Of a stretch of 51,292 nt of DNA, positions 1 through 51,292 are shown one piece after another. Made by a program: the position numbers and the translations under genes. How positions within the stretch are numbered: the stretch's first letter is position 1; each line of letters opens with the position of its first letter. The notes under the pieces are model-generated. The model saw only the letters and a list, made by a program, of their open reading frames with translations, made no database searches and had not been told where the DNA came from. This stretch comes from an uncultured Sutterella sp. (lineage in GTDB: Bacteria > Pseudomonadota > Gammaproteobacteria > Burkholderiales > Burkholderiaceae_F), in the NCBI GenBank assembly GCA_949282745.1, contig CASDQM010000046.1, positions 1 to 51,292 of the forward strand, written 5' to 3'.

Positions 1-2
1 AC

Positions 3-1097
3 TGGTCGATCGCCTACACCGCGAACGCGCAGGACGACACGGTACGGCGTCTCGCGGCGGTGCTTTTCGGCATGCCTTCGCAGCAGAACTACCGCTGGGG
101 GATTCGGGTTGATCTGAGCGGCGTGCGCTCCCTCATGGAGACCCTTCACTACGGGCCCTACGCCTATCTTGACGAGCAGACCTTCCTCGGATTTTTCAAG
201 CGTCACCTCGACTGGCTCATCGGCTTTGTTGCGCTCCTTGCCTTCCTCGCTTTCCACACGGTGCGCGCGAAGCATCTCGTTCGCGTGCGCACGACCGAAC
301 TCGAAGCGGCGTTGAAGGAACGCGACCGCATGGAAGAGGAGGCGAGAACGTCCCGCGAACGGCTCTCCGCCGTCGAGCGCGTCGGCATGCTCTCGCAGAT
401 GAGCAGCATGTTCGCGCACGAATTGAAGCAGCCGCTCGCGTCGATCACGAACTACATCGGCGGGCTCAAGCTCTGGAACAAGGCGCGGCAGACGACCGAC
501 GAAGACCGCGCCATGGCCGAGGCGGCGCTCTCCTCCATGGCGGACGAGGCCGCCCGCGTGACGGCGATCGTCAACCGCGTGCGCGGCTACGCCAAGCGCA
601 GCAACGAACCCCTGAAGCCCGTCGACTGGCTCGCCGCCGTGCGGCGCGCCGCCGCGATCGTCGAGCGCCACGACACGAAGCGCGTTCCGATCCGCATCGT
701 GGCGGGGGACTTTCTCAAGGCCGACCCGGGCGAAGACCGCCCGGTCGTGGTGCTCGGCGACGCGCTTGAACTCGAACTTCTGACGCTCAATCTGATGCGA
801 AACGCCGGCCACGCCGCCTTCGACGTGCGGGGCGGCTTCGTGAGCGTGTCGCTCACGCTCGAGAAGGGACGCTACTACATGCGCGTCACCGACAACGGAC
901 CGAAACTCAATTCCGAACAATTCGCGCGCCTCACGGGCTACGGCGAATCCGTCAAACAGGAGGGACTCGGCATTGGGCTCTCCATCTGCCGCGGCATCGT
1001 GGACCGCCACGGCGGGACGCTGCGCTTTTATCAGCTCCCCGTCGCGGGGATCTGCGCCGAAGTCGTGATCGAAGCCTACAAAGGAGAAGAAAAATGA
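3..1097 (+). CDS. Sensor histidine kinase, TtrS-like (5' end outside window)
   Basis: The frame is open from the left edge, so the protein is N-terminally truncated here and its sensor domain lies outside. Seen: the end of an extracytoplasmic region, one hydrophobic segment (about nt 205-265), a short coiled coil, then the phosphoacceptor box FAHELKQP with His at nt 417-419, an N-box (NLMRNAGHAA) and the ATP-binding DNGP and GLGIGLS motifs. The HELKQP form of the H-box is typical of the TtrS/DctB/FixL branch. In TtrS the missing part would be a periplasmic PhnD-like binding domain; that is inference. The stop overlaps the start of the response regulator by 4 nt (ATGA), so the two form a translationally coupled two-component pair. 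The next gene is a secreted flavoprotein reductase, so the likely signal is that enzyme's substrate or electron acceptor. Confidence 0.85.
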   Translation, partial: WSIAYTANAQDDTVRRLAAVLFGMPSQQNYRWGIRVDLSGVRSLMETLHYGPYAYLDEQTFLGFFKRHLDWLIGFVALLAFLAFHTVRAKHLVRVRTTELEAALKERDRMEEEARTSRERLSAVERVGMLSQMSSMFAHELKQPLASITNYIGGLKLWNKARQTTDEDRAMAEAALSSMADEAARVTAIVNRVRGYAKRSNEPLKPVDWLAAVRRAAAIVERHDTKRVPIRIVAGDFLKADPGEDRPVVVLGDALELELLTLNLMRNAGHAAFDVRGGFVSVSLTLEKGRYYMRVTDNGPKLNSEQFARLTGYGESVKQEGLGIGLSICRGIVDRHGGTLRFYQLPVAGICAEVVIEAYKGEEK

Positions 1098-1720
1098 CGA
1101 AACCGCTCGTTCGCATCGTCGACGACGATGAGGAGCTCCTCCGAAGCACCGCCTTTCTCATCCGCATGGCGGGGTTCGACGTGCTCACCTACTCGTCGGC
1201 CACGACGTTTCTCTCCATGGACGATCCGACCCGTCCGGGCTGCCTCCTGCTTGACCACCGCATGCCCGGGATGACCGGGATGGAACTGCAGGAGACGCTC
1301 GTCGAAAGAGGGGAGACCCTGCCCATCATTTTTCTTTCCGCCCACGGGGACATCCCGATGGCGATGCAGGCCGTGCACCGCGGGGCGCTCGACTTTCTCG
1401 TGAAGCCCGTCGATCCCGAAGTCCTTGTCGAGGCGGTGAAGAAGGCCGTGCAAAAGAGCCTCGACGAAGTGCGCACCGCCGACGAAAGCGCGCAGGTGCA
1501 GGCCGCGACGGAGCGCCTGACCGAGCGTGAACTCGAAGTGGCGCAGCTCGTCGCCGAGGGACTTCTCAACAAGCAGATCGCCGACCGCCTCGGGATTTCG
1601 CTTCCGACCGTGAAGATGCACCGCGGCAACGTCACGAAGAAATTGGGCGTGCGCTCGGCCGTCGCGATCGCGCGGGCGCTCGAGCGCGCAAACCTTCTGC
1701 GCGGCGGAGAGGCGCGATGA
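1094..1720 (+). CDS. Response regulator, FixJ/TtrR-like (LuxR-type HTH)
   Basis: A 208-residue response regulator. The N-terminal receiver domain (about 1-125) has the acidic pair D10-D12, phosphoacceptor D54 in LLLDHRMPG, the switch Ser/Thr in FLSAHGD and Lys in LVKPVD. The C-terminal GerE/LuxR helix-turn-helix (about 140-205) shows LTERELEVAQLVAEGL and the recognition segment VKMHRGNVTKKLG. It overlaps the kinase upstream and the flavoprotein gene downstream by 4 nt each (ATGA at both junctions). All three are therefore one operon, and the regulator probably controls the reductase and perhaps its partners. The family is that of FixJ, TtrR and TodT. Confidence 0.92.
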   Translation: MTKPLVRIVDDDEELLRSTAFLIRMAGFDVLTYSSATTFLSMDDPTRPGCLLLDHRMPGMTGMELQETLVERGETLPIIFLSAHGDIPMAMQAVHRGALDFLVKPVDPEVLVEAVKKAVQKSLDEVRTADESAQVQAATERLTERELEVAQLVAEGLLNKQIADRLGISLPTVKMHRGNVTKKLGVRSAVAIARALERANLLRGGEAR

Positions 1721-3180
1721 GTAAACGCCGTCGAATCGTCGCGGCCCTGGGGCTTGGCGCCGGACTCGGCGCCTTCGGGCTCACCCCCCTGCGGGCCGCA
1801 ACGCCCGCAGAGGAGCGGGCTGCGCCCGAAGAACCCTGGGACGTCCTCGTCGTGGGCTCGGGTGCGGCGGGACTCTCCGCGGCGCTCGCCGCCTATGAGG
1901 CGGGGGCCGAACGCGTCGCGGTGCTCGAAAAGATGGCGATCGCGGGCGGGCACACGCTCGTCGCCTCGGGGTCGGTGAACGCCTACGATCCCGAAGGACA
2001 GAAGCGCATGGGCCGAAGCGACTCGACCGAGGCCTTCTTTCGCGACACCTACGAAGGAGGCGGCCGTCGGGGCGACCCCGACCTCATCAGCGTGCTCGTG
2101 CACGAGAGCGAACCCATGCTCGCCTGGCTCAAGGGACACGGCGTTCCGTTCGATCCGGAGCTCTTTGAAGCCTACAACGGCGTCTTTCCGAGAGCGCACC
2201 GCACGGTGATGCGCCGTCACGGCTTCGTCTACGTCGAAACGCTCGCGCGCGTCGCCAAACGCCGGGGGATCCCGATTCTCTTTCGACACCGCGCGCAAAA
2301 GCTGCTTCTGACGGACGGTGCCGTCACGGGCGTCGAATGCCGCACGCCGCAGGGGATCAAGACCCTGCGCGCCCGCTCCGTCGTGCTCGCGACGGGCGGC
2401 TTCGGCGCCTCGGCCGCCCTTCGCATGCGTTGGGCGCCGATCTTCGACGAAACTTACTACACCACCTACGCCGCGGGGTCTTCGCATCTCGATCCCGCCA
2501 CGGGGGACGGGATCCGCATGGCGGAAGCCGCCGGGGCGGCCCTTCGCGACATGGACGCCGTCATGGCGATTCCCTTCTGGGGCGGGCGCGTGCTCGACTA
2601 TCCGGGGGCGGAAATCTTTCTCACGCTCGGCGGTCGGCGCTTCACCGACGAGACGGGGACCTGGCAGTCGGTTCTCGAGGACCTCTCCCGACTCGGGGAA
2701 AAGGAATTCTGGGTGATCACGGACGCCCGAAGCAGAAAGGGCGCGACCTTCGCGACGAAGGTGCAGCAGGGAACGGTTCGCACCGCCCAGGACCTCTCGG
2801 AACTGGCGATCCGCATGGGGATTCCCGCGAACGCCCTGCGCGCGGAAATGGAAAAGTACAACCGAGCGGCCGATCTCGGACGAGACGAAGAGTTCGGACG
2901 CACGCGCTTTACGCAGCGAATCGAAACGCCGCCCTTTTACTTCGGGCGCGAGCGCTTTGACATTCACTACACCTGCGGGGGCGTCGCGATCACCGCGAAG
3001 GCCGAGGTGAAGAACACGGACGACCTGCCGATCGCGGGACTCTTCGCCGCGGGCGAAGTCACGGGGGGCGTCCACGGCAACTTCCGCCTGGGCGGAAACG
3101 GCTTGACCGACGCCTTCGTCTTCGGACGCGTGGCGGGACGAAGCGCCGCGCTTCGCGCGAAGACCCTGAAGGGCGCCTGA
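1717..3180 (+). CDS. Secreted FAD-dependent reductase, fumarate reductase/flavocytochrome c family
   Basis: 487 residues. The N-terminus SKRRR followed by a hydrophobic stretch and PLRAA looks like a signal peptide, probably Tat, so the enzyme should act in the periplasm. FAD-binding GxGxxG is at residues 47-52 (GSGAAG), with a GGHT motif after the acidic strand end and a C-terminal GLFAAGEVTGGVHG/RLGGNG block (441-462). There are no heme CxxCH motifs and no FMN-binding domain, so it needs a separate electron donor. By eye alignment with Shewanella Fcc3, the C-terminal substrate-binding Arg is kept (R457). The proton-relay Arg found after the NEITT segment of fumarate reductases falls on Trp316 (DETGTW). 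The enzyme is thus unlikely to be a plain fumarate reductase; urocanate-, acrylate- or cinnamate-type substrates are known for relatives. Start overlaps the regulator (ATGA). Confidence 0.85.
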   Translation: MSKRRRIVAALGLGAGLGAFGLTPLRAATPAEERAAPEEPWDVLVVGSGAAGLSAALAAYEAGAERVAVLEKMAIAGGHTLVASGSVNAYDPEGQKRMGRSDSTEAFFRDTYEGGGRRGDPDLISVLVHESEPMLAWLKGHGVPFDPELFEAYNGVFPRAHRTVMRRHGFVYVETLARVAKRRGIPILFRHRAQKLLLTDGAVTGVECRTPQGIKTLRARSVVLATGGFGASAALRMRWAPIFDETYYTTYAAGSSHLDPATGDGIRMAEAAGAALRDMDAVMAIPFWGGRVLDYPGAEIFLTLGGRRFTDETGTWQSVLEDLSRLGEKEFWVITDARSRKGATFATKVQQGTVRTAQDLSELAIRMGIPANALRAEMEKYNRAADLGRDEEFGRTRFTQRIETPPFYFGRERFDIHYTCGGVAITAKAEVKNTDDLPIAGLFAAGEVTGGVHGNFRLGGNGLTDAFVFGRVAGRSAALRAKTLKGA

Positions 3181-3188
3181 GAAGAGAA

Positions 3189-3221
3189 AGGGCCGCGGCC
3201 CCGAAAAAGGAGCGCGGCCCT
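3189..3221. terminator. Bidirectional terminator-like hairpin
   Basis: A 9-bp perfect inverted repeat (agggccgcg at 3189-3197, cgcggccct at 3213-3221) sits between two convergent genes. Read leftward it is followed by a pyrimidine-rich tail (ctttctcttctc), which suits termination of the flavodoxin-fold gene. There is no clear T-run on the other side. Confidence 0.6.
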
Positions 3222-3244
3222 CAAGGGCGGGATTCAGGAAAGAA

Positions 3245-4084
3245 TCAAAGACCGAAGACCTTGTCGAGCTTCTTGCGAAGGTCGGCGCGAAGGGCTTCGA
3301 TTTCCTTGTCGTAGTTCTTGGAAAGATTGGCGGGCGTCTGGTCGTTCGCGAAGCGGCCGAGATTCTTCGCGCCCCAGAAGTCGGCCGTGTCGTCGTCGAC
3401 CACCTTGTAGGCGTTGAGGTAGCGGTCCCAAATCGCGTCGGACTTCCCGATGCCGTCGCCCACGTCGCCGCGGCCCTGGCCGATCCAACCGGCGTTGAAG
3501 ATCGTGTAGATGGCCTTGTCCTTCAAGAGGCCTTCAAGGCCCTTTTCGGTGTCGCGGTAGGCGAACTGCTTTGAGAAGACGCGCTCCATGTAGCCCTTCA
3601 CGATCGCGTTGGGCGAATCGTGCCAGTTCGGATAGGCAAAGACGATGTAGTCGGCCGCGGCCACGTAGGGCTGTTCGCGGGCGACGTCTTCCGGAGCCTT
3701 TCCGAAGCCGTCCTTGGCGTGGAAGAAGGATTCGCGCGGAAGAACGGGCGAGAAGCCGATTTCATAGAGATCGCGGAGTTCGACTTCGAGACCCTTCTTC
3801 ATGAAGTGGGCCATGGCCGTGTTGACGAGATCCCATTCCACGGATTCGTGACGCGGATCGCCCACGACGAAAAGCACCTTCTTCTTGTCGGACTTCGTAA
3901 AGCCGTTGGGCTTCACCGTCTGGCGGTGCGCGGCGGGAACGACCGAGGCCGAGGTCACGGCGTCGACGTTTTCGGGCATGACGGAGGAGGCGGGAGCCTT
4001 GGCCGTGGCGCCCGAGACGGCGTCGGCGGCGGAGACGGAGGCGGAAAAAAGACCGCAAAGGAGAAGGAGCGTGAGATTTCGCAT
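3245..4084 (-). CDS. Secreted flavodoxin-fold (NQO-like) oxidoreductase with flavinylation motifs
   Basis: 279 residues from the ATG at 4084, chosen because AAGGA lies 7 nt upstream and a clear signal peptide follows (MRNLTLLLLCGLFSASVSA). Right after cleavage is D21-A-V-S-G-A-T27, which fits the ApbE FMN-transferase target Dxx(S/T)GAT. A second similar stretch, D41-A-V-T-S-A-S47, follows. From about residue 68 the Flavodoxin_2 fold begins: KKVLFVVGDPRHES (phosphate-binding loop) and FAYPNWHDSPNAIVKGYMERVF (149-170), as in NAD(P)H-quinone oxidoreductases. Cytosolic relatives reduce quinones with NAD(P)H; an exported member cannot rely on NAD(P)H, so it more likely shuttles electrons between flavins. 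It converges on the secreted flavoprotein reductase and could be its partner; that is inference. Confidence 0.75.
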   Translation of the reverse strand: MRNLTLLLLCGLFSASVSAADAVSGATAKAPASSVMPENVDAVTSASVVPAAHRQTVKPNGFTKSDKKKVLFVVGDPRHESVEWDLVNTAMAHFMKKGLEVELRDLYEIGFSPVLPRESFFHAKDGFGKAPEDVAREQPYVAAADYIVFAYPNWHDSPNAIVKGYMERVFSKQFAYRDTEKGLEGLLKDKAIYTIFNAGWIGQGRGDVGDGIGKSDAIWDRYLNAYKVVDDDTADFWGAKNLGRFANDQTPANLSKNYDKEIEALRADLRKKLDKVFGL

Positions 4085-4724
4085 GATGATTTCCTTGAGA
4101 AACGTTGGAAAACGCATCCTGCGACGGCGAACGTTGAGGGCGCGCTTGCGGCGCCTAGCCTGATGCGGAGAAGAGGAGGGCGGGCGTGCCGCCCGTTGGA
4201 AAGCGAGCATTCTAGAAGCTTCGGATCCTTTCTGCACATGGGGTTTAACCCGTGGTGACGGTTCACGTCGAGCGGAAACGTTCCGTGGCTCACGGAAAAA
4301 TGCGGTGCGCGACGCGGGGAAGCGCCGGCATGCGGAAAATACCTCGAACAAACCGACACGGATCTCCGCAGGATTTGCTTCCGCGTATTTTCTGCATTTT
4401 GGATGCCGCTTCTCTTCCGTTCGGTTTCAACCCGACTTTCCGGGACGTTCGAATCGGTTTTTTTTCTCTTGTCGAACGGATTGTTGCGCAGTCCTCGGCC
4501 CTTCCTTCGTCTCTCTTTCCGCACGGTGTTTCGGGGGTTTTTGATATCCGTTCAAACCTTTTTTTGCAGATTCCTTGACGGCGCGAAGGGGAGCTACATA
4601 AAAGCGCCTAGGGTGATTGACAGAGGGGCTCGAGCGCCTCGGAAAAATTCTCCATAAGATATTTTTTGAACAGTCCGCCCTTCGGGGCGGGACCACCCTC
4701 ACTCGCAACAAAGCAGGAACCAAA
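4085..4724. other. Intergenic region between divergent genes
   Basis: 640 nt holding the promoters of the flavodoxin-fold gene (leftward) and cstA (rightward). No protein-coding signal is convincing. Visible structure: an inverted repeat CGTTCGA (4446-4452) / TCGAACG (4472-4478) around a T-rich loop, a GC-rich hairpin near 4176-4196, and TTGACG at 4575-4580 and TTGACA at 4617-4622 as possible -35 hexamers for cstA, neither with a good -10 at 16-18 nt. The base composition is more AT-rich from about 4370 to 4570 than in the flanking genes. Confidence 0.5.
4673..4693 (+). promoter_or_regulatory. Leader hairpin with TTCG loop upstream of cstA
   Basis: CGCCC (4676-4680), TTCG loop, GGGCG (4685-4689), extended by flanking GTC/GAC with one bulge. 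It lies about 30 nt before the cstA start and is not followed by a T-run, so it is a leader structure rather than a terminator. It might affect mRNA stability or ribosome access; no function is shown. Confidence 0.45.
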
Positions 4725-6404
4725 ATGAACGGACTCACAATCATGGTGGGCGCCATGGTGATCTTCTTCCTCGGCTACCGCTTCTACGGTCGCTGGCTGG
4801 AAAAGACCTGGGGCATCGACCCCGCGGCGCTGACACCGGCACAACGTTTCAACGACGGCAACGACTTCTCTCCGCAAAACCGCTGGTCGGTTTTTGCGCA
4901 CCAATTCACTTCCATTACCGGCGCGGGCCCTGTGACGGGTCCGATCATCGCCGCGATGTTCGGATGGCTTCCGGCTCTCCTCTGGATGATCGTGGGCGGC
5001 ATCTTCTTCGGTGCCGTGCAGGACTTCACGGCACTCTACGCCTCGGTCAAGAACAACGGCCGCTCGATCGGGATGCTGATTGAAGACTACATCGGCGCGC
5101 TCGGCCGTCGTCTCTTCCTCCTCTTCTGCTGGCTCTTTACGCTCCTTGTGATCGCCGCCTTCTGCGACATGGTCGCGAACACCTTCAACGGCTTCACCAA
5201 GGACGGCGCCGAAATTCTCCCGAACGCCGCTGCGGGCTCCATTTCGCTCATCTACATGGCGGGCGCCATTCTCTTCGGTCTCTATCTGAAGTACATGCGT
5301 CCGTCCGCGGGCGTCCAGCTCGCCGTGGGCATCGTCCTCATGGTCATCATGGTCTGGCTCGGCATCGCCAACCCGATCTACCTCGACGGCGTGACCTGGC
5401 GCTACGTCATCTTCGCCTACCTCTTCGCCGCGGCCGTGATGCCGATGTGGCTCCTCAAGAATCCGCGCGACTATCTGTCGATGTTCCTTCTGATCGGCAT
5501 GATCGCCGCCGGCGTGATTGGCGTCATCGTCATCAATCCGTCGATCGAACTTCCGGCTTTCGTGGGCTTTGAAGTCAAGAATCAGCCGCTCTTCCCGATC
5601 CTCTTCGTGACGATCGCCTGCGGCGCCGTCTCGGGCTTCCACAGCCTCGTTTCGAGCGGCACGAGCTCGAAGATGATCTCGAACGAAGCCGACATGCGTC
5701 CCGTCGGCTACGGCTCGATGCTCGTCGAATGCGTCCTCGGCGTTCTGAGCCTCGTCGTGGTGGCCGCCGCCTCCACGGGCGGTGTCCTCCCGAGCGGCAC
5801 GCCCTTCCAGCTCTTCTCGACCTCGGTCGCGAGCTTCCTTACGACGATCTTCGGCGTTCCGCAGGACATCGCGGCCTGCATCCTCACGATGTGCGTTTCG
5901 GCTCTGGCTCTCACGAGCGTGGACGCCGTGGCCCGCATCGGCCGCATGAGCCTGCAGGAACTCTTCACGCCCTCCGAAGGGAAGGAAAAGAACGCCGTTC
6001 AGGTCCTCTTCACGAATCCCTACTTCGCGACGGTCCTGACGCTCGTTCTCGCCTACCTCCTCTGCCTCGCGGGTTACATGTCGATCTGGCCGCTCTTCGG
6101 TTCGGCCAACCAGCTCCTCTCGGCGCTCGTCCTCACGTCGCTCGCCGTGTTCCTGAAGAGCACCGGCCGCAACGGCGCCATGCTCTACGTCCCGATGACG
6201 ATCATGTTCGTCGTGACCATGACGGCTCTGGGCATGTCCGTCTGGGGCATCTTCGGCACGATCGCCGACGGTACCTTCACCTTCATGGTTCAGGGCCTGC
6301 AGCTGATCCTCGCGATCGCGCTCATGATCCTGGCGCTCCTCGTGGTCTGGCACGCCGTGCCGAAGCTCTTCGGCCGTGAAGAAAAGACCGTTAAGGCCGC
6401 CTAA
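4725..6404 (+). CDS. cstA: CstA-family carbon starvation protein (pyruvate/peptide transporter)
   Basis: 559 residues from ATG 4725, with AGGA about 7 nt upstream; an in-frame upstream extension lacks a ribosome site. It is a polytopic inner-membrane protein with the CstA hallmarks: the early FNDGNDFSPQNRW loop, HQFTSITGAGPVTGP, GAVQDFTALYASV and HSLVSSGTSSKMI, then a C-terminal 5-TM part with SVDAVARIGRM. E. coli CstA and BtsT are about 700 residues, so this belongs to the shorter form. Family members import pyruvate or peptides when carbon is scarce, which suits an asaccharolytic organism. It stands alone between its leader and a double terminator. Confidence 0.92.
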   Translation: MNGLTIMVGAMVIFFLGYRFYGRWLEKTWGIDPAALTPAQRFNDGNDFSPQNRWSVFAHQFTSITGAGPVTGPIIAAMFGWLPALLWMIVGGIFFGAVQDFTALYASVKNNGRSIGMLIEDYIGALGRRLFLLFCWLFTLLVIAAFCDMVANTFNGFTKDGAEILPNAAAGSISLIYMAGAILFGLYLKYMRPSAGVQLAVGIVLMVIMVWLGIANPIYLDGVTWRYVIFAYLFAAAVMPMWLLKNPRDYLSMFLLIGMIAAGVIGVIVINPSIELPAFVGFEVKNQPLFPILFVTIACGAVSGFHSLVSSGTSSKMISNEADMRPVGYGSMLVECVLGVLSLVVVAAASTGGVLPSGTPFQLFSTSVASFLTTIFGVPQDIAACILTMCVSALALTSVDAVARIGRMSLQELFTPSEGKEKNAVQVLFTNPYFATVLTLVLAYLLCLAGYMSIWPLFGSANQLLSALVLTSLAVFLKSTGRNGAMLYVPMTIMFVVTMTALGMSVWGIFGTIADGTFTFMVQGLQLILAIALMILALLVVWHAVPKLFGREEKTVKAA

Positions 6405-6419
6405 AAAGTGTTTCCAATT

Positions 6420-6490
6420 GAGACCGCTTCGGTCCGCCGAAACGGTCTCTCCACCTTAAAACCGCTCCGCCGCAAGGTTGGGGCGGTTTT
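6420..6490. terminator. Double intrinsic terminator after cstA
   Basis: The first hairpin pairs gagaccg (6420-6426) with cggtctc (6443-6449) and continues inside as ttcgg/ccgaa around a tccg loop. The second pairs aaaaccgctcc (6458-6468) with ggggcggtttt (6480-6490), 10 of 11 positions, ending in a T-run followed by ctcatttt. The second is a strong rho-independent terminator for cstA and, with its A-run on the left, could also act leftward. Confidence 0.85.
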
Positions 6491-6517
6491 CTCATTTTGA
6501 AGGTTCGGGAATTCCTA

Positions 6518-6540
6518 GTACAACGTTCGTTAAATAACAC
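6518..6540 (+). repeat. Left terminal inverted repeat of the IS630 element
   Basis: Starts with GTACAACGTTCG directly after TA (6516-6517). The transposase stop codon (6530-6532) lies inside this repeat. Confidence 0.8.
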
Positions 6541-7708
6541 TATTTATTAGTTCGTGAACCTCGTCCATCTTCCAGCGCCACCGGAAGGGGACGGGGTCAG
6601 CATTGCACTCATCAAGCCAGCCCTGAATGTGCTCTCTAAGCTCGTCCTTCGAATTCACGCGGAGGCCGCGCAAGCTCATTCGCGCCATCTTACTGAAGAA
6701 CGCTTCAATCAAATTGAGCCATGATGCGTGCTTTGGCGTAAAGATGAATTGAAATCGGCCTTTGCGGGCATCAAGGAAAGCGCGCGTCTCTCGCGATGTG
6801 TGAATGGAGTGATTATCTAACACCATGAAGATGACGCATTCCTTTGGATAATGAGCGTCGACGAGCTTTAGAAAGTCCACGAAATCCGAGCTTTTATGGC
6901 GCTCTCGAATAAGACTGTGGACTTTACCCGTAATCAAATCAATGCCAGCAAGCAGCGAGAGCGTGCCGTGACGTTTGTGCTCGTAGTCGCGTCTTGTGAA
7001 ACCCTTGCCTTGCTGAGGCGGTCGATCAGGATGAATATTGCCGACGGCCTGAATGCCGGGCTTTTCGTCATACGAGACATAAACAGCGCCGTTCGGCTGT
7101 GTTGAGCTCGACAGCGTATCTCGAAACTGAAGCTCCATTTCGACGCGCTTATAGAGCAACAAAACCTCTTTGCATTTGGCTTCGAATTCCGGATCTTTCT
7201 TTTCAAGGTAGTAGCGAATTCGGTGCGGCTTGATTTCGCCTTCTTCCAGAATAGTCCAAATCGTCGATTTGGATGCTTTCGCCAGCTCGTCGCCAAAAGG
7301 TTGCTCTCCGGCGTGTTTGCGTACGTACGCGGCGAGCGTATCGATTGTCCATAAGGCCTGAGTGGGCCCATCACCCAAGTTCTTTGGTGGCGTGCAAGCG
7401 ATCGACTTCACCCATGTGCGGGCTTCTTCTCCAATCGTGATTGGACGTCCGCTCCGTTTTAGATCGTCAAGCGCCATCATCGGGCCGATTTGAAGCGCCT
7501 TGCGCAGCATGCGCGCGACTGCGCTGACAGAGAGTCCGATTTCGGCAGCAATTTCCTTCTGTGATCTGCCTGCGGCCGCTCCAAGGAAGACCTTTGCTCT
7601 TTGTACTCGTCGAAGCTCTTCAGACCGAGAATTGGCAATTGCTTTCAATGTTGCAGTCTGCTCTGCGTTCAGTTCGAGACGATTAACAACGGGGCGACCA
7701 CGAGACAT
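6530..7708 (-). CDS. IS630-family transposase
   Basis: 392 residues, intact. An N-terminal helix-turn-helix region (about 15-75: RVQRAKVFLGAAAGRSQKEIAAEIGLS) is followed by a winged-helix linker. The catalytic DDE domain shows the first Asp in VSYDEKPG, the second in FMVLDNHSIHTS and Glu in WLNLIEAFFSKM, all in the expected IS630 contexts. The start ATG at 7708 is preceded by AGGAG at about 8 nt, but both lie in a hairpin (see that entry). The stop lies within the left inverted repeat. With all catalytic residues present, the element should be capable of transposition. Confidence 0.93.
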   Translation of the reverse strand: MSRGRPVVNRLELNAEQTATLKAIANSRSEELRRVQRAKVFLGAAAGRSQKEIAAEIGLSVSAVARMLRKALQIGPMMALDDLKRSGRPITIGEEARTWVKSIACTPPKNLGDGPTQALWTIDTLAAYVRKHAGEQPFGDELAKASKSTIWTILEEGEIKPHRIRYYLEKKDPEFEAKCKEVLLLYKRVEMELQFRDTLSSSTQPNGAVYVSYDEKPGIQAVGNIHPDRPPQQGKGFTRRDYEHKRHGTLSLLAGIDLITGKVHSLIRERHKSSDFVDFLKLVDAHYPKECVIFMVLDNHSIHTSRETRAFLDARKGRFQFIFTPKHASWLNLIEAFFSKMARMSLRGLRVNSKDELREHIQGWLDECNADPVPFRWRWKMDEVHELINSVI

Positions 7709-7736
7709 GAGAGGGCTCCTAATGAAACCCTCTCAT
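7707..7736 (-). promoter_or_regulatory. Hairpin enclosing the transposase ribosome site and start codon
   Basis: A perfect 9-bp inverted repeat, atgagaggg (7707-7715) and ccctctcat (7728-7736). In the transcript the loop carries AGGAG and the 3' arm ends in the AU of the transposase AUG. The 5' arm begins with its own AUG, giving a five-codon mini-ORF that stops at the UAG overlapping the ribosome site. Such structures would lower transposase translation. Confidence 0.65.
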
Positions 7737-7761
7737 TGTAGCGTATTTGCTTTATTTGATG

Positions 7762-7784
7762 GCGTTATATCGCGAACGTTGTGC
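7762..7784 (-). repeat. Right terminal inverted repeat of the IS630 element
   Basis: On the minus strand it reads GCACAACGTTCG followed by a diverged tail, mirroring the left end. It is followed by TA at 7785-7786. Confidence 0.8.
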
Positions 7785-8124
7785 TAGTCGCTTGGTGCTG
7801 AGGCTCTTGTGCGGGGGAATTATAGCGAACTACCGGGGCGGGGCGGTGCTTCCCGTTTTCCCGCAAGGGAAATCCCGATTTTCTAAAGGTTGGTGTCGGT
7901 ACTACACGAAAATGCCGGATTTGTCAAGTTTTTCGACGAAAAGAAACCTTCCGCTTTTGGGAGATTTTCGGAAAACGATTCTGCCGCAATGAAAATTCGT
8001 ATTTTTCGAGAAATGGTATTGTATAGTACCGTTTGCGCAATCCTGCGGGCGACTTCTACAATGTCACCCACAAGAGAGGCGCCCCGCGCCCGTTCATCCA
8101 TTCAACCGTTCGGAACACCCATTA
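7785..8124. other. Intergenic region upstream of serB
   Basis: 340 nt. It begins with the TA duplicate of the insertion sequence. It holds a small GNRA-type hairpin, TTTCCC-GCAA-GGGAAA (7857-7872), and a TATAGT hexamer at 8022-8027 inside an imperfect palindrome (ggta...tacc, 8015-8030) that may be the serB -10 region, without a good -35. No gene is seen. Confidence 0.45.
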
Positions 8125-9051
8125 ATGCCTACCGTCATCATTGCCGGTGCGACTTTCACGCAAGAAGAAGCACAAAAACTCGTCGAACAGATTTTCCCCG
8201 TCAAGGCCCTCTGGCGTCCCCAGGGCAAGGGCTCCGCGCCGATGGCGCGCTTCGAGGGCGTCGACCCGATCTGGGTGGCGACCGTCCTGCCGACCCTTCG
8301 CGTCGCCTTTGAAGAAAAGGAATGGGACATCAACGTCGTTCCCGACGGTCTTTCAATCAACGAATATCGTCTTCTCTGCATCGACCTCGACAGCACGCTC
8401 GTCGAAACCGAATGCCTCGACATCCTCGGCGACCTCGTGGGCCGAGGCGATCAGATGCGCACGATCACGCAGAAGGCGATGACCGGGAAGCTTCGCTTTG
8501 AAGACAGCCTGCGTCAGCGCGTGGAACTCCTCAAGGATTCCCCGGCTTCCATCCTCGAAGAGGCGCTCGCCGCCGTGAAGCTCTCTCCGGGCGCCGAATA
8601 CCTCCTCGACTTCGTGAAGTCCTACGGTCTTGACGTCTGGCTCTTCTCGGGCGGCCTCATCGAACTCGCCGCGCCGATCGCCGAACGTCTCGGCTTTGCT
8701 GGCGCCCGCGCCAACGCCGTCGAAATCACGTCCGAAGGCTTCTTCTCCGGAAAGATCTCGAGCATCAACGACCAGCCCGTCTTCAACGGCGAAGGGAAGG
8801 GCCGCGCCCTTCTCGAATGCTGCTCGCGCCTCGACGTGTCGCCGCGCAAGGCGATCAGCATCGGCGACGGCGCAAACGACCTCGACATGACGAAGCTCGC
8901 GGGCCTCGGCGTGGGCTACCATGCCAAGCCTCTGCTTCGCGGCTCGACCACCTTCCTCGTCTCCTTCGCGGGTCTGGATGCGGTGCCCGCCTTCTTCGCC
9001 GAAGACTGGCAGAACCGCGACGACCTCGTCGACCTGACGCCGCGAAGCTGA
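8125..9051 (+). CDS. serB: Phosphoserine phosphatase
   Basis: 308 residues. An N-terminal regulatory-like region (about 1-80) precedes a HAD-superfamily phosphatase domain: motif I DLDSTLVETE with nucleophile D87 and acid D89, motif II SGG in LFSGGLIEL, the conserved Lys in NGEGKG, and motif III/IV GDGANDLDM. It hydrolyses 3-phosphoserine to serine, the last step of serine synthesis, in the cytoplasm. Motif II is usually SGGF; here it is SGGL, a small change. The downstream gene starts 42 nt later on the same strand with its own ribosome site and may be co-transcribed. Confidence 0.95.
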   Translation: MPTVIIAGATFTQEEAQKLVEQIFPVKALWRPQGKGSAPMARFEGVDPIWVATVLPTLRVAFEEKEWDINVVPDGLSINEYRLLCIDLDSTLVETECLDILGDLVGRGDQMRTITQKAMTGKLRFEDSLRQRVELLKDSPASILEEALAAVKLSPGAEYLLDFVKSYGLDVWLFSGGLIELAAPIAERLGFAGARANAVEITSEGFFSGKISSINDQPVFNGEGKGRALLECCSRLDVSPRKAISIGDGANDLDMTKLAGLGVGYHAKPLLRGSTTFLVSFAGLDAVPAFFAEDWQNRDDLVDLTPRS

Positions 9052-9093
9052 AGGACTGTCTGAAAAAATCTTGCGTCGTGAAAGGAGAAGGGC

Positions 9094-10593
9094 GTGGAGA
9101 AAAAGGTCAATGAAACGGAAATCCGTCACGGACGACATGCTTACCGTTTGACCGCCGCGCTCCTTTCGGGCGGCCGCGAGGCGAGAACCCTCGCGTTGCG
9201 CCCCGACGCCGTCCGCGACGCCTCCCTCAGGGAGGCCGTCGCCGGACTCGCCAAGGTCCGTCCCGCGCCCAAGCCCTGGCAGCGGGAGCTTATGCGCCTC
9301 GGCGCCGTTCTTTCGCAACGGGAGAATCTTGAGGAGGATCTGACGGCGCTCTTCGGTCCCGAAGGGACGCAGGCGGCGCTCGCCGAAGCCTGGCGCCGCA
9401 CGACCACGCCCGAAGCGGACGGGTCGGCCTCCGAATCCGCCTTCCTGCACGCTCTGGGGCTCTACGACGAACTCCCCGTCGCCCTGACGCTTCGTCGGCT
9501 CGCCCGACTCGAAACGCGCGGCGTTATGCCCATGGTGATGACGCACCGCGTGACGGACGCCCGCGTGACGCGGGACGCCGGCAACGGAAGCGTGCGCGTC
9601 ACGAAGGACAACTGGGAGACGAGCGTTCTCTGGCAGACGGGCCGCCGCATGCCCGTCGGACTTTTCGTGATTGAAAACGAGGGCGACGCCCCCGATCGTC
9701 CGACCACGCCCGAGACGCACCCCCTCGATCAGTTTTTCTATTGGGATCACCGCTGGCGCGAATTGGGCCTGCCCCGCAGCGCCCCGATGATCTGGATCAC
9801 GCCGCCCGCGGGACTCACTCCCCAGACGCTTGAACCCTGCGCGCGGTTTCGCTTCAGCTTTACGCTTTCGAACGAATTCGTCGAGAACTTCCCGAGCGCG
9901 GACCCGGCCGATCGGGCCGTGCGCGAAGTGACGGTCCGCTCGGCCGGCAGAGAACGAAAGTTCCTCTCGCACCGCGTCCCCGAAGGGCGCGTCGTGACGA
10001 ACTGCGTGCGAAGCACGGGGGACGCCCTGGCGCTTGACAAAATGCGCCGCAAGACCGAGGCCCTCTGGGACGCCGCTTTTGCGCGCTCCGGGACTCCTCG
10101 GGATCCGGCTCGTCCCTGGATCGGCACGCAGACGGACGCCATGTTGCGCGGACGTCTTTTCCTCGGCTTTCTCACGCTGCTCTTGAGCGAAGCGCTCCTT
10201 GAAGTGCTCCGCCGCATCGAGCGCGAAGGCTCCGCCGAGTCGTCGTCGCTGTTGGACGCCGTGCGGCTTGCGGCCCTGCCCGAACTCGACGACGAAACCG
10301 CGGCGCTTGCGCAGTCCGCGCTCGCTTCGGTCTTCGAGGTGCTCGAGCCGAAGGAAAGGGAAGAGGTTGCGCCCGAACGGACGACGGAGTCCGCGACTTC
10401 CTCCGAAGGAACGTCTCCGGCTCCCGTTACCGCGCCCGCGACGCCTCCCGCCAAGGCCCCCGATCTTTTCGGCGATGAACTGCTTCTCTTCCCCGAGCCG
10501 CCCGAAGCGCATCCCTCGACGCGCGAGTGGCGCCGCAGAGCCCGCCCCAAGAATTCGACTCTGCAGGGCGTTCTCTTTTCGCTTGACGACTGA
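9094..10593 (+). CDS. Uncharacterised protein, possibly derived from an IS4/IS1634-type transposase
   Basis: 499 residues from a GTG at 9094 (AAAGGAG 6 nt upstream). I do not recognise it firmly. The middle and C-terminal parts resemble the layout of IS1634/IS4 DDE transposases. RRMPVGLFVIENEGDAPD sits where such enzymes have a leader to a variable strand, MIWITPPAGLTPQTL sits where they have an xxxDRG motif, and AMLRGRLFLGFLTLLL resembles the conserved helix RGxLFxxFLALLL near the C-terminus. The catalytic Asp positions appear lost. Residues about 425-470 are a Pro/Thr/Ala-rich low-complexity linker before a short basic tail ending in LQGVLFSLDD. Codon use matches host genes, so it is not a recent arrival. 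It may be a domesticated or decayed transposase fold; a fully unrelated protein is also possible. Confidence 0.4.
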   Translation: MEKKVNETEIRHGRHAYRLTAALLSGGREARTLALRPDAVRDASLREAVAGLAKVRPAPKPWQRELMRLGAVLSQRENLEEDLTALFGPEGTQAALAEAWRRTTTPEADGSASESAFLHALGLYDELPVALTLRRLARLETRGVMPMVMTHRVTDARVTRDAGNGSVRVTKDNWETSVLWQTGRRMPVGLFVIENEGDAPDRPTTPETHPLDQFFYWDHRWRELGLPRSAPMIWITPPAGLTPQTLEPCARFRFSFTLSNEFVENFPSADPADRAVREVTVRSAGRERKFLSHRVPEGRVVTNCVRSTGDALALDKMRRKTEALWDAAFARSGTPRDPARPWIGTQTDAMLRGRLFLGFLTLLLSEALLEVLRRIEREGSAESSSLLDAVRLAALPELDDETAALAQSALASVFEVLEPKEREEVAPERTTESATSSEGTSPAPVTAPATPPAKAPDLFGDELLLFPEPPEAHPSTREWRRRARPKNSTLQGVLFSLDD

Positions 10594-10664
10594 CGTCGGC
10601 ACGCAAAAGGCAGCGTCTCCGGCACGCAGAGGTGCCGCCCGCTGATCGCGGATCTCAAAAAATG

Positions 10665-10696
10665 ACGGCTTCCCTGGGTCACCCCGAGGAAGCCGT
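10665..10696. terminator. Bidirectional intrinsic terminator
   Basis: acggcttcc (10665-10673) pairs with ggaagccgt (10688-10696), with an inner gggt/accc. Rightward it is followed by ttcgttctt; leftward it is followed by cattttttg. It serves the gene ending at 10593 and aspA, which converge here. Confidence 0.8.
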
Positions 10697-10716
10697 TTCG
10701 TTCTTGGAGGACGAAA

Positions 10717-12144
10717 TCAGTGCTTGGCGCGGAAGGCCGCGATCGCCTCGGCCATGCGGGCGGGATCCGTCATGAGGGCGGGATCGATCATCTTGTCGGC
10801 CTCTTCAGGCGTCATGAGACCCATGGCGAGCACCGCTTCCTTCACGGTCACGCCGTGCTTTTCGGCGTAGTGCGCCGTCCCGACCCCCTTGGGATAGCCG
10901 AAGGTCGCCGCGACGACGGTCGAAAGAGCAAGCGACGTTTCCGCTTCGTGCGCGCAGCGTTCGCGGTTCGCGACGATGCCTTCGACGCAGTCGCGGCGGA
11001 AAATCACGAGTTCTTCGGCAAGAAGCCCGAGGTTTTCGAAAAGGCACTTGTAGAGGGTCGCGTCCCAGACGTTGAGGTCGAGCTCTCCCTCTTCGTAGGC
11101 GAGCGTCACGGCGACGTCGTTGCCCACGACCTGGTGCGCGATCTGCACCACCATTTCGGGAACGGTCGGGTTGATCTTGCCCGGCATGATGGAACTCCCC
11201 GGCGCGCAGGCGGGAAGCGTGATTTCCATGAATCCCGAACGGGGACCGCTCGAGAGAAGACGCAGGTCCTTGGCGATCTTCGAGAGGGACGTCGCCGCTT
11301 CGCGCACGACGCCCGAGAGAGAGACGAGGAAGTCGGCGTTCTGGAAGCCGTCAAAGAGGTTCTCCATCGGACGAACGTTTTCGCCGAGTTCTTCGGAAAT
11401 CTTGCGGTAGAAGGCGTCCATGTAGCCCGGCGCGGCGCCCAAGCCGGTGCCTACGGCACTTCCGCCCATCACGAGCTCGAAGCACCCGGGGCGAAGCGCC
11501 CGGAATTTGCCGGCGAGACGGAGAAGAAGCGAGGCGTAGCCCGAGAATTCCTGCCCGAGCGTGATAGGCAGCGCATCCTGCCAACAGGTGCGTCCGATTT
11601 TTACGATGTCCTTGAACTCCTCGGCCTTCGCGGCGAAGACGGCGGCGAGCGCATCAAGGCCTTCGACGACTCGGTCGATTTCGGGCGCGGCCGCGAGGTG
11701 CGTGGCGGAGGGAATCGTGTCGTTCGTCGACTGACCCATGTTGACGTGGGTGTTCGGGTGGACGCGGTCCTGGCCCTTGTGACCCGTGAGACGTTCGTTC
11801 GCGGCGTTCCCGAGCACTTCGTTCACGTTCATGTTCAGGATCGTGTAGCCGCCGCCCTGCCAGATGTCGAGCGGGAATTCCGTGTCGTACTTTCCTTCGA
11901 GCGCACGGTCCGCGGCCCAGGCGATGGCGTCGGCGACTTCGGGGTCGAGCGCTCCGATTTCAGCGTTCGCCAAGGCGCAGGCTTTCTTGATTTGGAAGAG
12001 CGCCCTAAAGAGCCCCGGAAAGTGAATGGCGGGGAGTCGCCCCGCACCCGAGACCGCCATCATGCGGGTCGTCTGGATGCCGTAGTAGCGCTCGTCGGGG
12101 ATTTCCATTTCGCCGAGACAGTCGCGTTCAATTCGGGTGGTCAT
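10717..12144 (-). CDS. aspA: Aspartate ammonia-lyase (aspartase)
   Basis: 475 residues, the usual aspartase length. Aspartase/fumarase superfamily blocks are visible: substrate-binding GQSTNDTIPSA (137-147), LGQEFSGY and the flexible signature loop GSSIMPGKINPT (316-327) with the catalytic Ser. It converts L-aspartate to fumarate and ammonia in the cytoplasm, feeding fumarate into anaerobic metabolism. The start ATG has GGAG about 9 nt upstream. The GRT(H/Q)LQDA block reads GRTCWQDA (185-192), an unusual Cys-Trp pair at a position lining the active site, so specificity for a related amino acid (for example 3-methylaspartate-like) cannot be ruled out. The divergent LysR gene is the probable regulator. 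Confidence 0.85.
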   Translation of the reverse strand: MTTRIERDCLGEMEIPDERYYGIQTTRMMAVSGAGRLPAIHFPGLFRALFQIKKACALANAEIGALDPEVADAIAWAADRALEGKYDTEFPLDIWQGGGYTILNMNVNEVLGNAANERLTGHKGQDRVHPNTHVNMGQSTNDTIPSATHLAAAPEIDRVVEGLDALAAVFAAKAEEFKDIVKIGRTCWQDALPITLGQEFSGYASLLLRLAGKFRALRPGCFELVMGGSAVGTGLGAAPGYMDAFYRKISEELGENVRPMENLFDGFQNADFLVSLSGVVREAATSLSKIAKDLRLLSSGPRSGFMEITLPACAPGSSIMPGKINPTVPEMVVQIAHQVVGNDVAVTLAYEEGELDLNVWDATLYKCLFENLGLLAEELVIFRRDCVEGIVANRERCAHEAETSLALSTVVAATFGYPKGVGTAHYAEKHGVTVKEAVLAMGLMTPEEADKMIDPALMTDPARMAEAIAAFRAKH

Positions 12145-12316
12145 GTATGTATTTCTCCGTGTCGTGCATGAGAATGGCGCCGATCATCGCTTCCAAAACG
12201 GGAGGAACAGGCGCGGGCTTTGCCGAAATCATGAGCTTTCCGTTGGGTTTTCGACGAGCGAAGAAACTAAAATCGACGTACCGATGAAGATTTTCTACAT
12301 TTGCGAGGGAGAAATT

Positions 12317-13282
12317 GTGTCCGACGTAAAGGAAAACTATCCGTCGATTGAAGCGTTGCGAGCCTTTCTTCTTGTAGCCGAGACGAAAACGGTGAAGGAG
12401 GCGGCGGGGAAACTCGGGCTCACGCCCTCGGCCGTTTCGCAGAGTCTCTTCCGGCTCGAGAAAGACCTCGGGACCGAGCTCTTTCAGCGCGACGTCCGTC
12501 CCCTGCGGCTCAACGCCTCGGGCAGGGCGCTCGTTCCCGAAGCCCGGGCGATCGTCGCGGCGGCGCGGGCGCTGAAGCACCGCATGACGGCGGATCCGTC
12601 GACGCTGACGCTTCGCATCGGTCTCGGGGAGACGGTGAGCGCCACGGTGGCGCCATGGATGCTCGCCGCTCTCTGGTCGCGCGTGGGAAGGCTCGAGACC
12701 GTGAGCGGTTTCACGCAGCCGCTCGTCACGGCGTTGCGGGAAGACAAGGTGGACGTTGTCGTGACGCCTGAGGGGCTTTTGAATGAAGACCGTTGGGCGC
12801 GCGAGCGCCTTTATGAAGAAGATTTTCTTTTGGTGACGGGAAAAGATGTGCCGTTCCCCAAAACGGCGGAGGCGCTTCGCAAACTCGCGAGAACGCGTCC
12901 GGTCGTCGACTACGGGGAAGGAAGTTCCGACGAGATCGCCATGGACCGCGTGTTGCGGTCCATGAATGCGGAGCCTCTGCGGCGCGTCGCCGTGAGTTCG
13001 AGCCACGCACTCGTGGGACTCATCGCCGAGACGGGCGGTTGGTCGGTTCTGTCCGTGACGAATCTTTGGTGCGGACGGACCTTTCTCGAGGGCGTTCGCT
13101 TCGGACCGCTTCCAGAGGGTAGAAGGCTTCTAAGAACAATGTGGGCGACGGGGGACGCCCTCTGCGCGTCGGACGCCGTGCGCCTCACCGGCGAAGCTGC
13201 GCGGGAGGCCTTTGCCAAGCGCTTCTTGCTGGAACTTGAGCGCACGTCGAAGGAACTCGTACGGTACGTGCGGGTCGGCTGA
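12317..13282 (+). CDS. LysR-family transcriptional regulator
   Basis: 321 residues from the GTG at 12317, chosen because GAGGGAGA lies just upstream and the helix-turn-helix follows directly. Longer in-frame starts give an unusual N-terminus and run into the aspA promoter. The DNA-binding domain (about 8-68) has AFLLVAETKTVKEAAGKLG and SAVSQSLFRLEKDLG. The C-terminal part is the effector-binding LysR substrate domain, rather diverged. It is transcribed away from aspA with 172 nt between starts, the classic arrangement for a LysR protein that controls its neighbour and itself. The inducer could be aspartate or fumarate; that is inference. Confidence 0.88.
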   Translation: MSDVKENYPSIEALRAFLLVAETKTVKEAAGKLGLTPSAVSQSLFRLEKDLGTELFQRDVRPLRLNASGRALVPEARAIVAAARALKHRMTADPSTLTLRIGLGETVSATVAPWMLAALWSRVGRLETVSGFTQPLVTALREDKVDVVVTPEGLLNEDRWARERLYEEDFLLVTGKDVPFPKTAEALRKLARTRPVVDYGEGSSDEIAMDRVLRSMNAEPLRRVAVSSSHALVGLIAETGGWSVLSVTNLWCGRTFLEGVRFGPLPEGRRLLRTMWATGDALCASDAVRLTGEAAREAFAKRFLLELERTSKELVRYVRVG

Positions 13283-13299
13283 GGCGTGAGGTAAAGCGA

Positions 13300-13329
13300 A
13301 AGACCGCCCGGAGTCGTCCGAGCGGTCTT
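13300..13329. terminator. Bidirectional terminator hairpin
   Basis: aagaccgc (13300-13307) pairs with gcggtctt (13322-13329), with an inner cgga-gtcg-tccg. Rightward it is followed by cgtgtttctt. It lies between the convergent LysR and lipoprotein genes. Confidence 0.75.
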
Positions 13330-13362
13330 CGTGTTTCTTGAGGTTTTCCGAAAAGCAGGGAA

Positions 13363-14175
13363 TTACTGCCGCTTGCTCTCGATCGTGAGGCGATAGGCTT
13401 CGCGGTCGTTCACGATGTAGGTGACGGTGTGGCCCGCTTCGACGCTCCCCGTCCAGAGGCGGTAGAGGGACACGCCGTCGTGCGTGAGGTCGACGTGGCG
13501 AAGGTCCTTGGCCGAGCGAAGCGTCTGCAGACCGGAATCCACTTCGGCGTCAAGCGCCGCGAGGGCCTGCGAGCCGTGCGTTTCCTGCATGCGCCAGCCG
13601 GACGTAAGGCGGCTCTGAAGCGAGGCGGCGGGCCAGCTCGCGAGCGTCCAGTCGCGCAGCACGCGCGTGCCGTCCACGAACTCCGGCAGCGTTTCCCCGC
13701 GTTCTTCAAAGATCATGTTTCCGTCAACGCGCATGCTCCAGACGTTCATGCCGAGGGCGTTGGCGGACATCTGCACGGATCCGTCCGAAACGTTCGAATA
13801 GAGAAGGAGCGTCGGGATCGACTCGGGCGCGCCCGCCTTGCGGGCTTCCTCGCTGAAGGAGACCGTGAGTTCGGCCGCGTAGGTGCCCACCGGCGTCAGG
13901 GCGCCCCAGGGCGGCATGAAGGAGGGAAGACGTACGGTCTTTTGGCCGGGCGCCTTCTTTCGCACGACCGGGGCGGGCTTCGTTTCCTTGACGGGGGCGA
14001 CCCGCTCAAAGGGCTTTTCCGTTTCGTAGAGGGCCGCGGGCTTGGATTTTTCTGGCGGCTCGTCCGACGAGAAAAGTCCTCCTTCCCAGACGTCCGAAAT
14101 GGTGGTGCAGCCCGTGGCGAGCGTCACGAGCGAAAGGGCCGTCCAGATGCGGATGCCGGTGCGAGCGGTCAACAT
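13363..14175 (-). CDS. Outer-membrane-type lipoprotein, DUF3261-like
   Basis: 270 residues. A lipoprotein signal peptide with lipobox LATGC puts the lipidated Cys at position 23. Then comes a Pro/Lys-rich linker to about residue 75 and a globular domain (about 85-270) that ends in HTVTYIVNDREAYRLTIESK. The domain resembles DUF3261, a family often found beside MMPL exporters in aryl polyene-type clusters; the assignment is by eye. The gene overlaps the end of the MMPL gene upstream by 7 nt, so both are one operon. A role in receiving or anchoring exported lipid at the outer membrane is inferred. No ketosynthase or acyl carrier genes are nearby. Confidence 0.65.
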   Translation of the reverse strand: MLTARTGIRIWTALSLVTLATGCTTISDVWEGGLFSSDEPPEKSKPAALYETEKPFERVAPVKETKPAPVVRKKAPGQKTVRLPSFMPPWGALTPVGTYAAELTVSFSEEARKAGAPESIPTLLLYSNVSDGSVQMSANALGMNVWSMRVDGNMIFEERGETLPEFVDGTRVLRDWTLASWPAASLQSRLTSGWRMQETHGSQALAALDAEVDSGLQTLRSAKDLRHVDLTHDGVSLYRLWTGSVEAGHTVTYIVNDREAYRLTIESKRQ

Positions 14176-16559
14176 GTAGTTCCTCCTTGAGCGGGCAGCG
14201 TGCGGGGCGTGCCCGGTTGTACGGTGTCAGATCGGCGACGAATGAGGGGCGCCGTCACGAGAATGACGAGAAGGCCCGTCCCGACCGTGGCGCCGAAGGA
14301 AAAGAGGGCGGGGGTCGTGGAGAGGGCCAGAAGGCCGAACGAGGCGAGCGACGTGAGGCCCGAAAGAAGCACGGCCGCAAACGCCCTCGGCTGATCGGGC
14401 TGATGATATAGGAAAATGCCGTAATCGACGCCGAGACCCAGAAGCAAAACAAGCGCCAGAGCGGTAAAAAGCGTAACCGGTTGTCCCGCGATGCCTAGCG
14501 TCGCGAGCGCCGCGGCGATTCCGAGGACGGGCGGCAAAACGGCCCGCCAGGTGTGCCGCCCCATGCGAAGCGACAGTGCGAGCGTCAGAATCGCAAGACC
14601 CGCCGCAAGCCCCTCGAAGATGAGCGTGCGGTAGCGGTTCATCTCGTCCGTCATGAGGGCCGTGAGATTCACGAAGTGCACGTTCGGAAGCGCGACGGCC
14701 GTGAGCGCGGGCAAGTGTTTCGGCGTTACGCCCGAGAGCCGCACGACCGTGACGACGCCGTCTCCGTCCGATGCGGGAAGGAAGGGCGTCACGCGCGCGC
14801 CGAGGCCCGCTTCAATCCAGTCGTCGGGCGTCACGGCGGCAAAGGGCCGCGCGGCGGGCGCGGCGCCGAGAAGTTCGGTGAGGACGGGGGCCGCCGCCTT
14901 GAGCGCTTCGTTGAAGCGCCAGGCGCGTTCTTCCTGCGTCGCCCGATCGGGGACGATCTGGGAGAGCGCCGTCGCCCGAATGCCCGGGACCGAAGAGAGT
15001 CGGGCGAGGAGTTCCTTTTCCGTCCGAAGCGCTTCGTCGAGGGTCTTTCCCGTCACCGTGTAGAACTGCGCGGGCGAGGGAAGAGCAAGGTATTGCTGAA
15101 TCGTCTGCTGATCGTCCACGAGGACGCGCGGGGCGTTCTGCAGGTCGGCGGCGCCGCCCGCCGTTCGAAGGTTCGAGAGCCCCGCAACGAGAAAAATCAG
15201 GACTGCGGCCGCGATCAGGACCGTCGCGAAGCGCGGCGCGTCGGTGAGACGCGGAAGACGGGCAAGGCCGTTGAGGAGCGCCCGCATGGCGGGGCCGTCC
15301 TTTTCGGACAGCAGGAAGGGTGCGCGAGGAAGCACCGTGAGGACGAAGAGAAGCGTCGCGGGCAGACCCACGCCCGCGAGGACGGCGATTTCGCGAAGAC
15401 CCGTCATCGGCGTCGCCGCGAGAATGGCGTAGCCCGCCGACGAAGAGAGCGCCGCCATGACGAGGCTCGGAAAAAGACGGTTGCGGCGTTTGAGAAGTTC
15501 CGACACCGGGGCGGCATGCCCCGCGCAGAACCAGTGGAGCGAATAGTCGACCGCCACGCCGATCAGCGTCAGGCCGAAGACGAAGGTGAGAAGGTGAAGC
15601 GTCCCGAAGACGCCGAGCGACGCGGCAAAGCCCACGGCAAAACCGAGCGAGACGGTGAGGACCGTTCCGACGACCGTTCTCAGGCGCCCGAAGAGAAGCC
15701 AGGCCATCCCGAAGACGAGCGCGCTCGAGAGAACCGCGATGCGGTTCATTTCGGTCTGCGCGTTCTGCGCGATCGCGTCGGTGAAGAGCGGCACGCCCGT
15801 CGCGTGAAAGACGGGCGTGAGACCCGCGGCGCGGAGTTTCTCGGAAAAGGCCGTCCGCGTTTCTTCAAGAAGCGCCGTGATGCGGCCTTCGCCCGATTCG
15901 GCCGAAAGCGCGTCCGCGTCGAAACGAAGGAGATACAAAGGCGCTTCGCCTTCCAGTCTCAGAAAGCCCGACTCTTCGCGTACGGGAAAGGTCTGCAGGA
16001 GCGAAAAGAGGGTTTCGTCCGCAAAACCGTAGGGATCGCGGTCTCGCCCGAGCCAGTGGGGCGCGACGGGATTCATGAGGCCGGATTCCAGCATTGCGAG
16101 AAGCTTTTCTTGACCTTCCGCCGTCAGGGCGCCGGAGGGGTTGCGGGGAAGGGTGGCGATCTCGTCGCAACGTGTCTGCGTGAGAAGCGAAGCGGCCTTG
16201 TCGCGAAGCGCGTCGGTCGCGCGCACGACGGGAGCGGGAGCCTTCGTGAAGAGTCCGCTTTCTTCGAGCGATTTTTCCGCGTCGGCCAGCGCTTCGCGTA
16301 CGAGCGCGGGATCGGCGTCGACCTCCTTCGCACCGGCTACGAGAACGGTCGCGCGGCGGTTTTCCTCCGTCACGGTTTGACGAAGCGTCTTCATGACTTC
16401 CGCCGAAAGCCCCGTCGAGTCGGCCGCAAAGAGACTCAGAAGGTCCGTCTCGAACCAGCGGCCGACGGGGTGCGTCAAAAGGACGCACAGGGTTGCGGCG
16501 AGCACGAAGAGCGGTGCAATGAGCTCGGGCAACGATCGTTTCGAAGTCGACTCGGACAT
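14169..16559 (-). CDS. MMPL/RND-family exporter
   Basis: 796 residues from the ATG at 16559. Upstream in-frame starts at 16592 and 16637 exist; none has a good ribosome site, and the longest lies inside a hairpin. The architecture is a duplicated RND half: a first TM (LIAPLFVLAATLCVLL), a large periplasmic loop (about 55-250), a five-TM cluster with GVAVDYSLHWFCAGH, then a second TM, a second loop and a final five-TM cluster with LGLGVDYGIFLYHQ. The GVDYxxxxxH motif in both halves is the MMPL/COG4258 hallmark. It is a proton-driven inner-membrane exporter of lipids or hydrophobic products. The downstream lipoprotein overlaps it, and a lipid A-modifying fusion gene lies upstream. Confidence 0.85.
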   Translation of the reverse strand: MSESTSKRSLPELIAPLFVLAATLCVLLTHPVGRWFETDLLSLFAADSTGLSAEVMKTLRQTVTEENRRATVLVAGAKEVDADPALVREALADAEKSLEESGLFTKAPAPVVRATDALRDKAASLLTQTRCDEIATLPRNPSGALTAEGQEKLLAMLESGLMNPVAPHWLGRDRDPYGFADETLFSLLQTFPVREESGFLRLEGEAPLYLLRFDADALSAESGEGRITALLEETRTAFSEKLRAAGLTPVFHATGVPLFTDAIAQNAQTEMNRIAVLSSALVFGMAWLLFGRLRTVVGTVLTVSLGFAVGFAASLGVFGTLHLLTFVFGLTLIGVAVDYSLHWFCAGHAAPVSELLKRRNRLFPSLVMAALSSSAGYAILAATPMTGLREIAVLAGVGLPATLLFVLTVLPRAPFLLSEKDGPAMRALLNGLARLPRLTDAPRFATVLIAAAVLIFLVAGLSNLRTAGGAADLQNAPRVLVDDQQTIQQYLALPSPAQFYTVTGKTLDEALRTEKELLARLSSVPGIRATALSQIVPDRATQEERAWRFNEALKAAAPVLTELLGAAPAARPFAAVTPDDWIEAGLGARVTPFLPASDGDGVVTVVRLSGVTPKHLPALTAVALPNVHFVNLTALMTDEMNRYRTLIFEGLAAGLAILTLALSLRMGRHTWRAVLPPVLGIAAALATLGIAGQPVTLFTALALVLLLGLGVDYGIFLYHQPDQPRAFAAVLLSGLTSLASFGLLALSTTPALFSFGATVGTGLLVILVTAPLIRRRSDTVQPGTPRTLPAQGGTTC

Positions 16560-16610
16560 GGTTCGGGAGAAAAACGGTGGGAAAGGGGACATTTTATCGG
16601 AAGACGAAAA

Positions 16611-16665
16611 TTCGGGCCGCACCGCCCCCTTTCCCAACCAATCCGTCGGAGCGATGCGGCCCGAA
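16611..16665. terminator. Inverted repeat between the fusion gene and the MMPL gene
   Basis: A perfect 11-bp inverted repeat, ttcgggccgca (16611-16621) and tgcggcccgaa (16655-16665), with a 33-nt spacer. Leftward it is followed by ttttcgtctt, so it can act as a terminator or attenuator after the PAP2-EptA gene. It also makes the most upstream MMPL start (16637) unlikely. Confidence 0.6.
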
Positions 16666-16694
16666 GGCCGGAGGTAAGTTTTGGGCGAGAAACC

Positions 16695-19001
16695 TCAGCT
16701 CGCAAGGTCCCAGGTCTTGTCGTAGGCGGTGCTCCGAACCTTGAGGAGCCCCAGCACAGTGTGGTAGAGATGGTCGTGGCGCACGTCGCCGCGGGCTTTC
16801 TCCACGATCTTTTCGTAGTCGATCCCGAAGGCCCGGCGGTAGTTGTCGGAGAGCCACAGAATGCCCGGGACTTCGATCTGCTCGGCGGGCGCCATCCAGT
16901 AGGGCGCACCGTGGAGGAAGAGTCCGTTTTCGCCGAGGCTCTCGCCGTGGTCCGAGACGTAGACGAGGCCCGTCGCGACGCCCGCTTGGGCGGCCTTGCG
17001 GAGTTCCTCGATCACGTCGGCGAGGGCCCGGTCGGTGTGGCGCACGCTGTTGTCGTAGGCGGCCGCGATTTCCTCCTTCGTGCAGCTGCCGAGGTCGGCC
17101 TCTTGGCATTCGGGTCGGAAGGCCTTGTCGGACTCGGGAGAGCGCGACCAGTAGGCGGGACCGTGCGAACCCATCATGTGAAGGAACACCACCGCGGGAC
17201 GACCGGGCGCGAGGTTTTCGATTTCCCGGTGAATTTCGTCGGCGAACACCGTGTCAAAGCACACGCCCCCTGGGCAGAGCGCCTCGTCGACCGCGGGCTT
17301 TCTCGTCGGAACGCCCGCGCAGGTGCCCTTGCAGCCCGACTGGTTTTCAATCCAGGAAACCGAGAGACCCGCGCGCTGAAGGAGCGCCGGAAGCGATTCT
17401 TCGGAGACGATGCGGTCGCGGTCGTAGTCGCGGCGTCCCACGCGGCTCAGCATGCAGGGGAGCGACACGTCGGTGCTCGTTCCGCAGGCGAGGACGCGTG
17501 GGAAGTGAAGCACTTCCTTGTCGGCCGTGAGCCGCGGAGCGGTTTCCTTTGCGTAGCCCGCGGGCTGCCAGTTGGCCGTGCGCGTCGTTTCGCCGATCAC
17601 GACGACGAGGAGCGACTTGTCGTCGGGCACGACGCCGAGGCTCGGACGTTCGTCCACGACGACGCGCTTCACTTCGGCGTCGGGATTCTTGTCGGTCAAA
17701 AGCGTGGTCGCCGTCGAATAGACGATGTTCACCGGGGCGATCTGATAGCGAAGCGACTTGTCGTTTCGCATGGCGCTCGAGAAGCCCTGCATGCCGAGGA
17801 AAACGGTGCCCGCGCCCGCGAGGAGGGCCGCGACGCAGCAGAGGGCCGGAACCCAAAGGCGGTCTCTGCTTTCGGTCTTCAGAAGAAGGAGGATCGGCGG
17901 AATCGTCACGAAGAGATAGAGAAGGACGGTGCGAAGCGAGAAGTAGCCGAGCGCCTCGTGCGTGTCGGTCGCAAGGAAGTTGCGGATCATGTCGGGCGTC
18001 ATGATGACGCCGTAGAGAAGCGCCGCGGTGAGTGACAAGCCGCCGAGCAGGTTGAAGACGAGCGTCACCGTGCGGAAGACCTCCTTCGGGAACAGAGAGA
18101 GCGCGTAAAGGAGCGACGCCGACACGAAGAAGAAGAGGAGCGCCGACATGCCCGTCGTCGTGAGGATCGACGCGGCGTTTTCCGCGGTCGCGCCCGTGAG
18201 GATCTGACGGTAGTAGCCAATGTCAAAGACGAGCGTCCACCAGACCGCCGTCATCCACACGACCGCGTGGTTGGAATGCGAGATGGGCTTGAAAACGCGT
18301 CCGAGCGCCTTCGCGACCATGTCGCGGGCGAAGAAGAGAACGTAGAGCGCCGCGCAGACGAGCCAGTCGATGAGTCCCGTCGCAACGATGTGGCTCAGGA
18401 AGTGGGCGCCCTGCATGAGGCGGATCCACCCGCAGAAGAAGCCGAAGGCGAGGGCGAACCAGAAGGCCGCGGCCGCGCGGCGGGGAGAGCCGTCACGCCA
18501 GAAGAAGTAGAGGGCGAAGAGGCAGAAGCCCGAACCCGCGTGACCCGCGGGCCAGCAGTTGCCCGGCTGCTTGAAAAGAGAGAAGGAAGGGTCGCGCACG
18601 GGCGTGTCGCCACTAAAGATGTTTACGTCCCACGGACAAGCAACGCCCGTAACGCCCTTCAAACGCCATACGAGAAGCACCGCCGCGAGCATGGCGGCGA
18701 AGAGATAGAGAAGCCGCGCGCGAAGCGCCGGATCGACGGGAAGGCCTTTTTTGCGGCGAAGTGCGTCGCGAACGAGGGCGCCCAGCGTCACGAGGGCGAC
18801 CGCGATCGGAATCCCTTTGGCAGCCTTGTGAAAGAGAGTGGAGAACCATTCGACGCGGTGCCAGGGCCAGTGGTCGCCCGAGAAAAAGAGGTGGCTCACC
18901 GCGATGTCGAGGGCATGCGGCGGAAAGAGAATCAGAAAGACGAGCGCCCACAAGGGCAACAGGAACCAGCGGCGATAGCGAAACGGCACGGCAGTCGACA
19001 T
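16695..19001 (-). CDS. Fusion: PAP2 phosphatase + EptA-like phosphoethanolamine transferase
   Basis: 768 residues in one frame. The N-terminal part (about 1-225) is a membrane PAP2 phosphatase: KGVTGVACPWD (115-125), CWPAGH (149-154) and R194-x5-H200 in GWIRLMQGAHFLSH. The rest is an EptA/MCR-type transferase: several TM helices (about 245-405), then the periplasmic alkaline-phosphatase-like domain. It has zinc ligand E471 (IGETTRT), nucleophile Thr in CGTSTDVSLPC (506-516), the Cys-rich disulfide stretch, and D684/H685 in SDHGESLGENG. All catalytic residues of both halves are present. In Helicobacter, separate LpxE and EptA remove the lipid A 1-phosphate and then add phosphoethanolamine there; this protein could do both in sequence. 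Such changes reduce binding of cationic peptides. It is probably controlled by the divergent OmpR-type system (see boxes). Confidence 0.85.
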   Translation of the reverse strand: MSTAVPFRYRRWFLLPLWALVFLILFPPHALDIAVSHLFFSGDHWPWHRVEWFSTLFHKAAKGIPIAVALVTLGALVRDALRRKKGLPVDPALRARLLYLFAAMLAAVLLVWRLKGVTGVACPWDVNIFSGDTPVRDPSFSLFKQPGNCWPAGHAGSGFCLFALYFFWRDGSPRRAAAAFWFALAFGFFCGWIRLMQGAHFLSHIVATGLIDWLVCAALYVLFFARDMVAKALGRVFKPISHSNHAVVWMTAVWWTLVFDIGYYRQILTGATAENAASILTTTGMSALLFFFVSASLLYALSLFPKEVFRTVTLVFNLLGGLSLTAALLYGVIMTPDMIRNFLATDTHEALGYFSLRTVLLYLFVTIPPILLLLKTESRDRLWVPALCCVAALLAGAGTVFLGMQGFSSAMRNDKSLRYQIAPVNIVYSTATTLLTDKNPDAEVKRVVVDERPSLGVVPDDKSLLVVVIGETTRTANWQPAGYAKETAPRLTADKEVLHFPRVLACGTSTDVSLPCMLSRVGRRDYDRDRIVSEESLPALLQRAGLSVSWIENQSGCKGTCAGVPTRKPAVDEALCPGGVCFDTVFADEIHREIENLAPGRPAVVFLHMMGSHGPAYWSRSPESDKAFRPECQEADLGSCTKEEIAAAYDNSVRHTDRALADVIEELRKAAQAGVATGLVYVSDHGESLGENGLFLHGAPYWMAPAEQIEVPGILWLSDNYRRAFGIDYEKIVEKARGDVRHDHLYHTVLGLLKVRSTAYDKTWDLAS

Positions 19002-19065
19002 AAAGGGAAAGAAAAAACGGATCGGTTCAAATGACGCGGTCAGTTTCGGGGGAGCCGTGTGAATT

Positions 19066-19100
19066 GGGCGTCAAGGCCGCGTGACGGTGCCGTGACGAGG
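19066..19100 (+). promoter_or_regulatory. OmpR/PmrA-type box, copy 1 (triple 11-bp-period half-sites)
   Basis: Half-sites CGTCAAG (19069-19075), CGTGACG (19080-19086) and CGTGACG (19091-19097) recur every 11 bp with 4-nt spacers, the geometry of PhoB/PmrA/OmpR sites. This copy ends about 65 bp before the start of the PAP2-EptA fusion gene on the other strand. Confidence 0.7.
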
Positions 19101-19225
19101 TTTGCGGCGCAGGGAAAAAGATGAAAATTGCCGTTCGGACGCGACGGAACGGTCTTTCAATGGGGAGGCGGGCGAGGGGCGGTTCTTCTTTTGCGGACCG
19201 TCGATCGGGGCGGGACGGGTACGGC

Positions 19226-19260
19226 GGGCGTCAAAAGCGCGTGACGGGGCCGTGACAAGC
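19226..19260 (+). promoter_or_regulatory. OmpR/PmrA-type box, copy 2 (triple 11-bp-period half-sites)
   Basis: Half-sites CGTCAAA (19229-19235), CGTGACG (19240-19246) and CGTGACA (19251-19257), again at 11-bp steps. Over 35 nt it matches copy 1 at about 29 positions. It lies about 115 bp before the response regulator start, consistent with autoregulation. Confidence 0.7.
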
Positions 19261-19373
19261 GTTGAGCGGCGAAGAGAAACCCTCAAATTTCTTTGTTTTT
19301 TGCTCCCGAGGCCGTGTCCCGGAACGAAAATACGGAAAGGGAGAACCTCTTTTCTTTTTCAGGGAGTCTCATC

Positions 19374-20045
19374 GTGAGCATCCGCATTCTCGTGGTCGAC
19401 GACAACGTGGACATCATCAACAACGTTCGCGAATACCTTTCTCTCAAAGGCTGGACGATCGAATGGTGCACGACGGGGCCCGATGCGCTTCGCCGTCTGC
19501 AGGCCGATCCCTTCGACCTCTTGATTCTCGACCTGGGTCTTCCGGGGCTCGACGGTCTCACCATCTGCCGGGAACTGCGCGCCGCGCACTCGAAACTGCC
19601 CATCCTCATGTTGACCGGACGCGACGCGATCGACGACCGCGTCCGAGGCTTCGAGGCGGGGACCGACGATTATCTCGTCAAGCCCTTTTCGCTAAGGGAA
19701 CTTGCGGCGCGCGTCGAAGCGCTCCTTCGCAGAAGCTACGGCGTCTCGGAAAAGGTCCTGCGCGTCGCCGACCTCGAAATGAATCTCGAAACGATGCGCG
19801 TCACGCGCGCGGGCGTGGAGATTCGTCTGCATCCCCTGGGACTTCGGCTTCTCAAGATCCTCATGTCGCAAAGTCCCGCGATCGTGGGGCGCGCGCGGCT
19901 CGAGACGCTTCTCTGGAACGGTTCGGCGCCCGACTCCGACAGCCTGCGCTCGAATCTCTACCGTCTGCGCCAGGAGGTGGACAAGCCCTTTGACAAGGCG
20001 CTCATCCATACGCACCCCGGGCTCGGCTGGTCGATTGCGGAGTAA
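19374..20045 (+). CDS. OmpR/PmrA-family response regulator
   Basis: 223 residues from GTG 19374, with AGGGA 8 nt upstream; the longer in-frame N-terminus has no family resemblance. The receiver domain (1-120) has the acidic pair D9-D10, phosphoacceptor D53 in LLILDLGLPG, LTGRD, and Lys in YLVKPFSLREL. The winged-helix DNA-binding domain (about 130-223) has LHPLGLRLLKILM, LRSNLYRLRQEVD and the C-terminal hairpin IHTHPGLGWSI. It is followed after 3 nt by its sensor kinase. The tandem 11-bp half-sites upstream of it and of the PAP2-EptA gene fit head-to-tail dimer binding typical of this family, so a PmrA-like role in controlling lipid A modification is inferred. Confidence 0.93.
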   Translation: MSIRILVVDDNVDIINNVREYLSLKGWTIEWCTTGPDALRRLQADPFDLLILDLGLPGLDGLTICRELRAAHSKLPILMLTGRDAIDDRVRGFEAGTDDYLVKPFSLRELAARVEALLRRSYGVSEKVLRVADLEMNLETMRVTRAGVEIRLHPLGLRLLKILMSQSPAIVGRARLETLLWNGSAPDSDSLRSNLYRLRQEVDKPFDKALIHTHPGLGWSIAE

Positions 20046-20048
20046 GTC

Positions 20049-21353
20049 ATGCCTCGACGCCTCTTTCCCGTCACGTCGCGGCTCACGCTCGTCCAGCGCG
20101 TGATCCTGGGCTTTGCGATCCTGATCGGCCTTGTGTCGCTCCTCTATTCGGTCGCGCTCGTTTATACGATCGAATACGTGGAGTCGACGCTCGTGGGCGA
20201 CATCATGCGCGAGAAGATCACCCTCATGGAGGCGGAATTGAGTTGGGGGAGAACGCCTTTTCAGACGGGAGAAATCAGTCTTTACGGAGATTCGCCGAAA
20301 TTGCGTCCGATTCCTCCCCAATACGCGGATGCGCCGACGGGGTATTCGGAATACGTGGGAGAACCGGCTTCCTTTCTCTTCAAGCGCGTGACCGACGACG
20401 GCCACACGCTTCTTCTCGTTTTCGATCAGGCTGCATTTGAACAAACGGAGCTGGAATTTCACCGCATGGTGACCGTTTCCTTCTGCGTCGTTTTGCTCAT
20501 TGCAACGCTTGCGGGCGTCTGGCTCGGGCGTTTGGTGGTGAATCCGATCCGAAGGCTCTCGAAGAGGGTATCGACGCTGATGAATGCCAAGACCTACCAA
20601 CCGATGTCGATCGACTTCGCCGACGACGAAGTGGGGCGCCTGGCCCAAGCCTGCGACCGCACGATGGAACGGCTTTTCAAGGCGATCGAGCGCGAACGCG
20701 CCTTTACGTCGGACGTGAGCCACGAACTGCGCACGCCGCTCACGGTCCTTCGGACGAGTGCGGAATGCCTGGAGTTGGGCGACCTCAACGATCGGCAGCG
20801 CGCGCACCTCGAGCGAATCTTCCGCGTGATCGACGAAATGCAGGAGCTCCTCGAAATTTTCCTTGCGCTTGCTCGACAGTCGCAGACTTCGGACGGCATG
20901 ACGGACGAAGTGACGCCCGTTCTCGAACGCGCCGCGGAAGTGTGGACGCCCGCTGCGCGGGAAAAGGGACTTGCACTCACCCTTCGCTCGGAAGGTCGGG
21001 TGCCGGGGACCTATTCGCCCGTGTTGCTCGGCGTCGTTGTGACGAATCTTGTGAAGAACGCCATTCTCTATACGGAAAAGGGCGAAGTCGTGATCACGGA
21101 GACGAACGAAGGCTTTTCCGTGCGGGACACGGGACCGGGCATCACCGAAGAGGAACAGAAGCGGATCTACGAGAAGTTCTTCCGCGGCGCCTCGTCCGCG
21201 GGGCATGAGGGCTCGGGCGTCGGCTTGTCGGTCGTAAAGCGCATCGCGGACCGCTGCGGCTGGCGCGTCGCGATCGAGAGTTCCCCTGCGGGGACGTGCT
21301 TGACGGTGACGCTCACGGGCGCGAAGGTGAAGCGCATGGACGAGCGAGGATAA
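20049..21353 (+). CDS. Sensor histidine kinase of the PmrB/QseC type
   Basis: 434 residues. TM1 (about 18-40), a roughly 100-residue periplasmic domain, TM2 (about 141-164), a HAMP linker (VVNPIRRLSKRV), and a HisKA domain with phosphoacceptor H225 in DVSHELRTPL. A HATPase_c domain follows with N-box NLVKNAILYT, G1 DTGPG, F-box FFRG and G2 GSGVGLS. It starts 3 nt after the response regulator, so the pair is one operon. The signal is unknown; PmrB-like kinases sense cationic peptides, metals or low pH. The periplasmic loop shows no ExxE iron-binding motif. Confidence 0.92.
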   Translation: MPRRLFPVTSRLTLVQRVILGFAILIGLVSLLYSVALVYTIEYVESTLVGDIMREKITLMEAELSWGRTPFQTGEISLYGDSPKLRPIPPQYADAPTGYSEYVGEPASFLFKRVTDDGHTLLLVFDQAAFEQTELEFHRMVTVSFCVVLLIATLAGVWLGRLVVNPIRRLSKRVSTLMNAKTYQPMSIDFADDEVGRLAQACDRTMERLFKAIERERAFTSDVSHELRTPLTVLRTSAECLELGDLNDRQRAHLERIFRVIDEMQELLEIFLALARQSQTSDGMTDEVTPVLERAAEVWTPAAREKGLALTLRSEGRVPGTYSPVLLGVVVTNLVKNAILYTEKGEVVITETNEGFSVRDTGPGITEEEQKRIYEKFFRGASSAGHEGSGVGLSVVKRIADRCGWRVAIESSPAGTCLTVTLTGAKVKRMDERG

Positions 21354-21377
21354 GGCGCTTCGAAACGCACCAAGAAA

Positions 21378-21405
21378 AACGCCGCCTCGGTTTCGGGGCG
21401 GCGTT
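21378..21405. terminator. Bidirectional terminator between sensor kinase and napB
   Basis: aacgccgcc (21378-21386) pairs with ggcggcgtt (21397-21405). Leftward it is followed by tttttcttgg, a good terminator tail for the nap operon. The rightward tail is weak. Confidence 0.8.
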
Positions 21406-21449
21406 GTCGCAAACGGTGAGGAGAGAGGCCCGAAGGCCTCTTTCCGGCG

Positions 21450-21785
21450 TCACTGCAGTTGGAACGAATAGTTCGACTGATCCACGTTCGGCGCATGGCA
21501 GAGCGAGCATTCCCAACGGAGGGCGGAGAGCTTTCCGTCCTTTTCATAGTGGGTGGCGGGAATTTCGCCCTTCTTCGGCTGCGCGCCGGCCTTCTTGTGG
21601 CAGAGGATGCACTGGTTCTTTTCCTGCGTGATCGGCAGGTACTCCGTCACGGGGTGGGGAACGGGCTTCGGGGCGCCGATGATCGCCGTGTCGGCCGACG
21701 AGGGGCCGCCCGCGGCCAGCGCGGAGGTGGAAAGGAGCGCGCCGAAGGACGCGGCGAGAAGAGAAACGCAGAGATTACGAATCAT
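21450..21785 (-). CDS. napB: Periplasmic nitrate reductase diheme cytochrome NapB
   Basis: 111 residues with a Sec signal peptide (to about ALAA, 24) and two c-heme motifs, CILCH (59-63) and CSLCH (93-97), plus conserved His residues (H44, H79) suited to bis-His ligation. NapB passes electrons to NapA in the periplasm. It is short against about 150 residues in E. coli. The start has GGAG 9 nt upstream and overlaps the end of napH by 11 nt. It is the last gene of napDAGHB. Confidence 0.9.
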   Translation of the reverse strand: MIRNLCVSLLAASFGALLSTSALAAGGPSSADTAIIGAPKPVPHPVTEYLPITQEKNQCILCHKKAGAQPKKGEIPATHYEKDGKLSALRWECSLCHAPNVDQSNYSFQLQ

Positions 21786-22680
21786 GATGGGAATCTCCTT
21801 TTGATTTGGATCGAACGGTGAAGCGAAGCGCGTCCTCGGGACAGACTTCGAGGCACTTCCCGCAGTTCAGGCATTCGCCCGAGGGGATGCGGCCCTTCGC
21901 TTCGAGTTCCTTGAAACGAATGATTTGCGGTTCGGGACAGACGCGAAGACAGTCGCCGCAGTGCGTGCAGCGGTTCTTCTCAAACGCGATCCCGACGAGG
22001 CTCTTACCGAAAACGCGGCCGACGAGTTTTCCGACGACGGTCCAGAAGGCGCCCAGGGGGCAGAGGTGCCCGCACCAGCCGTGGCGCAGAAGCGCGAGGT
22101 CGAGCGCGAAGATCCCGAGCGCGGCCGAAAGGGCGCCGAGTCCCGTTCCCCAGACGACGTCGCGCCAGAGGAAGGCCTGCGGACTCACCGCCTCGAAGGC
22201 GGCGACGCCCGTGGCGGCGCTCGCGAGCAAAGCCGTGACGAGGGACGCGTAGCGAACGCCCTTCGAGAGCCGCACGAGGTCCGCGTCGAGCTTGAGCGCG
22301 CGGCGCAGCGCGTCGGCGAGATCGGTGACGAGGTTCATCGGACAGACCCAGCCGCAGAAGGTGCGCGAGCCCAAGACCGCGTAGAGGACGAAGACGATCA
22401 CGGCTCCGGTGAGCGCGGCGCCCTGCGGGAGGTGTCCCGCAAAGAGGCGCTCGAGAAGCGCGAGCGGGTCCGAGAGCGGAATCGTCCCGAGAACGAGCGA
22501 GCTCGAAAGATCTCCCGAAAGGAGCTTTTCCCCCGCGACGGTCCAGCCCCAGCGGGCCGTTCCGACGAAGGCGAGAAGCACCAGAACCTGCACGAGGTGG
22601 CGGGCAAGACCGAAGCGGTTTCGGTACAACCGTTCGCGCCAGGTCTTGGCGGGCGGCAGATGACGAACTTCGGGCTTCAC
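21775..22680 (-). CDS. napH: Quinol dehydrogenase membrane component NapH
   Basis: 301 residues. Membrane segments near 29-46, 86-105, 140-165 and 175-200 carry two cytoplasmic CxxxCP motifs (FCGWVCPMN and WCGHLCPLG), followed by two C-terminal 4Fe-4S ferredoxin clusters (CTHCGDCLRVCP and CLNCGKCLEVCP). NapH with NapG oxidises menaquinol or ubiquinol and feeds NapB/NapA. The genes overlap napG by 4 nt and napB by 11 nt, so they are translationally coupled. No napC is present, so NapGH should be the main quinol route. Confidence 0.93.
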   Translation of the reverse strand: MKPEVRHLPPAKTWRERLYRNRFGLARHLVQVLVLLAFVGTARWGWTVAGEKLLSGDLSSSLVLGTIPLSDPLALLERLFAGHLPQGAALTGAVIVFVLYAVLGSRTFCGWVCPMNLVTDLADALRRALKLDADLVRLSKGVRYASLVTALLASAATGVAAFEAVSPQAFLWRDVVWGTGLGALSAALGIFALDLALLRHGWCGHLCPLGAFWTVVGKLVGRVFGKSLVGIAFEKNRCTHCGDCLRVCPEPQIIRFKELEAKGRIPSGECLNCGKCLEVCPEDALRFTVRSKSKGDSHHDS

Positions 22681-23453
22681 GGCAGCACCTCCTGGTTGAG
22701 GTAGTCAAGGCCCGACGCAAAGGGCGCCGATTCTTCCTCGGGTTTGGCGTCGGGTTCCGGCGCGCTCCTTTGGTTCTTCGGGTCGTCCGCTTCGAGCCAG
22801 CCGAGGCGGTAGTGCCGTCCGATTTCGCCGAGCGTGCGCTCCGGATCGTGGATGCGCACGGCGGGCTTGTCGGTGGGGCAGCTCTTGATGCAGAGGCCGC
22901 AACCCGTGCACTTCTCCGGCCGGATTTCCGGCACGAAGACGGCGTGCTTGCTCAATTCGCGCGGGTGGGGACTCAGCACGATCGCCTCGTTGCTCAGAGG
23001 ACAGTCGCGGAAGCACACTTCGCAGCGAAGCCCCTGCCAGGAAAGGCAGGCGTTCGGGTCGATCATCGCCACGCCCATGCGGGCGTCGCGGATCGACTCG
23101 AGTTCGGGCGAGAGCGCTCCCGTGGGACAGGCCTTCACGCAGGCGAGATCCTCGCACATGTAGCAGGGGATCTTTTCGGGCTCGAAGTAGGGCGTGCCCA
23201 CGGGCGCGGGATCGCCGATCCCGGCGATCTTGAGCGTCTCGTAGGGACACGCCGCGACGCACTGTCCGCAGTGTGCGCAGGCGGCAAGGAAGTCCTTCCC
23301 GACGAGCGCGCCCGGCGGACGCGGCACCCAGCGGGCGTTCGCGTCGCGCATCGACACCGCGCCCCAGCCGAGGCCGAGCACGACGCAGGCGGCACCCGCT
23401 TCGGCGGCCCCGGCGAGAAAGCGCCGGCGATTGACTTTCGGGTCGTCAGCCAT
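22677..23453 (-). CDS. napG: Ferredoxin-type protein NapG
   Basis: 258 residues. A Tat signal with RRRFLAG (9-15) targets the folded protein to the periplasm. Four Cys clusters for 4Fe-4S centres are visible: CAHCGQCVAACP, CYMCEDLACVKACP, CEVCFRDCP and CTGCGLCIKSCP. NapG works with NapH as quinol dehydrogenase. The C-terminus beyond the last cluster has an acidic, Pro-rich tail ahead of LDYLNQEVLP. The gene begins 1 nt after the napA stop and overlaps napH by 4 nt. Confidence 0.93.
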   Translation of the reverse strand: MADDPKVNRRRFLAGAAEAGAACVVLGLGWGAVSMRDANARWVPRPPGALVGKDFLAACAHCGQCVAACPYETLKIAGIGDPAPVGTPYFEPEKIPCYMCEDLACVKACPTGALSPELESIRDARMGVAMIDPNACLSWQGLRCEVCFRDCPLSNEAIVLSPHPRELSKHAVFVPEIRPEKCTGCGLCIKSCPTDKPAVRIHDPERTLGEIGRHYRLGWLEADDPKNQRSAPEPDAKPEEESAPFASGLDYLNQEVLP

Positions 23454-23454
23454 G

Positions 23455-26199
23455 TCAGGCCTTCGTCACGCGGACCGCGGTCTTCTTGTAGTCGGGCTCA
23501 AGAGAGATCGGGTCGGTTGCGTCGATGCAGACGGCGTTCGTCATGACCGCCTCGTCGAAGAAGGCGAGCCACGTCATGCCGCGCGGCATGATGTTGCGGA
23601 TCTGCGTTTCGACGACGGCCGTGCACTCGCCGTGACGGCTCGTGACCTTGGCGCGGTCGCCGCGCTTCAAACCGCGGGCCTCGGCGTCGTGCGGGTTCAT
23701 GTAGAGATAGGCCTGCGCGGCGGCGCGGTGGAGTTCCGGCACGCGGCGCGTCATCGAACCCGTATGCCAGTGCTCGAGGATGCGGCCCGTCGAGAGCCAC
23801 AGGTCGTAGTGGGCGTCGGGCTGTTCGACCGGCGCGGCGTAGGGTCGGAAGAAGATCTTGGCCTTCCCTGCGTAGACGACGGCCTTCGGGTCGGTGACGC
23901 CGTAGAGGTCGCCCGTGGCCATGTCCTTCATGAGCTTCCCGTAGAAGAGCGCGTCTTCCTTCGCGAACGGGTCGAATTCCGTGTTGAAGCGGTAGGGCGT
24001 TTCCTTGCCGTCGACGACCGGCCAGAGAAGGCCGCGGACCTTAGGATCCATGTAGGTGTCGAAGTCGGCGAGATCGTGCCCGTCGCCGAGCGTGAACTGA
24101 CGGTACTCGTTGAAGAGCGCCTTTTCCGGGAAGTAGGGAAGACCGAGGGCCTTCCCGGTGCCGTTCAATTCGTTCGGATACTTCGGATCGGGCCAGACGG
24201 CGTTGCGCGATTCGGAGGGCGCAAAGAGCACGTCGTAGAGCGTCGCGTCGGGATTGATCCCCATGGCCTTGGCCTTTTCGAGAACGTCGGGGAGCCTGTC
24301 GCCCTTCACGCCCTTGAGCGGCACGGCGCCCCAGGTTTCGGAAACCTTGAAGCGCTTGGCGAACTCCATCATCATCCAGACGTCGGAGCGGCTCTGGCCC
24401 ACGGGTTCCGTCACCTGATGCCAGCCCTGCGTGCGGCGTTCGCCGTTGCCGAAGAGGCCCCACTTTTCAAAGTGCATGGCGGCCGGGAGGATCAGGTCGG
24501 CGCAGCGGGCGCTGTAGGTCGGATAGACGTCGGCCACGACCACGAAGTTTTCCGGATCGCGCGCGGCGCGCACCCAGTGCGTGTTGTTCGGGGACGACTG
24601 GAAGATGTTGACGACCTGCGTCCAGACGAAGTTGATCGACTTGTCTTCAAGGCCGCGCAGAATTTCCATGAGGGACGCCCCGACCTTCGGGTTGAGCGTG
24701 CCTTCGGGGAGCTTCCAAATGGATTCGGTCTTCGCGCGGTGCTTCGGGTTCGCAACCAGCATGTCGGAGGGCAGGCGATGGCAGAAGGCGCCGACCTCGC
24801 GGGCGGAGCCGCAGGCGGAGGGCTGGCCGGTGAGCGAGAAGGCGCCGTTCCCCGGGAGGCCGTGCTTGCCGAGGAGCAGATGCAGGTCGTAGATCTGTTC
24901 GTTCACCCACACGCCGCGCGTGTGCTGATTCACGCCCATGCACCAGAAGCTCATGAGGTTGCGCTTCGTGTCGCAGATGAGGTCGGCGAGATCGACGAGC
25001 TTCTTCTTGAAGGTTTCGATCGATTCGTCGGCGTCGCCCTTGGCGAGCTTCGCGACGAAGTCGAGGGTGTAGGGTTCGAGCCCCTTCTTGAAGTCTTCTT
25101 CGGAGATGCGCCAGTGCTTGCCGGCGGTGCCGCCCGAATTCTTCTGCGGGACTTCTTCGCCGACCTTGCGGCCCTGGGCGACGGCTTCGTTGGCGTCAAG
25201 CTTCACGACGAGCTGACGCTGCATGACGTCCTTTTCGGCCGGATAGGCGAACTTGTCGGTGTTGCGAAGACCATAGCCGATGTCGGTCACGCCCGCCGCA
25301 AAGACGCAGTGCTTTTCGACGAACTCGCGGTTGACCTTGCCGCGCGCATAGATTTCGCGGATCAGGTAGTTGAGGATCGCGAGGTCGGTACCGGGCTTGA
25401 AGACGATCGTTTCGTCGGCAAGGCCCGAGGAGAGGTTGCGGAAGGTCGTGATGTTGATGAGCTTCGTCGACTTGGCGGTGAGCTTGCGGTTGGCGACGCG
25501 CGACCAAAGGACCGGATGGGCTTCGGCCATGTTGTTGCCCCAGAGGAGCATGGTGTCGGCGAGTTCGATGTCGCCGTAGTGGTTCGCCGGTTCGTCGACG
25601 CCGAAGGTCTGATAGAAGCCCACGACGGCCGAGGCCATGCACAGACGCGCGTTCGGGTCGATGTTGTTCGAGCGGAAACCGCCCTTCATGAGTTTCGACG
25701 CCGTGTAGGCTTCGGGAATCGTGTACTGGCCCGAACCGATGATGGAGACGGCCGAGGGGCCCTTCTGCGCATAGATGCGCTTGAACTGCTTGGCCATTTC
25801 GTCGAAGGCTTCGTCCCAGGTGACGGGCTCGAAGCGGCCGTTCTTGTCGAACTTGCCGTCCTTGCGGCGCATGAGCGGCTGCGTGAGGCGGTCGCGGCCG
25901 TAGGGGATCTTGGCGTTGAAGTAGCCCTTGACGCAGTTGAGACCGCGGTTCACGGGCGCGTCGGGGTCGCCCTTCGTCGCGATGACGCGGCCGTCCTTGA
26001 CGCCCACCAGAAGGCCGCAGCCCGTGCCGCAGAAGCGGCAGACGCCCTTGTGCCAGGCGATACCGTCTTCACCGGCGGCGACGGCCGCCTTTTCTTCGGC
26101 CGAAACGGGAAGGCCGATCGTCATCGCGGCCGAGGCCGCAAGACCGGACTTGAGGAGCGCGCGGCGGCGCGCGTCGACGATTTCAATGCGTTTTTCCAT
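23455..26199 (-). CDS. napA: Periplasmic nitrate reductase catalytic subunit NapA
   Basis: 914 residues from ATG 26199 (GGAG 9 nt upstream); a longer in-frame extension crosses napD and is discarded. The Tat signal has ARRRALLKSG (10-19). The 4Fe-4S ligands are C54, C57, C61 and C89, and the molybdenum ligand Cys is probably C187 in ARLCMAS. Bis-MGD binding regions follow (LLWGNNMAEAHP, WTQVVNIFQSSPN). It reduces nitrate to nitrite in the periplasm. E. coli NapA is about 830 residues; the extra length matches the long epsilonproteobacterial type, which also has napGH next to napA. Confidence 0.96.
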   Translation of the reverse strand: MEKRIEIVDARRRALLKSGLAASAAMTIGLPVSAEEKAAVAAGEDGIAWHKGVCRFCGTGCGLLVGVKDGRVIATKGDPDAPVNRGLNCVKGYFNAKIPYGRDRLTQPLMRRKDGKFDKNGRFEPVTWDEAFDEMAKQFKRIYAQKGPSAVSIIGSGQYTIPEAYTASKLMKGGFRSNNIDPNARLCMASAVVGFYQTFGVDEPANHYGDIELADTMLLWGNNMAEAHPVLWSRVANRKLTAKSTKLINITTFRNLSSGLADETIVFKPGTDLAILNYLIREIYARGKVNREFVEKHCVFAAGVTDIGYGLRNTDKFAYPAEKDVMQRQLVVKLDANEAVAQGRKVGEEVPQKNSGGTAGKHWRISEEDFKKGLEPYTLDFVAKLAKGDADESIETFKKKLVDLADLICDTKRNLMSFWCMGVNQHTRGVWVNEQIYDLHLLLGKHGLPGNGAFSLTGQPSACGSAREVGAFCHRLPSDMLVANPKHRAKTESIWKLPEGTLNPKVGASLMEILRGLEDKSINFVWTQVVNIFQSSPNNTHWVRAARDPENFVVVADVYPTYSARCADLILPAAMHFEKWGLFGNGERRTQGWHQVTEPVGQSRSDVWMMMEFAKRFKVSETWGAVPLKGVKGDRLPDVLEKAKAMGINPDATLYDVLFAPSESRNAVWPDPKYPNELNGTGKALGLPYFPEKALFNEYRQFTLGDGHDLADFDTYMDPKVRGLLWPVVDGKETPYRFNTEFDPFAKEDALFYGKLMKDMATGDLYGVTDPKAVVYAGKAKIFFRPYAAPVEQPDAHYDLWLSTGRILEHWHTGSMTRRVPELHRAAAQAYLYMNPHDAEARGLKRGDRAKVTSRHGECTAVVETQIRNIMPRGMTWLAFFDEAVMTNAVCIDATDPISLEPDYKKTAVRVTKA

Positions 26200-26242
26200 G
26201 TGTAGGGTCTCCGAGAAGTATGGAAAACGGGAAAGGAGAGAA

Positions 26243-26497
26243 TCAGGATTCGTCTTCGTCGGGCGACGGGTCGAACCGGTGTTCAATGAGCGAGAGGTCC
26301 CGGACGCCGTCGAGCGTCTGCAGGATGCGGAAGCGTTCGACCTGGGCGTCGGTGTCGTCGGATTCGATGACGCCAATGAAGCGGTGATTGGGGACGTCTT
26401 CCCGGTGGGCTTCAAACCACGGGAAGGCTTCGGCGAGTCGGCGCACGTCGGCCAGCCGACCGGGTTCGCACAAAACGAGCACGGCGGAATAGTTCAC
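26243..26497 (-). CDS. napD: NapA maturation chaperone NapD
   Basis: 84 residues from the GTG at 26497, which has GGAG about 10 nt upstream and gives the usual NapD length; the longer ATG start adds an unrelated N-terminus. The protein is a small ferredoxin-like-fold chaperone with VLVLCEPGRLADVRRLAEAFPWFEAH and a central IGVIESDD strand, ending in an acidic tail. NapD binds the Tat signal of NapA and holds back export until the cofactor is inserted. It is the first gene of the operon, 43 nt before napA. Confidence 0.85.
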   Translation of the reverse strand: MNYSAVLVLCEPGRLADVRRLAEAFPWFEAHREDVPNHRFIGVIESDDTDAQVERFRILQTLDGVRDLSLIEHRFDPSPDEDES

Positions 26498-26564
26498 GTG
26501 TGGTGGTCTCCGAAAGATGTGGGGTGCGGACTCCCTGTGCGGAGTCATTTTTTCATTTTACACA

Positions 26565-26580
26565 GCGGAAAGGATTCCGC
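26565..26580 (-). promoter_or_regulatory. napD: Palindrome at the presumed nap promoter
   Basis: GCGGAA-AGGA-TTCCGC is a perfect 6-bp inverted repeat lying directly upstream of a TAAAAT hexamer on the minus strand. It is in the position of an activator or operator site for napDAGHB. The factor is unknown. Confidence 0.4.
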
Positions 26581-26686
26581 CCATAGTCCGAGAGAGGGAT
26601 GCTTCGTGCGGAAACGGCAAAATAGTGCCGACGGAACCTTAACGGAAAGGTACTTCCGCAACGGTTTGCGCCGTACCGACGTTCGG

Positions 26687-26729
26687 GAATAGCGGCAGTA
26701 AAAATACGCTATTCAATTTTAGAATAGTG
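26687..26729. promoter_or_regulatory. GAATAG element cluster
   Basis: GAATAGCG (26687-26694), its inverse CGCTATTC (26707-26714) and GAATAGTG (26722-26729) form two overlapping inverted repeats in an AT-rich stretch 190-230 bp upstream of napD. They look like binding half-sites of an unidentified regulator. Confidence 0.4.
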
Positions 26730-26789
26730 ATTTGATACCTTTTTTCTATCTCCTTGATATGCATGGTCTTGCGGTGTGATCAAACAAGA

Positions 26790-26824
26790 AAGCCGCCCGT
26801 TCGGGCGTACCGAACGGACGGCTT
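26790..26824 (-). terminator. Intrinsic terminator of iadA
   Basis: aagccgcccgttcgg (26790-26804) pairs with ccgaacggacggctt (26810-26824), 14 of 15 positions, loop gcgta. Leftward it is followed by tcttgtttg. A strong terminator for the leftward iadA. Confidence 0.85.
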
Positions 26825-26851
26825 CGATCCAAGTCTTGGGAGGCTTCGAAT

Positions 26852-27994
26852 TTACTCTTCGAAGGCGCCCTTCATGACGACTTCGCCCTTGCGCATGGCG
26901 ACCTTGCCCATCATGAAGACCCAGTCGATGTCGAAGTCCTTCGTGAGGAAGAGGAGGTCGGCGTCCTTGCCGACGGCGATGCCGCCCTTCGATTCGAGGC
27001 CGAGCGCGCCCGAGACGGTCTTCGTCATCGGGGTGAGGGCCTTTTCGACGCCGAGTTCGTCCTTGAGTTCGCGGATCGTTTCGATGTCGCACATGATCGA
27101 GCCGATGCCCAAGCCCACCATTTCGCCCGCTTCATTGAAGCGCGGCATCGAGCCGTGGCCGTCGGAGCTCAGCGTGATGCGGTCGAACGGAACGTCCGCG
27201 GCGAGCGCGGCGCGCACGGCGTCGGCGGCCGAACCCATGTAGTTGCCGCCGCCCGTCGTGATGTCGATGAAGCCGCCCTTCTTGGCGAATTCGCAGGCGC
27301 GGCGGAAGACTTCGGGGTGACGCGCAACGTGCGTCGGACGGATGTGCTTGATGGGCATGCCCTGGGCGACGCATTCGTCGAAGATGTCGAACGAGTACGC
27401 GAAGTCGCCGAGGTGCACGTGGAGGAACCCGGTCTTGCCCGTGAGCATCCCCGAGACGCGGACGTCGGCGAGGATCTGCATGATTTCATGCTGGTTCGGG
27501 AAGGAGGAGCGGTGGTCGCCCAGGGCGATCTTCACGCCGAGCACTTCCGGGATCGCGAGCATGTCGGTGCGCACGTCCTTCGTGATCGTGGTGACGGGAT
27601 AGGCGTAGTTGCTCGTCCACATCCAGCCCGAAGCGCCTTCGTTCTTGAGGCCGCGGACCTTGGCGAGAAGGTTTTCGACGGAGCGCGTCATGCTGTCGGT
27701 GCCCGAGACGCCGAGGAAGGTCGTCACGCCCGCCTTCACGAGTTCGGAGAAGACGAGTTCGGGGCAACGGCTGTGCCAGCCGCCTTCACCGCCGCCGCCC
27801 GTGATGTGGATGTGCTGGTCCACGAGACCCGGGGCCACGATGTAGCCCGCGGCGTCGATCACTTCGAGGTCGGGAAGGGTCACGTCGAGCTTTTCAGCCA
27901 TCGCGACGATTTTGCCGCCCGCAATGAAAATGTCGCGGGTGCCGATGTGTTCCGGCGCGTAAACGTCGGCGTTCTTAATGAGGATCGGATGCAT
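26852..27994 (-). CDS. iadA: Isoaspartyl (beta-aspartyl) dipeptidase
   Basis: 380 residues of the amidohydrolase superfamily. Metal ligands H61-x-H63 lie in VDQHIHITGGGGEGG with E70 of the substrate loop. The probable carboxylated bridging Lys is K155 (GVKIALGDHRSS), His residues follow in LHVHLGD and IRPTHV, and the catalytic Asp is in TLSSDGHGS. It cleaves beta-aspartyl dipeptides that arise from damaged proteins, releasing aspartate, which AspA elsewhere in the window can turn into fumarate. It is a single gene, divergent from the binding protein at 28345, with a strong terminator downstream. Confidence 0.93.
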   Translation of the reverse strand: MHPILIKNADVYAPEHIGTRDIFIAGGKIVAMAEKLDVTLPDLEVIDAAGYIVAPGLVDQHIHITGGGGEGGWHSRCPELVFSELVKAGVTTFLGVSGTDSMTRSVENLLAKVRGLKNEGASGWMWTSNYAYPVTTITKDVRTDMLAIPEVLGVKIALGDHRSSFPNQHEIMQILADVRVSGMLTGKTGFLHVHLGDFAYSFDIFDECVAQGMPIKHIRPTHVARHPEVFRRACEFAKKGGFIDITTGGGNYMGSAADAVRAALAADVPFDRITLSSDGHGSMPRFNEAGEMVGLGIGSIMCDIETIRELKDELGVEKALTPMTKTVSGALGLESKGGIAVGKDADLLFLTKDFDIDWVFMMGKVAMRKGEVVMKGAFEE

Positions 27995-28344
27995 GGATGG
28001 TCTCCAATCGGTTGACGAATCTAAAAATCATAACGCAAGGCGATGGAAATCGGCTTCCGCACTTTCACGTAGCCGCCGCGGGACCCGCGACCGTCTTCTC
28101 CCGCGGGGCTTCGGCGTCGCCCGAAAAGTCGGTTTTGTCGACCAAACGTCGGCCACTCGGACCTTTGCCCTAGCGGGGTTGGCGACGGGAAAAAGATGTG
28201 CAGATTTTCGAAGAAAACCGCGCGGGAGAAGCACTTTGCGGTCTTTCGCCCCGCTATAGTGACTCGAAACGAAGGGCGCTTTCGACTCCCCCTCGAAGGC
28301 CCCGGACCCGAGAAAACCACTCTTAGCGCCAAAAGGAAACGATC
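27995..28344. other. Intergenic region between iadA and the binding protein gene
   Basis: 350 nt. A TATAGT hexamer at 28255-28260 may be the -10 of the rightward gene, without a good -35 partner. GC-rich inverted stretches near 28075-28120 (cgccgcggg.../cccgcgggg) could form hairpins. No gene or RNA was recognised. Confidence 0.4.
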
Positions 28345-29097
28345 ATGTTCAAGTCCCTCACCGCCACACTGCTCATCGCCGCCGGCCTCATTTCGGGCGT
28401 TGCCAACGCCGCCACGCTGCGCGTTGCGACGAACCCGACCTTCCCGCCCTTTGAATTCGTCAACAGCGAAACGAAGGAAGTGACGGGCTTTGAAATGGAT
28501 CTGATCCGCGCCATGGCCAAGCAGGCGGGCTACGACGTCGAAATTCTCAACATCGGCTTCGACGGCATCATCCCGGCCCTCATGGCGGGCACGGCCGACG
28601 TGGGCGCCTCGGGCTTCTCGATCACGGAAGAACGCAAGAAGCGCGTCCTCTTCACGGACCCCTTCTACAAGTCGGGCCTCACGATCCTCGTCTCCAAGGA
28701 CGCCGCCAAGGACATCAAGAGCTTTGAAGACCTGAAGGGCAAGACCGTGGGCGTGCAGATCGGCACGACCGCCGCCGCCAAGGCCAAGGAAATCGAAGGC
28801 GCCAAGGTGACGACCTTCAACAACGCTTCCGAAGCCATCATGGACCTCACCACGGGGAACTCCGTCGCCGTCATCAACGACCGTCCGGTGACCGACTACA
28901 TCCTCGTACAGCAGCCCGCCCTTGCGAAGAAGACCGTGCACCTCACCGACAAGATGCTCTCCGCGGACGACTTCGCGATGGTCGTGACGAAGCAGAACGC
29001 CAAGCTTCAGGGCGAACTGAACGCCGCCCTCAAGACCCTCAAGGAAAACGGCGAATACGACAAGATCTGGAAGAAGTGGTTCGGCGAAGCGAAGTAA
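28345..29097 (+). CDS. Amino-acid ABC transporter substrate-binding protein (family 3)
   Basis: 250 residues with a Sec signal peptide (cut near VANA-A, 22). SBP_bac_3 motifs are clear: FPPFEFVNSETKEVTGFEMDL near the N-terminus, LMAGTADVGASGFSITEERK (the substrate-contacting hinge region), and the second lobe LKGKTVGVQIGTTAA ending in KIWKKWFGE. It binds a polar amino acid in the periplasm. No permease or ATPase gene is next to it, so it must serve a transporter encoded elsewhere or act as a sensor for uptake. Codon use is strongly biased toward a few codons, suggesting high expression. Confidence 0.92.
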   Translation: MFKSLTATLLIAAGLISGVANAATLRVATNPTFPPFEFVNSETKEVTGFEMDLIRAMAKQAGYDVEILNIGFDGIIPALMAGTADVGASGFSITEERKKRVLFTDPFYKSGLTILVSKDAAKDIKSFEDLKGKTVGVQIGTTAAAKAKEIEGAKVTTFNNASEAIMDLTTGNSVAVINDRPVTDYILVQQPALAKKTVHLTDKMLSADDFAMVVTKQNAKLQGELNAALKTLKENGEYDKIWKKWFGEAK

Positions 29098-29120
29098 CCG
29101 CTTCACCCGACCGAACGATC

Positions 29121-29143
29121 GGCCCGGCAAGGAAAACCGGGCC
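29121..29143 (+). terminator. Hairpin after the binding protein gene
   Basis: ggcccgg (29121-29127) pairs with ccgggcc (29137-29143), loop caaggaaaa. There is no T-run, so termination would be weak or factor-dependent. Confidence 0.45.
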
Positions 29144-29247
29144 GGTGACCTCCGCCCCGTTGAGACTCCGCACAGGAGTGTGCCGATGGGGCTTTCTTAT
29201 GCTTTTTGCTGCGGTCTTGCGGAATTTCTCTCGCTTCTTGCCTTTGT

Positions 29248-29263
29248 GTAAGTTATAAATTAC
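29248..29263 (+). promoter_or_regulatory. Palindromic operator upstream of the antitoxin-like gene
   Basis: GTAAGTTATAAATTAC is a 16-bp palindrome with one mismatched pair, containing TATAAA. It lies 43 bp before the start of the XRE/HigA-like gene. Such antitoxins usually repress their own promoter from a site like this. Confidence 0.5.
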
Positions 29264-29305
29264 ATTGAGACGTAGCAACTTTCTTCATCGTTTGCGGGAG
29301 AAGCC

Positions 29306-29614
29306 ATGACAGACATTCGTTCGCTCAAAGACTTCGATCCCGCCGAACATCTCGATTCCGACGAGGCGGTTGCCGCTTTCCTGGAAGAAGCCTTTCAATC
29401 CGGCGATTCGCGGCACATCGCGCACGCCGTCGGGATTGCGGCCAAAGCCAAAGGCATGACGGAAACGGCCCGGCTGAGCGGCATTCGGCGCGAACAGCTC
29501 TATCAGGCCTTTGGGGAAAACGGCAACCCGACCTTGCAGACATTGATGCCGGTCTTGCGGGCGCTTGGCGTTGAGCTTTCTGTCACGCCGATTCGCCGCC
29601 GAGAAGAGGTCTGA
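29306..29614 (+). CDS. HigA-like antitoxin / XRE DNA-binding protein (orphan)
   Basis: 102 residues. The sequence FDPAEHLDSDEAVAAFLEEAF, then HIAHAVGIAAKAKGMTETARLSGI and LYQAFGENGNPTLQTLMPVLRALG, is typical of addiction-module antidote proteins with a C-terminal helix-turn-helix (about 40-95). In the family the toxin (RelE/HigB-like, about 100 residues) normally lies immediately upstream, but here only about 208 nt of AT-rich non-coding DNA lies between it and the binding protein gene. No toxin is visible, so it is an orphan antitoxin or a free-standing repressor. A palindromic operator overlies its likely promoter. Its ribosome site is GGGAGAAG (about 29295-29302). Confidence 0.8.
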   Translation: MTDIRSLKDFDPAEHLDSDEAVAAFLEEAFQSGDSRHIAHAVGIAAKAKGMTETARLSGIRREQLYQAFGENGNPTLQTLMPVLRALGVELSVTPIRRREEV

Positions 29615-29631
29615 CAGGCTCGCGCCGCACC

Positions 29632-30726
29632 TTACGCGATCTTGGCGCGGAAGAGTTTGAGCGCCAAAGGAGTCACGACGAGCCAGATGAGGACGACGGG
29701 CCAGAGAAGCGGGAGCACGTCCGTGAATGTGGCGCCTTCAAAGTAGATGCGCCGCACGGCGTCGATCGAGTAGCGAAGGGGATTCATGATCGTCACCGTC
29801 TGCATCCACTCGGGCATGGCGCGCACCGGCGTCATGAGGCCCGAGAGGATGATGGCGGGGAGAATGCAGAGAAAGGCCGCCACCATCGACTGCTGAATCG
29901 TGCGGCAGATCGCGCTGATCGCAAGCCCCAGGCCCACGACCGCGGCCGAAAAGAGGGTGATCACGAGAAGGAGCGTCGAAAACGATCCGGCGAAGGGAAT
30001 CTCAAACCAGAAGTACGACACCGCGAAGATGATGAGCGCCTGCATGATCCCGACGAAGATCGCGGGAAGGCCCTTGCCGATGTAGATCTCCACGCTGGAT
30101 GCGGGCGTCATGAGCATCATGTCGAAGCTTCCCTCTTCGCGCTCGCGCGAGACGGTGAGGCCCGAGAGGAGCATCACCTGAATGAGGGAGAGCGCGAGAA
30201 TGAGTCCCGGCATGATGTTCCAGCGCGTGATGTTGTTTGCGTTGAAGCGGAAGCGCTCGACGAGTTGCACGGGGGCTGCGTTGCCGTTTCGGGCGTTCAG
30301 ACGCTCGACGATGACGGAGATGTAGCCCGTCGCGACGTTCGCGGTCGTCGTGTTGCGCGCGTCCGTGATGACGAGAAGCCGTCCGGTTTCGGCGAAGTCG
30401 TCGGGGAAGTAGAGCGCCGTGAGGGCTTCTCCGCGTTCGACGGCGTCTCCCAGGGCGTCGAGGTTGAGGCTCGGGCGAACGAGCTCGAAGACGCCGTTTT
30501 CGCCCACGCTTCGGATCACTTCGTGCGAGAGGGCGCTGCGGCTTTCGTCGCAGTAGGTCCAGGGGACGTGCTCGAGATTGAAGGTGGCGCCGTAGCCAAA
30601 GAGCACCGCCTGCGCGAGAACGGGGACGATCAGGATCTTTCGCGAGCCCGGGTCGCGGAACATCGTGATGAGTTCCTTCCAGACGAGCGCGGCGATGCGA
30701 ACGAGCGAAGCGAGAACGTCATGCAT
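29632..30726 (-). CDS. ABC-2 type permease (YhhJ/YbhR-like), efflux system
   Basis: 364 residues. TM1 is near 33-47, then a large extracytoplasmic domain (about 55-175), then five C-terminal TM helices ending in LLWPVVLIWLVVTPLALKLF. The ABC-2 hallmark SGLTVSREREEGSFDMMLMTP precedes the coupling region, and ILSGLMTPVRAMPEWMQ is typical of the YhhJ group. The ATG at 30726 has AAGGAGG 5 nt upstream and overlaps the previous permease by 8 nt. It is the last gene of a five-gene operon (nitroreductase, HlyD, ABC ATPase, two permeases) that should extrude a hydrophobic or toxic compound. Confidence 0.9.
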   Translation of the reverse strand: MHDVLASLVRIAALVWKELITMFRDPGSRKILIVPVLAQAVLFGYGATFNLEHVPWTYCDESRSALSHEVIRSVGENGVFELVRPSLNLDALGDAVERGEALTALYFPDDFAETGRLLVITDARNTTTANVATGYISVIVERLNARNGNAAPVQLVERFRFNANNITRWNIMPGLILALSLIQVMLLSGLTVSREREEGSFDMMLMTPASSVEIYIGKGLPAIFVGIMQALIIFAVSYFWFEIPFAGSFSTLLLVITLFSAAVVGLGLAISAICRTIQQSMVAAFLCILPAIILSGLMTPVRAMPEWMQTVTIMNPLRYSIDAVRRIYFEGATFTDVLPLLWPVVLIWLVVTPLALKLFRAKIA

Positions 30727-31864
30727 GGAGGCCTCCTTCGAGCGATTTGCGAAGGAACCGCAGGCTCAGGACGAAGAAGAACACGCACCAGAGCGCGATG
30801 ATCAAAAGGTTTTGGGCGAGGATGTCGACGCAGCCGCCCGAGAGGAAGCAGATCTTCACCGACTCGATCGCGTAGGTGGGCGGAAGAAGATGCCCCACGA
30901 CCGAAATCCAGTCGGGGACGCTTCGAAGGTCAAAGAGAAAGCCCGAGAGCATCATCGCGGGAAGGAAGCTTCCGATCACGGCGTACTGCAGCGCCAGGAA
31001 CTGCCGCTTCGTGGCGGCCGAGAGAAAGAGTCCGAAAAGCACCGCGAGGAGCTGATAGAGAAAGAGCGTCGCAAGGAGCCACCCGACCGACCCGTTCACC
31101 GGAATGTCGAAGGCGACGAGCCCCACGCAGAGCGCGAGAAGCGCGCCCGCGAGCGCCACGACGTAGTTCGGGACGATCTTCGCCACGGCCGTCTCCCAGG
31201 GACGGATCGGCGTTGTGTAGAGCGACTCGATCGTGCCGCGCTCCCATTCGCGCGCGACGACGAGGCTCGTCAAAAAACTCCCGACGAGCGTCATCGTGAC
31301 GACGAGAAGGCCCGGGACAAGGTACCAGGAACTCGTATTGGCCTCGTTGAACCAGGCGCGCGTCGAAAGCGCCACGGAGGGCTTCGCCGAAACGCTCTGC
31401 CCGAGAGTCGCGGTCCGCTCGGCGTTGGCGGCGAGCTGCGTCGCGATCGTCGCGCTCACGTAGGTGCGGATCATCGTCGCCTGATTGGCGTCGACCCCGT
31501 GGATCGTGAGGCCCAGATCGGCCTCGCCCGCGAGGACGCGCCGCGTAAAGTCGCTCGGGATGTGAAGCACCGCGTCCACTTCGCGGTTTTGCAGGAGCGC
31601 CTCGGCTTCAATGCGGCTTGAAACCTTCCGCGCCGCGAAGTAGTCGGACGCGAAGAAGCGGTCGGTGAAGCGGTCGGTCATGGGGGACGCGTCCTCCGCG
31701 ACGATCGCGACGGGGACGCCCTTCACGTCCATCGAAAGGCCGTAGCCGAAGAGCATGAGAAGGAAGATCGGCAAAAAGAGTCCGATCAGAAGGATCGAGG
31801 GATCCCGCTCGATCTGGGTGCATTCCTTGAGGATCACGGCGAGGAGCCGGCGAAGGCTTTTCAT
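30719..31864 (-). CDS. ABC-2 type permease (YbhS-like), efflux system
   Basis: 381 residues from the ATG at 31864, which overlaps the ATPase stop by 4 nt (ATGA); the much longer in-frame extension is antisense noise from the ATPase gene. TM1 LLIGLFLPIFLLMLFGYGLSM is followed by an extracytoplasmic domain to about 170. Five C-terminal TM helices follow, with VAREWERGTIESLYTTPIRPWE as the ABC-2 signature. It pairs with the next permease to form the heterodimeric channel driven by the double ATPase. Confidence 0.9.
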   Translation of the reverse strand: MKSLRRLLAVILKECTQIERDPSILLIGLFLPIFLLMLFGYGLSMDVKGVPVAIVAEDASPMTDRFTDRFFASDYFAARKVSSRIEAEALLQNREVDAVLHIPSDFTRRVLAGEADLGLTIHGVDANQATMIRTYVSATIATQLAANAERTATLGQSVSAKPSVALSTRAWFNEANTSSWYLVPGLLVVTMTLVGSFLTSLVVAREWERGTIESLYTTPIRPWETAVAKIVPNYVVALAGALLALCVGLVAFDIPVNGSVGWLLATLFLYQLLAVLFGLFLSAATKRQFLALQYAVIGSFLPAMMLSGFLFDLRSVPDWISVVGHLLPPTYAIESVKICFLSGGCVDILAQNLLIIALWCVFFFVLSLRFLRKSLEGGLHA

Positions 31865-33624
31865 GACGGCGCCTCCTCGCGAGAGTGTTCGACGATTTCG
31901 ATGAAGGCCTCCTCCATCGTGGGTTCGGGATTGCCGGGCGTGGCGCCCGCGCGGCGCACTTCGTCGGGGGTGCCGAGAATGAGGACGCGTCCGCGGTCCT
32001 GAATGAGGAAGCGGTCGCAGTAGTGGGCCTCCTCCATATAGTGGGTCGTCACGATCGTCGTGACGCCCAGGCGCGAGAGCGCGACGATGCGCCGCCAGAA
32101 GGTGCGGCGCGCCTCGACGTCCGCGCCCGACGTCGCTTCGTCCAAAAAGAGAATGTCGGGGTGGTGCAGAAGCGCCGCCGCGAAGGCGAGCTCGCGCTTG
32201 GCGCCGAGCGGCAGTCGGTCGGTGCGCTCGTTTGCGTAGGGCGCAAGGCGAAAGAGTTCGATCGCCTCCGTCACGCGTTCGCGAAGACGCCGTCCCCAAA
32301 GCCCGTAGCTGCGTCCGAAATAGTCGAGATTCTGCCGCACGGTGAGTTTTTCGTAGAGCGAGAACTTCTGCGCGACGTAGCCGATTCGTGAGCGGACCTC
32401 CGACTTCGCCTCTTCGAGCGACACGCCGCAAACGTGAATTTTCCCCGCGCTCGGCGCAAGAAGCCCGCAGAGCATGCGGAAGGTCGTGGTTTTCCCGGCG
32501 CCGTTGGGACCGAGAAGCCCGAAGATTTCTCCCTTCTTCACGGTGAAGCTCGTGTCGGCCACGGCCGTGAAGTTTCCGAAGCGCCGAGAGATCCCTTCGG
32601 CCTCGATCACGACGTCTTCGCTTCCCGCATCGACCTTCGGAGCGCTGAAGTGCGCCGAAGCTTCGCGCGAGAACGCGGCGTCGACGTAGACGTCCTCCAT
32701 GAGGGGCGGGCGTTCCGCGACGGTGAGGGCGGGGAGACCCGCCGCGGTCGCCTTCGCCCGGAGGTCCTCCGGACGGGATTCACAGGCGAGGAGCACCGCG
32801 ACCCCGTCCGCCTTGGGGGAGGCATCGAGGAAGGGGGCGTCTTCGCCCATTTCGGCGTTGACGAGGTCGAGCGCTCCGCGCGTGAGCGTTTCGGCGTCTT
32901 CGGGATTTGCCGCGCGAAGGAGAAAGGTTCTTCGCGAAAGACGGCGTCTTGCGGCTTCCGGCGTTGCGACGTCGAGAAGACGGCCCTTGTCCATCAGCAG
33001 GACGAGGTCCGCCTCTTCGGCTTCGGGAAGGTTCGAGGTCGTCACGACGACGCGCATGCCGGTCTCGTCGGAGCGGGTTCGGAGAATGTTCTTGAGCTCC
33101 CGCCTCGAGAGGGGGTCGACCCCCACCGTCGGTTCGTCGAGGAAAAGGAGTTCGGGCGTCGCGAGAAGACTTGCCGCGACGCCGAGCTTTTGCTTCATCC
33201 CGCCCGAGAGCGCGCCGGCGCGCCGCGCCTCGAATCCGGCGAGTCCGGTCAGCGCGAGCAGTTCCTCAAAGCGCGCGGGGGCCTCCGCCTTCGGAACGCC
33301 CCGCAAGGCCGCGAAGGTTTCGAGGTTTTCGAGGACCGTGAGCTCTTCATAGAGCCCGAACTTTTGCGGCATGAAGCCCGTGCGGCCCGAAAGCGACGCC
33401 TTGTCGGGCGAAAGACCGAGGACGGAGATTTTCCCGGCGTCGGGCGTGAGAAGCCCCACGAGAAGCCGAAGAAGGGTCGACTTCCCGGCGCCGTCGGGTC
33501 CCGCGATCGTGATGAGGCGGGCCTCTTCGGGGAGCTCGAACGAGAGGTCGTCCACCGCCCGCAGGGGCCGTCCGTCGGGACCGACGAAGCGCTTCTCGAG
33601 GTTTTCGACGGAGAGGACGGTCAT
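31861..33624 (-). CDS. Tandem ABC ATPase (YbhF/YhiH-like)
   Basis: 587 residues holding two nucleotide-binding domains. The first has Walker A GPDGAGKST (42-50), Q-loop PQKFGLYEEL, signature LSGGMKQKLG and Walker B LLFLDEPTVG. The second, after a linker of about 60 residues, has Walker A GPNGAGKTT and Walker B ILFLDEATSG, but its signature is LPLGAKRELAFAAAL, not LSGGQ, so one of the two ATP sites may be weak. The family energises drug or solvent efflux with HlyD and two ABC-2 permeases. The start overlaps the hlyD-like stop by 4 nt (ATGA). Confidence 0.92.
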   Translation of the reverse strand: MTVLSVENLEKRFVGPDGRPLRAVDDLSFELPEEARLITIAGPDGAGKSTLLRLLVGLLTPDAGKISVLGLSPDKASLSGRTGFMPQKFGLYEELTVLENLETFAALRGVPKAEAPARFEELLALTGLAGFEARRAGALSGGMKQKLGVAASLLATPELLFLDEPTVGVDPLSRRELKNILRTRSDETGMRVVVTTSNLPEAEEADLVLLMDKGRLLDVATPEAARRRLSRRTFLLRAANPEDAETLTRGALDLVNAEMGEDAPFLDASPKADGVAVLLACESRPEDLRAKATAAGLPALTVAERPPLMEDVYVDAAFSREASAHFSAPKVDAGSEDVVIEAEGISRRFGNFTAVADTSFTVKKGEIFGLLGPNGAGKTTTFRMLCGLLAPSAGKIHVCGVSLEEAKSEVRSRIGYVAQKFSLYEKLTVRQNLDYFGRSYGLWGRRLRERVTEAIELFRLAPYANERTDRLPLGAKRELAFAAALLHHPDILFLDEATSGADVEARRTFWRRIVALSRLGVTTIVTTHYMEEAHYCDRFLIQDRGRVLILGTPDEVRRAGATPGNPEPTMEEAFIEIVEHSREEAPS

Positions 33625-34604
33625 TCGGGTTTGAGCTTCACGGTGACGGGTTGTCCCATGCGCAGACGGTGTTCGGGATCGGGCACGTCCACGCGGAATT
33701 CATAGACGAGCGCCGTGCGCAGGTCTTCCGTCTGCACGGTCTTGGGCGTGAATTCGGCCGTGTCGCTGATGAAGGCGATGCGGCCCGCAATCGGTTCGGT
33801 CGTGTCCGTTTCGACCGTCACGACGTCGCCCTCGCGCACTTCGCCCAAACGCGCCTCGGTGAGGTAGGCGCGCACCCACTTCGGGTCGTCGAGCGAGAGT
33901 TCGAAGACCGTGCGGGCGGCGACCGCCATGTCGCCGGGTTCGGCCGCGCGAACGCGCACGAATCCGTCGGCGGGGGAGCGCAAAACGCTTTGCACGTTGA
34001 TCTGATGATCGAGCTGCGCGACGGCGGCTTCGGCCGCTTCCCACTGCGCGCGGGCCGCGGCGATTTCCTGCGGGCGCGAGCCGTTTTCAAGTTTGCGGAG
34101 CTGTTCGGCGAGGCTCTTTTCCTGGGCGGTGCGCTGCGCGAGCGTGAAGCGCGCTTCGTCCCGCAGCTGCTCGGTCGTCGCCTTTGCGCGGAAGAGCTCA
34201 TCCTGACGGTCGGCCGTGATGCGCGCAAGGCGCAGCGACTGGCGAAGGGCCGCGAGTTCGGCGCGGGCGACCGCGATGTCTTCCTGGCGGGCGCCCTCTT
34301 CGGCGAGCGAATACTGGGCCTTGAGCGACTGCGCGCTTGCTACGAGCCGCGCGCGCTCGAGTTCGAGCGCTTTGGTGTCGAGGCGTCCGAGCACGTCCCC
34401 CGCCTTCACGCGCATGCCTTCTTCGGGACCGAGCTCGGCGATGCGTCCGCCAATTTCAAAGGCGAGCGACACGCTTCTCGTGTCGACGTGACCCCAGGCG
34501 GTCGGTTCGCGCGTTTCGGTCGTGCGGTCGTGAAGGAGATACCAGGCCCCCGAACCGAGGAGAGCGAGGAGCACGAGACCCGCAATCGGTTTGGCTTTGT
34601 TCAT
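33621..34604 (-). CDS. HlyD-family periplasmic adaptor (YhiI-like)
   Basis: 327 residues from ATG 34604, directly before a single N-terminal anchor (IAGLVLLALLGSGAWYLL). Then come the lipoyl-like half motif (EIGGRIAELGPEEGMRVKAGDVLGRLD), a long alpha-helical coiled hairpin (about 85-190, rich in Ala, Arg, Glu and Gln), the second lipoyl half (LRSPADGFVRVRAAEPGD) and the beta-barrel domain. It links the inner-membrane ABC permeases to an outer-membrane channel, which is not encoded here. The gene begins 8 nt after the nitroreductase stop. Confidence 0.9.
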   Translation of the reverse strand: MNKAKPIAGLVLLALLGSGAWYLLHDRTTETREPTAWGHVDTRSVSLAFEIGGRIAELGPEEGMRVKAGDVLGRLDTKALELERARLVASAQSLKAQYSLAEEGARQEDIAVARAELAALRQSLRLARITADRQDELFRAKATTEQLRDEARFTLAQRTAQEKSLAEQLRKLENGSRPQEIAAARAQWEAAEAAVAQLDHQINVQSVLRSPADGFVRVRAAEPGDMAVAARTVFELSLDDPKWVRAYLTEARLGEVREGDVVTVETDTTEPIAGRIAFISDTAEFTPKTVQTEDLRTALVYEFRVDVPDPEHRLRMGQPVTVKLKPE

Positions 34605-34612
34605 AAAAATGG

Positions 34613-35392
34613 TCAGCGGATGTGGTCGAAGATGGAGGACGGACGATAGCCCAGGCTCTGCACGGCGACGACCTTTTCGTCGGGACCGAGGTGAAGGGCC
34701 CGCCCGAGCCGTTCGGGATCGAACCCGAGGCGCACCACGGTCGAAAGATGGAGCGCCGCCGCGGCGAGGTAGGCCATCTGCACCTTGGCGCCCGCGTTGA
34801 TGTCCGCGGCGCGCCGGCGGATGTCCTCGGCAGCTTCGTCGTCCCAGTCGTCGTTGAAGAGTTCGATGATCTTTTCGCCGAGCATCGTCATGCGGCCGCG
34901 CGTCTTCTGCAGATTCGCCACGTAGACGAGCTCGACGGGCGCGGCGAGAATGGCGGGCTGTCCGAAGCCCGTTTCCTCGCGCACGTCCTCGATCGAAAGG
35001 AAGAGAAGGCCGTTTCGCTCGGGCACCCAGCGCCAGATGCCGTTCGACTTCAGGACGTAGATTTCGATTTCCCGCCAGTTGAGGCACGAGGGCGTCGTGC
35101 GCTTTCCGTTGGGACGGTTGATCCCGTCGACCGCGTTCAAAAGGGTCGAAAGGTCGTAGTCCGTGATCGGTTCGTCGCTGAAGCTGCGTTCCGACCGGCG
35201 GTTCATGAGAACCGTCTGCAGCGGCACGTCGAGGGCCTGCGCCTTGGGGAGCGCGCGGAAGATTTCGTCGTCGTTTCGCGGACCGAAGCGCCGCGTCATT
35301 TCGGCCTTGAGGTCGTTGAAGTCTTCGCGAATGTCGTTGACGCGCCTCTCGAGCGTCTCGACGATGTTCTTGAGCGTTTTTTTCTCGGTCAT
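34613..35392 (-). CDS. Nitroreductase-family flavoprotein
   Basis: 259 residues from the ATG at 35392 (AAGGA about 10 nt upstream). The first about 65 residues form a charged helix or coiled coil (LKNIVETLERRVNDIREDFNDLKAEM) not usual in the family. The nitroreductase core follows: VLMNRRSERSFSDEPI (FMN-binding RRS motif), a central LNWREIEIYVL strand, GFGQPAILAAPVELVYVAN, and the C-terminal DINAGAKVQMAYLAAAAL helix. Such enzymes reduce nitro or quinone compounds or other unsaturated substrates with FMN. Being first in the efflux operon, it may modify the compound before export. Confidence 0.85.
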   Translation of the reverse strand: MTEKKTLKNIVETLERRVNDIREDFNDLKAEMTRRFGPRNDDEIFRALPKAQALDVPLQTVLMNRRSERSFSDEPITDYDLSTLLNAVDGINRPNGKRTTPSCLNWREIEIYVLKSNGIWRWVPERNGLLFLSIEDVREETGFGQPAILAAPVELVYVANLQKTRGRMTMLGEKIIELFNDDWDDEAAEDIRRRAADINAGAKVQMAYLAAAALHLSTVVRLGFDPERLGRALHLGPDEKVVAVQSLGYRPSSIFDHIR

Positions 35393-35476
35393 TTTTTCTT
35401 GTTCCTTTTGCGGGAGACCCGTTTCTTTCATTCTAGCGGAGGGGAATGGCGGGCCTTTTGCCCGCCGACAAATCTC

Positions 35477-36454
35477 TCAGTCAACGGGGATTTTCTCGAC
35501 CACGCGGAAGTGCCCGTCGGGCCAGCCGCCGATCCAGCCCTTAAGCAGACTCGTGTCGTCGGTCGTCGCTTCAAGGCGCCAGAAGCCGTCGTCGAGCTTT
35601 TCGAGCTTCTGGTCGCGCGAGAAGGGCGCTTCGTCAAGGAGCGTCGCCGTGTGGTTGTCCTCGAATTCGAGGATGAGCCGCACCTTCTTGCCGTTGCTGT
35701 AGTTGAAGTGGCGTCCCCGCATGTATTCGTCGAGCGTAAAGTCTTCGGGGACGTCCGCCGCGAATTCGAGGAGCTTTGCGTCGAGCATGCGGTGCAGCGC
35801 CAGGTGCCGGCAGTTGTCGTAGCCGTCAAAGCGCACGACGACGTAGACCTTGCGGTCCTGCAGCACGAGCCCGAGGGGCGAGACGATCGCCTCCTTTTCC
35901 TCGCCGTCGAGATTGCGGTAGCGCACTTCAAGCTTCACTTCGCGGTAGAGCGCTTCGGAGACGGCGTCGAAGATGCGGGGCTTGATTTCGGGCGGAATGA
36001 ACTTGACGCCGCTCGGCACCGACGCCACCTTCGAGAGCCAGGTGCGCTCCGGTGTTTCGGGGGCGCGCTCGCGAAGCGTCGCGCGGGCCGTCTCAAAAAG
36101 CGGCTCCATTGCGTTCATGAGGGATCCAGGAAGGAGGTAGCGCATGTTTTCTTCGAAGAGACGCAGAAGGAGACACTCCTGCGGGCTCATCTGCATCGCC
36201 GAGAAGCTTCCCGAGGGAACGGTCTGCCGATAGGCGTAGACGCGCGTGCGGTCGTCGAGTTCCACGCCGAGTTCGGGGTGGCTCACGATGCGCTTCAGGA
36301 CGCGCTGCAGCGTCCGACGGTGCACGTGGAGGCCCTGCGACGCGAGACGGTTCTGAATTTCGCTCGTCGTCGTCCAGCGCCGCGTGATGCCGCGCAGCAC
36401 CGCGAGAATCAGCAGAATGTCGTTGTTGTGGTCGGCGTTGATGTTCTTTTCCAT
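35477..36454 (-). CDS. WYL-domain transcriptional regulator
   Basis: 325 residues. An N-terminal winged helix-turn-helix (about 10-75: LLILAVLRGITRRWTTTSEIQNRL and LHVHRRTLQRVLKRI) precedes a WYL domain (about 150-235: KLEVRYRNLDGEEKEAIVSPLGLVLQDRKVYVVVRF) and a C-terminal WCX-type domain. WYL proteins bind nucleotides or nucleic-acid ligands and regulate stress, DNA-damage and phage-defence genes. It is 79 nt downstream of the methyltransferase-HNH fusion and 84 nt upstream of the nitroreductase/efflux operon, all on the same strand, so it could control either. Confidence 0.88.
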   Translation of the reverse strand: MEKNINADHNNDILLILAVLRGITRRWTTTSEIQNRLASQGLHVHRRTLQRVLKRIVSHPELGVELDDRTRVYAYRQTVPSGSFSAMQMSPQECLLLRLFEENMRYLLPGSLMNAMEPLFETARATLRERAPETPERTWLSKVASVPSGVKFIPPEIKPRIFDAVSEALYREVKLEVRYRNLDGEEKEAIVSPLGLVLQDRKVYVVVRFDGYDNCRHLALHRMLDAKLLEFAADVPEDFTLDEYMRGRHFNYSNGKKVRLILEFEDNHTATLLDEAPFSRDQKLEKLDDGFWRLEATTDDTSLLKGWIGGWPDGHFRVVEKIPVD

Positions 36455-36533
36455 CCTCGTTTTCCTCGGAATGCGTTCGAATAGAGGATAGCGCAGACGC
36501 GACCGTTTTTGACGCTAAATGATTGCGCGCCGA

Positions 36534-38348
36534 TCACTGGCCCGTCGAAACGCCGTCCCAGCGGGCGGCGCCGAACTGCCGTGCCGTATCGTCGGCCGTG
36601 CGGAGCACCGCGTCAAAGAGCGGCGTCTCCCAGCCGACCTTGGGAAGCGACGTGCGAAGAAGCGTGTTTTCCGCCTGCGCGCGAAAAAGCGCCGAATGGG
36701 CGTCTTCGAGCGTTCGCCAGGCGCGGAAGAGCCGCGGGCGCGCTTCGTCGAGAAGCCGAAGCGTCGGGAGACGGTCGCTCTTTCGACCGTTCGCGGTTCG
36801 GTCCGCGGGCAGAAGATTCCAAAGGTCGTTGCAGTGCGTTCTCGCCCAGGGAATCATGTGGTCGACCGCGAGCGTCGAGCGGGTGAGCGGTCGGTTCGTC
36901 CAGACGCAGCGCAGATTCCCCGTTCCTTCGAAAACGGCCTTGGCGAGCACCGTGTCGCGCTCGGGATTGTCGGGCGGAAGAAGTCTCTCGAGCACCGCCG
37001 CCGTGGTTGCGGGCTCGCCCGCCAACTTCGAAAAGCGCACGGAAAGCCTCGCCCACTCGAGCATGACGGTGTTGACGAACCAAGGAGCCGACCGGTTGAG
37101 TTCGTTCCAGAGGGGAACGGGGAGGCGCAGTTCCCCGAAGTGATGGGCCAGCCCCGCGGGCGTGGGCGCCCAGGCGCCTTTTTGGACGTGCGACGTGTAA
37201 AAGGGTTTGCCGTCGGGAGATTTGCTCCCCGTGAAGTACACGGGGCCCTTTTTGAGGGTCTCGGCGATGTCGATCACGGTTTCGAAAAAGGCCTTGACCT
37301 TGGCGGGATCCGCGTCGGGGAGGGCGAGCCGTCCCTCGTAGAAATCCCGCCGAAAGTGAAGCCGATCGCCCGCGTAGAGCGCCTGCAGGCGGGAGAGCGA
37401 TGCGCCGAAGCCGAGCGTCCGTGAACCTTGAATCTGCCGCGGCGCGGGCCCCGTTCCCGCGGTGAGCTCCCAGAAGTAGTCGAGCCAGCGCTCGACGACG
37501 AGCGAAAAGGGAATCGCAACCCAGTCGGCTTCAATGCTCGCCGCGGGTTGCCACTCGTTTCTCGCGAGAAAGCGGGCGCGTCCCGGCGCCTCGATGTTGA
37601 CGTCCGCTACGGCGCGAAGGAGCGCGAACTTGTAGGTGGCGGTCTTGGCTTCGTCCTCGAGAATGCCGCGAAGCCGCGAGACGGCCCGAAGGCGTTCGGC
37701 GCGGCGCACGAAGACGAGCGTGACCCAGGTGCATTCCTTGCCCGGGGCGCCCGTCGATTCGCGACGCTCGCTGTAGGCCTCTTCGAACCCGAAGCGCGAG
37801 AGAAGCGACGAATAGTGGGCGGCCGGGCGGTTTGCGTAAAACCGCGGATCTTCAGCGGTCGCCGTCGCATGGTTTTCGGGAATGGAGAGGACGATCGTTC
37901 CGGCGTCTCCGAGAACGGCGTCGATGAAGAGCGCCGCGTCGAAGAGCCCCGCGTCGTCCAAGTGCTGCAAAACGCCGATCGCGACGAGTGCGTCGAAGGA
38001 ATCCTTTTCGCCGAGGAGCGCGAGCGCTCCCGTTCTCGTGCGCGGAGCCATGCCCGAATCGTTTCGGGGCGGAAGGGGTAGGTGTTGGAACCGGATTCCC
38101 CCGACCTCTTTGGCGAGGTCCCGCGCGATGCGGAGCATCTCTTCCGATCCGTCGGTCGCGGTGACGCGTACGCCGCGCGCGGCCATGCGTCGTGCGTCGC
38201 GCCCCGAGCCGCAGCCGAGTTCGAGCACCCGGGCGCCTCGCGGAATCCACCGTTCGAGCACGGCGTCAAGCGTCGTCGCGGTGAGGGACTCGTAGCGGCT
38301 CGCCTCGCGGGCGGCGTTTCGTTCGTAGTGCGAGAGCGTTTCGTTCAT
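36534..38348 (-). CDS. Fusion: SAM-dependent methyltransferase + HNH endonuclease
   Basis: 604 residues, one frame. Residues about 1-215 form a class I methyltransferase with motif I VLELGCGSGR (41-50), the acidic end of beta-2 (TATDGSEEM) and an ALVAIGVLQHL post-motif II. A middle all-helical part (about 225-475) contains TYKFALLRAVADV, seen in many HNH enzymes of this type. The C-terminal HNH has C481, D496-H497 (AVDHMIPWAR), N511 (LWNLLP) and N520/K523 (TANGRKSDRLP), the His-Asn-Lys set of a metal-dependent nuclease. I know no enzyme with this pairing by name; modification plus cleavage in one chain suggests defence or self/non-self marking. Its ATG overlaps the EamA stop by 1 nt (TGATG), so it is coupled to gluQ-eamA. 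Confidence 0.75.
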   Translation of the reverse strand: MNETLSHYERNAAREASRYESLTATTLDAVLERWIPRGARVLELGCGSGRDARRMAARGVRVTATDGSEEMLRIARDLAKEVGGIRFQHLPLPPRNDSGMAPRTRTGALALLGEKDSFDALVAIGVLQHLDDAGLFDAALFIDAVLGDAGTIVLSIPENHATATAEDPRFYANRPAAHYSSLLSRFGFEEAYSERRESTGAPGKECTWVTLVFVRRAERLRAVSRLRGILEDEAKTATYKFALLRAVADVNIEAPGRARFLARNEWQPAASIEADWVAIPFSLVVERWLDYFWELTAGTGPAPRQIQGSRTLGFGASLSRLQALYAGDRLHFRRDFYEGRLALPDADPAKVKAFFETVIDIAETLKKGPVYFTGSKSPDGKPFYTSHVQKGAWAPTPAGLAHHFGELRLPVPLWNELNRSAPWFVNTVMLEWARLSVRFSKLAGEPATTAAVLERLLPPDNPERDTVLAKAVFEGTGNLRCVWTNRPLTRSTLAVDHMIPWARTHCNDLWNLLPADRTANGRKSDRLPTLRLLDEARPRLFRAWRTLEDAHSALFRAQAENTLLRTSLPKVGWETPLFDAVLRTADDTARQFGAARWDGVSTGQ

Positions 38349-39238
38349 CAGGCCCTTCCTTTCGCCGATGCGCGCTGTTCCGCCTTGAGGCGCCGGACCG
38401 TCGCGAAAATGCCCGCGCCCGCGACCACCGCCATCCCGAGGAGCGCGACAAGGTCGATCGTCTCGTTAAAGAGCGCGATGCCGAAGAGGAGCGCAAACGG
38501 GATCTCCGCGAAGCTGAATACGGCGTTCACGAGCGAGTGGCCCTTCGCCCAGGCGTAGGTCGTCGCGATCTGCGCGAACGTGGCGGAAAATCCCACGCCG
38601 AGAAGAAGCGCAATCGAGAGAGCCGTCACGTCGTGCCAGCCGTCGCCGAAGGCGAAGAGAAAGCCCGTGAGACTGCCCGCGAGCATGATGTAGAAGACGA
38701 TCCGCTCTCCCGGCTCCCCTTTGTGCGTGAGGTGCCGGATCATGAAGTCGGCGCCGCCCGAAGTGAGACCCGAGAGAACGCCTGCAAGGGCGGCCGTCGT
38801 CGTGATGCCTTGCGACACGTCGGGGCGAAGAATGAGGAGTACGCCGCCGAAGCCCGCGAGTACGGCGAGCAAAACGACTTTGTCGAGCCGATAGGCGGTA
38901 AAGAGGGCGGCAATCGCGAGAAAAACGCAGAACCAGAGCGGTCCCGTGCTGGTGAGGGTCTGCGCGGTCGCGATCGGCATGACGGTGAGCGTGTAGACGC
39001 TCAAGGCAATGCTCACGGTTCCGACCGTGCAGCGCACGACGTAGCGGACGGGATAGCGGGTTTTGAGCGAAAGGCCTTTTCGCCGCATCACCGCGGCGCA
39101 GAAGAGGCACCCGACGATCGAGCGCCAGAAGACGATCTCCCAGACGCCGAAGCCTTCCGAGGCCATGACTTTTGCGAGCGCCGCCGTGAGGGAAAAGAGA
39201 AAGATCCCGACGAGCATCCAAAAGGACGCCTTAACCAT
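38348..39238 (-). CDS. EamA/DMT-family membrane transporter
   Basis: 296 residues from ATG 39238, which has an excellent AAAGGAGG 6 nt upstream; the longer in-frame extension overlaps gluQ. Ten predicted TM helices in two EamA repeats begin with WMLVGIFLFSLTAALAKVMASEGF and WEIVFWRSIVGCLFCAAV. The second repeat ends in FSFAEIPFALLFGIALFNETI, the usual EamA closing motif. Members move amino acids, nucleosides or drugs, mostly outward. The gene overlaps the gluQ end by 8 nt and the methyltransferase-HNH start by 1 nt, so all three are one unit. The substrate is unknown. Confidence 0.9.
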   Translation of the reverse strand: MVKASFWMLVGIFLFSLTAALAKVMASEGFGVWEIVFWRSIVGCLFCAAVMRRKGLSLKTRYPVRYVVRCTVGTVSIALSVYTLTVMPIATAQTLTSTGPLWFCVFLAIAALFTAYRLDKVVLLAVLAGFGGVLLILRPDVSQGITTTAALAGVLSGLTSGGADFMIRHLTHKGEPGERIVFYIMLAGSLTGFLFAFGDGWHDVTALSIALLLGVGFSATFAQIATTYAWAKGHSLVNAVFSFAEIPFALLFGIALFNETIDLVALLGMAVVAGAGIFATVRRLKAEQRASAKGRA

Positions 39239-40109
39239 GATCGGCCTCCTTTGCAAAACGCTCGTGCCAAAGCGGCACGGCCGCGCGCCAGAAGGCCGGG
39301 ATCGAATCGGCGCCGAGCGCGGGAAAGCCCAGATGCGCCCAGGCGAATTCGAGTTCGCCCAGAAGATTCGTTTCGTCAAGCGGCACGGCCCCCTGTTGCT
39401 TCGAGAGCTTTTCCTTTCGGTCGTTCAAGACGAGCGGAAGGTGCAGGTAGTGCGGCACGGGGGCGCCGAGCGCTTCGATCAGGGCGATTTGCCGCGGGGT
39501 GTTGTCGAGAAGATCCGCTCCGCGCACGACGTCGGTCACGCCCGACTTGACGTCGTCGACGATGCAGGCGAGCTGATAGGCCCAGAGGCCGTCGGCGCGC
39601 TTCATGACGACGTCTCCGGCTTCGAGCGGGAGGTTTTGTTCAAAATACCCGCAGAGCCGGTCCGTAAAGCCGAGCGTCCGGTCGGGGAGGCGAAAGCGAA
39701 GGGCCCGCACGGGGCGTCCGCCCGTGCCGTTGCGGCAGGTGCCCGGATAGACGCCCGGGGGGAGACCCAACTCCGCGTCGCGAGCGAGGATTTCCTTTCG
39801 CGTGCAGGCGCAGCCGTAGAGAAGACCCTTCTTGCGAAGAAGGTCGAGCGCCTTTTCGTAGGCGTCGTCGCGGGTGCTCTGCCACACCACCGGTTCGTCG
39901 GACGTGAGTTCGAGGCGTCCGAGGACGCGCAGAATGTCTTCGGCCGCGCCCGGAATGTCGCGCGGCGGATCCACGTCCTCGATGCGAACGAGCCAGACGC
40001 CCCCGTGGGCGCGGGCGTCGAGCCAGCTTCCCATCGCCGCGACGAGACTTCCCCGGTGCAGGCGTCCGGTGGGGGAGGGGGCGAATCGTCCTCGATACTG
40101 GCTCATCAT
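39231..40109 (-). CDS. gluQ: Glutamyl-Q tRNA(Asp) synthetase
   Basis: 292 residues. The class I signature APSPTGRLHRGSL (10-22, HIGH-like), the zinc site with CAC and a later Tyr/Cys (GVYPGTCRNG), ADGLWAYQLACIVDD and the KMSKS-like KEKLSKQQGA are all as in GluQ-RS. The anticodon-binding half of glutamyl-tRNA synthetase is absent, giving the short length. It attaches glutamate to the queuosine base of tRNA(Asp). Two adjacent ATGs (40109 and 40106) are possible starts; neither has a strong ribosome site. It is the first gene of the gluQ-eamA-methyltransferase/HNH unit. Confidence 0.93.
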   Translation of the reverse strand: MMSQYRGRFAPSPTGRLHRGSLVAAMGSWLDARAHGGVWLVRIEDVDPPRDIPGAAEDILRVLGRLELTSDEPVVWQSTRDDAYEKALDLLRKKGLLYGCACTRKEILARDAELGLPPGVYPGTCRNGTGGRPVRALRFRLPDRTLGFTDRLCGYFEQNLPLEAGDVVMKRADGLWAYQLACIVDDVKSGVTDVVRGADLLDNTPRQIALIEALGAPVPHYLHLPLVLNDRKEKLSKQQGAVPLDETNLLGELEFAWAHLGFPALGADSIPAFWRAAVPLWHERFAKEADHG

Positions 40110-40171
40110 GGCGGCGTCACATTTGTAAAATGAAGGGAACCCCAAGAATTGTAGTGCGAGCGACCCTCAAA
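40110..40171. promoter_or_regulatory. Shared divergent promoter region (gluQ / MFS exporter)
   Basis: The two genes start 62 bp apart if the MFS start at 40172 is used. The AT-rich core acatttgtaaaatg (about 40119-40132) gives TAAAAT rightward and TACAAA leftward as -10 candidates. The need for promoter space here argues against the MFS start at 40130. Confidence 0.4.
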
Positions 40172-41386
40172 ATGCCCGAAAGAGAAGAAAGAGACCGAAA
40201 ACCGACGCTCGCCGACGCGCTCCTTTTATCGCTCATCCAGATGATGGGCCCTTTCGCCGCGAACACCTACATTCCCGCCTTTCCCGCAATGACCGAAGCC
40301 TTCGGGGTGTCGTCCGACGTGATTTCGCAGTCGCTCTCGGTCTACCTCGTCGCCTTTGCCGTCGGATCGCTCTTTGTGGGGACGCTCTCGGACGCCCTGG
40401 GGCGGCGTCCCGTCGTGGTGGGCGGGGCGCTCGGCTTTTGCCTGGCGGCGCTCGCCGCTTCGACGACGGATCACTTCGGGTGGCTTCTTTTCTGGCGCGT
40501 GGTGCAGGGCTTCTGCGCCTCGGTCGGCCCCGTCGTTTCGATGGCGATCGTGCGCGACCGCTGGTCCGGGGTCGCCGCAACGAAGATGCTCGCCCTCATG
40601 ACGCTTCTCTTTGCCTTGGCGCCCGCCTTCGCCCCGATCGTCGGGGGCGCCGTTACGGTGCGCTGGGGCTGGCGCGCGGTCTTCTGGACGCTCGCGCTCC
40701 TCAATCTCGCGATCGCCGTGTTCGGCCTCACGGTTCTGAAGGAATCGCTTCCGAAGGCCGCCAGACGTCCCTTTGGTCTCGGAGAGTCGATCAGAACTTA
40801 CGGAATGCTTTTGCGGCACCGCGCCTTTCTCTTCGGCGTCATGGGGCACGGCTTTTGCTTCATGGGCGGGATCGTCTACACGGCGGGCGGCGCCGACTTC
40901 GTCATGCACATCATGAAGCTGGGTGTCGAGGACTTCGGGTATCTGACGCTTCCCTTCATTGCCTTTTCCATGGCGGGAAGCTTTCTGACGGGGCGTCTCG
41001 TCGGGCGCATCGGGTGGCGCAGAACGCTCGCTTCGGGCCTCACCGTCCTGATCGCGGCGGGGGTGTTGGGCGTCGGGATTGCGCTCGAAACCGCCCCCGT
41101 GTGGCCCCTCGTCATCGCGGCGCCGTGTCTCTATCAGACGGCGATGAGCTGGTCGCGCCCCGTCATGGCGACGCTCAATCTCGACTATTTCCCGAAAAAC
41201 CGCGGGATGGCGGCGTCGGTGCAGCAATTCTTCCATACGTCGAGCTTCGCGCTCGCCGCGGCCCTCTGGGTTCCGATCGTGATCGGGGACGTCGCGCGCT
41301 ACGCGGGCGTGATGCTCTTTTCGGGGGTCCTCACGGTGCTCTGCTGGGTCGTGGTTCTGCGCGAGCGCCGCAAGGCGGGACTTTAA
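40172..41386 (+). CDS. MFS drug exporter, Bcr/CflA type
   Basis: 404 residues from ATG 40172 (an alternative ATG at 40130 would leave almost no room for the divergent promoters). Twelve TM helices; the Bcr/CflA 12-TM DHA1 hallmarks are NTYIPAFPAMTEAFGVSS after TM1, the loop 2-3 motif GTLSDALGRRPVV, and motif C-like LAPAFAPIVGG in TM5. It should export small hydrophobic compounds or amino acid derivatives with proton exchange. It is divergent from gluQ and ends 3 nt from the convergent XRE gene, with no terminator between them. Confidence 0.88.
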   Translation: MPEREERDRKPTLADALLLSLIQMMGPFAANTYIPAFPAMTEAFGVSSDVISQSLSVYLVAFAVGSLFVGTLSDALGRRPVVVGGALGFCLAALAASTTDHFGWLLFWRVVQGFCASVGPVVSMAIVRDRWSGVAATKMLALMTLLFALAPAFAPIVGGAVTVRWGWRAVFWTLALLNLAIAVFGLTVLKESLPKAARRPFGLGESIRTYGMLLRHRAFLFGVMGHGFCFMGGIVYTAGGADFVMHIMKLGVEDFGYLTLPFIAFSMAGSFLTGRLVGRIGWRRTLASGLTVLIAAGVLGVGIALETAPVWPLVIAAPCLYQTAMSWSRPVMATLNLDYFPKNRGMAASVQQFFHTSSFALAAALWVPIVIGDVARYAGVMLFSGVLTVLCWVVVLRERRKAGL

Positions 41387-41389
41387 GGC

Positions 41390-41731
41390 TCACTCGAGAA
41401 ATTCCGTGACGTCGCACTGAAAGAAGTGCGCGAGGCGCTCGGCCGTTTCGGGCGGGATCTTGCGCAGCCCCGCCTCGTATTTCGAGAGGTGCGACTGGGT
41501 CGTCCCGACGGCTTCGGCCAGGTCCTTCTGCGTGAGATTGCGAAGGAGCCGGTATTGACGAAGACGCTCGAAAGGTTCGCCCTCGCGCTTCGGCAGGGGC
41601 TTGCCCAAGTGCGAAAAGGATTCGAGCCCCGTAAGGATGCGGCGAAGCGCCGCGGCCTCTTCCTTGGGCGCCCGAAGCGTGAAGACGACTTCGTCGCCCT
41701 TGCCCGGCGTTTCGGTGAGGATGATCGGCAT
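41390..41731 (-). CDS. XRE-family transcriptional regulator
   Basis: 113 residues. About 50 N-terminal residues of unknown function precede an XRE/HTH_3 domain (about 55-113): LRQYRLLRNLTQKDLAEAVGTTQSHLSKYEAGLRKIPPETAERLAHFF. The start ATG has GGAG 7 nt upstream. It follows the 2-hydroxyacid dehydrogenase by 13 nt on the same strand and is probably the last gene of the GntR-dehydrogenase-XRE unit. The target is unknown. Confidence 0.88.
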   Translation of the reverse strand: MPIILTETPGKGDEVVFTLRAPKEEAAALRRILTGLESFSHLGKPLPKREGEPFERLRQYRLLRNLTQKDLAEAVGTTQSHLSKYEAGLRKIPPETAERLAHFFQCDVTEFLE

Positions 41732-41744
41732 GAGGGGCTCCGCC

Positions 41745-42725
41745 TCAGTTCGCGACCGGCGTGATCGGCTTGTTGCCGTTCACGAAGGCGTGGACGTTGC
41801 GAACGACGAGGTCCGCCATCATGCGGCGCGTCTCGAGCGTCGCCGTCCCGATGTGGGGCGTGAGGATCGTGTTGGGAAGGGCCTTCAATTCCGCCTCGAC
41901 GTAGGGTTCGTTTTCAAAGACGTCGAGCCCCGCGCCCGCGATCGTGCGCGTCTTGAGGGCGTCGATCAGCGCCTTGGTGTGCACGACCGAGCCGCGCGCG
42001 ACGTTGATGAGGTAGCCCTTCGTGCCGAGCGCCATCAGGATTTCGGCGTCGACCACGTGGTGGGTCGCTTCGGTGGCGGGGACGATCACGACGAGGTAGT
42101 CGCACCAGACGGCGAGTTCCTTCAAGGTAGGGAAGCGCTGCCACTTGGTGTTCTTGCCCGTGAGGTCCGTGTAGCCGATCTGCATGCGGAAGGCTTCGCC
42201 CCGGCGGGCGATTTCGCTGCCGATGCGACCGAGCCCGAAGATGCCGAGGCGCTTCCCCGAGACGCGCGTCTGCAAGGGAAAGCCCCCGTCGGGCCAGCGG
42301 CCTTCGCGAAGCCAGCTGTCGGCGCGCGGCAGTCCGCGCGAGAGACTGAGGATCATCGCGAACGCGAGGTCCGCGACGTCGTCCGAGAGGACGTTGGGCG
42401 TATTCGTGAGGACGATGCCGCGGCGCTTGAGCGCAGCCATGTCGTAGCCGTCGTAGCCCACGCCGAAGCTCGCGATCATGCGGCAGGCGGGAAAGCGGCG
42501 AAGAACCTCGGCCGTGACGCGCGAACTCGCCGTCCCGATGAGAACGGACGCGAGCGAGCCGATGCGTTCCTGCTCCTCATAGCGCATTTCCGGCCAGAAG
42601 TAGAGGCGTCCGCACTGCTCGAGACCTTCTCGCAGAATTCCCGGCATTGCGCGCGAGGGCAGAAGACTCACGAGCACGGGACGATCCGACGCAACGACGT
42701 CGTCGGAAGGGACGGAGAGCGACAT
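41745..42725 (-). CDS. D-2-hydroxyacid dehydrogenase (NAD(P)-dependent)
   Basis: 326 residues of the D-isomer 2-hydroxyacid dehydrogenase family. The substrate loop SFGVGYDGYD, Rossmann motif GLGRIG within GKRLGIFGLGRIGSE, catalytic Arg in NVARGSVV, Glu in VFENEP and His in LTPHIGTAT are all present. It interconverts a 2-keto acid and its D-hydroxy acid, for example glyoxylate or hydroxypyruvate reduction; exact specificity cannot be read. The residue after the second strand (YTDLTGKNTK) does not settle NADH against NADPH. It lies 46 nt after the GntR regulator and is likely its target. Confidence 0.92.
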   Translation of the reverse strand: MSLSVPSDDVVASDRPVLVSLLPSRAMPGILREGLEQCGRLYFWPEMRYEEQERIGSLASVLIGTASSRVTAEVLRRFPACRMIASFGVGYDGYDMAALKRRGIVLTNTPNVLSDDVADLAFAMILSLSRGLPRADSWLREGRWPDGGFPLQTRVSGKRLGIFGLGRIGSEIARRGEAFRMQIGYTDLTGKNTKWQRFPTLKELAVWCDYLVVIVPATEATHHVVDAEILMALGTKGYLINVARGSVVHTKALIDALKTRTIAGAGLDVFENEPYVEAELKALPNTILTPHIGTATLETRRMMADLVVRNVHAFVNGNKPITPVAN

Positions 42726-42771
42726 GTTTTCCTCCTTGTTATGGATTTTTTAGGGAAGGTTCGCGCCGCAA

Positions 42772-43431
42772 TCAGGGCGTGAGCAGATCCACCTGTTCGC
42801 TCAGGTGGTCGCGCAGGAGACGCTTGGCGAGTTCTTCGTCGCCTCGTCGGATGGCGTTCAAAAGGGCGCGTTCCGTGCGGGCGATGTTGAGGAAGAATTG
42901 AGGGTTGTTCTTCGGAAGGGCCGAGGAGGTCTTCTCGAAGTAGGTGACGAGCGCCGCCGAGAAGACCTGCAGCACGCGGTTGCCGCAGGCTTCGAGCAGA
43001 AGCAGGTGGAATTCGCGGTCCCAGCGGTCCGCTTCCTTGGCGTTGCCGGCGTAGTACTCGATGTGGCAGATCGCTTCGTCGAGCTTGCCGAGAAGCGCGG
43101 GCGTCATGCGGCGGATCGCAAGCGGAATGATGTGCACTTCAATGAGGAGACGCGCTTCGATGAACTCGCGGATGTCGAAGTTCGCGATGTCCATCTGCAC
43201 CTGGATCTGGGCGGAGAGGTTCTTGGGGCCGAGCGTGTTGACGGTCATGCCGCGCTTCGGGGCGCGGTCGACGACGCCCATCTGGCTCAGAACCGAGAGG
43301 GCCTTTCGCACCTTGTAGCGCGTAACGCCGAAGCGTTCGGCGAGTTCGTTTTCCGTGTCGATGCGTCGCCCTTCCTTCGCTTGCGTCAGGATGTGCTGGT
43401 GAATTTCGCGAAAGAGGGTGTCGTCATCCAT
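42772..43431 (-). CDS. GntR-family transcriptional regulator (FCD)
   Basis: 219 residues. The N-terminal winged helix-turn-helix (about 5-70) has RIDTENELAERFGVTRYKVRKALSVL. The C-terminal FCD effector domain (about 85-215) has IREFIEARLLIEVHIIPLAI, DREFHLLLLEACGN and a final REDH-like LRDHL with the metal-binding His set (H101-type, H142, H210 region). FCD regulators respond to small carboxylates such as glycolate, lactate or gluconate. It heads the leftward dehydrogenase/XRE unit and is divergent from cyuA. Confidence 0.9.
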   Translation of the reverse strand: MDDDTLFREIHQHILTQAKEGRRIDTENELAERFGVTRYKVRKALSVLSQMGVVDRAPKRGMTVNTLGPKNLSAQIQVQMDIANFDIREFIEARLLIEVHIIPLAIRRMTPALLGKLDEAICHIEYYAGNAKEADRWDREFHLLLLEACGNRVLQVFSAALVTYFEKTSSALPKNNPQFFLNIARTERALLNAIRRGDEELAKRLLRDHLSEQVDLLTP

Positions 43432-43922
43432 GGGATGTCTCCGGGAGGGCCTGAAAATGCGGGAATTGTAGCAGGTTTGGGCAAGTCTGAAAAAGGCGGC
43501 CGGGGACCTTCCTTGCCCGTCGGCTTTTTGCCGAACTTTCTTTTCTCCGAAACTTTTTCTTCCAACCCGTCGGGATTTTGCGAAGGACGGTGCCGATGTT
43601 CTTCATCGAAGAGATGCACGACGCCTTCGAATGATCCGCCTTTGCTGGGCGCGAGCTTAGGATTTCGGCAGGATTCTACGAGAACGCGTTTCTTTACTTC
43701 CGGAACGTTCGTTCTCGTTTTGATGAATCTTCGGAAATTCGGTCTGTCGAATGACCGCTCTAAGCCCGCGCGGGACGCGGGAATCGCTGCACCAACGGCA
43801 AATAAGGAGATGCAAGAAAAGAATTGTACGGATAAAAGAGAGGTATACATTCCGTTTCGGCTTTTTCTTCTCCGACTCTGTACAATGCAGGCACTTTCTA
43901 CAGAACTGTCGAGGACCAACCG
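43432..43922. other. Intergenic region between the GntR gene and cyuA
   Basis: 491 nt without a credible gene. The right half is AT-rich. A 7-bp inverted repeat ATTGTAC (43823-43829) / GTACAAT (43880-43886) surrounds GTATAC (43843-43848). TACAAT at 43881-43886 could be the cyuA -10 region. The cyuA ribosome site is GAGGA (43911-43915). Confidence 0.45.
43823..43886. promoter_or_regulatory. Inverted TGTAC elements upstream of cyuA
   Basis: ATTGTAC and its inverse GTACAAT, about 50 bp apart, with the palindrome GTATAC between. The right copy overlaps the TACAAT -10 candidate. This could be an operator for the divergent GntR protein or a cysteine-responsive regulator. Confidence 0.35.
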
Positions 43923-45182
43923 ATGATTCCGTACTCCGTCTACGAAGCGGCGCTTGCCGCCGAACTCCTTCCCGCCATGGGTTGCACCGAGCCCATCGCG
44001 CTCGCCTATGCGGCCGCGATCTGCGCCAAGCGCCTCGGGGGCTATCCCGAACGCATCGAGCTCGACGTCTCGCGCAACATCGTGAAGAACGTCAAGAGCG
44101 TGGTCGTCCCGAACACGGGCGGCCTGACGGGCCTTGAAGCCGCGGCCGTCGCTGGGTTCGTGGCCGCGAAGCCCGAAGCGGCCCTCGAAGTGCTCGCCGC
44201 GATTACGCCGGAAGAACGCGACCGCATCCGCGAACTCGTTCAGACGACGCCCGTCGAAGTGCGTCAGTCGAACGAACCCGACGTCTTCTTCATCCGCGTG
44301 ACGGGGCATTTGAACGGCCACAGCGTGTCGACCGTGATCCGCACGTCGCACACGAACGTCACCCGCATCGAGGAGGACGGCAAGGTCGTCTGGGAGGAAG
44401 GGGATCGTCCCGAAGAGGAACATCCCGTCGAAAGCTGGCACGTCGCCGAACTCATCGAAGCCGCCCGCGTGATGCCGCTTGACCATGTGCGTCCGCTCCT
44501 GGAGCGTCAGCTCGCCTGCAACCGCGCCATCGCCGAACAGGGGCTCTCGGGCGAATGGGGCGCCACGATCGGTCGCATTCTTATGGCCCGTGACCCCGAA
44601 GATCCCGCCGTGCGCGCCCGCGCCTTTGCGGCGGCCGCGTCGGACGCCCGCATGAACGGGTGCGAACTCCCCGTCGTGATCGTGTCGGGTTCGGGGAACC
44701 AGGGGATCACGGCGAGCATGCCGGTCCTCATCTACGCCGAGCACCTCAAGAAGTCCGAAGAGGAACTCCTGCGCGCGCTTCTTCTTTCCGACCTCGTGAC
44801 GGTGTGCCTGAAGCAAGGCATCGGCAAACTTTCCGCCTACTGCGGCGCCGTGAGCGCTGGGGCTGGGAGCGGCGCCGGCATCGCCTACCTTCTCGACTTC
44901 TCGACCGAGGACATCGAACGCGTCATATCGAACGCGCTCGCCATCACGTCGGGCCTCATCTGCGACGGCGCGAAGTCGTCCTGCGCTTCGAAGATCGCCA
45001 TGAGCGTCGAAGGGGCTCTCCTTGCGATCGACATGGTCAAGAACGACCGCGCCTTCAAGGGCGGCGACGGGATCGTCAAGAGCGACGTCGACGCCACGGT
45101 GGCGGCCGTCGGCCGCATCGCGAGCCGCGGCATGGTCGGCACCGACCGCGAAATCATCAACGTGATGCTCGAAACGAAGTGA
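43923..45182 (+). CDS. cyuA: L-cysteine desulfidase (CyuA/YhaM family)
   Basis: 419 residues of the iron-sulfur L-serine dehydratase alpha/UPF0597 superfamily. The signature AMGCTEPIALAYA (C21) is at the N-terminus, and further Cys in SAYCGAVSAGAGSGAG and GLICDGAKSSCASK would hold the 4Fe-4S cluster. The reaction is L-cysteine to pyruvate, ammonia and H2S in the cytoplasm under anaerobic conditions. It stands alone with GAGGA 8 nt upstream of the ATG and a strong terminator after it. Unlike E. coli, no cysteine permease (cyuP) or CyuR gene is adjacent. Confidence 0.9.
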   Translation: MIPYSVYEAALAAELLPAMGCTEPIALAYAAAICAKRLGGYPERIELDVSRNIVKNVKSVVVPNTGGLTGLEAAAVAGFVAAKPEAALEVLAAITPEERDRIRELVQTTPVEVRQSNEPDVFFIRVTGHLNGHSVSTVIRTSHTNVTRIEEDGKVVWEEGDRPEEEHPVESWHVAELIEAARVMPLDHVRPLLERQLACNRAIAEQGLSGEWGATIGRILMARDPEDPAVRARAFAAAASDARMNGCELPVVIVSGSGNQGITASMPVLIYAEHLKKSEEELLRALLLSDLVTVCLKQGIGKLSAYCGAVSAGAGSGAGIAYLLDFSTEDIERVISNALAITSGLICDGAKSSCASKIAMSVEGALLAIDMVKNDRAFKGGDGIVKSDVDATVAAVGRIASRGMVGTDREIINVMLETK

Positions 45183-45223
45183 GTCACGGCCGTCCCGATC
45201 CTGGACGGCATTCTCAAAATGCG

Positions 45224-45263
45224 AAATGTCCGGTCTTCCGAAGTAGAGGAAGGCCGGACATTT
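45224..45263. terminator. Strong terminator between cyuA and the AraJ-like MFS gene
   Basis: aaatgtccggtcttcc (45224-45239) pairs with ggaaggccggacattt (45248-45263), 15 of 16 positions with the odd pair a possible G-U. Rightward it is followed by gtttcgg; leftward by cgcattttg. It serves both convergent genes. Confidence 0.88.
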
Positions 45264-45307
45264 GTTTCGGGTGAATCCCGGGAAGGCCCCGGGATCCGAA
45301 GATGCGC

Positions 45308-46468
45308 TCAGCGATTGCGGCGCTTTTCCCGGTGGATCCACCAGAGAAGATACAGGATCAGAAAGCCCGAGAAGGCGAGCGAGAGTCCCGGAAGCGCACT
45401 CCATTCGGGAGATTGACCGGCGTCGATCGGAAGCCCGCCGACCCAGGCGCCAAGCGCATTGCCGGCGTTAAACGACGTCTGCGCGAGGGCCGCGCCCAGG
45501 AGGCGTCCTTCCTTTGCGCCCTGAAGCATCATGATCTGCTCGGGACCCGAAATGAAGAAACAGCACCCCGCCGCCACGACCGTGGCGGGAATCGCGATGA
45601 AGGGATTCGCGGCGCCGAAAAAGACGGTGAGAAGCGCGACGAAAAGGACGCCCTGGCCCATGCAGGCGAGGGCCGGATCGGTGAAGCGCCCGGCGAGTTT
45701 TGCGCAGAGGAGATTCCCCGCGACCATGCCGGCGCCCACGACCGCCATGACGAGGCTCATCGAGGAAGGCGCCACGCCCGTCACTTCCTCCATCGTGGGG
45801 TTGACGTAACTCAGATAGGCGAAAAAGCCCCCGTTCCCAAGGAAGATCGCCGCCATGACAAGCCAGGGGCGAAGGTGCGTGAGAAAGCGAAACTGCGCGC
45901 GAAAACCCGCGTTCGGAAGGGCGGGGAGGCTCGGCACGAAGCGAAGAACCGAGAGGAACACGATGACGCCCGTGATCGCCGTGATCCCGAAGACGAGTCG
46001 CCAGGAGACGGCCCAGGAGAGGAAGCTTCCGAGCGGCACGCCCACGAGGTTGGCGATCGTCATCCCGAGCACCATGAGCGTGACGTCGCGCGAGGCTTTG
46101 CCCGGTTGGGCGAGTTCGCTCGCGATGATCGAGCCCACGCCGAAGTAGGCCCCGTGCGGCAGGCCCGACAAAAAGCGCGAAGCCAGCATGACGGCGTAGC
46201 CGTCGGCAAAGACCGTCACGGCGTTTCCGATGACGATGAGGCCCACGATGAGAAGAAGCAGGCGTTTGAGCGGCAGGTTTCTTCCGAAAACAACCATGAG
46301 CATCACGCCCGCGCAGACGCCCGTGGCGTAGGCGGCGATAAAGTGGCCGGCTTCCGGAATCGAGACCTGAAGATCGGCGGCGACGGCGTTCAGAATCGAC
46401 ATCATCGAAAATTCGGCGATGCCGAGCGCAAGGGTGCCGAGCGCTAGAACAAGAATGTGGAGAGGCAT
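45308..46468 (-). CDS. MFS transporter, AraJ/sugar-efflux type
   Basis: 386 residues from ATG 46468; the longer in-frame start adds an odd polar N-terminus. Twelve TM helices. ALGTLALGIAEFSMMSILNAVAADLQVSIPEAG at TM1 is the AraJ/NepI/YdhP hallmark, and the sequence RFLSGLPHGAYFGVGSIIAS follows in TM4. Family members export arabinose-like sugars, purine nucleosides or drugs. It is a single-gene unit ending at a shared terminator with cyuA. The substrate is unknown. Confidence 0.9.
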   Translation of the reverse strand: MPLHILVLALGTLALGIAEFSMMSILNAVAADLQVSIPEAGHFIAAYATGVCAGVMLMVVFGRNLPLKRLLLLIVGLIVIGNAVTVFADGYAVMLASRFLSGLPHGAYFGVGSIIASELAQPGKASRDVTLMVLGMTIANLVGVPLGSFLSWAVSWRLVFGITAITGVIVFLSVLRFVPSLPALPNAGFRAQFRFLTHLRPWLVMAAIFLGNGGFFAYLSYVNPTMEEVTGVAPSSMSLVMAVVGAGMVAGNLLCAKLAGRFTDPALACMGQGVLFVALLTVFFGAANPFIAIPATVVAAGCCFFISGPEQIMMLQGAKEGRLLGAALAQTSFNAGNALGAWVGGLPIDAGQSPEWSALPGLSLAFSGFLILYLLWWIHREKRRNR

Positions 46469-46909
46469 GAGGGTTTCTTCTTTTGTTTTCGTTGGATTGA
46501 TCGGGTCCATCACGGAAAAACCCGAGGAACGCAATTTTGCCTCAAAAATCGGTTGAGCGGGGGGAAGATAAATAAAATTGCCGAGGCGTCATGCGGCCGT
46601 TCGATGCTGTGTTTCGGACGGATAAAGTCCGTGAGACAGCTGACTCAGAAACCTTATGGTCCAATAGCTTATGGCCGGTAAGCTTATGAGCGGTAAGGTA
46701 ACAGGAAAAAAATTACCGGAGAGTTTCGACGGTCGAGTTGCAGACACGTTGTCAACGCCGCCGCAAGAAACGTTCTTCATAACCGCACCGCATGAATACG
46801 CATGAGTTTTGCGAATTGGACGGCAGCGCTCTCCCGCGCTACCGTGAAGTCGGCAACGGTGGAAAGGCGAGGTCCGGAAAAACTTCGCCGCGATTCCATG
46901 GAGGAATAC
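46469..46909. other. Intergenic region with tandem repeats upstream of the aldo/keto reductase
   Basis: 441 nt between divergent genes, without a convincing gene. It contains three 15-bp tandem repeats (listed separately) and, downstream of them, ttaccgg (46714-46720), inverse of the ccggtaa in the repeats. AT content rises at 46565-46580 and 46700-46716, where promoters could lie. Confidence 0.5.
46652..46696 (+). repeat. Three imperfect 15-bp tandem repeats
   Basis: Units CCTTATGGTCCAATA (46652-46666), GCTTATGGCCGGTAA (46667-46681) and GCTTATGAGCGGTAA (46682-46696). Units 2 and 3 match at 13 of 15 positions. They lie 215-260 bp upstream of the aldo/keto reductase and may be operator iterons. 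Confidence 0.7.
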
Positions 46910-47899
46910 ATGCAATACCGCCATTTGGGCAGAACCGGCCTGATCGTGAGTCGTCTGTGTCTCGGGACCATGAATTTCGGTCACCTCACCGACAAGGCCG
47001 CGAGCTTCGAGATCATGGACCGCGCCTACGACTTCGGCATCCAGTTCATCGACACGGCGGACGTCTACGGCGGTCCGCAACGCCCCGACATTCCGCTCGG
47101 CTACGGCATTTCCGAGGAAATCGTGGGCGACTGGCTCCAAAAGAGCGGAAAACGAAACGAGATCGTCCTCGCGACGAAGCTCTATCAGCCGATGGTCAAC
47201 GGTCCCAACGGTCGGCGCCTTTCGGCCTATCACATCCGCGAAGCCTGCGAGGCGAGCCTTCGGCGACTCAAGACGGACCACATCGACCTCTATCAAATGC
47301 ACCATTTCGACCGCGAGACGCCGTTCGACGAAATCTGGCAGGCGATGGACGTGCTCATCCGGCAAGGAAAGATTCTCTACGTGGGAAGCTGCAACTTCCC
47401 GGGCTGGGGGATCGCCGCGATGCAGGGCGAAGCGCGTCTGCGCGGACTCTTCGGACTTGTGAGCGAGCAGAGCCGCTACAACCTCGCCTGCCGTCAGCTC
47501 GAACTCGAAGTGATTCCGTCCTGCCGCCATCACGGCATGGGGCTCCTGACTTACAGTCCTCTGGACGGAGGACTTCTTGCGGGTCACTCGAAGGAGAGCG
47601 GAGGGGCGGGGCGCCGCGCGAAGCCCTCGCTTCCGATCCGCGATCCGAAGTTTGCCGAACGCGTTGCGGCCTACGAAGCGCTTTGCGAACGTTACGACAT
47701 GGATCCGGCCGACGTGGCGCTCGCCTGGGTCCTGGCGAATCCCGTCGTGACGACGCCGATCGTAGGACCGAGAACGCTTGCGCACCTTGAAGGCTCGATG
47801 GCGGCCTTGGATCTCACGCTGCCGCAGGCCATGCTCGAAGAGCTCGACCGCATCTTTCCGGGCCCGGGCGGCGAAGCCCCCGCGGCGTACGCCTGGTGA
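46910..47899 (+). CDS. Aldo/keto reductase
   Basis: 329 residues from ATG 46910, chosen because GGAGG lies 5 nt upstream and MQYRHLGRTGL is the standard family start. The catalytic tetrad is present: D48, Y53 (FIDTADVYGG), K90 (LATKLYQ) and H131 (YQMHHFD). NADPH-binding features follow (GSCNFPGWG, TYSPLDGGLLAG, GPRTLAHLEGSMAALD). It resembles the YghZ/Tas branch that reduces aldehydes and ketones. It is a single gene in front of a convergent LysR gene, with only 45 nt between them. The substrate is unknown. Confidence 0.93.
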   Translation: MQYRHLGRTGLIVSRLCLGTMNFGHLTDKAASFEIMDRAYDFGIQFIDTADVYGGPQRPDIPLGYGISEEIVGDWLQKSGKRNEIVLATKLYQPMVNGPNGRRLSAYHIREACEASLRRLKTDHIDLYQMHHFDRETPFDEIWQAMDVLIRQGKILYVGSCNFPGWGIAAMQGEARLRGLFGLVSEQSRYNLACRQLELEVIPSCRHHGMGLLTYSPLDGGLLAGHSKESGGAGRRAKPSLPIRDPKFAERVAAYEALCERYDMDPADVALAWVLANPVVTTPIVGPRTLAHLEGSMAALDLTLPQAMLEELDRIFPGPGGEAPAAYAW

Positions 47900-47944
47900 G
47901 AATCTCAGGCAAACGCGTGACTCAACAACCGCTCCGGACGACGG

Positions 47945-48865
47945 TTACGGGGCGGTACCTTCTTCAGCCTCGGCGCTCTCTTTCTTCGTTCCTTCCTGCG
48001 GCGGATAGAGGTTGCGCAGGGTTTTGAGGAATTCCTCCGTGATCGTCTGCTTCTGGCTTGCGGACGACCAGGCGAGGACGACGTCGGTGAGAAAGGCCGG
48101 CTGGAAGGGTAAAAAGACGATGTCGTTGTCGGGCGGCACGATGCCGTCGAGACACAGGGCGTTTCCGCCCGCGCGCACGACGAGCGACGCGTTGTAGAGA
48201 AGGTTGTAGGTTCCGACGACGCGAAGTTTGGAGAAGGAATAATTGAGCCACCCGCCGATGCGGTTTTCCACGCCGCGCTGCTTCGAAACGTAGAGCGGCA
48301 GGCGCTTCAAGTCCTCGGGTGTGACGAAGGTTTTCCCCGCGAGGATTCCGTCGCGGCGGGTGAGCACGCCCCAGCGGTTTTCCCGCGGCAGACGGATGTA
48401 TTCGAATCCGTCGAGCCGGCAGGGCATGTTGAAGACGCCGAACTGCGAGAGTCCCGACCGAAGGTGTTCGGCCGCGGTAAGCGCGTCGGCGCTCACAAAA
48501 TGGCAGCGAACGCGCGGGTATTTTTCCTGAAAGCGCTGAACGGCTTCGGCGACGATCCCGACGGCGGGCGTTTCGGCGGCGGAAATCCGGATGTCGCCCG
48601 CAAGCCCCTCCGTCGTCATTGCCTCAAGCTTCGTTCTGTCGACGAGGGCGAGGATGTCCTGAGCGCGGCGGAAAAGGAAGTGTCCTTTTTCCGTGAGTTC
48701 GAGGCTGCGGGTGGTGCGCTCGAAAAGTTTCTGTCCGAGTTCCTCTTCGAGGTCCGCAATTTGGCGCGAGAGCGTCGGCTGCGTGACGGAGAGCTTCTCC
48801 GCGGCGGCGGTGAAGCTTTGTTCCCGGGCGATTTCGACGAAAGAACGAAGTACCTTGAGATCCAT
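47945..48865 (-). CDS. LysR-family transcriptional regulator
   Basis: 306 residues from the ATG at 48865, where the standard LysR N-terminus MDLKVLRSFVEIAREQSFTA begins; the very long in-frame extension beyond it is antisense to the next gene. The helix-turn-helix is at about 2-60 (AAAEKLSVTQPTLSRQIADLEEELG), and the effector-binding domain follows to about 290, ending in an acidic tail. It is divergent from the diaminopropionate ammonia-lyase gene with 276 nt between starts, so it most likely controls that gene. Confidence 0.9.
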   Translation of the reverse strand: MDLKVLRSFVEIAREQSFTAAAEKLSVTQPTLSRQIADLEEELGQKLFERTTRSLELTEKGHFLFRRAQDILALVDRTKLEAMTTEGLAGDIRISAAETPAVGIVAEAVQRFQEKYPRVRCHFVSADALTAAEHLRSGLSQFGVFNMPCRLDGFEYIRLPRENRWGVLTRRDGILAGKTFVTPEDLKRLPLYVSKQRGVENRIGGWLNYSFSKLRVVGTYNLLYNASLVVRAGGNALCLDGIVPPDNDIVFLPFQPAFLTDVVLAWSSASQKQTITEEFLKTLRNLYPPQEGTKKESAEAEEGTAP

Positions 48866-49141
48866 GATGTGGCGTGGACAACGGTTCGAGTGGCGACGTC
48901 GCCGCCCGCTGACGGGCGGCATCGACAACATTCTGCCACTTTCACGACGTCCTGCCGCGAGGCGACGGTGTTTGGCCTGTGACTGTACGAAGGAAACAGC
49001 CGGCGGAAATTCCGTCGAAGGTTCTCGGACTCGACCGTCGTGTTCGGGATAACGCTCTCTTGAGTCGTGCGTGCTCTTAGCCATAATGCGCAGGATTGGT
49101 GGCGGCTTCCCTGTACCGCCCCATTTCTTGAGAGACTTCCC

Positions 49142-50344
49142 ATGACTGATCTGCAGCTCTTCCATCAAACGCTCCCCACGAACCCGAAGAATCCCGACGT
49201 TCCTCTCTACAACGCCGAAACCGCCGCGGCCGTGCGGGCCTTTCACCGCACGATGCCCGACTACGAACCGACGCCGCTCGCGCATTTCCCGTCTCTCGCC
49301 AAAGAGCTCGGCGTCAAGGACATCTTTGTAAAGGACGAGAGCAAGCGCTTCGGACTCAAGGCCTTCAAGGCTTTGGGCGGCAGTTGGTGCATTGCGTCGC
49401 TCCTCGCCGAAGAACTCGGGATGGAACGTCCTGATTTCACGGTCTTGACCGCTCCCGAAACCCTGAAGCGTCTCGGGAACCGCACCTTCTCGACGGCGAC
49501 CGACGGCAATCACGGCATGGGCGTCGCCTGGACGGCGATGAAACTCGGTCAGAAGGCGGTGATCTACATGCCGAAAGGCAGTTCCGTCGAACGCGTGGAA
49601 CGTATCCGCAGGACGGGCGCCACGGTCCACGTCACCGACGTCAACTACGACGCGACCGTGGAACTCGCCAAGGCCACGGCCGAGAAAAACGGCTGGACCT
49701 ACGTGCAGGACACGGACCGTCCGGGCTACACCGACATTCCGAAGCGCCTGATGGCGGGCTACATGACGATGGCCCAGGAAGCCGTCGAAGAAATGGCCAA
49801 GCAGGGCGTTCGTCCGACGCACGTTTTCCTGCAGGCGGGCGTGGGATCGATGGCGGCGGGCGTGGCCGCCTACCTCACGAACGTCTTCAAGGAGAATCCG
49901 CCCGTCTTCGTGATCGTGGAAGCTGAGGCGGCGGATTGCCTCCACAAGACCGTGGCCGCGCAGGACGGAAAGATCCACATCGCCGAAGGGGACCTTGGCA
50001 CCATGATGGCGGGTCTTGCCTGCGGCGAGCCCTGCCGCACGGCCCTTTCCATGCTCGAAGAGGTTGCTGAGAACTACGTCACGATCACCGACAGCGTGTC
50101 GGCCCGCGCCATGCGCATGCTCGGCAATCCCTTGCCCGGAGACGACCGCATCACTTCGGGCGAGAGCGGTGCGTCGGGTTTCGGGGCCTTCGTGGAACTT
50201 GTGCGCGAAGGTTCTCCGAAGGAGTGGCGCGAAACGGTGGGCTTGGACGAAAACGCCGTCGTGCTCTGCTTCTCCACCGAAGGCGACACGGACCAAGGAA
50301 ACTACCGCCGCGTGGTATGGGAAGGCGTACCTGCGAGTGAATGA
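49142..50344 (+). CDS. dpaL: Diaminopropionate ammonia-lyase
   Basis: 400 residues from ATG 49142; the upstream in-frame extension has no family match. It is a fold type II PLP enzyme: the Schiff-base Lys is probably K76 in FGLKAFKALGG, FSTATDGNHGMGVAWTA binds the cofactor phosphate side, and the Gly-rich loop is LQAGVGSMAAGVAAY. It matches the YgeX family in length and motifs. It degrades 2,3-diaminopropionate (either enantiomer in E. coli) to pyruvate and two ammonia. It is monocistronic with a strong terminator and is likely under the divergent LysR regulator. Confidence 0.93.
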   Translation: MTDLQLFHQTLPTNPKNPDVPLYNAETAAAVRAFHRTMPDYEPTPLAHFPSLAKELGVKDIFVKDESKRFGLKAFKALGGSWCIASLLAEELGMERPDFTVLTAPETLKRLGNRTFSTATDGNHGMGVAWTAMKLGQKAVIYMPKGSSVERVERIRRTGATVHVTDVNYDATVELAKATAEKNGWTYVQDTDRPGYTDIPKRLMAGYMTMAQEAVEEMAKQGVRPTHVFLQAGVGSMAAGVAAYLTNVFKENPPVFVIVEAEAADCLHKTVAAQDGKIHIAEGDLGTMMAGLACGEPCRTALSMLEEVAENYVTITDSVSARAMRMLGNPLPGDDRITSGESGASGFGAFVELVREGSPKEWRETVGLDENAVVLCFSTEGDTDQGNYRRVVWEGVPASE

Positions 50345-50664
50345 AGCAGTGTGCTGACTCTGCGGGAAGCTTGATTTTCCGCGGATGTTCGCCATCGCGC
50401 ATGGTCGGCTGAGAGCAGGCAAAGACCGATCCCAAGGCTTCGGGGAAATCGGTGGGAGCAAATCGGAAAAAGAACTCTTTTCCGGTTCGCTCTTTTTTTG
50501 CGGACGGGTTCGGGACGAGGCGTTCGTCGGCAAAATCGAAACGCCCGCAGGAAAATGGCCGAGTTTGCCTCAGACGGTGTTCGCATGCGAAAGGATTTGT
50601 CGCACGGCTCCTTTAGAATGCAGAGACGAAGAGGCCTCTTTCCCGGGCCGTACCGGAAACCGAC
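50345..50664. other. Intergenic region between dpaL and recC
   Basis: 320 nt containing the dpaL terminator (50458-50499) and the recC promoter region. No gene is seen. The recC start has only a weak ribosome site. Confidence 0.5.
50458..50499 (+). terminator. Intrinsic terminator of dpaL
   Basis: gcaaatcggaaaa (50458-50470) pairs with ttttccggttcgc (50478-50490), 13 bp with two wobble pairs, loop agaactc, followed by tcttttttt. A textbook rho-independent terminator about 115 nt after the dpaL stop. Confidence 0.88.
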
Positions 50665-51292
50665 ATGATTCACACCTATTATTCGAACGCCTTTGAAGTT
50701 CTCTGGGAGATCCTGCGCACGAATCTTGAGTGGGACGCCAAGGATCGCCGCGGGGCGGGCGGTCTTGCGCCGCTCTTTGCCGAGGACCGCATTCTGATCC
50801 CTTCGAGGGCTGTGGCGACGCGCCTCACGCAGCTCCTCGCCGAATCGGAGGGCATCTGCGCGGGCGTCAAGTTCATCACGACGAACGAGTTCTTCGAGTC
50901 GCTCAAATGGTATCCGGCGGCGGCCAACCGCATGTCGGGGCGCGTACTCGACTGGGTGGTGTGGCGATGGCTCTCAAACGACGAATTCGTCGGGCGTTTT
51001 CCTCGTCTTTCGCGCTTTCTGGAGGGCAAAAGCGGGTCGGAGCGCTACAAGCTCGCGCTCCGCGTCTCGCAGCTTCTGACGAAGTACGCGTCCTATCGTC
51101 TCGACTGGCTCCTTCGCTGGACGGACGAGAGTTCGGTGTCGCCCGCGGTCTTTCCGGAAGCGTCCCTCTCGATTGCCATGCGCGAAGAGGAGGAGGCGCT
51201 CGCACGTCACCCCGATTTTCCCTGGCAGAAGGCCTTGTGGCAGGAAATCGTGAGGGAGGCCGAGCGCGCGGACGCGTCCGACTCGGGGACGG
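50665..51292 (+). CDS. recC: RecC, exonuclease V gamma subunit (3' end outside window)
   Basis: The first 209 codons are visible; the frame stays open to the right edge. The N-terminus MIHTYYSNAFEVLWEIL matches the RecC start (LRVYHSNRLDVLEAL in E. coli), with ILIPSRAVATRLTQLLAESEGICAGVKF and the later LTKYASYRLDWLLRWTDE equivalent to the DLFDQYLVYRPDWLAQWE segment. This is the inactivated helicase-like domain of RecC that recognises Chi in the RecBCD complex. A recB and recD would be expected downstream, outside the window. The ATG at 50665 is the only sensible start. Confidence 0.85.
   Translation, partial: MIHTYYSNAFEVLWEILRTNLEWDAKDRRGAGGLAPLFAEDRILIPSRAVATRLTQLLAESEGICAGVKFITTNEFFESLKWYPAAANRMSGRVLDWVVWRWLSNDEFVGRFPRLSRFLEGKSGSERYKLALRVSQLLTKYASYRLDWLLRWTDESSVSPAVFPEASLSIAMREEEEALARHPDFPWQKALWQEIVREAERADASDSGT

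What the first reader, a model, noticed from the sequence alone, without database searches (positions are those of the whole stretch)
35477..38348. Methyltransferase-HNH endonuclease fusion beside a WYL regulator
One 604-residue chain carries an intact class I methyltransferase (GCGSGR), a helical middle domain and an HNH nuclease with complete His/Asn/Lys residues. The next gene, 79 nt away, encodes a WYL regulator, a family often guarding phage-defence loci. The fusion is translationally coupled to eamA, behind gluQ, a queuosine-tRNA gene, which raises the alternative of tRNA-directed modification and cleavage. I know no named system with this architecture; it is the best candidate here for an undescribed defence or RNA/DNA-marking system.
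Basis: partly seen in the sequence, partly recalled or inferred. Interest (0 to 1): 0.7.

Follow-up and report, generated by a model that had tools for sequence, protein, structure and literature searches.

The report
Methyltransferase fused to DNA-cutting nuclease
This gene from a gut bacterium joins a methyl-transferring enzyme to a Cas9-like DNA-cutting domain in one protein; the same fusion turns up in very different bacteria and may be an undescribed genome-protection nuclease, but the regulator gene next to it here looks like an accidental neighbour.

Summary
Window 36534-38348 (minus) encodes one 604-aa chain: class I SAM methyltransferase (MTase, 1-215), unassigned helical middle domain, Cas9-type HNH (Pfam HNH_4). 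The WYL link is not supported: 12 of 12 Sutterella genomes carry a WYL homologue, including the one without the fusion, and it was seen beside the fusion in only 2 of 11. The fusion is in 11 of 12 Sutterella genomes but 16 of 398 sampled genomes of the phylum, window included. A genome-contig scan kept 80 of 338 hits; 78 of these 80 carry the N-terminal MTase, one of them eroded, from about a dozen phyla by record label. Four distant members add a C-terminal LexA-like S24 protease. In 7 of 84 loci an HNH_2-type nuclease gene lies within 1.5 kb, four of them within 50 nt upstream. The MTase lacks DNA-methylase signatures and is eroded in two Sutterella genes that keep the HNH catalytic residues. 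Best reading: an accessory, mobile HNH nuclease with an MTase gate, probably genome defence; no activity tested.

The parts
36534..38348 (-). MTase-HNH fusion gene, 604 aa
   Evidence: purifying selection; structure model
37704..38348 (-). N-terminal class I SAM methyltransferase domain (residues 1-215)
   Evidence: Pfam Methyltransf_12/25/23/11 above cut-off; best PDB match 3e23 RPA2492 with SAM, TM 0.84 normalised by the target
38196..38216 (-). SAM-binding motif GCGSGRD (residues 45-51)
   Evidence: D51, which was not a selection criterion, is invariant in 73 of 73 rows of A3; lost in two Sutterella genes outside A3
36915..37703 (-). helical, tryptophan-rich middle domain (residues 216-478), no assigned family
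   Evidence: no Pfam match; confident fold; no PDB match of the C-terminal model at E<=0.001
36537..36914 (-). C-terminal HNH nuclease region (residues 479-604), Pfam HNH_4 at residues 481-528
   Evidence: most of the nearest solved relatives are Cas9 HNH domains
36780..36863 (-). HNH catalytic stretch D496, H497, N511, N520, K523
   Evidence: all five invariant in 73 of 73 rows of A3 and 17 of 17 rows of A1; N511 lies in the scan pattern, the other four do not

Best explanation
It is an accessory, horizontally mobile single-chain nuclease that protects the cell against foreign DNA. The Cas9-type HNH domain cuts or nicks DNA. The conserved helical middle domain is the constant partner of the HNH and most likely holds and positions the DNA. 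The SAM-binding methyltransferase is a gate or marker acting on the protein itself or on a non-base target, not a DNA base methylase. Shown here: architecture, catalytic residues, purifying selection, a fusion shared by many phyla with patchy presence, MTase and nuclease halves inherited together, loss of the MTase motif with the HNH catalytic residues kept in two genes, pairing with a second HNH nuclease gene at some loci, and an S24 (LexA-like) fusion in one branch. Inferred: DNA as substrate, gating by the MTase, release by S24 self-cleavage on DNA damage in that branch, and the defence role.
For: HNH_4 domain and a Cas9 profile match. Patchy presence: 10 of 300 genomes of the order (two of them Sutterella) and 16 of 398 of the phylum, window included; one Belnapia genome with two whole and two split copies; on plasmids, 7 of 28 matching records have one place covering at least 80% of the query. 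78 of 80 kept loci are fusions. Distances of MTase and C-terminal halves correlate, r = 0.93 over 2628 pairs. HNH_2-type genes: 7 in 235 kb within 1.5 kb of the fusion, 4 in 1016 kb farther out, 0 in 380 kb of control regions from 20 of the same genomes; binomial p about 0.001 for the distance, 0.005 without the L081 seed (kin loci not corrected for). In L081, L095, L102, L123 they lie within 50 nt upstream on the same strand. PADLOC families hit: 119 for 125 genes within 4 kb, 39 for 125 control genes of the same 20 genomes. S24 domain with AAG, SM and KR residues conserved in 4 of 4. The two confirmed hits in 2.9 million viral contigs are no intact fusions: L136 is a stand-alone HNH, L137 a short HNH fragment of fusion type; phage records gave only two MTase-part matches.
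Against: Genes within 2.5 kb and genes beyond 5.5 kb gave similar numbers of PADLOC families (115 for 137 genes, 104 for 140), and the far genes include Zorya, Septu, pAgo and AbiE models, so close linkage to defence genes in general is not shown. The 119 against 39 counts families, one protein can hit many, and the control regions hit some defence models too (BrxHI, HamB, DpdJ, capP). The HNH_2 profile was seeded from these same neighbourhoods, one seed (L081) from a near-only look, and L033/L034 and L102/L123 are same-genus pairs. Many loci sit among housekeeping-looking genes. In Sutterella the gene is almost universal, unlike a typical defence gene. The two MTase-eroded Sutterella genes also have Ser for C481, which is Cys in 73 of 73 rows of A3, so their HNH may be weakened as well. 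No activity was tested and the middle domain has no known function.
Confidence: 0.5

Rival explanations
1. Single-chain restriction-modification (type IIG-like): the MTase marks host DNA bases and the HNH cuts unmarked DNA.
For: MTase and nuclease in one chain, inherited together.
Against: No [DNS]PP[FYW] motif and no cytosine-C5 PC/ENV pattern can be read in the MTase half (motif rules recalled). Pfam places it with general class I MTases, and the NCBIfam rows, none of which reaches its cut-off, are small-molecule, protein and RNA MTases. Two Sutterella genes lost the SAM motif but kept the HNH catalytic residues, which would be suicidal for a true R-M enzyme if their HNH is active. No target-recognition domain found.
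Confidence: 0.1
2. Self-restrained toxin: the MTase methylates its own HNH or a partner to keep it silent, and loss of SAM or of the MTase (for example by a phage SAM-degrading enzyme, or S24 release) unleashes the nuclease and kills the infected cell.
For: MTase type not specific for DNA; S24 fusion in one branch; M78 protease plus HTH genes near L062 and L069.
Against: Stand-alone HNH relatives without an MTase exist (L096, L136, cyanobacterial plasmids L038 and L040), and two Sutterella genes keep the HNH catalytic residues after MTase erosion.
Confidence: 0.2
3. tRNA- or RNA-directed modification and cleavage, as the reader suggested from gluQ.
For: Some fold neighbours of the MTase are RNA methylases (METTL6), and a PHROG tRNA-MTase family matches weakly (5e-4).
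Against: Among the 11 Sutterella fusions gluQ adjacency is limited to the window and G009. The HNH is nearest to DNA-cutting Cas9 HNH domains. The MTase matches are generic.
Confidence: 0.08
4. Chromosomal DNA-repair or maintenance nuclease with no role in defence.
For: 11 of 12 Sutterella genomes carry it; housekeeping-looking neighbours in Alteromonadales and Sutterella; S24 could be read as an SOS link.
Against: About 4% of sampled genomes in the phylum, mixed phyla in the tree, plasmid copies, split copies.
Confidence: 0.12

Closest known systems
Cas9/IscB-type HNH nucleases (Pfam HNH_4)
   Same: HNH_4 domain; D-H and N residues align with those of Cas9 chains (that they are the Cas9 active site is recalled)
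   Different: No other Cas9 part found in the chain; joined to a methyltransferase and an unassigned helical domain
Type IIG/IIC single-chain restriction-modification enzymes
   Same: SAM methyltransferase and endonuclease in one polypeptide (general knowledge, recalled)
   Different: MTase has no DNA base-methylase motif; no target-recognition domain found; MTase can decay while the HNH catalytic residues stay
MADS (methylation-associated defence system), Mad2
   Same: Mad2 profile matches the MTase half, 3.9e-15
   Different: The match covers positions 281-447 of 492 of the Mad2 profile and none of the HNH part; no other mad gene was recognised at the locus, though most window genes were not scanned
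Phosphorothioate-dependent SBD/wHTH-HNH restriction enzymes (ScoMcrA type)
   Same: Helical domain followed by HNH; a relative of this type (27% to an E. coli protein annotated so) lies beside a stand-alone family member on a Nostoc plasmid
   Different: Profile comparison gives no support for homology of the middle domain with the SBD (probability 0.1%); HNH_2 rather than HNH_4

Membership tests
Class I SAM methyltransferases (Methyltransf_11/12/23/25) | family profile above cut-off and GxGxG SAM motif | tested here: met
   GCGSGRD at 45-51
HNH_4 nucleases | profile above cut-off and D-H...N catalytic residues | tested here: met
   (29 bits, cut-off 22); D496, H497, N520 invariant in 73 of 73
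Type IIG restriction-modification | DNA amino-MTase motif [DNS]PP[FYW] | tested here: not met
   motif absent from the translation; no N6/N4 DNA-MTase family among the 10 Pfam families at E<=1 or among the 25 shown of 37 NCBIfam families
Type IIG restriction-modification | methylated recognition site in the host genome | not testable with these tools
   needs base-modification data
MADS | multi-gene locus mad1-mad8 | tested here: inconclusive
   PADLOC scan of P0001 and P0002 gives only mad2 (MTase part) and WYL/Cas3c models; the other window genes were not scanned, and none was recognised as a mad gene by eye
WYL-guarded defence locus (BrxR/CapW type) | WYL gene conserved beside the effector | tested here: not met
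   seen adjacent in 2 of 11 genomes that have both; WYL also present in the one without the fusion
Phosphorothioate-binding HNH restriction enzymes | sulfur-binding (SBD/wHTH) domain | tested here: inconclusive
   hhalign probability 0.1% for the N-terminal parts against seven SBD-HNH proteins, so no support, but the set is small
Anti-phage defence system | protects against phage | not testable with these tools
   needs plating assays
Anti-phage defence system | neighbourhood enriched in defence genes | tested here: inconclusive
   119 against 39 PADLOC families for near and control genes, but 115 against 104 for near and far genes of the wider set of loci
LexA/S24 autoproteases (only four distant relatives, not the window gene) | S24 profile, Ala-Gly cleavage site, Ser and Lys catalytic residues | tested here: met
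   Pfam S24 on 3 of 3 scanned (7.6e-10, 6.2e-12, 1.1e-10; L067 not scanned); residues conserved in 4 of 4

The most novel reading that the evidence does not exclude
A widespread class of one-gene immune nucleases in which a SAM-bound methyltransferase domain acts as the safety catch of a Cas9-type HNH effector. Loss of SAM or of the methylated state, or in one branch LexA-like self-cleavage on DNA damage, frees the nuclease against invading DNA.
Probability: 0.15. Interest if true: 0.85.

Novelty: new variant of a known kind. Interest (0 to 1): 0.55.

Why it matters
If it works as proposed, an MTase-HNH chain found from Proteobacteria to Acidobacteria, Spirochaetes and candidate phyla has stayed unnamed; in the seven full-length plasmid matches the annotation is only 'class I SAM-dependent methyltransferase' or 'methyltransferase domain-containing protein'. 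The natural variants (MTase lost, S24 added, second HNH nuclease attached) give ready contrasts to test what the methyltransferase does for the nuclease.

Tried and rejected
WYL as regulator of the locus: rejected, the WYL gene is a separate genus-wide gene. EamA/gluQ context as a hint to tRNA: rejected, not conserved beyond the sister species among the Sutterella fusions. Middle domain as the phosphorothioate-binding SBD/wHTH: tested by hhalign against seven SBD-HNH proteins, no support. Middle domain by fold: Foldseek on the C-terminal model gave 0 matches at E<=0.001 in the PDB and in viral models; the top PDB rows are Cas9 with query-normalised TM 0.17-0.19 and probably reflect the HNH only. 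A conserved small partner gene beside the fusion: matches only between close relatives. MazG-like genes (named by eye) near L076, L081 and L131, 3 of 84 loci, and near L096, which was not among the 84: too few to build on. HTH-M78 profile hits near L098, L106 and L118 are weak (1e-4 to 5e-6), come from related Acidobacteria and may match the HTH only. The MTase's substrate could not be deduced from family or fold searches.
Full report
What is there. The minus strand at 36534-38348 encodes one 604-residue chain without stops. Residues 1-215 are a class I SAM methyltransferase and residues 481-528 an HNH_4 nuclease, each above Pfam's cut-off. The part between has no Pfam match. AlphaFold2 on a 73-row alignment gives mean pLDDT 92.5 and pTM 0.83. 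Against the 86%-identical orthologue in G009, dN/dS is about 0.19, 0.18 and 0.13 for MTase, middle and HNH, so the whole chain is under selection. That the window is Sutterella is inferred: genomes the tool calls same-genus (G003, G004, G005, G006, G009, G010, G011) have fusion contigs of the same lengths as Sutterella records.

The neighbours. The WYL gene 79 nt away is real (PF13280) but not a constant partner. Each of 12 Sutterella genomes has a WYL homologue of at least 40% identity, including G008, which lacks the fusion. Only in the window and G009 were the two seen to adjoin; in G001, G002 and G007, single-contig genomes, they lie more than 150 kb apart, and in the other six they are on different contigs. 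The fetched flanks of these nine other fusions hold no WYL match; two of the contigs are short (7.4 and 14 kb), so a break cannot be excluded there. EamA and GluQ orthologues adjoin the fusion only in G009; a distant EamA relative (33%) lies about 1 kb from the fusion in G002. By gene order the Sutterella fusions sit at several different places.

How widespread. tblastn on plasmids found 28 records, 7 of them with one place covering at least 80% of the query, in Sphingobium, Roseomonas, Azospirillum and Pseudoalteromonas; phage records gave two MTase-part matches only. A profile of the middle and HNH domains matched 338 places in genome contigs, of which the best 80 were kept. In 74 the open frame has the SAM motif and a usable start. 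L076 has a variant motif and a Pfam MTase match, L124 and L132 are cut by contig ends inside the MTase, and L061 has an eroded MTase: 78 of 80. L096 is a stand-alone HNH; L103 is cut by a contig end and undecided. The 80 are the hits nearest to the window, so this share says nothing of the 258 not kept. A viral-contig scan confirmed 2 hits: L136, a stand-alone HNH, and L137, a 133-aa HNH fragment 53% identical to a Roseomonas fusion with no MTase or middle part found in the fetched 13.2 kb. Sampled genomes: 11 of 12 in the genus, 10 of 300 in the order (two of them Sutterella), 16 of 398 in the phylum (window included, one of them a split gene), 2 of 194 in the phylum of one cyanobacterial relative, only one of those of fusion length. 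In the three large searches only the first 5 to 10 candidates of a genome were scored, so these are lower bounds. The tree mixes phyla; many rows are metagenome bins, so single odd placements may be contamination.

Conservation. In the 73-row alignment A3 (window plus 72 of the 74; the split L064 and the near-copy L115 were left out) D496, H497, N511, N520 and K523 are invariant, as is D51. The glycines and R50 of the SAM motif were a criterion for entering A3 and N511 was part of the scan pattern, so their invariance is partly chosen; D51, D496, H497, N520 and K523 are free of that. Two Sutterella genes outside A3, in G007 and G003 (S. seckii), have lost GCGSGRD and also the acidic residue at 66, H129 and W208, but keep D496, H497, N511, N520 and K523. 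Against a clean reading, both have Ser in place of C481, which is Cys in 73 of 73 rows of A3. Between them the MTase half has 0.25 nonsynonymous differences per site against 0.10 in the middle and 0.11 in the HNH. In G004 (S. wadsworthensis) the gene is split into two frames. Pairwise distances of MTase and C-terminal halves correlate at r = 0.93, as expected of one old fusion.

Variants. Four members (L065 Kiritimatiellae, L067 Riflebacteria, L071 and L076 Lentisphaerae) carry a C-terminal S24 domain. Pfam finds it in the three scanned, and the A-A-G site, the S-M serine and the K-R lysine are conserved in all four. The three in the tree (L065, L067, L071) fall in one small branch, which also holds L062 and L068 without S24. 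That this is SOS-controlled release is inference from the known LexA/UmuD mechanism (recalled).

Neighbourhoods elsewhere. A profile built from ten neighbouring HNH_2-type proteins found 7 genes within 1.5 kb of 84 fusions, 2 at 1.5-5 kb, 2 beyond, and 0 in 20 control regions; the near excess has a binomial p of about 0.001, or 0.005 without L081, not corrected for kinship. L081, L095, L102 and L123 have it within 50 nt upstream on the same strand; L079 has it convergent. L033/L034 and L102/L123 are same-genus pairs. General defence genes are less clear: 119 PADLOC families for 125 genes within 4 kb against 39 for 125 control genes, but 115 for 137 near genes against 104 for 140 far genes of the wider set of loci. 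For the first lists I dropped L136, L137, L103, L096, L038, L040, L064, L115, L101 and L031, genes under 90 aa and, in picking, over 1400 aa, and took samples of 137 of 342 and 140 of 280. For the second pair I took all 125 near genes of 90-1400 aa and 125 of 287 control genes. Pfam lists for the first pair show HNH_2 (4), M78 (4), AbiEi_2 (3) and ResIII (3) near; none of these is among the 25 rows shown for far genes, where the list is cut at 2 members, while AAA_21 (4) is seen only there.

Mechanism. The HNH profile's best solved relatives are mostly Cas9 nucleases, with the D-H and N residues aligned, so DNA cutting is the natural reading. The MTase belongs with general class I methylases and shows no DNA base-methylase motif; a plain restriction-modification reading is unlikely. 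Because the MTase can decay or be absent while middle and HNH persist, I take the HNH with its middle domain as the effector and the MTase as a gate or marker. The C-terminal model has no PDB match at E<=0.001.

Literature. Searches for the architecture returned no paper with the terms asked; one search listed three, of which I saw passages of PMC10853773. One search (Mad2) listed only spindle-checkpoint papers; (MADS) listed ten of 30, of which I saw passages of PMC12904381. Neither set of passages describes an MTase-HNH chain. WYL regulators of defence loci are known from PMC9122601, PMC9122589 and PMC9122588 (search listing and start of abstracts only). The library holds open-licence PMC papers only, so a description elsewhere could have been missed.

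Changes on checking.

Noticed in passing
L065:8017-10308, L067:9374-11692, L071:9368-11710, L076:9338-11743: MTase-HNH-S24 triple fusions with conserved LexA-type cleavage and catalytic residues.
   Followed up: partly
L081:7608-8537, L095:8448-9374, L102:8466-9380, L123:270-1184: HNH_2-type nuclease genes within 50 nt upstream of the fusion; in L102 and L123 with an unassigned N-terminal part.
   Followed up: partly
L076:8472-8816, L081:10562-10909, L096:9447-9848: MazG-like pyrophosphohydrolase genes (named by eye) close to the fusion or its stand-alone relative.
   Followed up: partly
L064:9359-10597 (S. wadsworthensis): The fusion gene is split into two frames in this genome; decay or a sequencing error.
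   Followed up: no
L137:2923-3324: Short HNH fragment of fusion type, 53% identical to a Roseomonas fusion, on a contig filed as viral.
   Followed up: partly
L097, L132 (record titles): Metagenome bins labelled Bordetella parapertussis; L097 pairs with a Methylopumilus bin in the tree, so the label looks doubtful.
   Followed up: no
window 41390-41731: Small gene with an XRE-type helix-turn-helix at its C-terminus, antitoxin-like by eye.
   Followed up: no
L121:6341-6940: Stand-alone methyltransferase resembling the fusion's MTase half, 2.4 kb upstream of the fusion in an Alteromonas (Pfam Methyltransf_23 2e-12).
   Followed up: no
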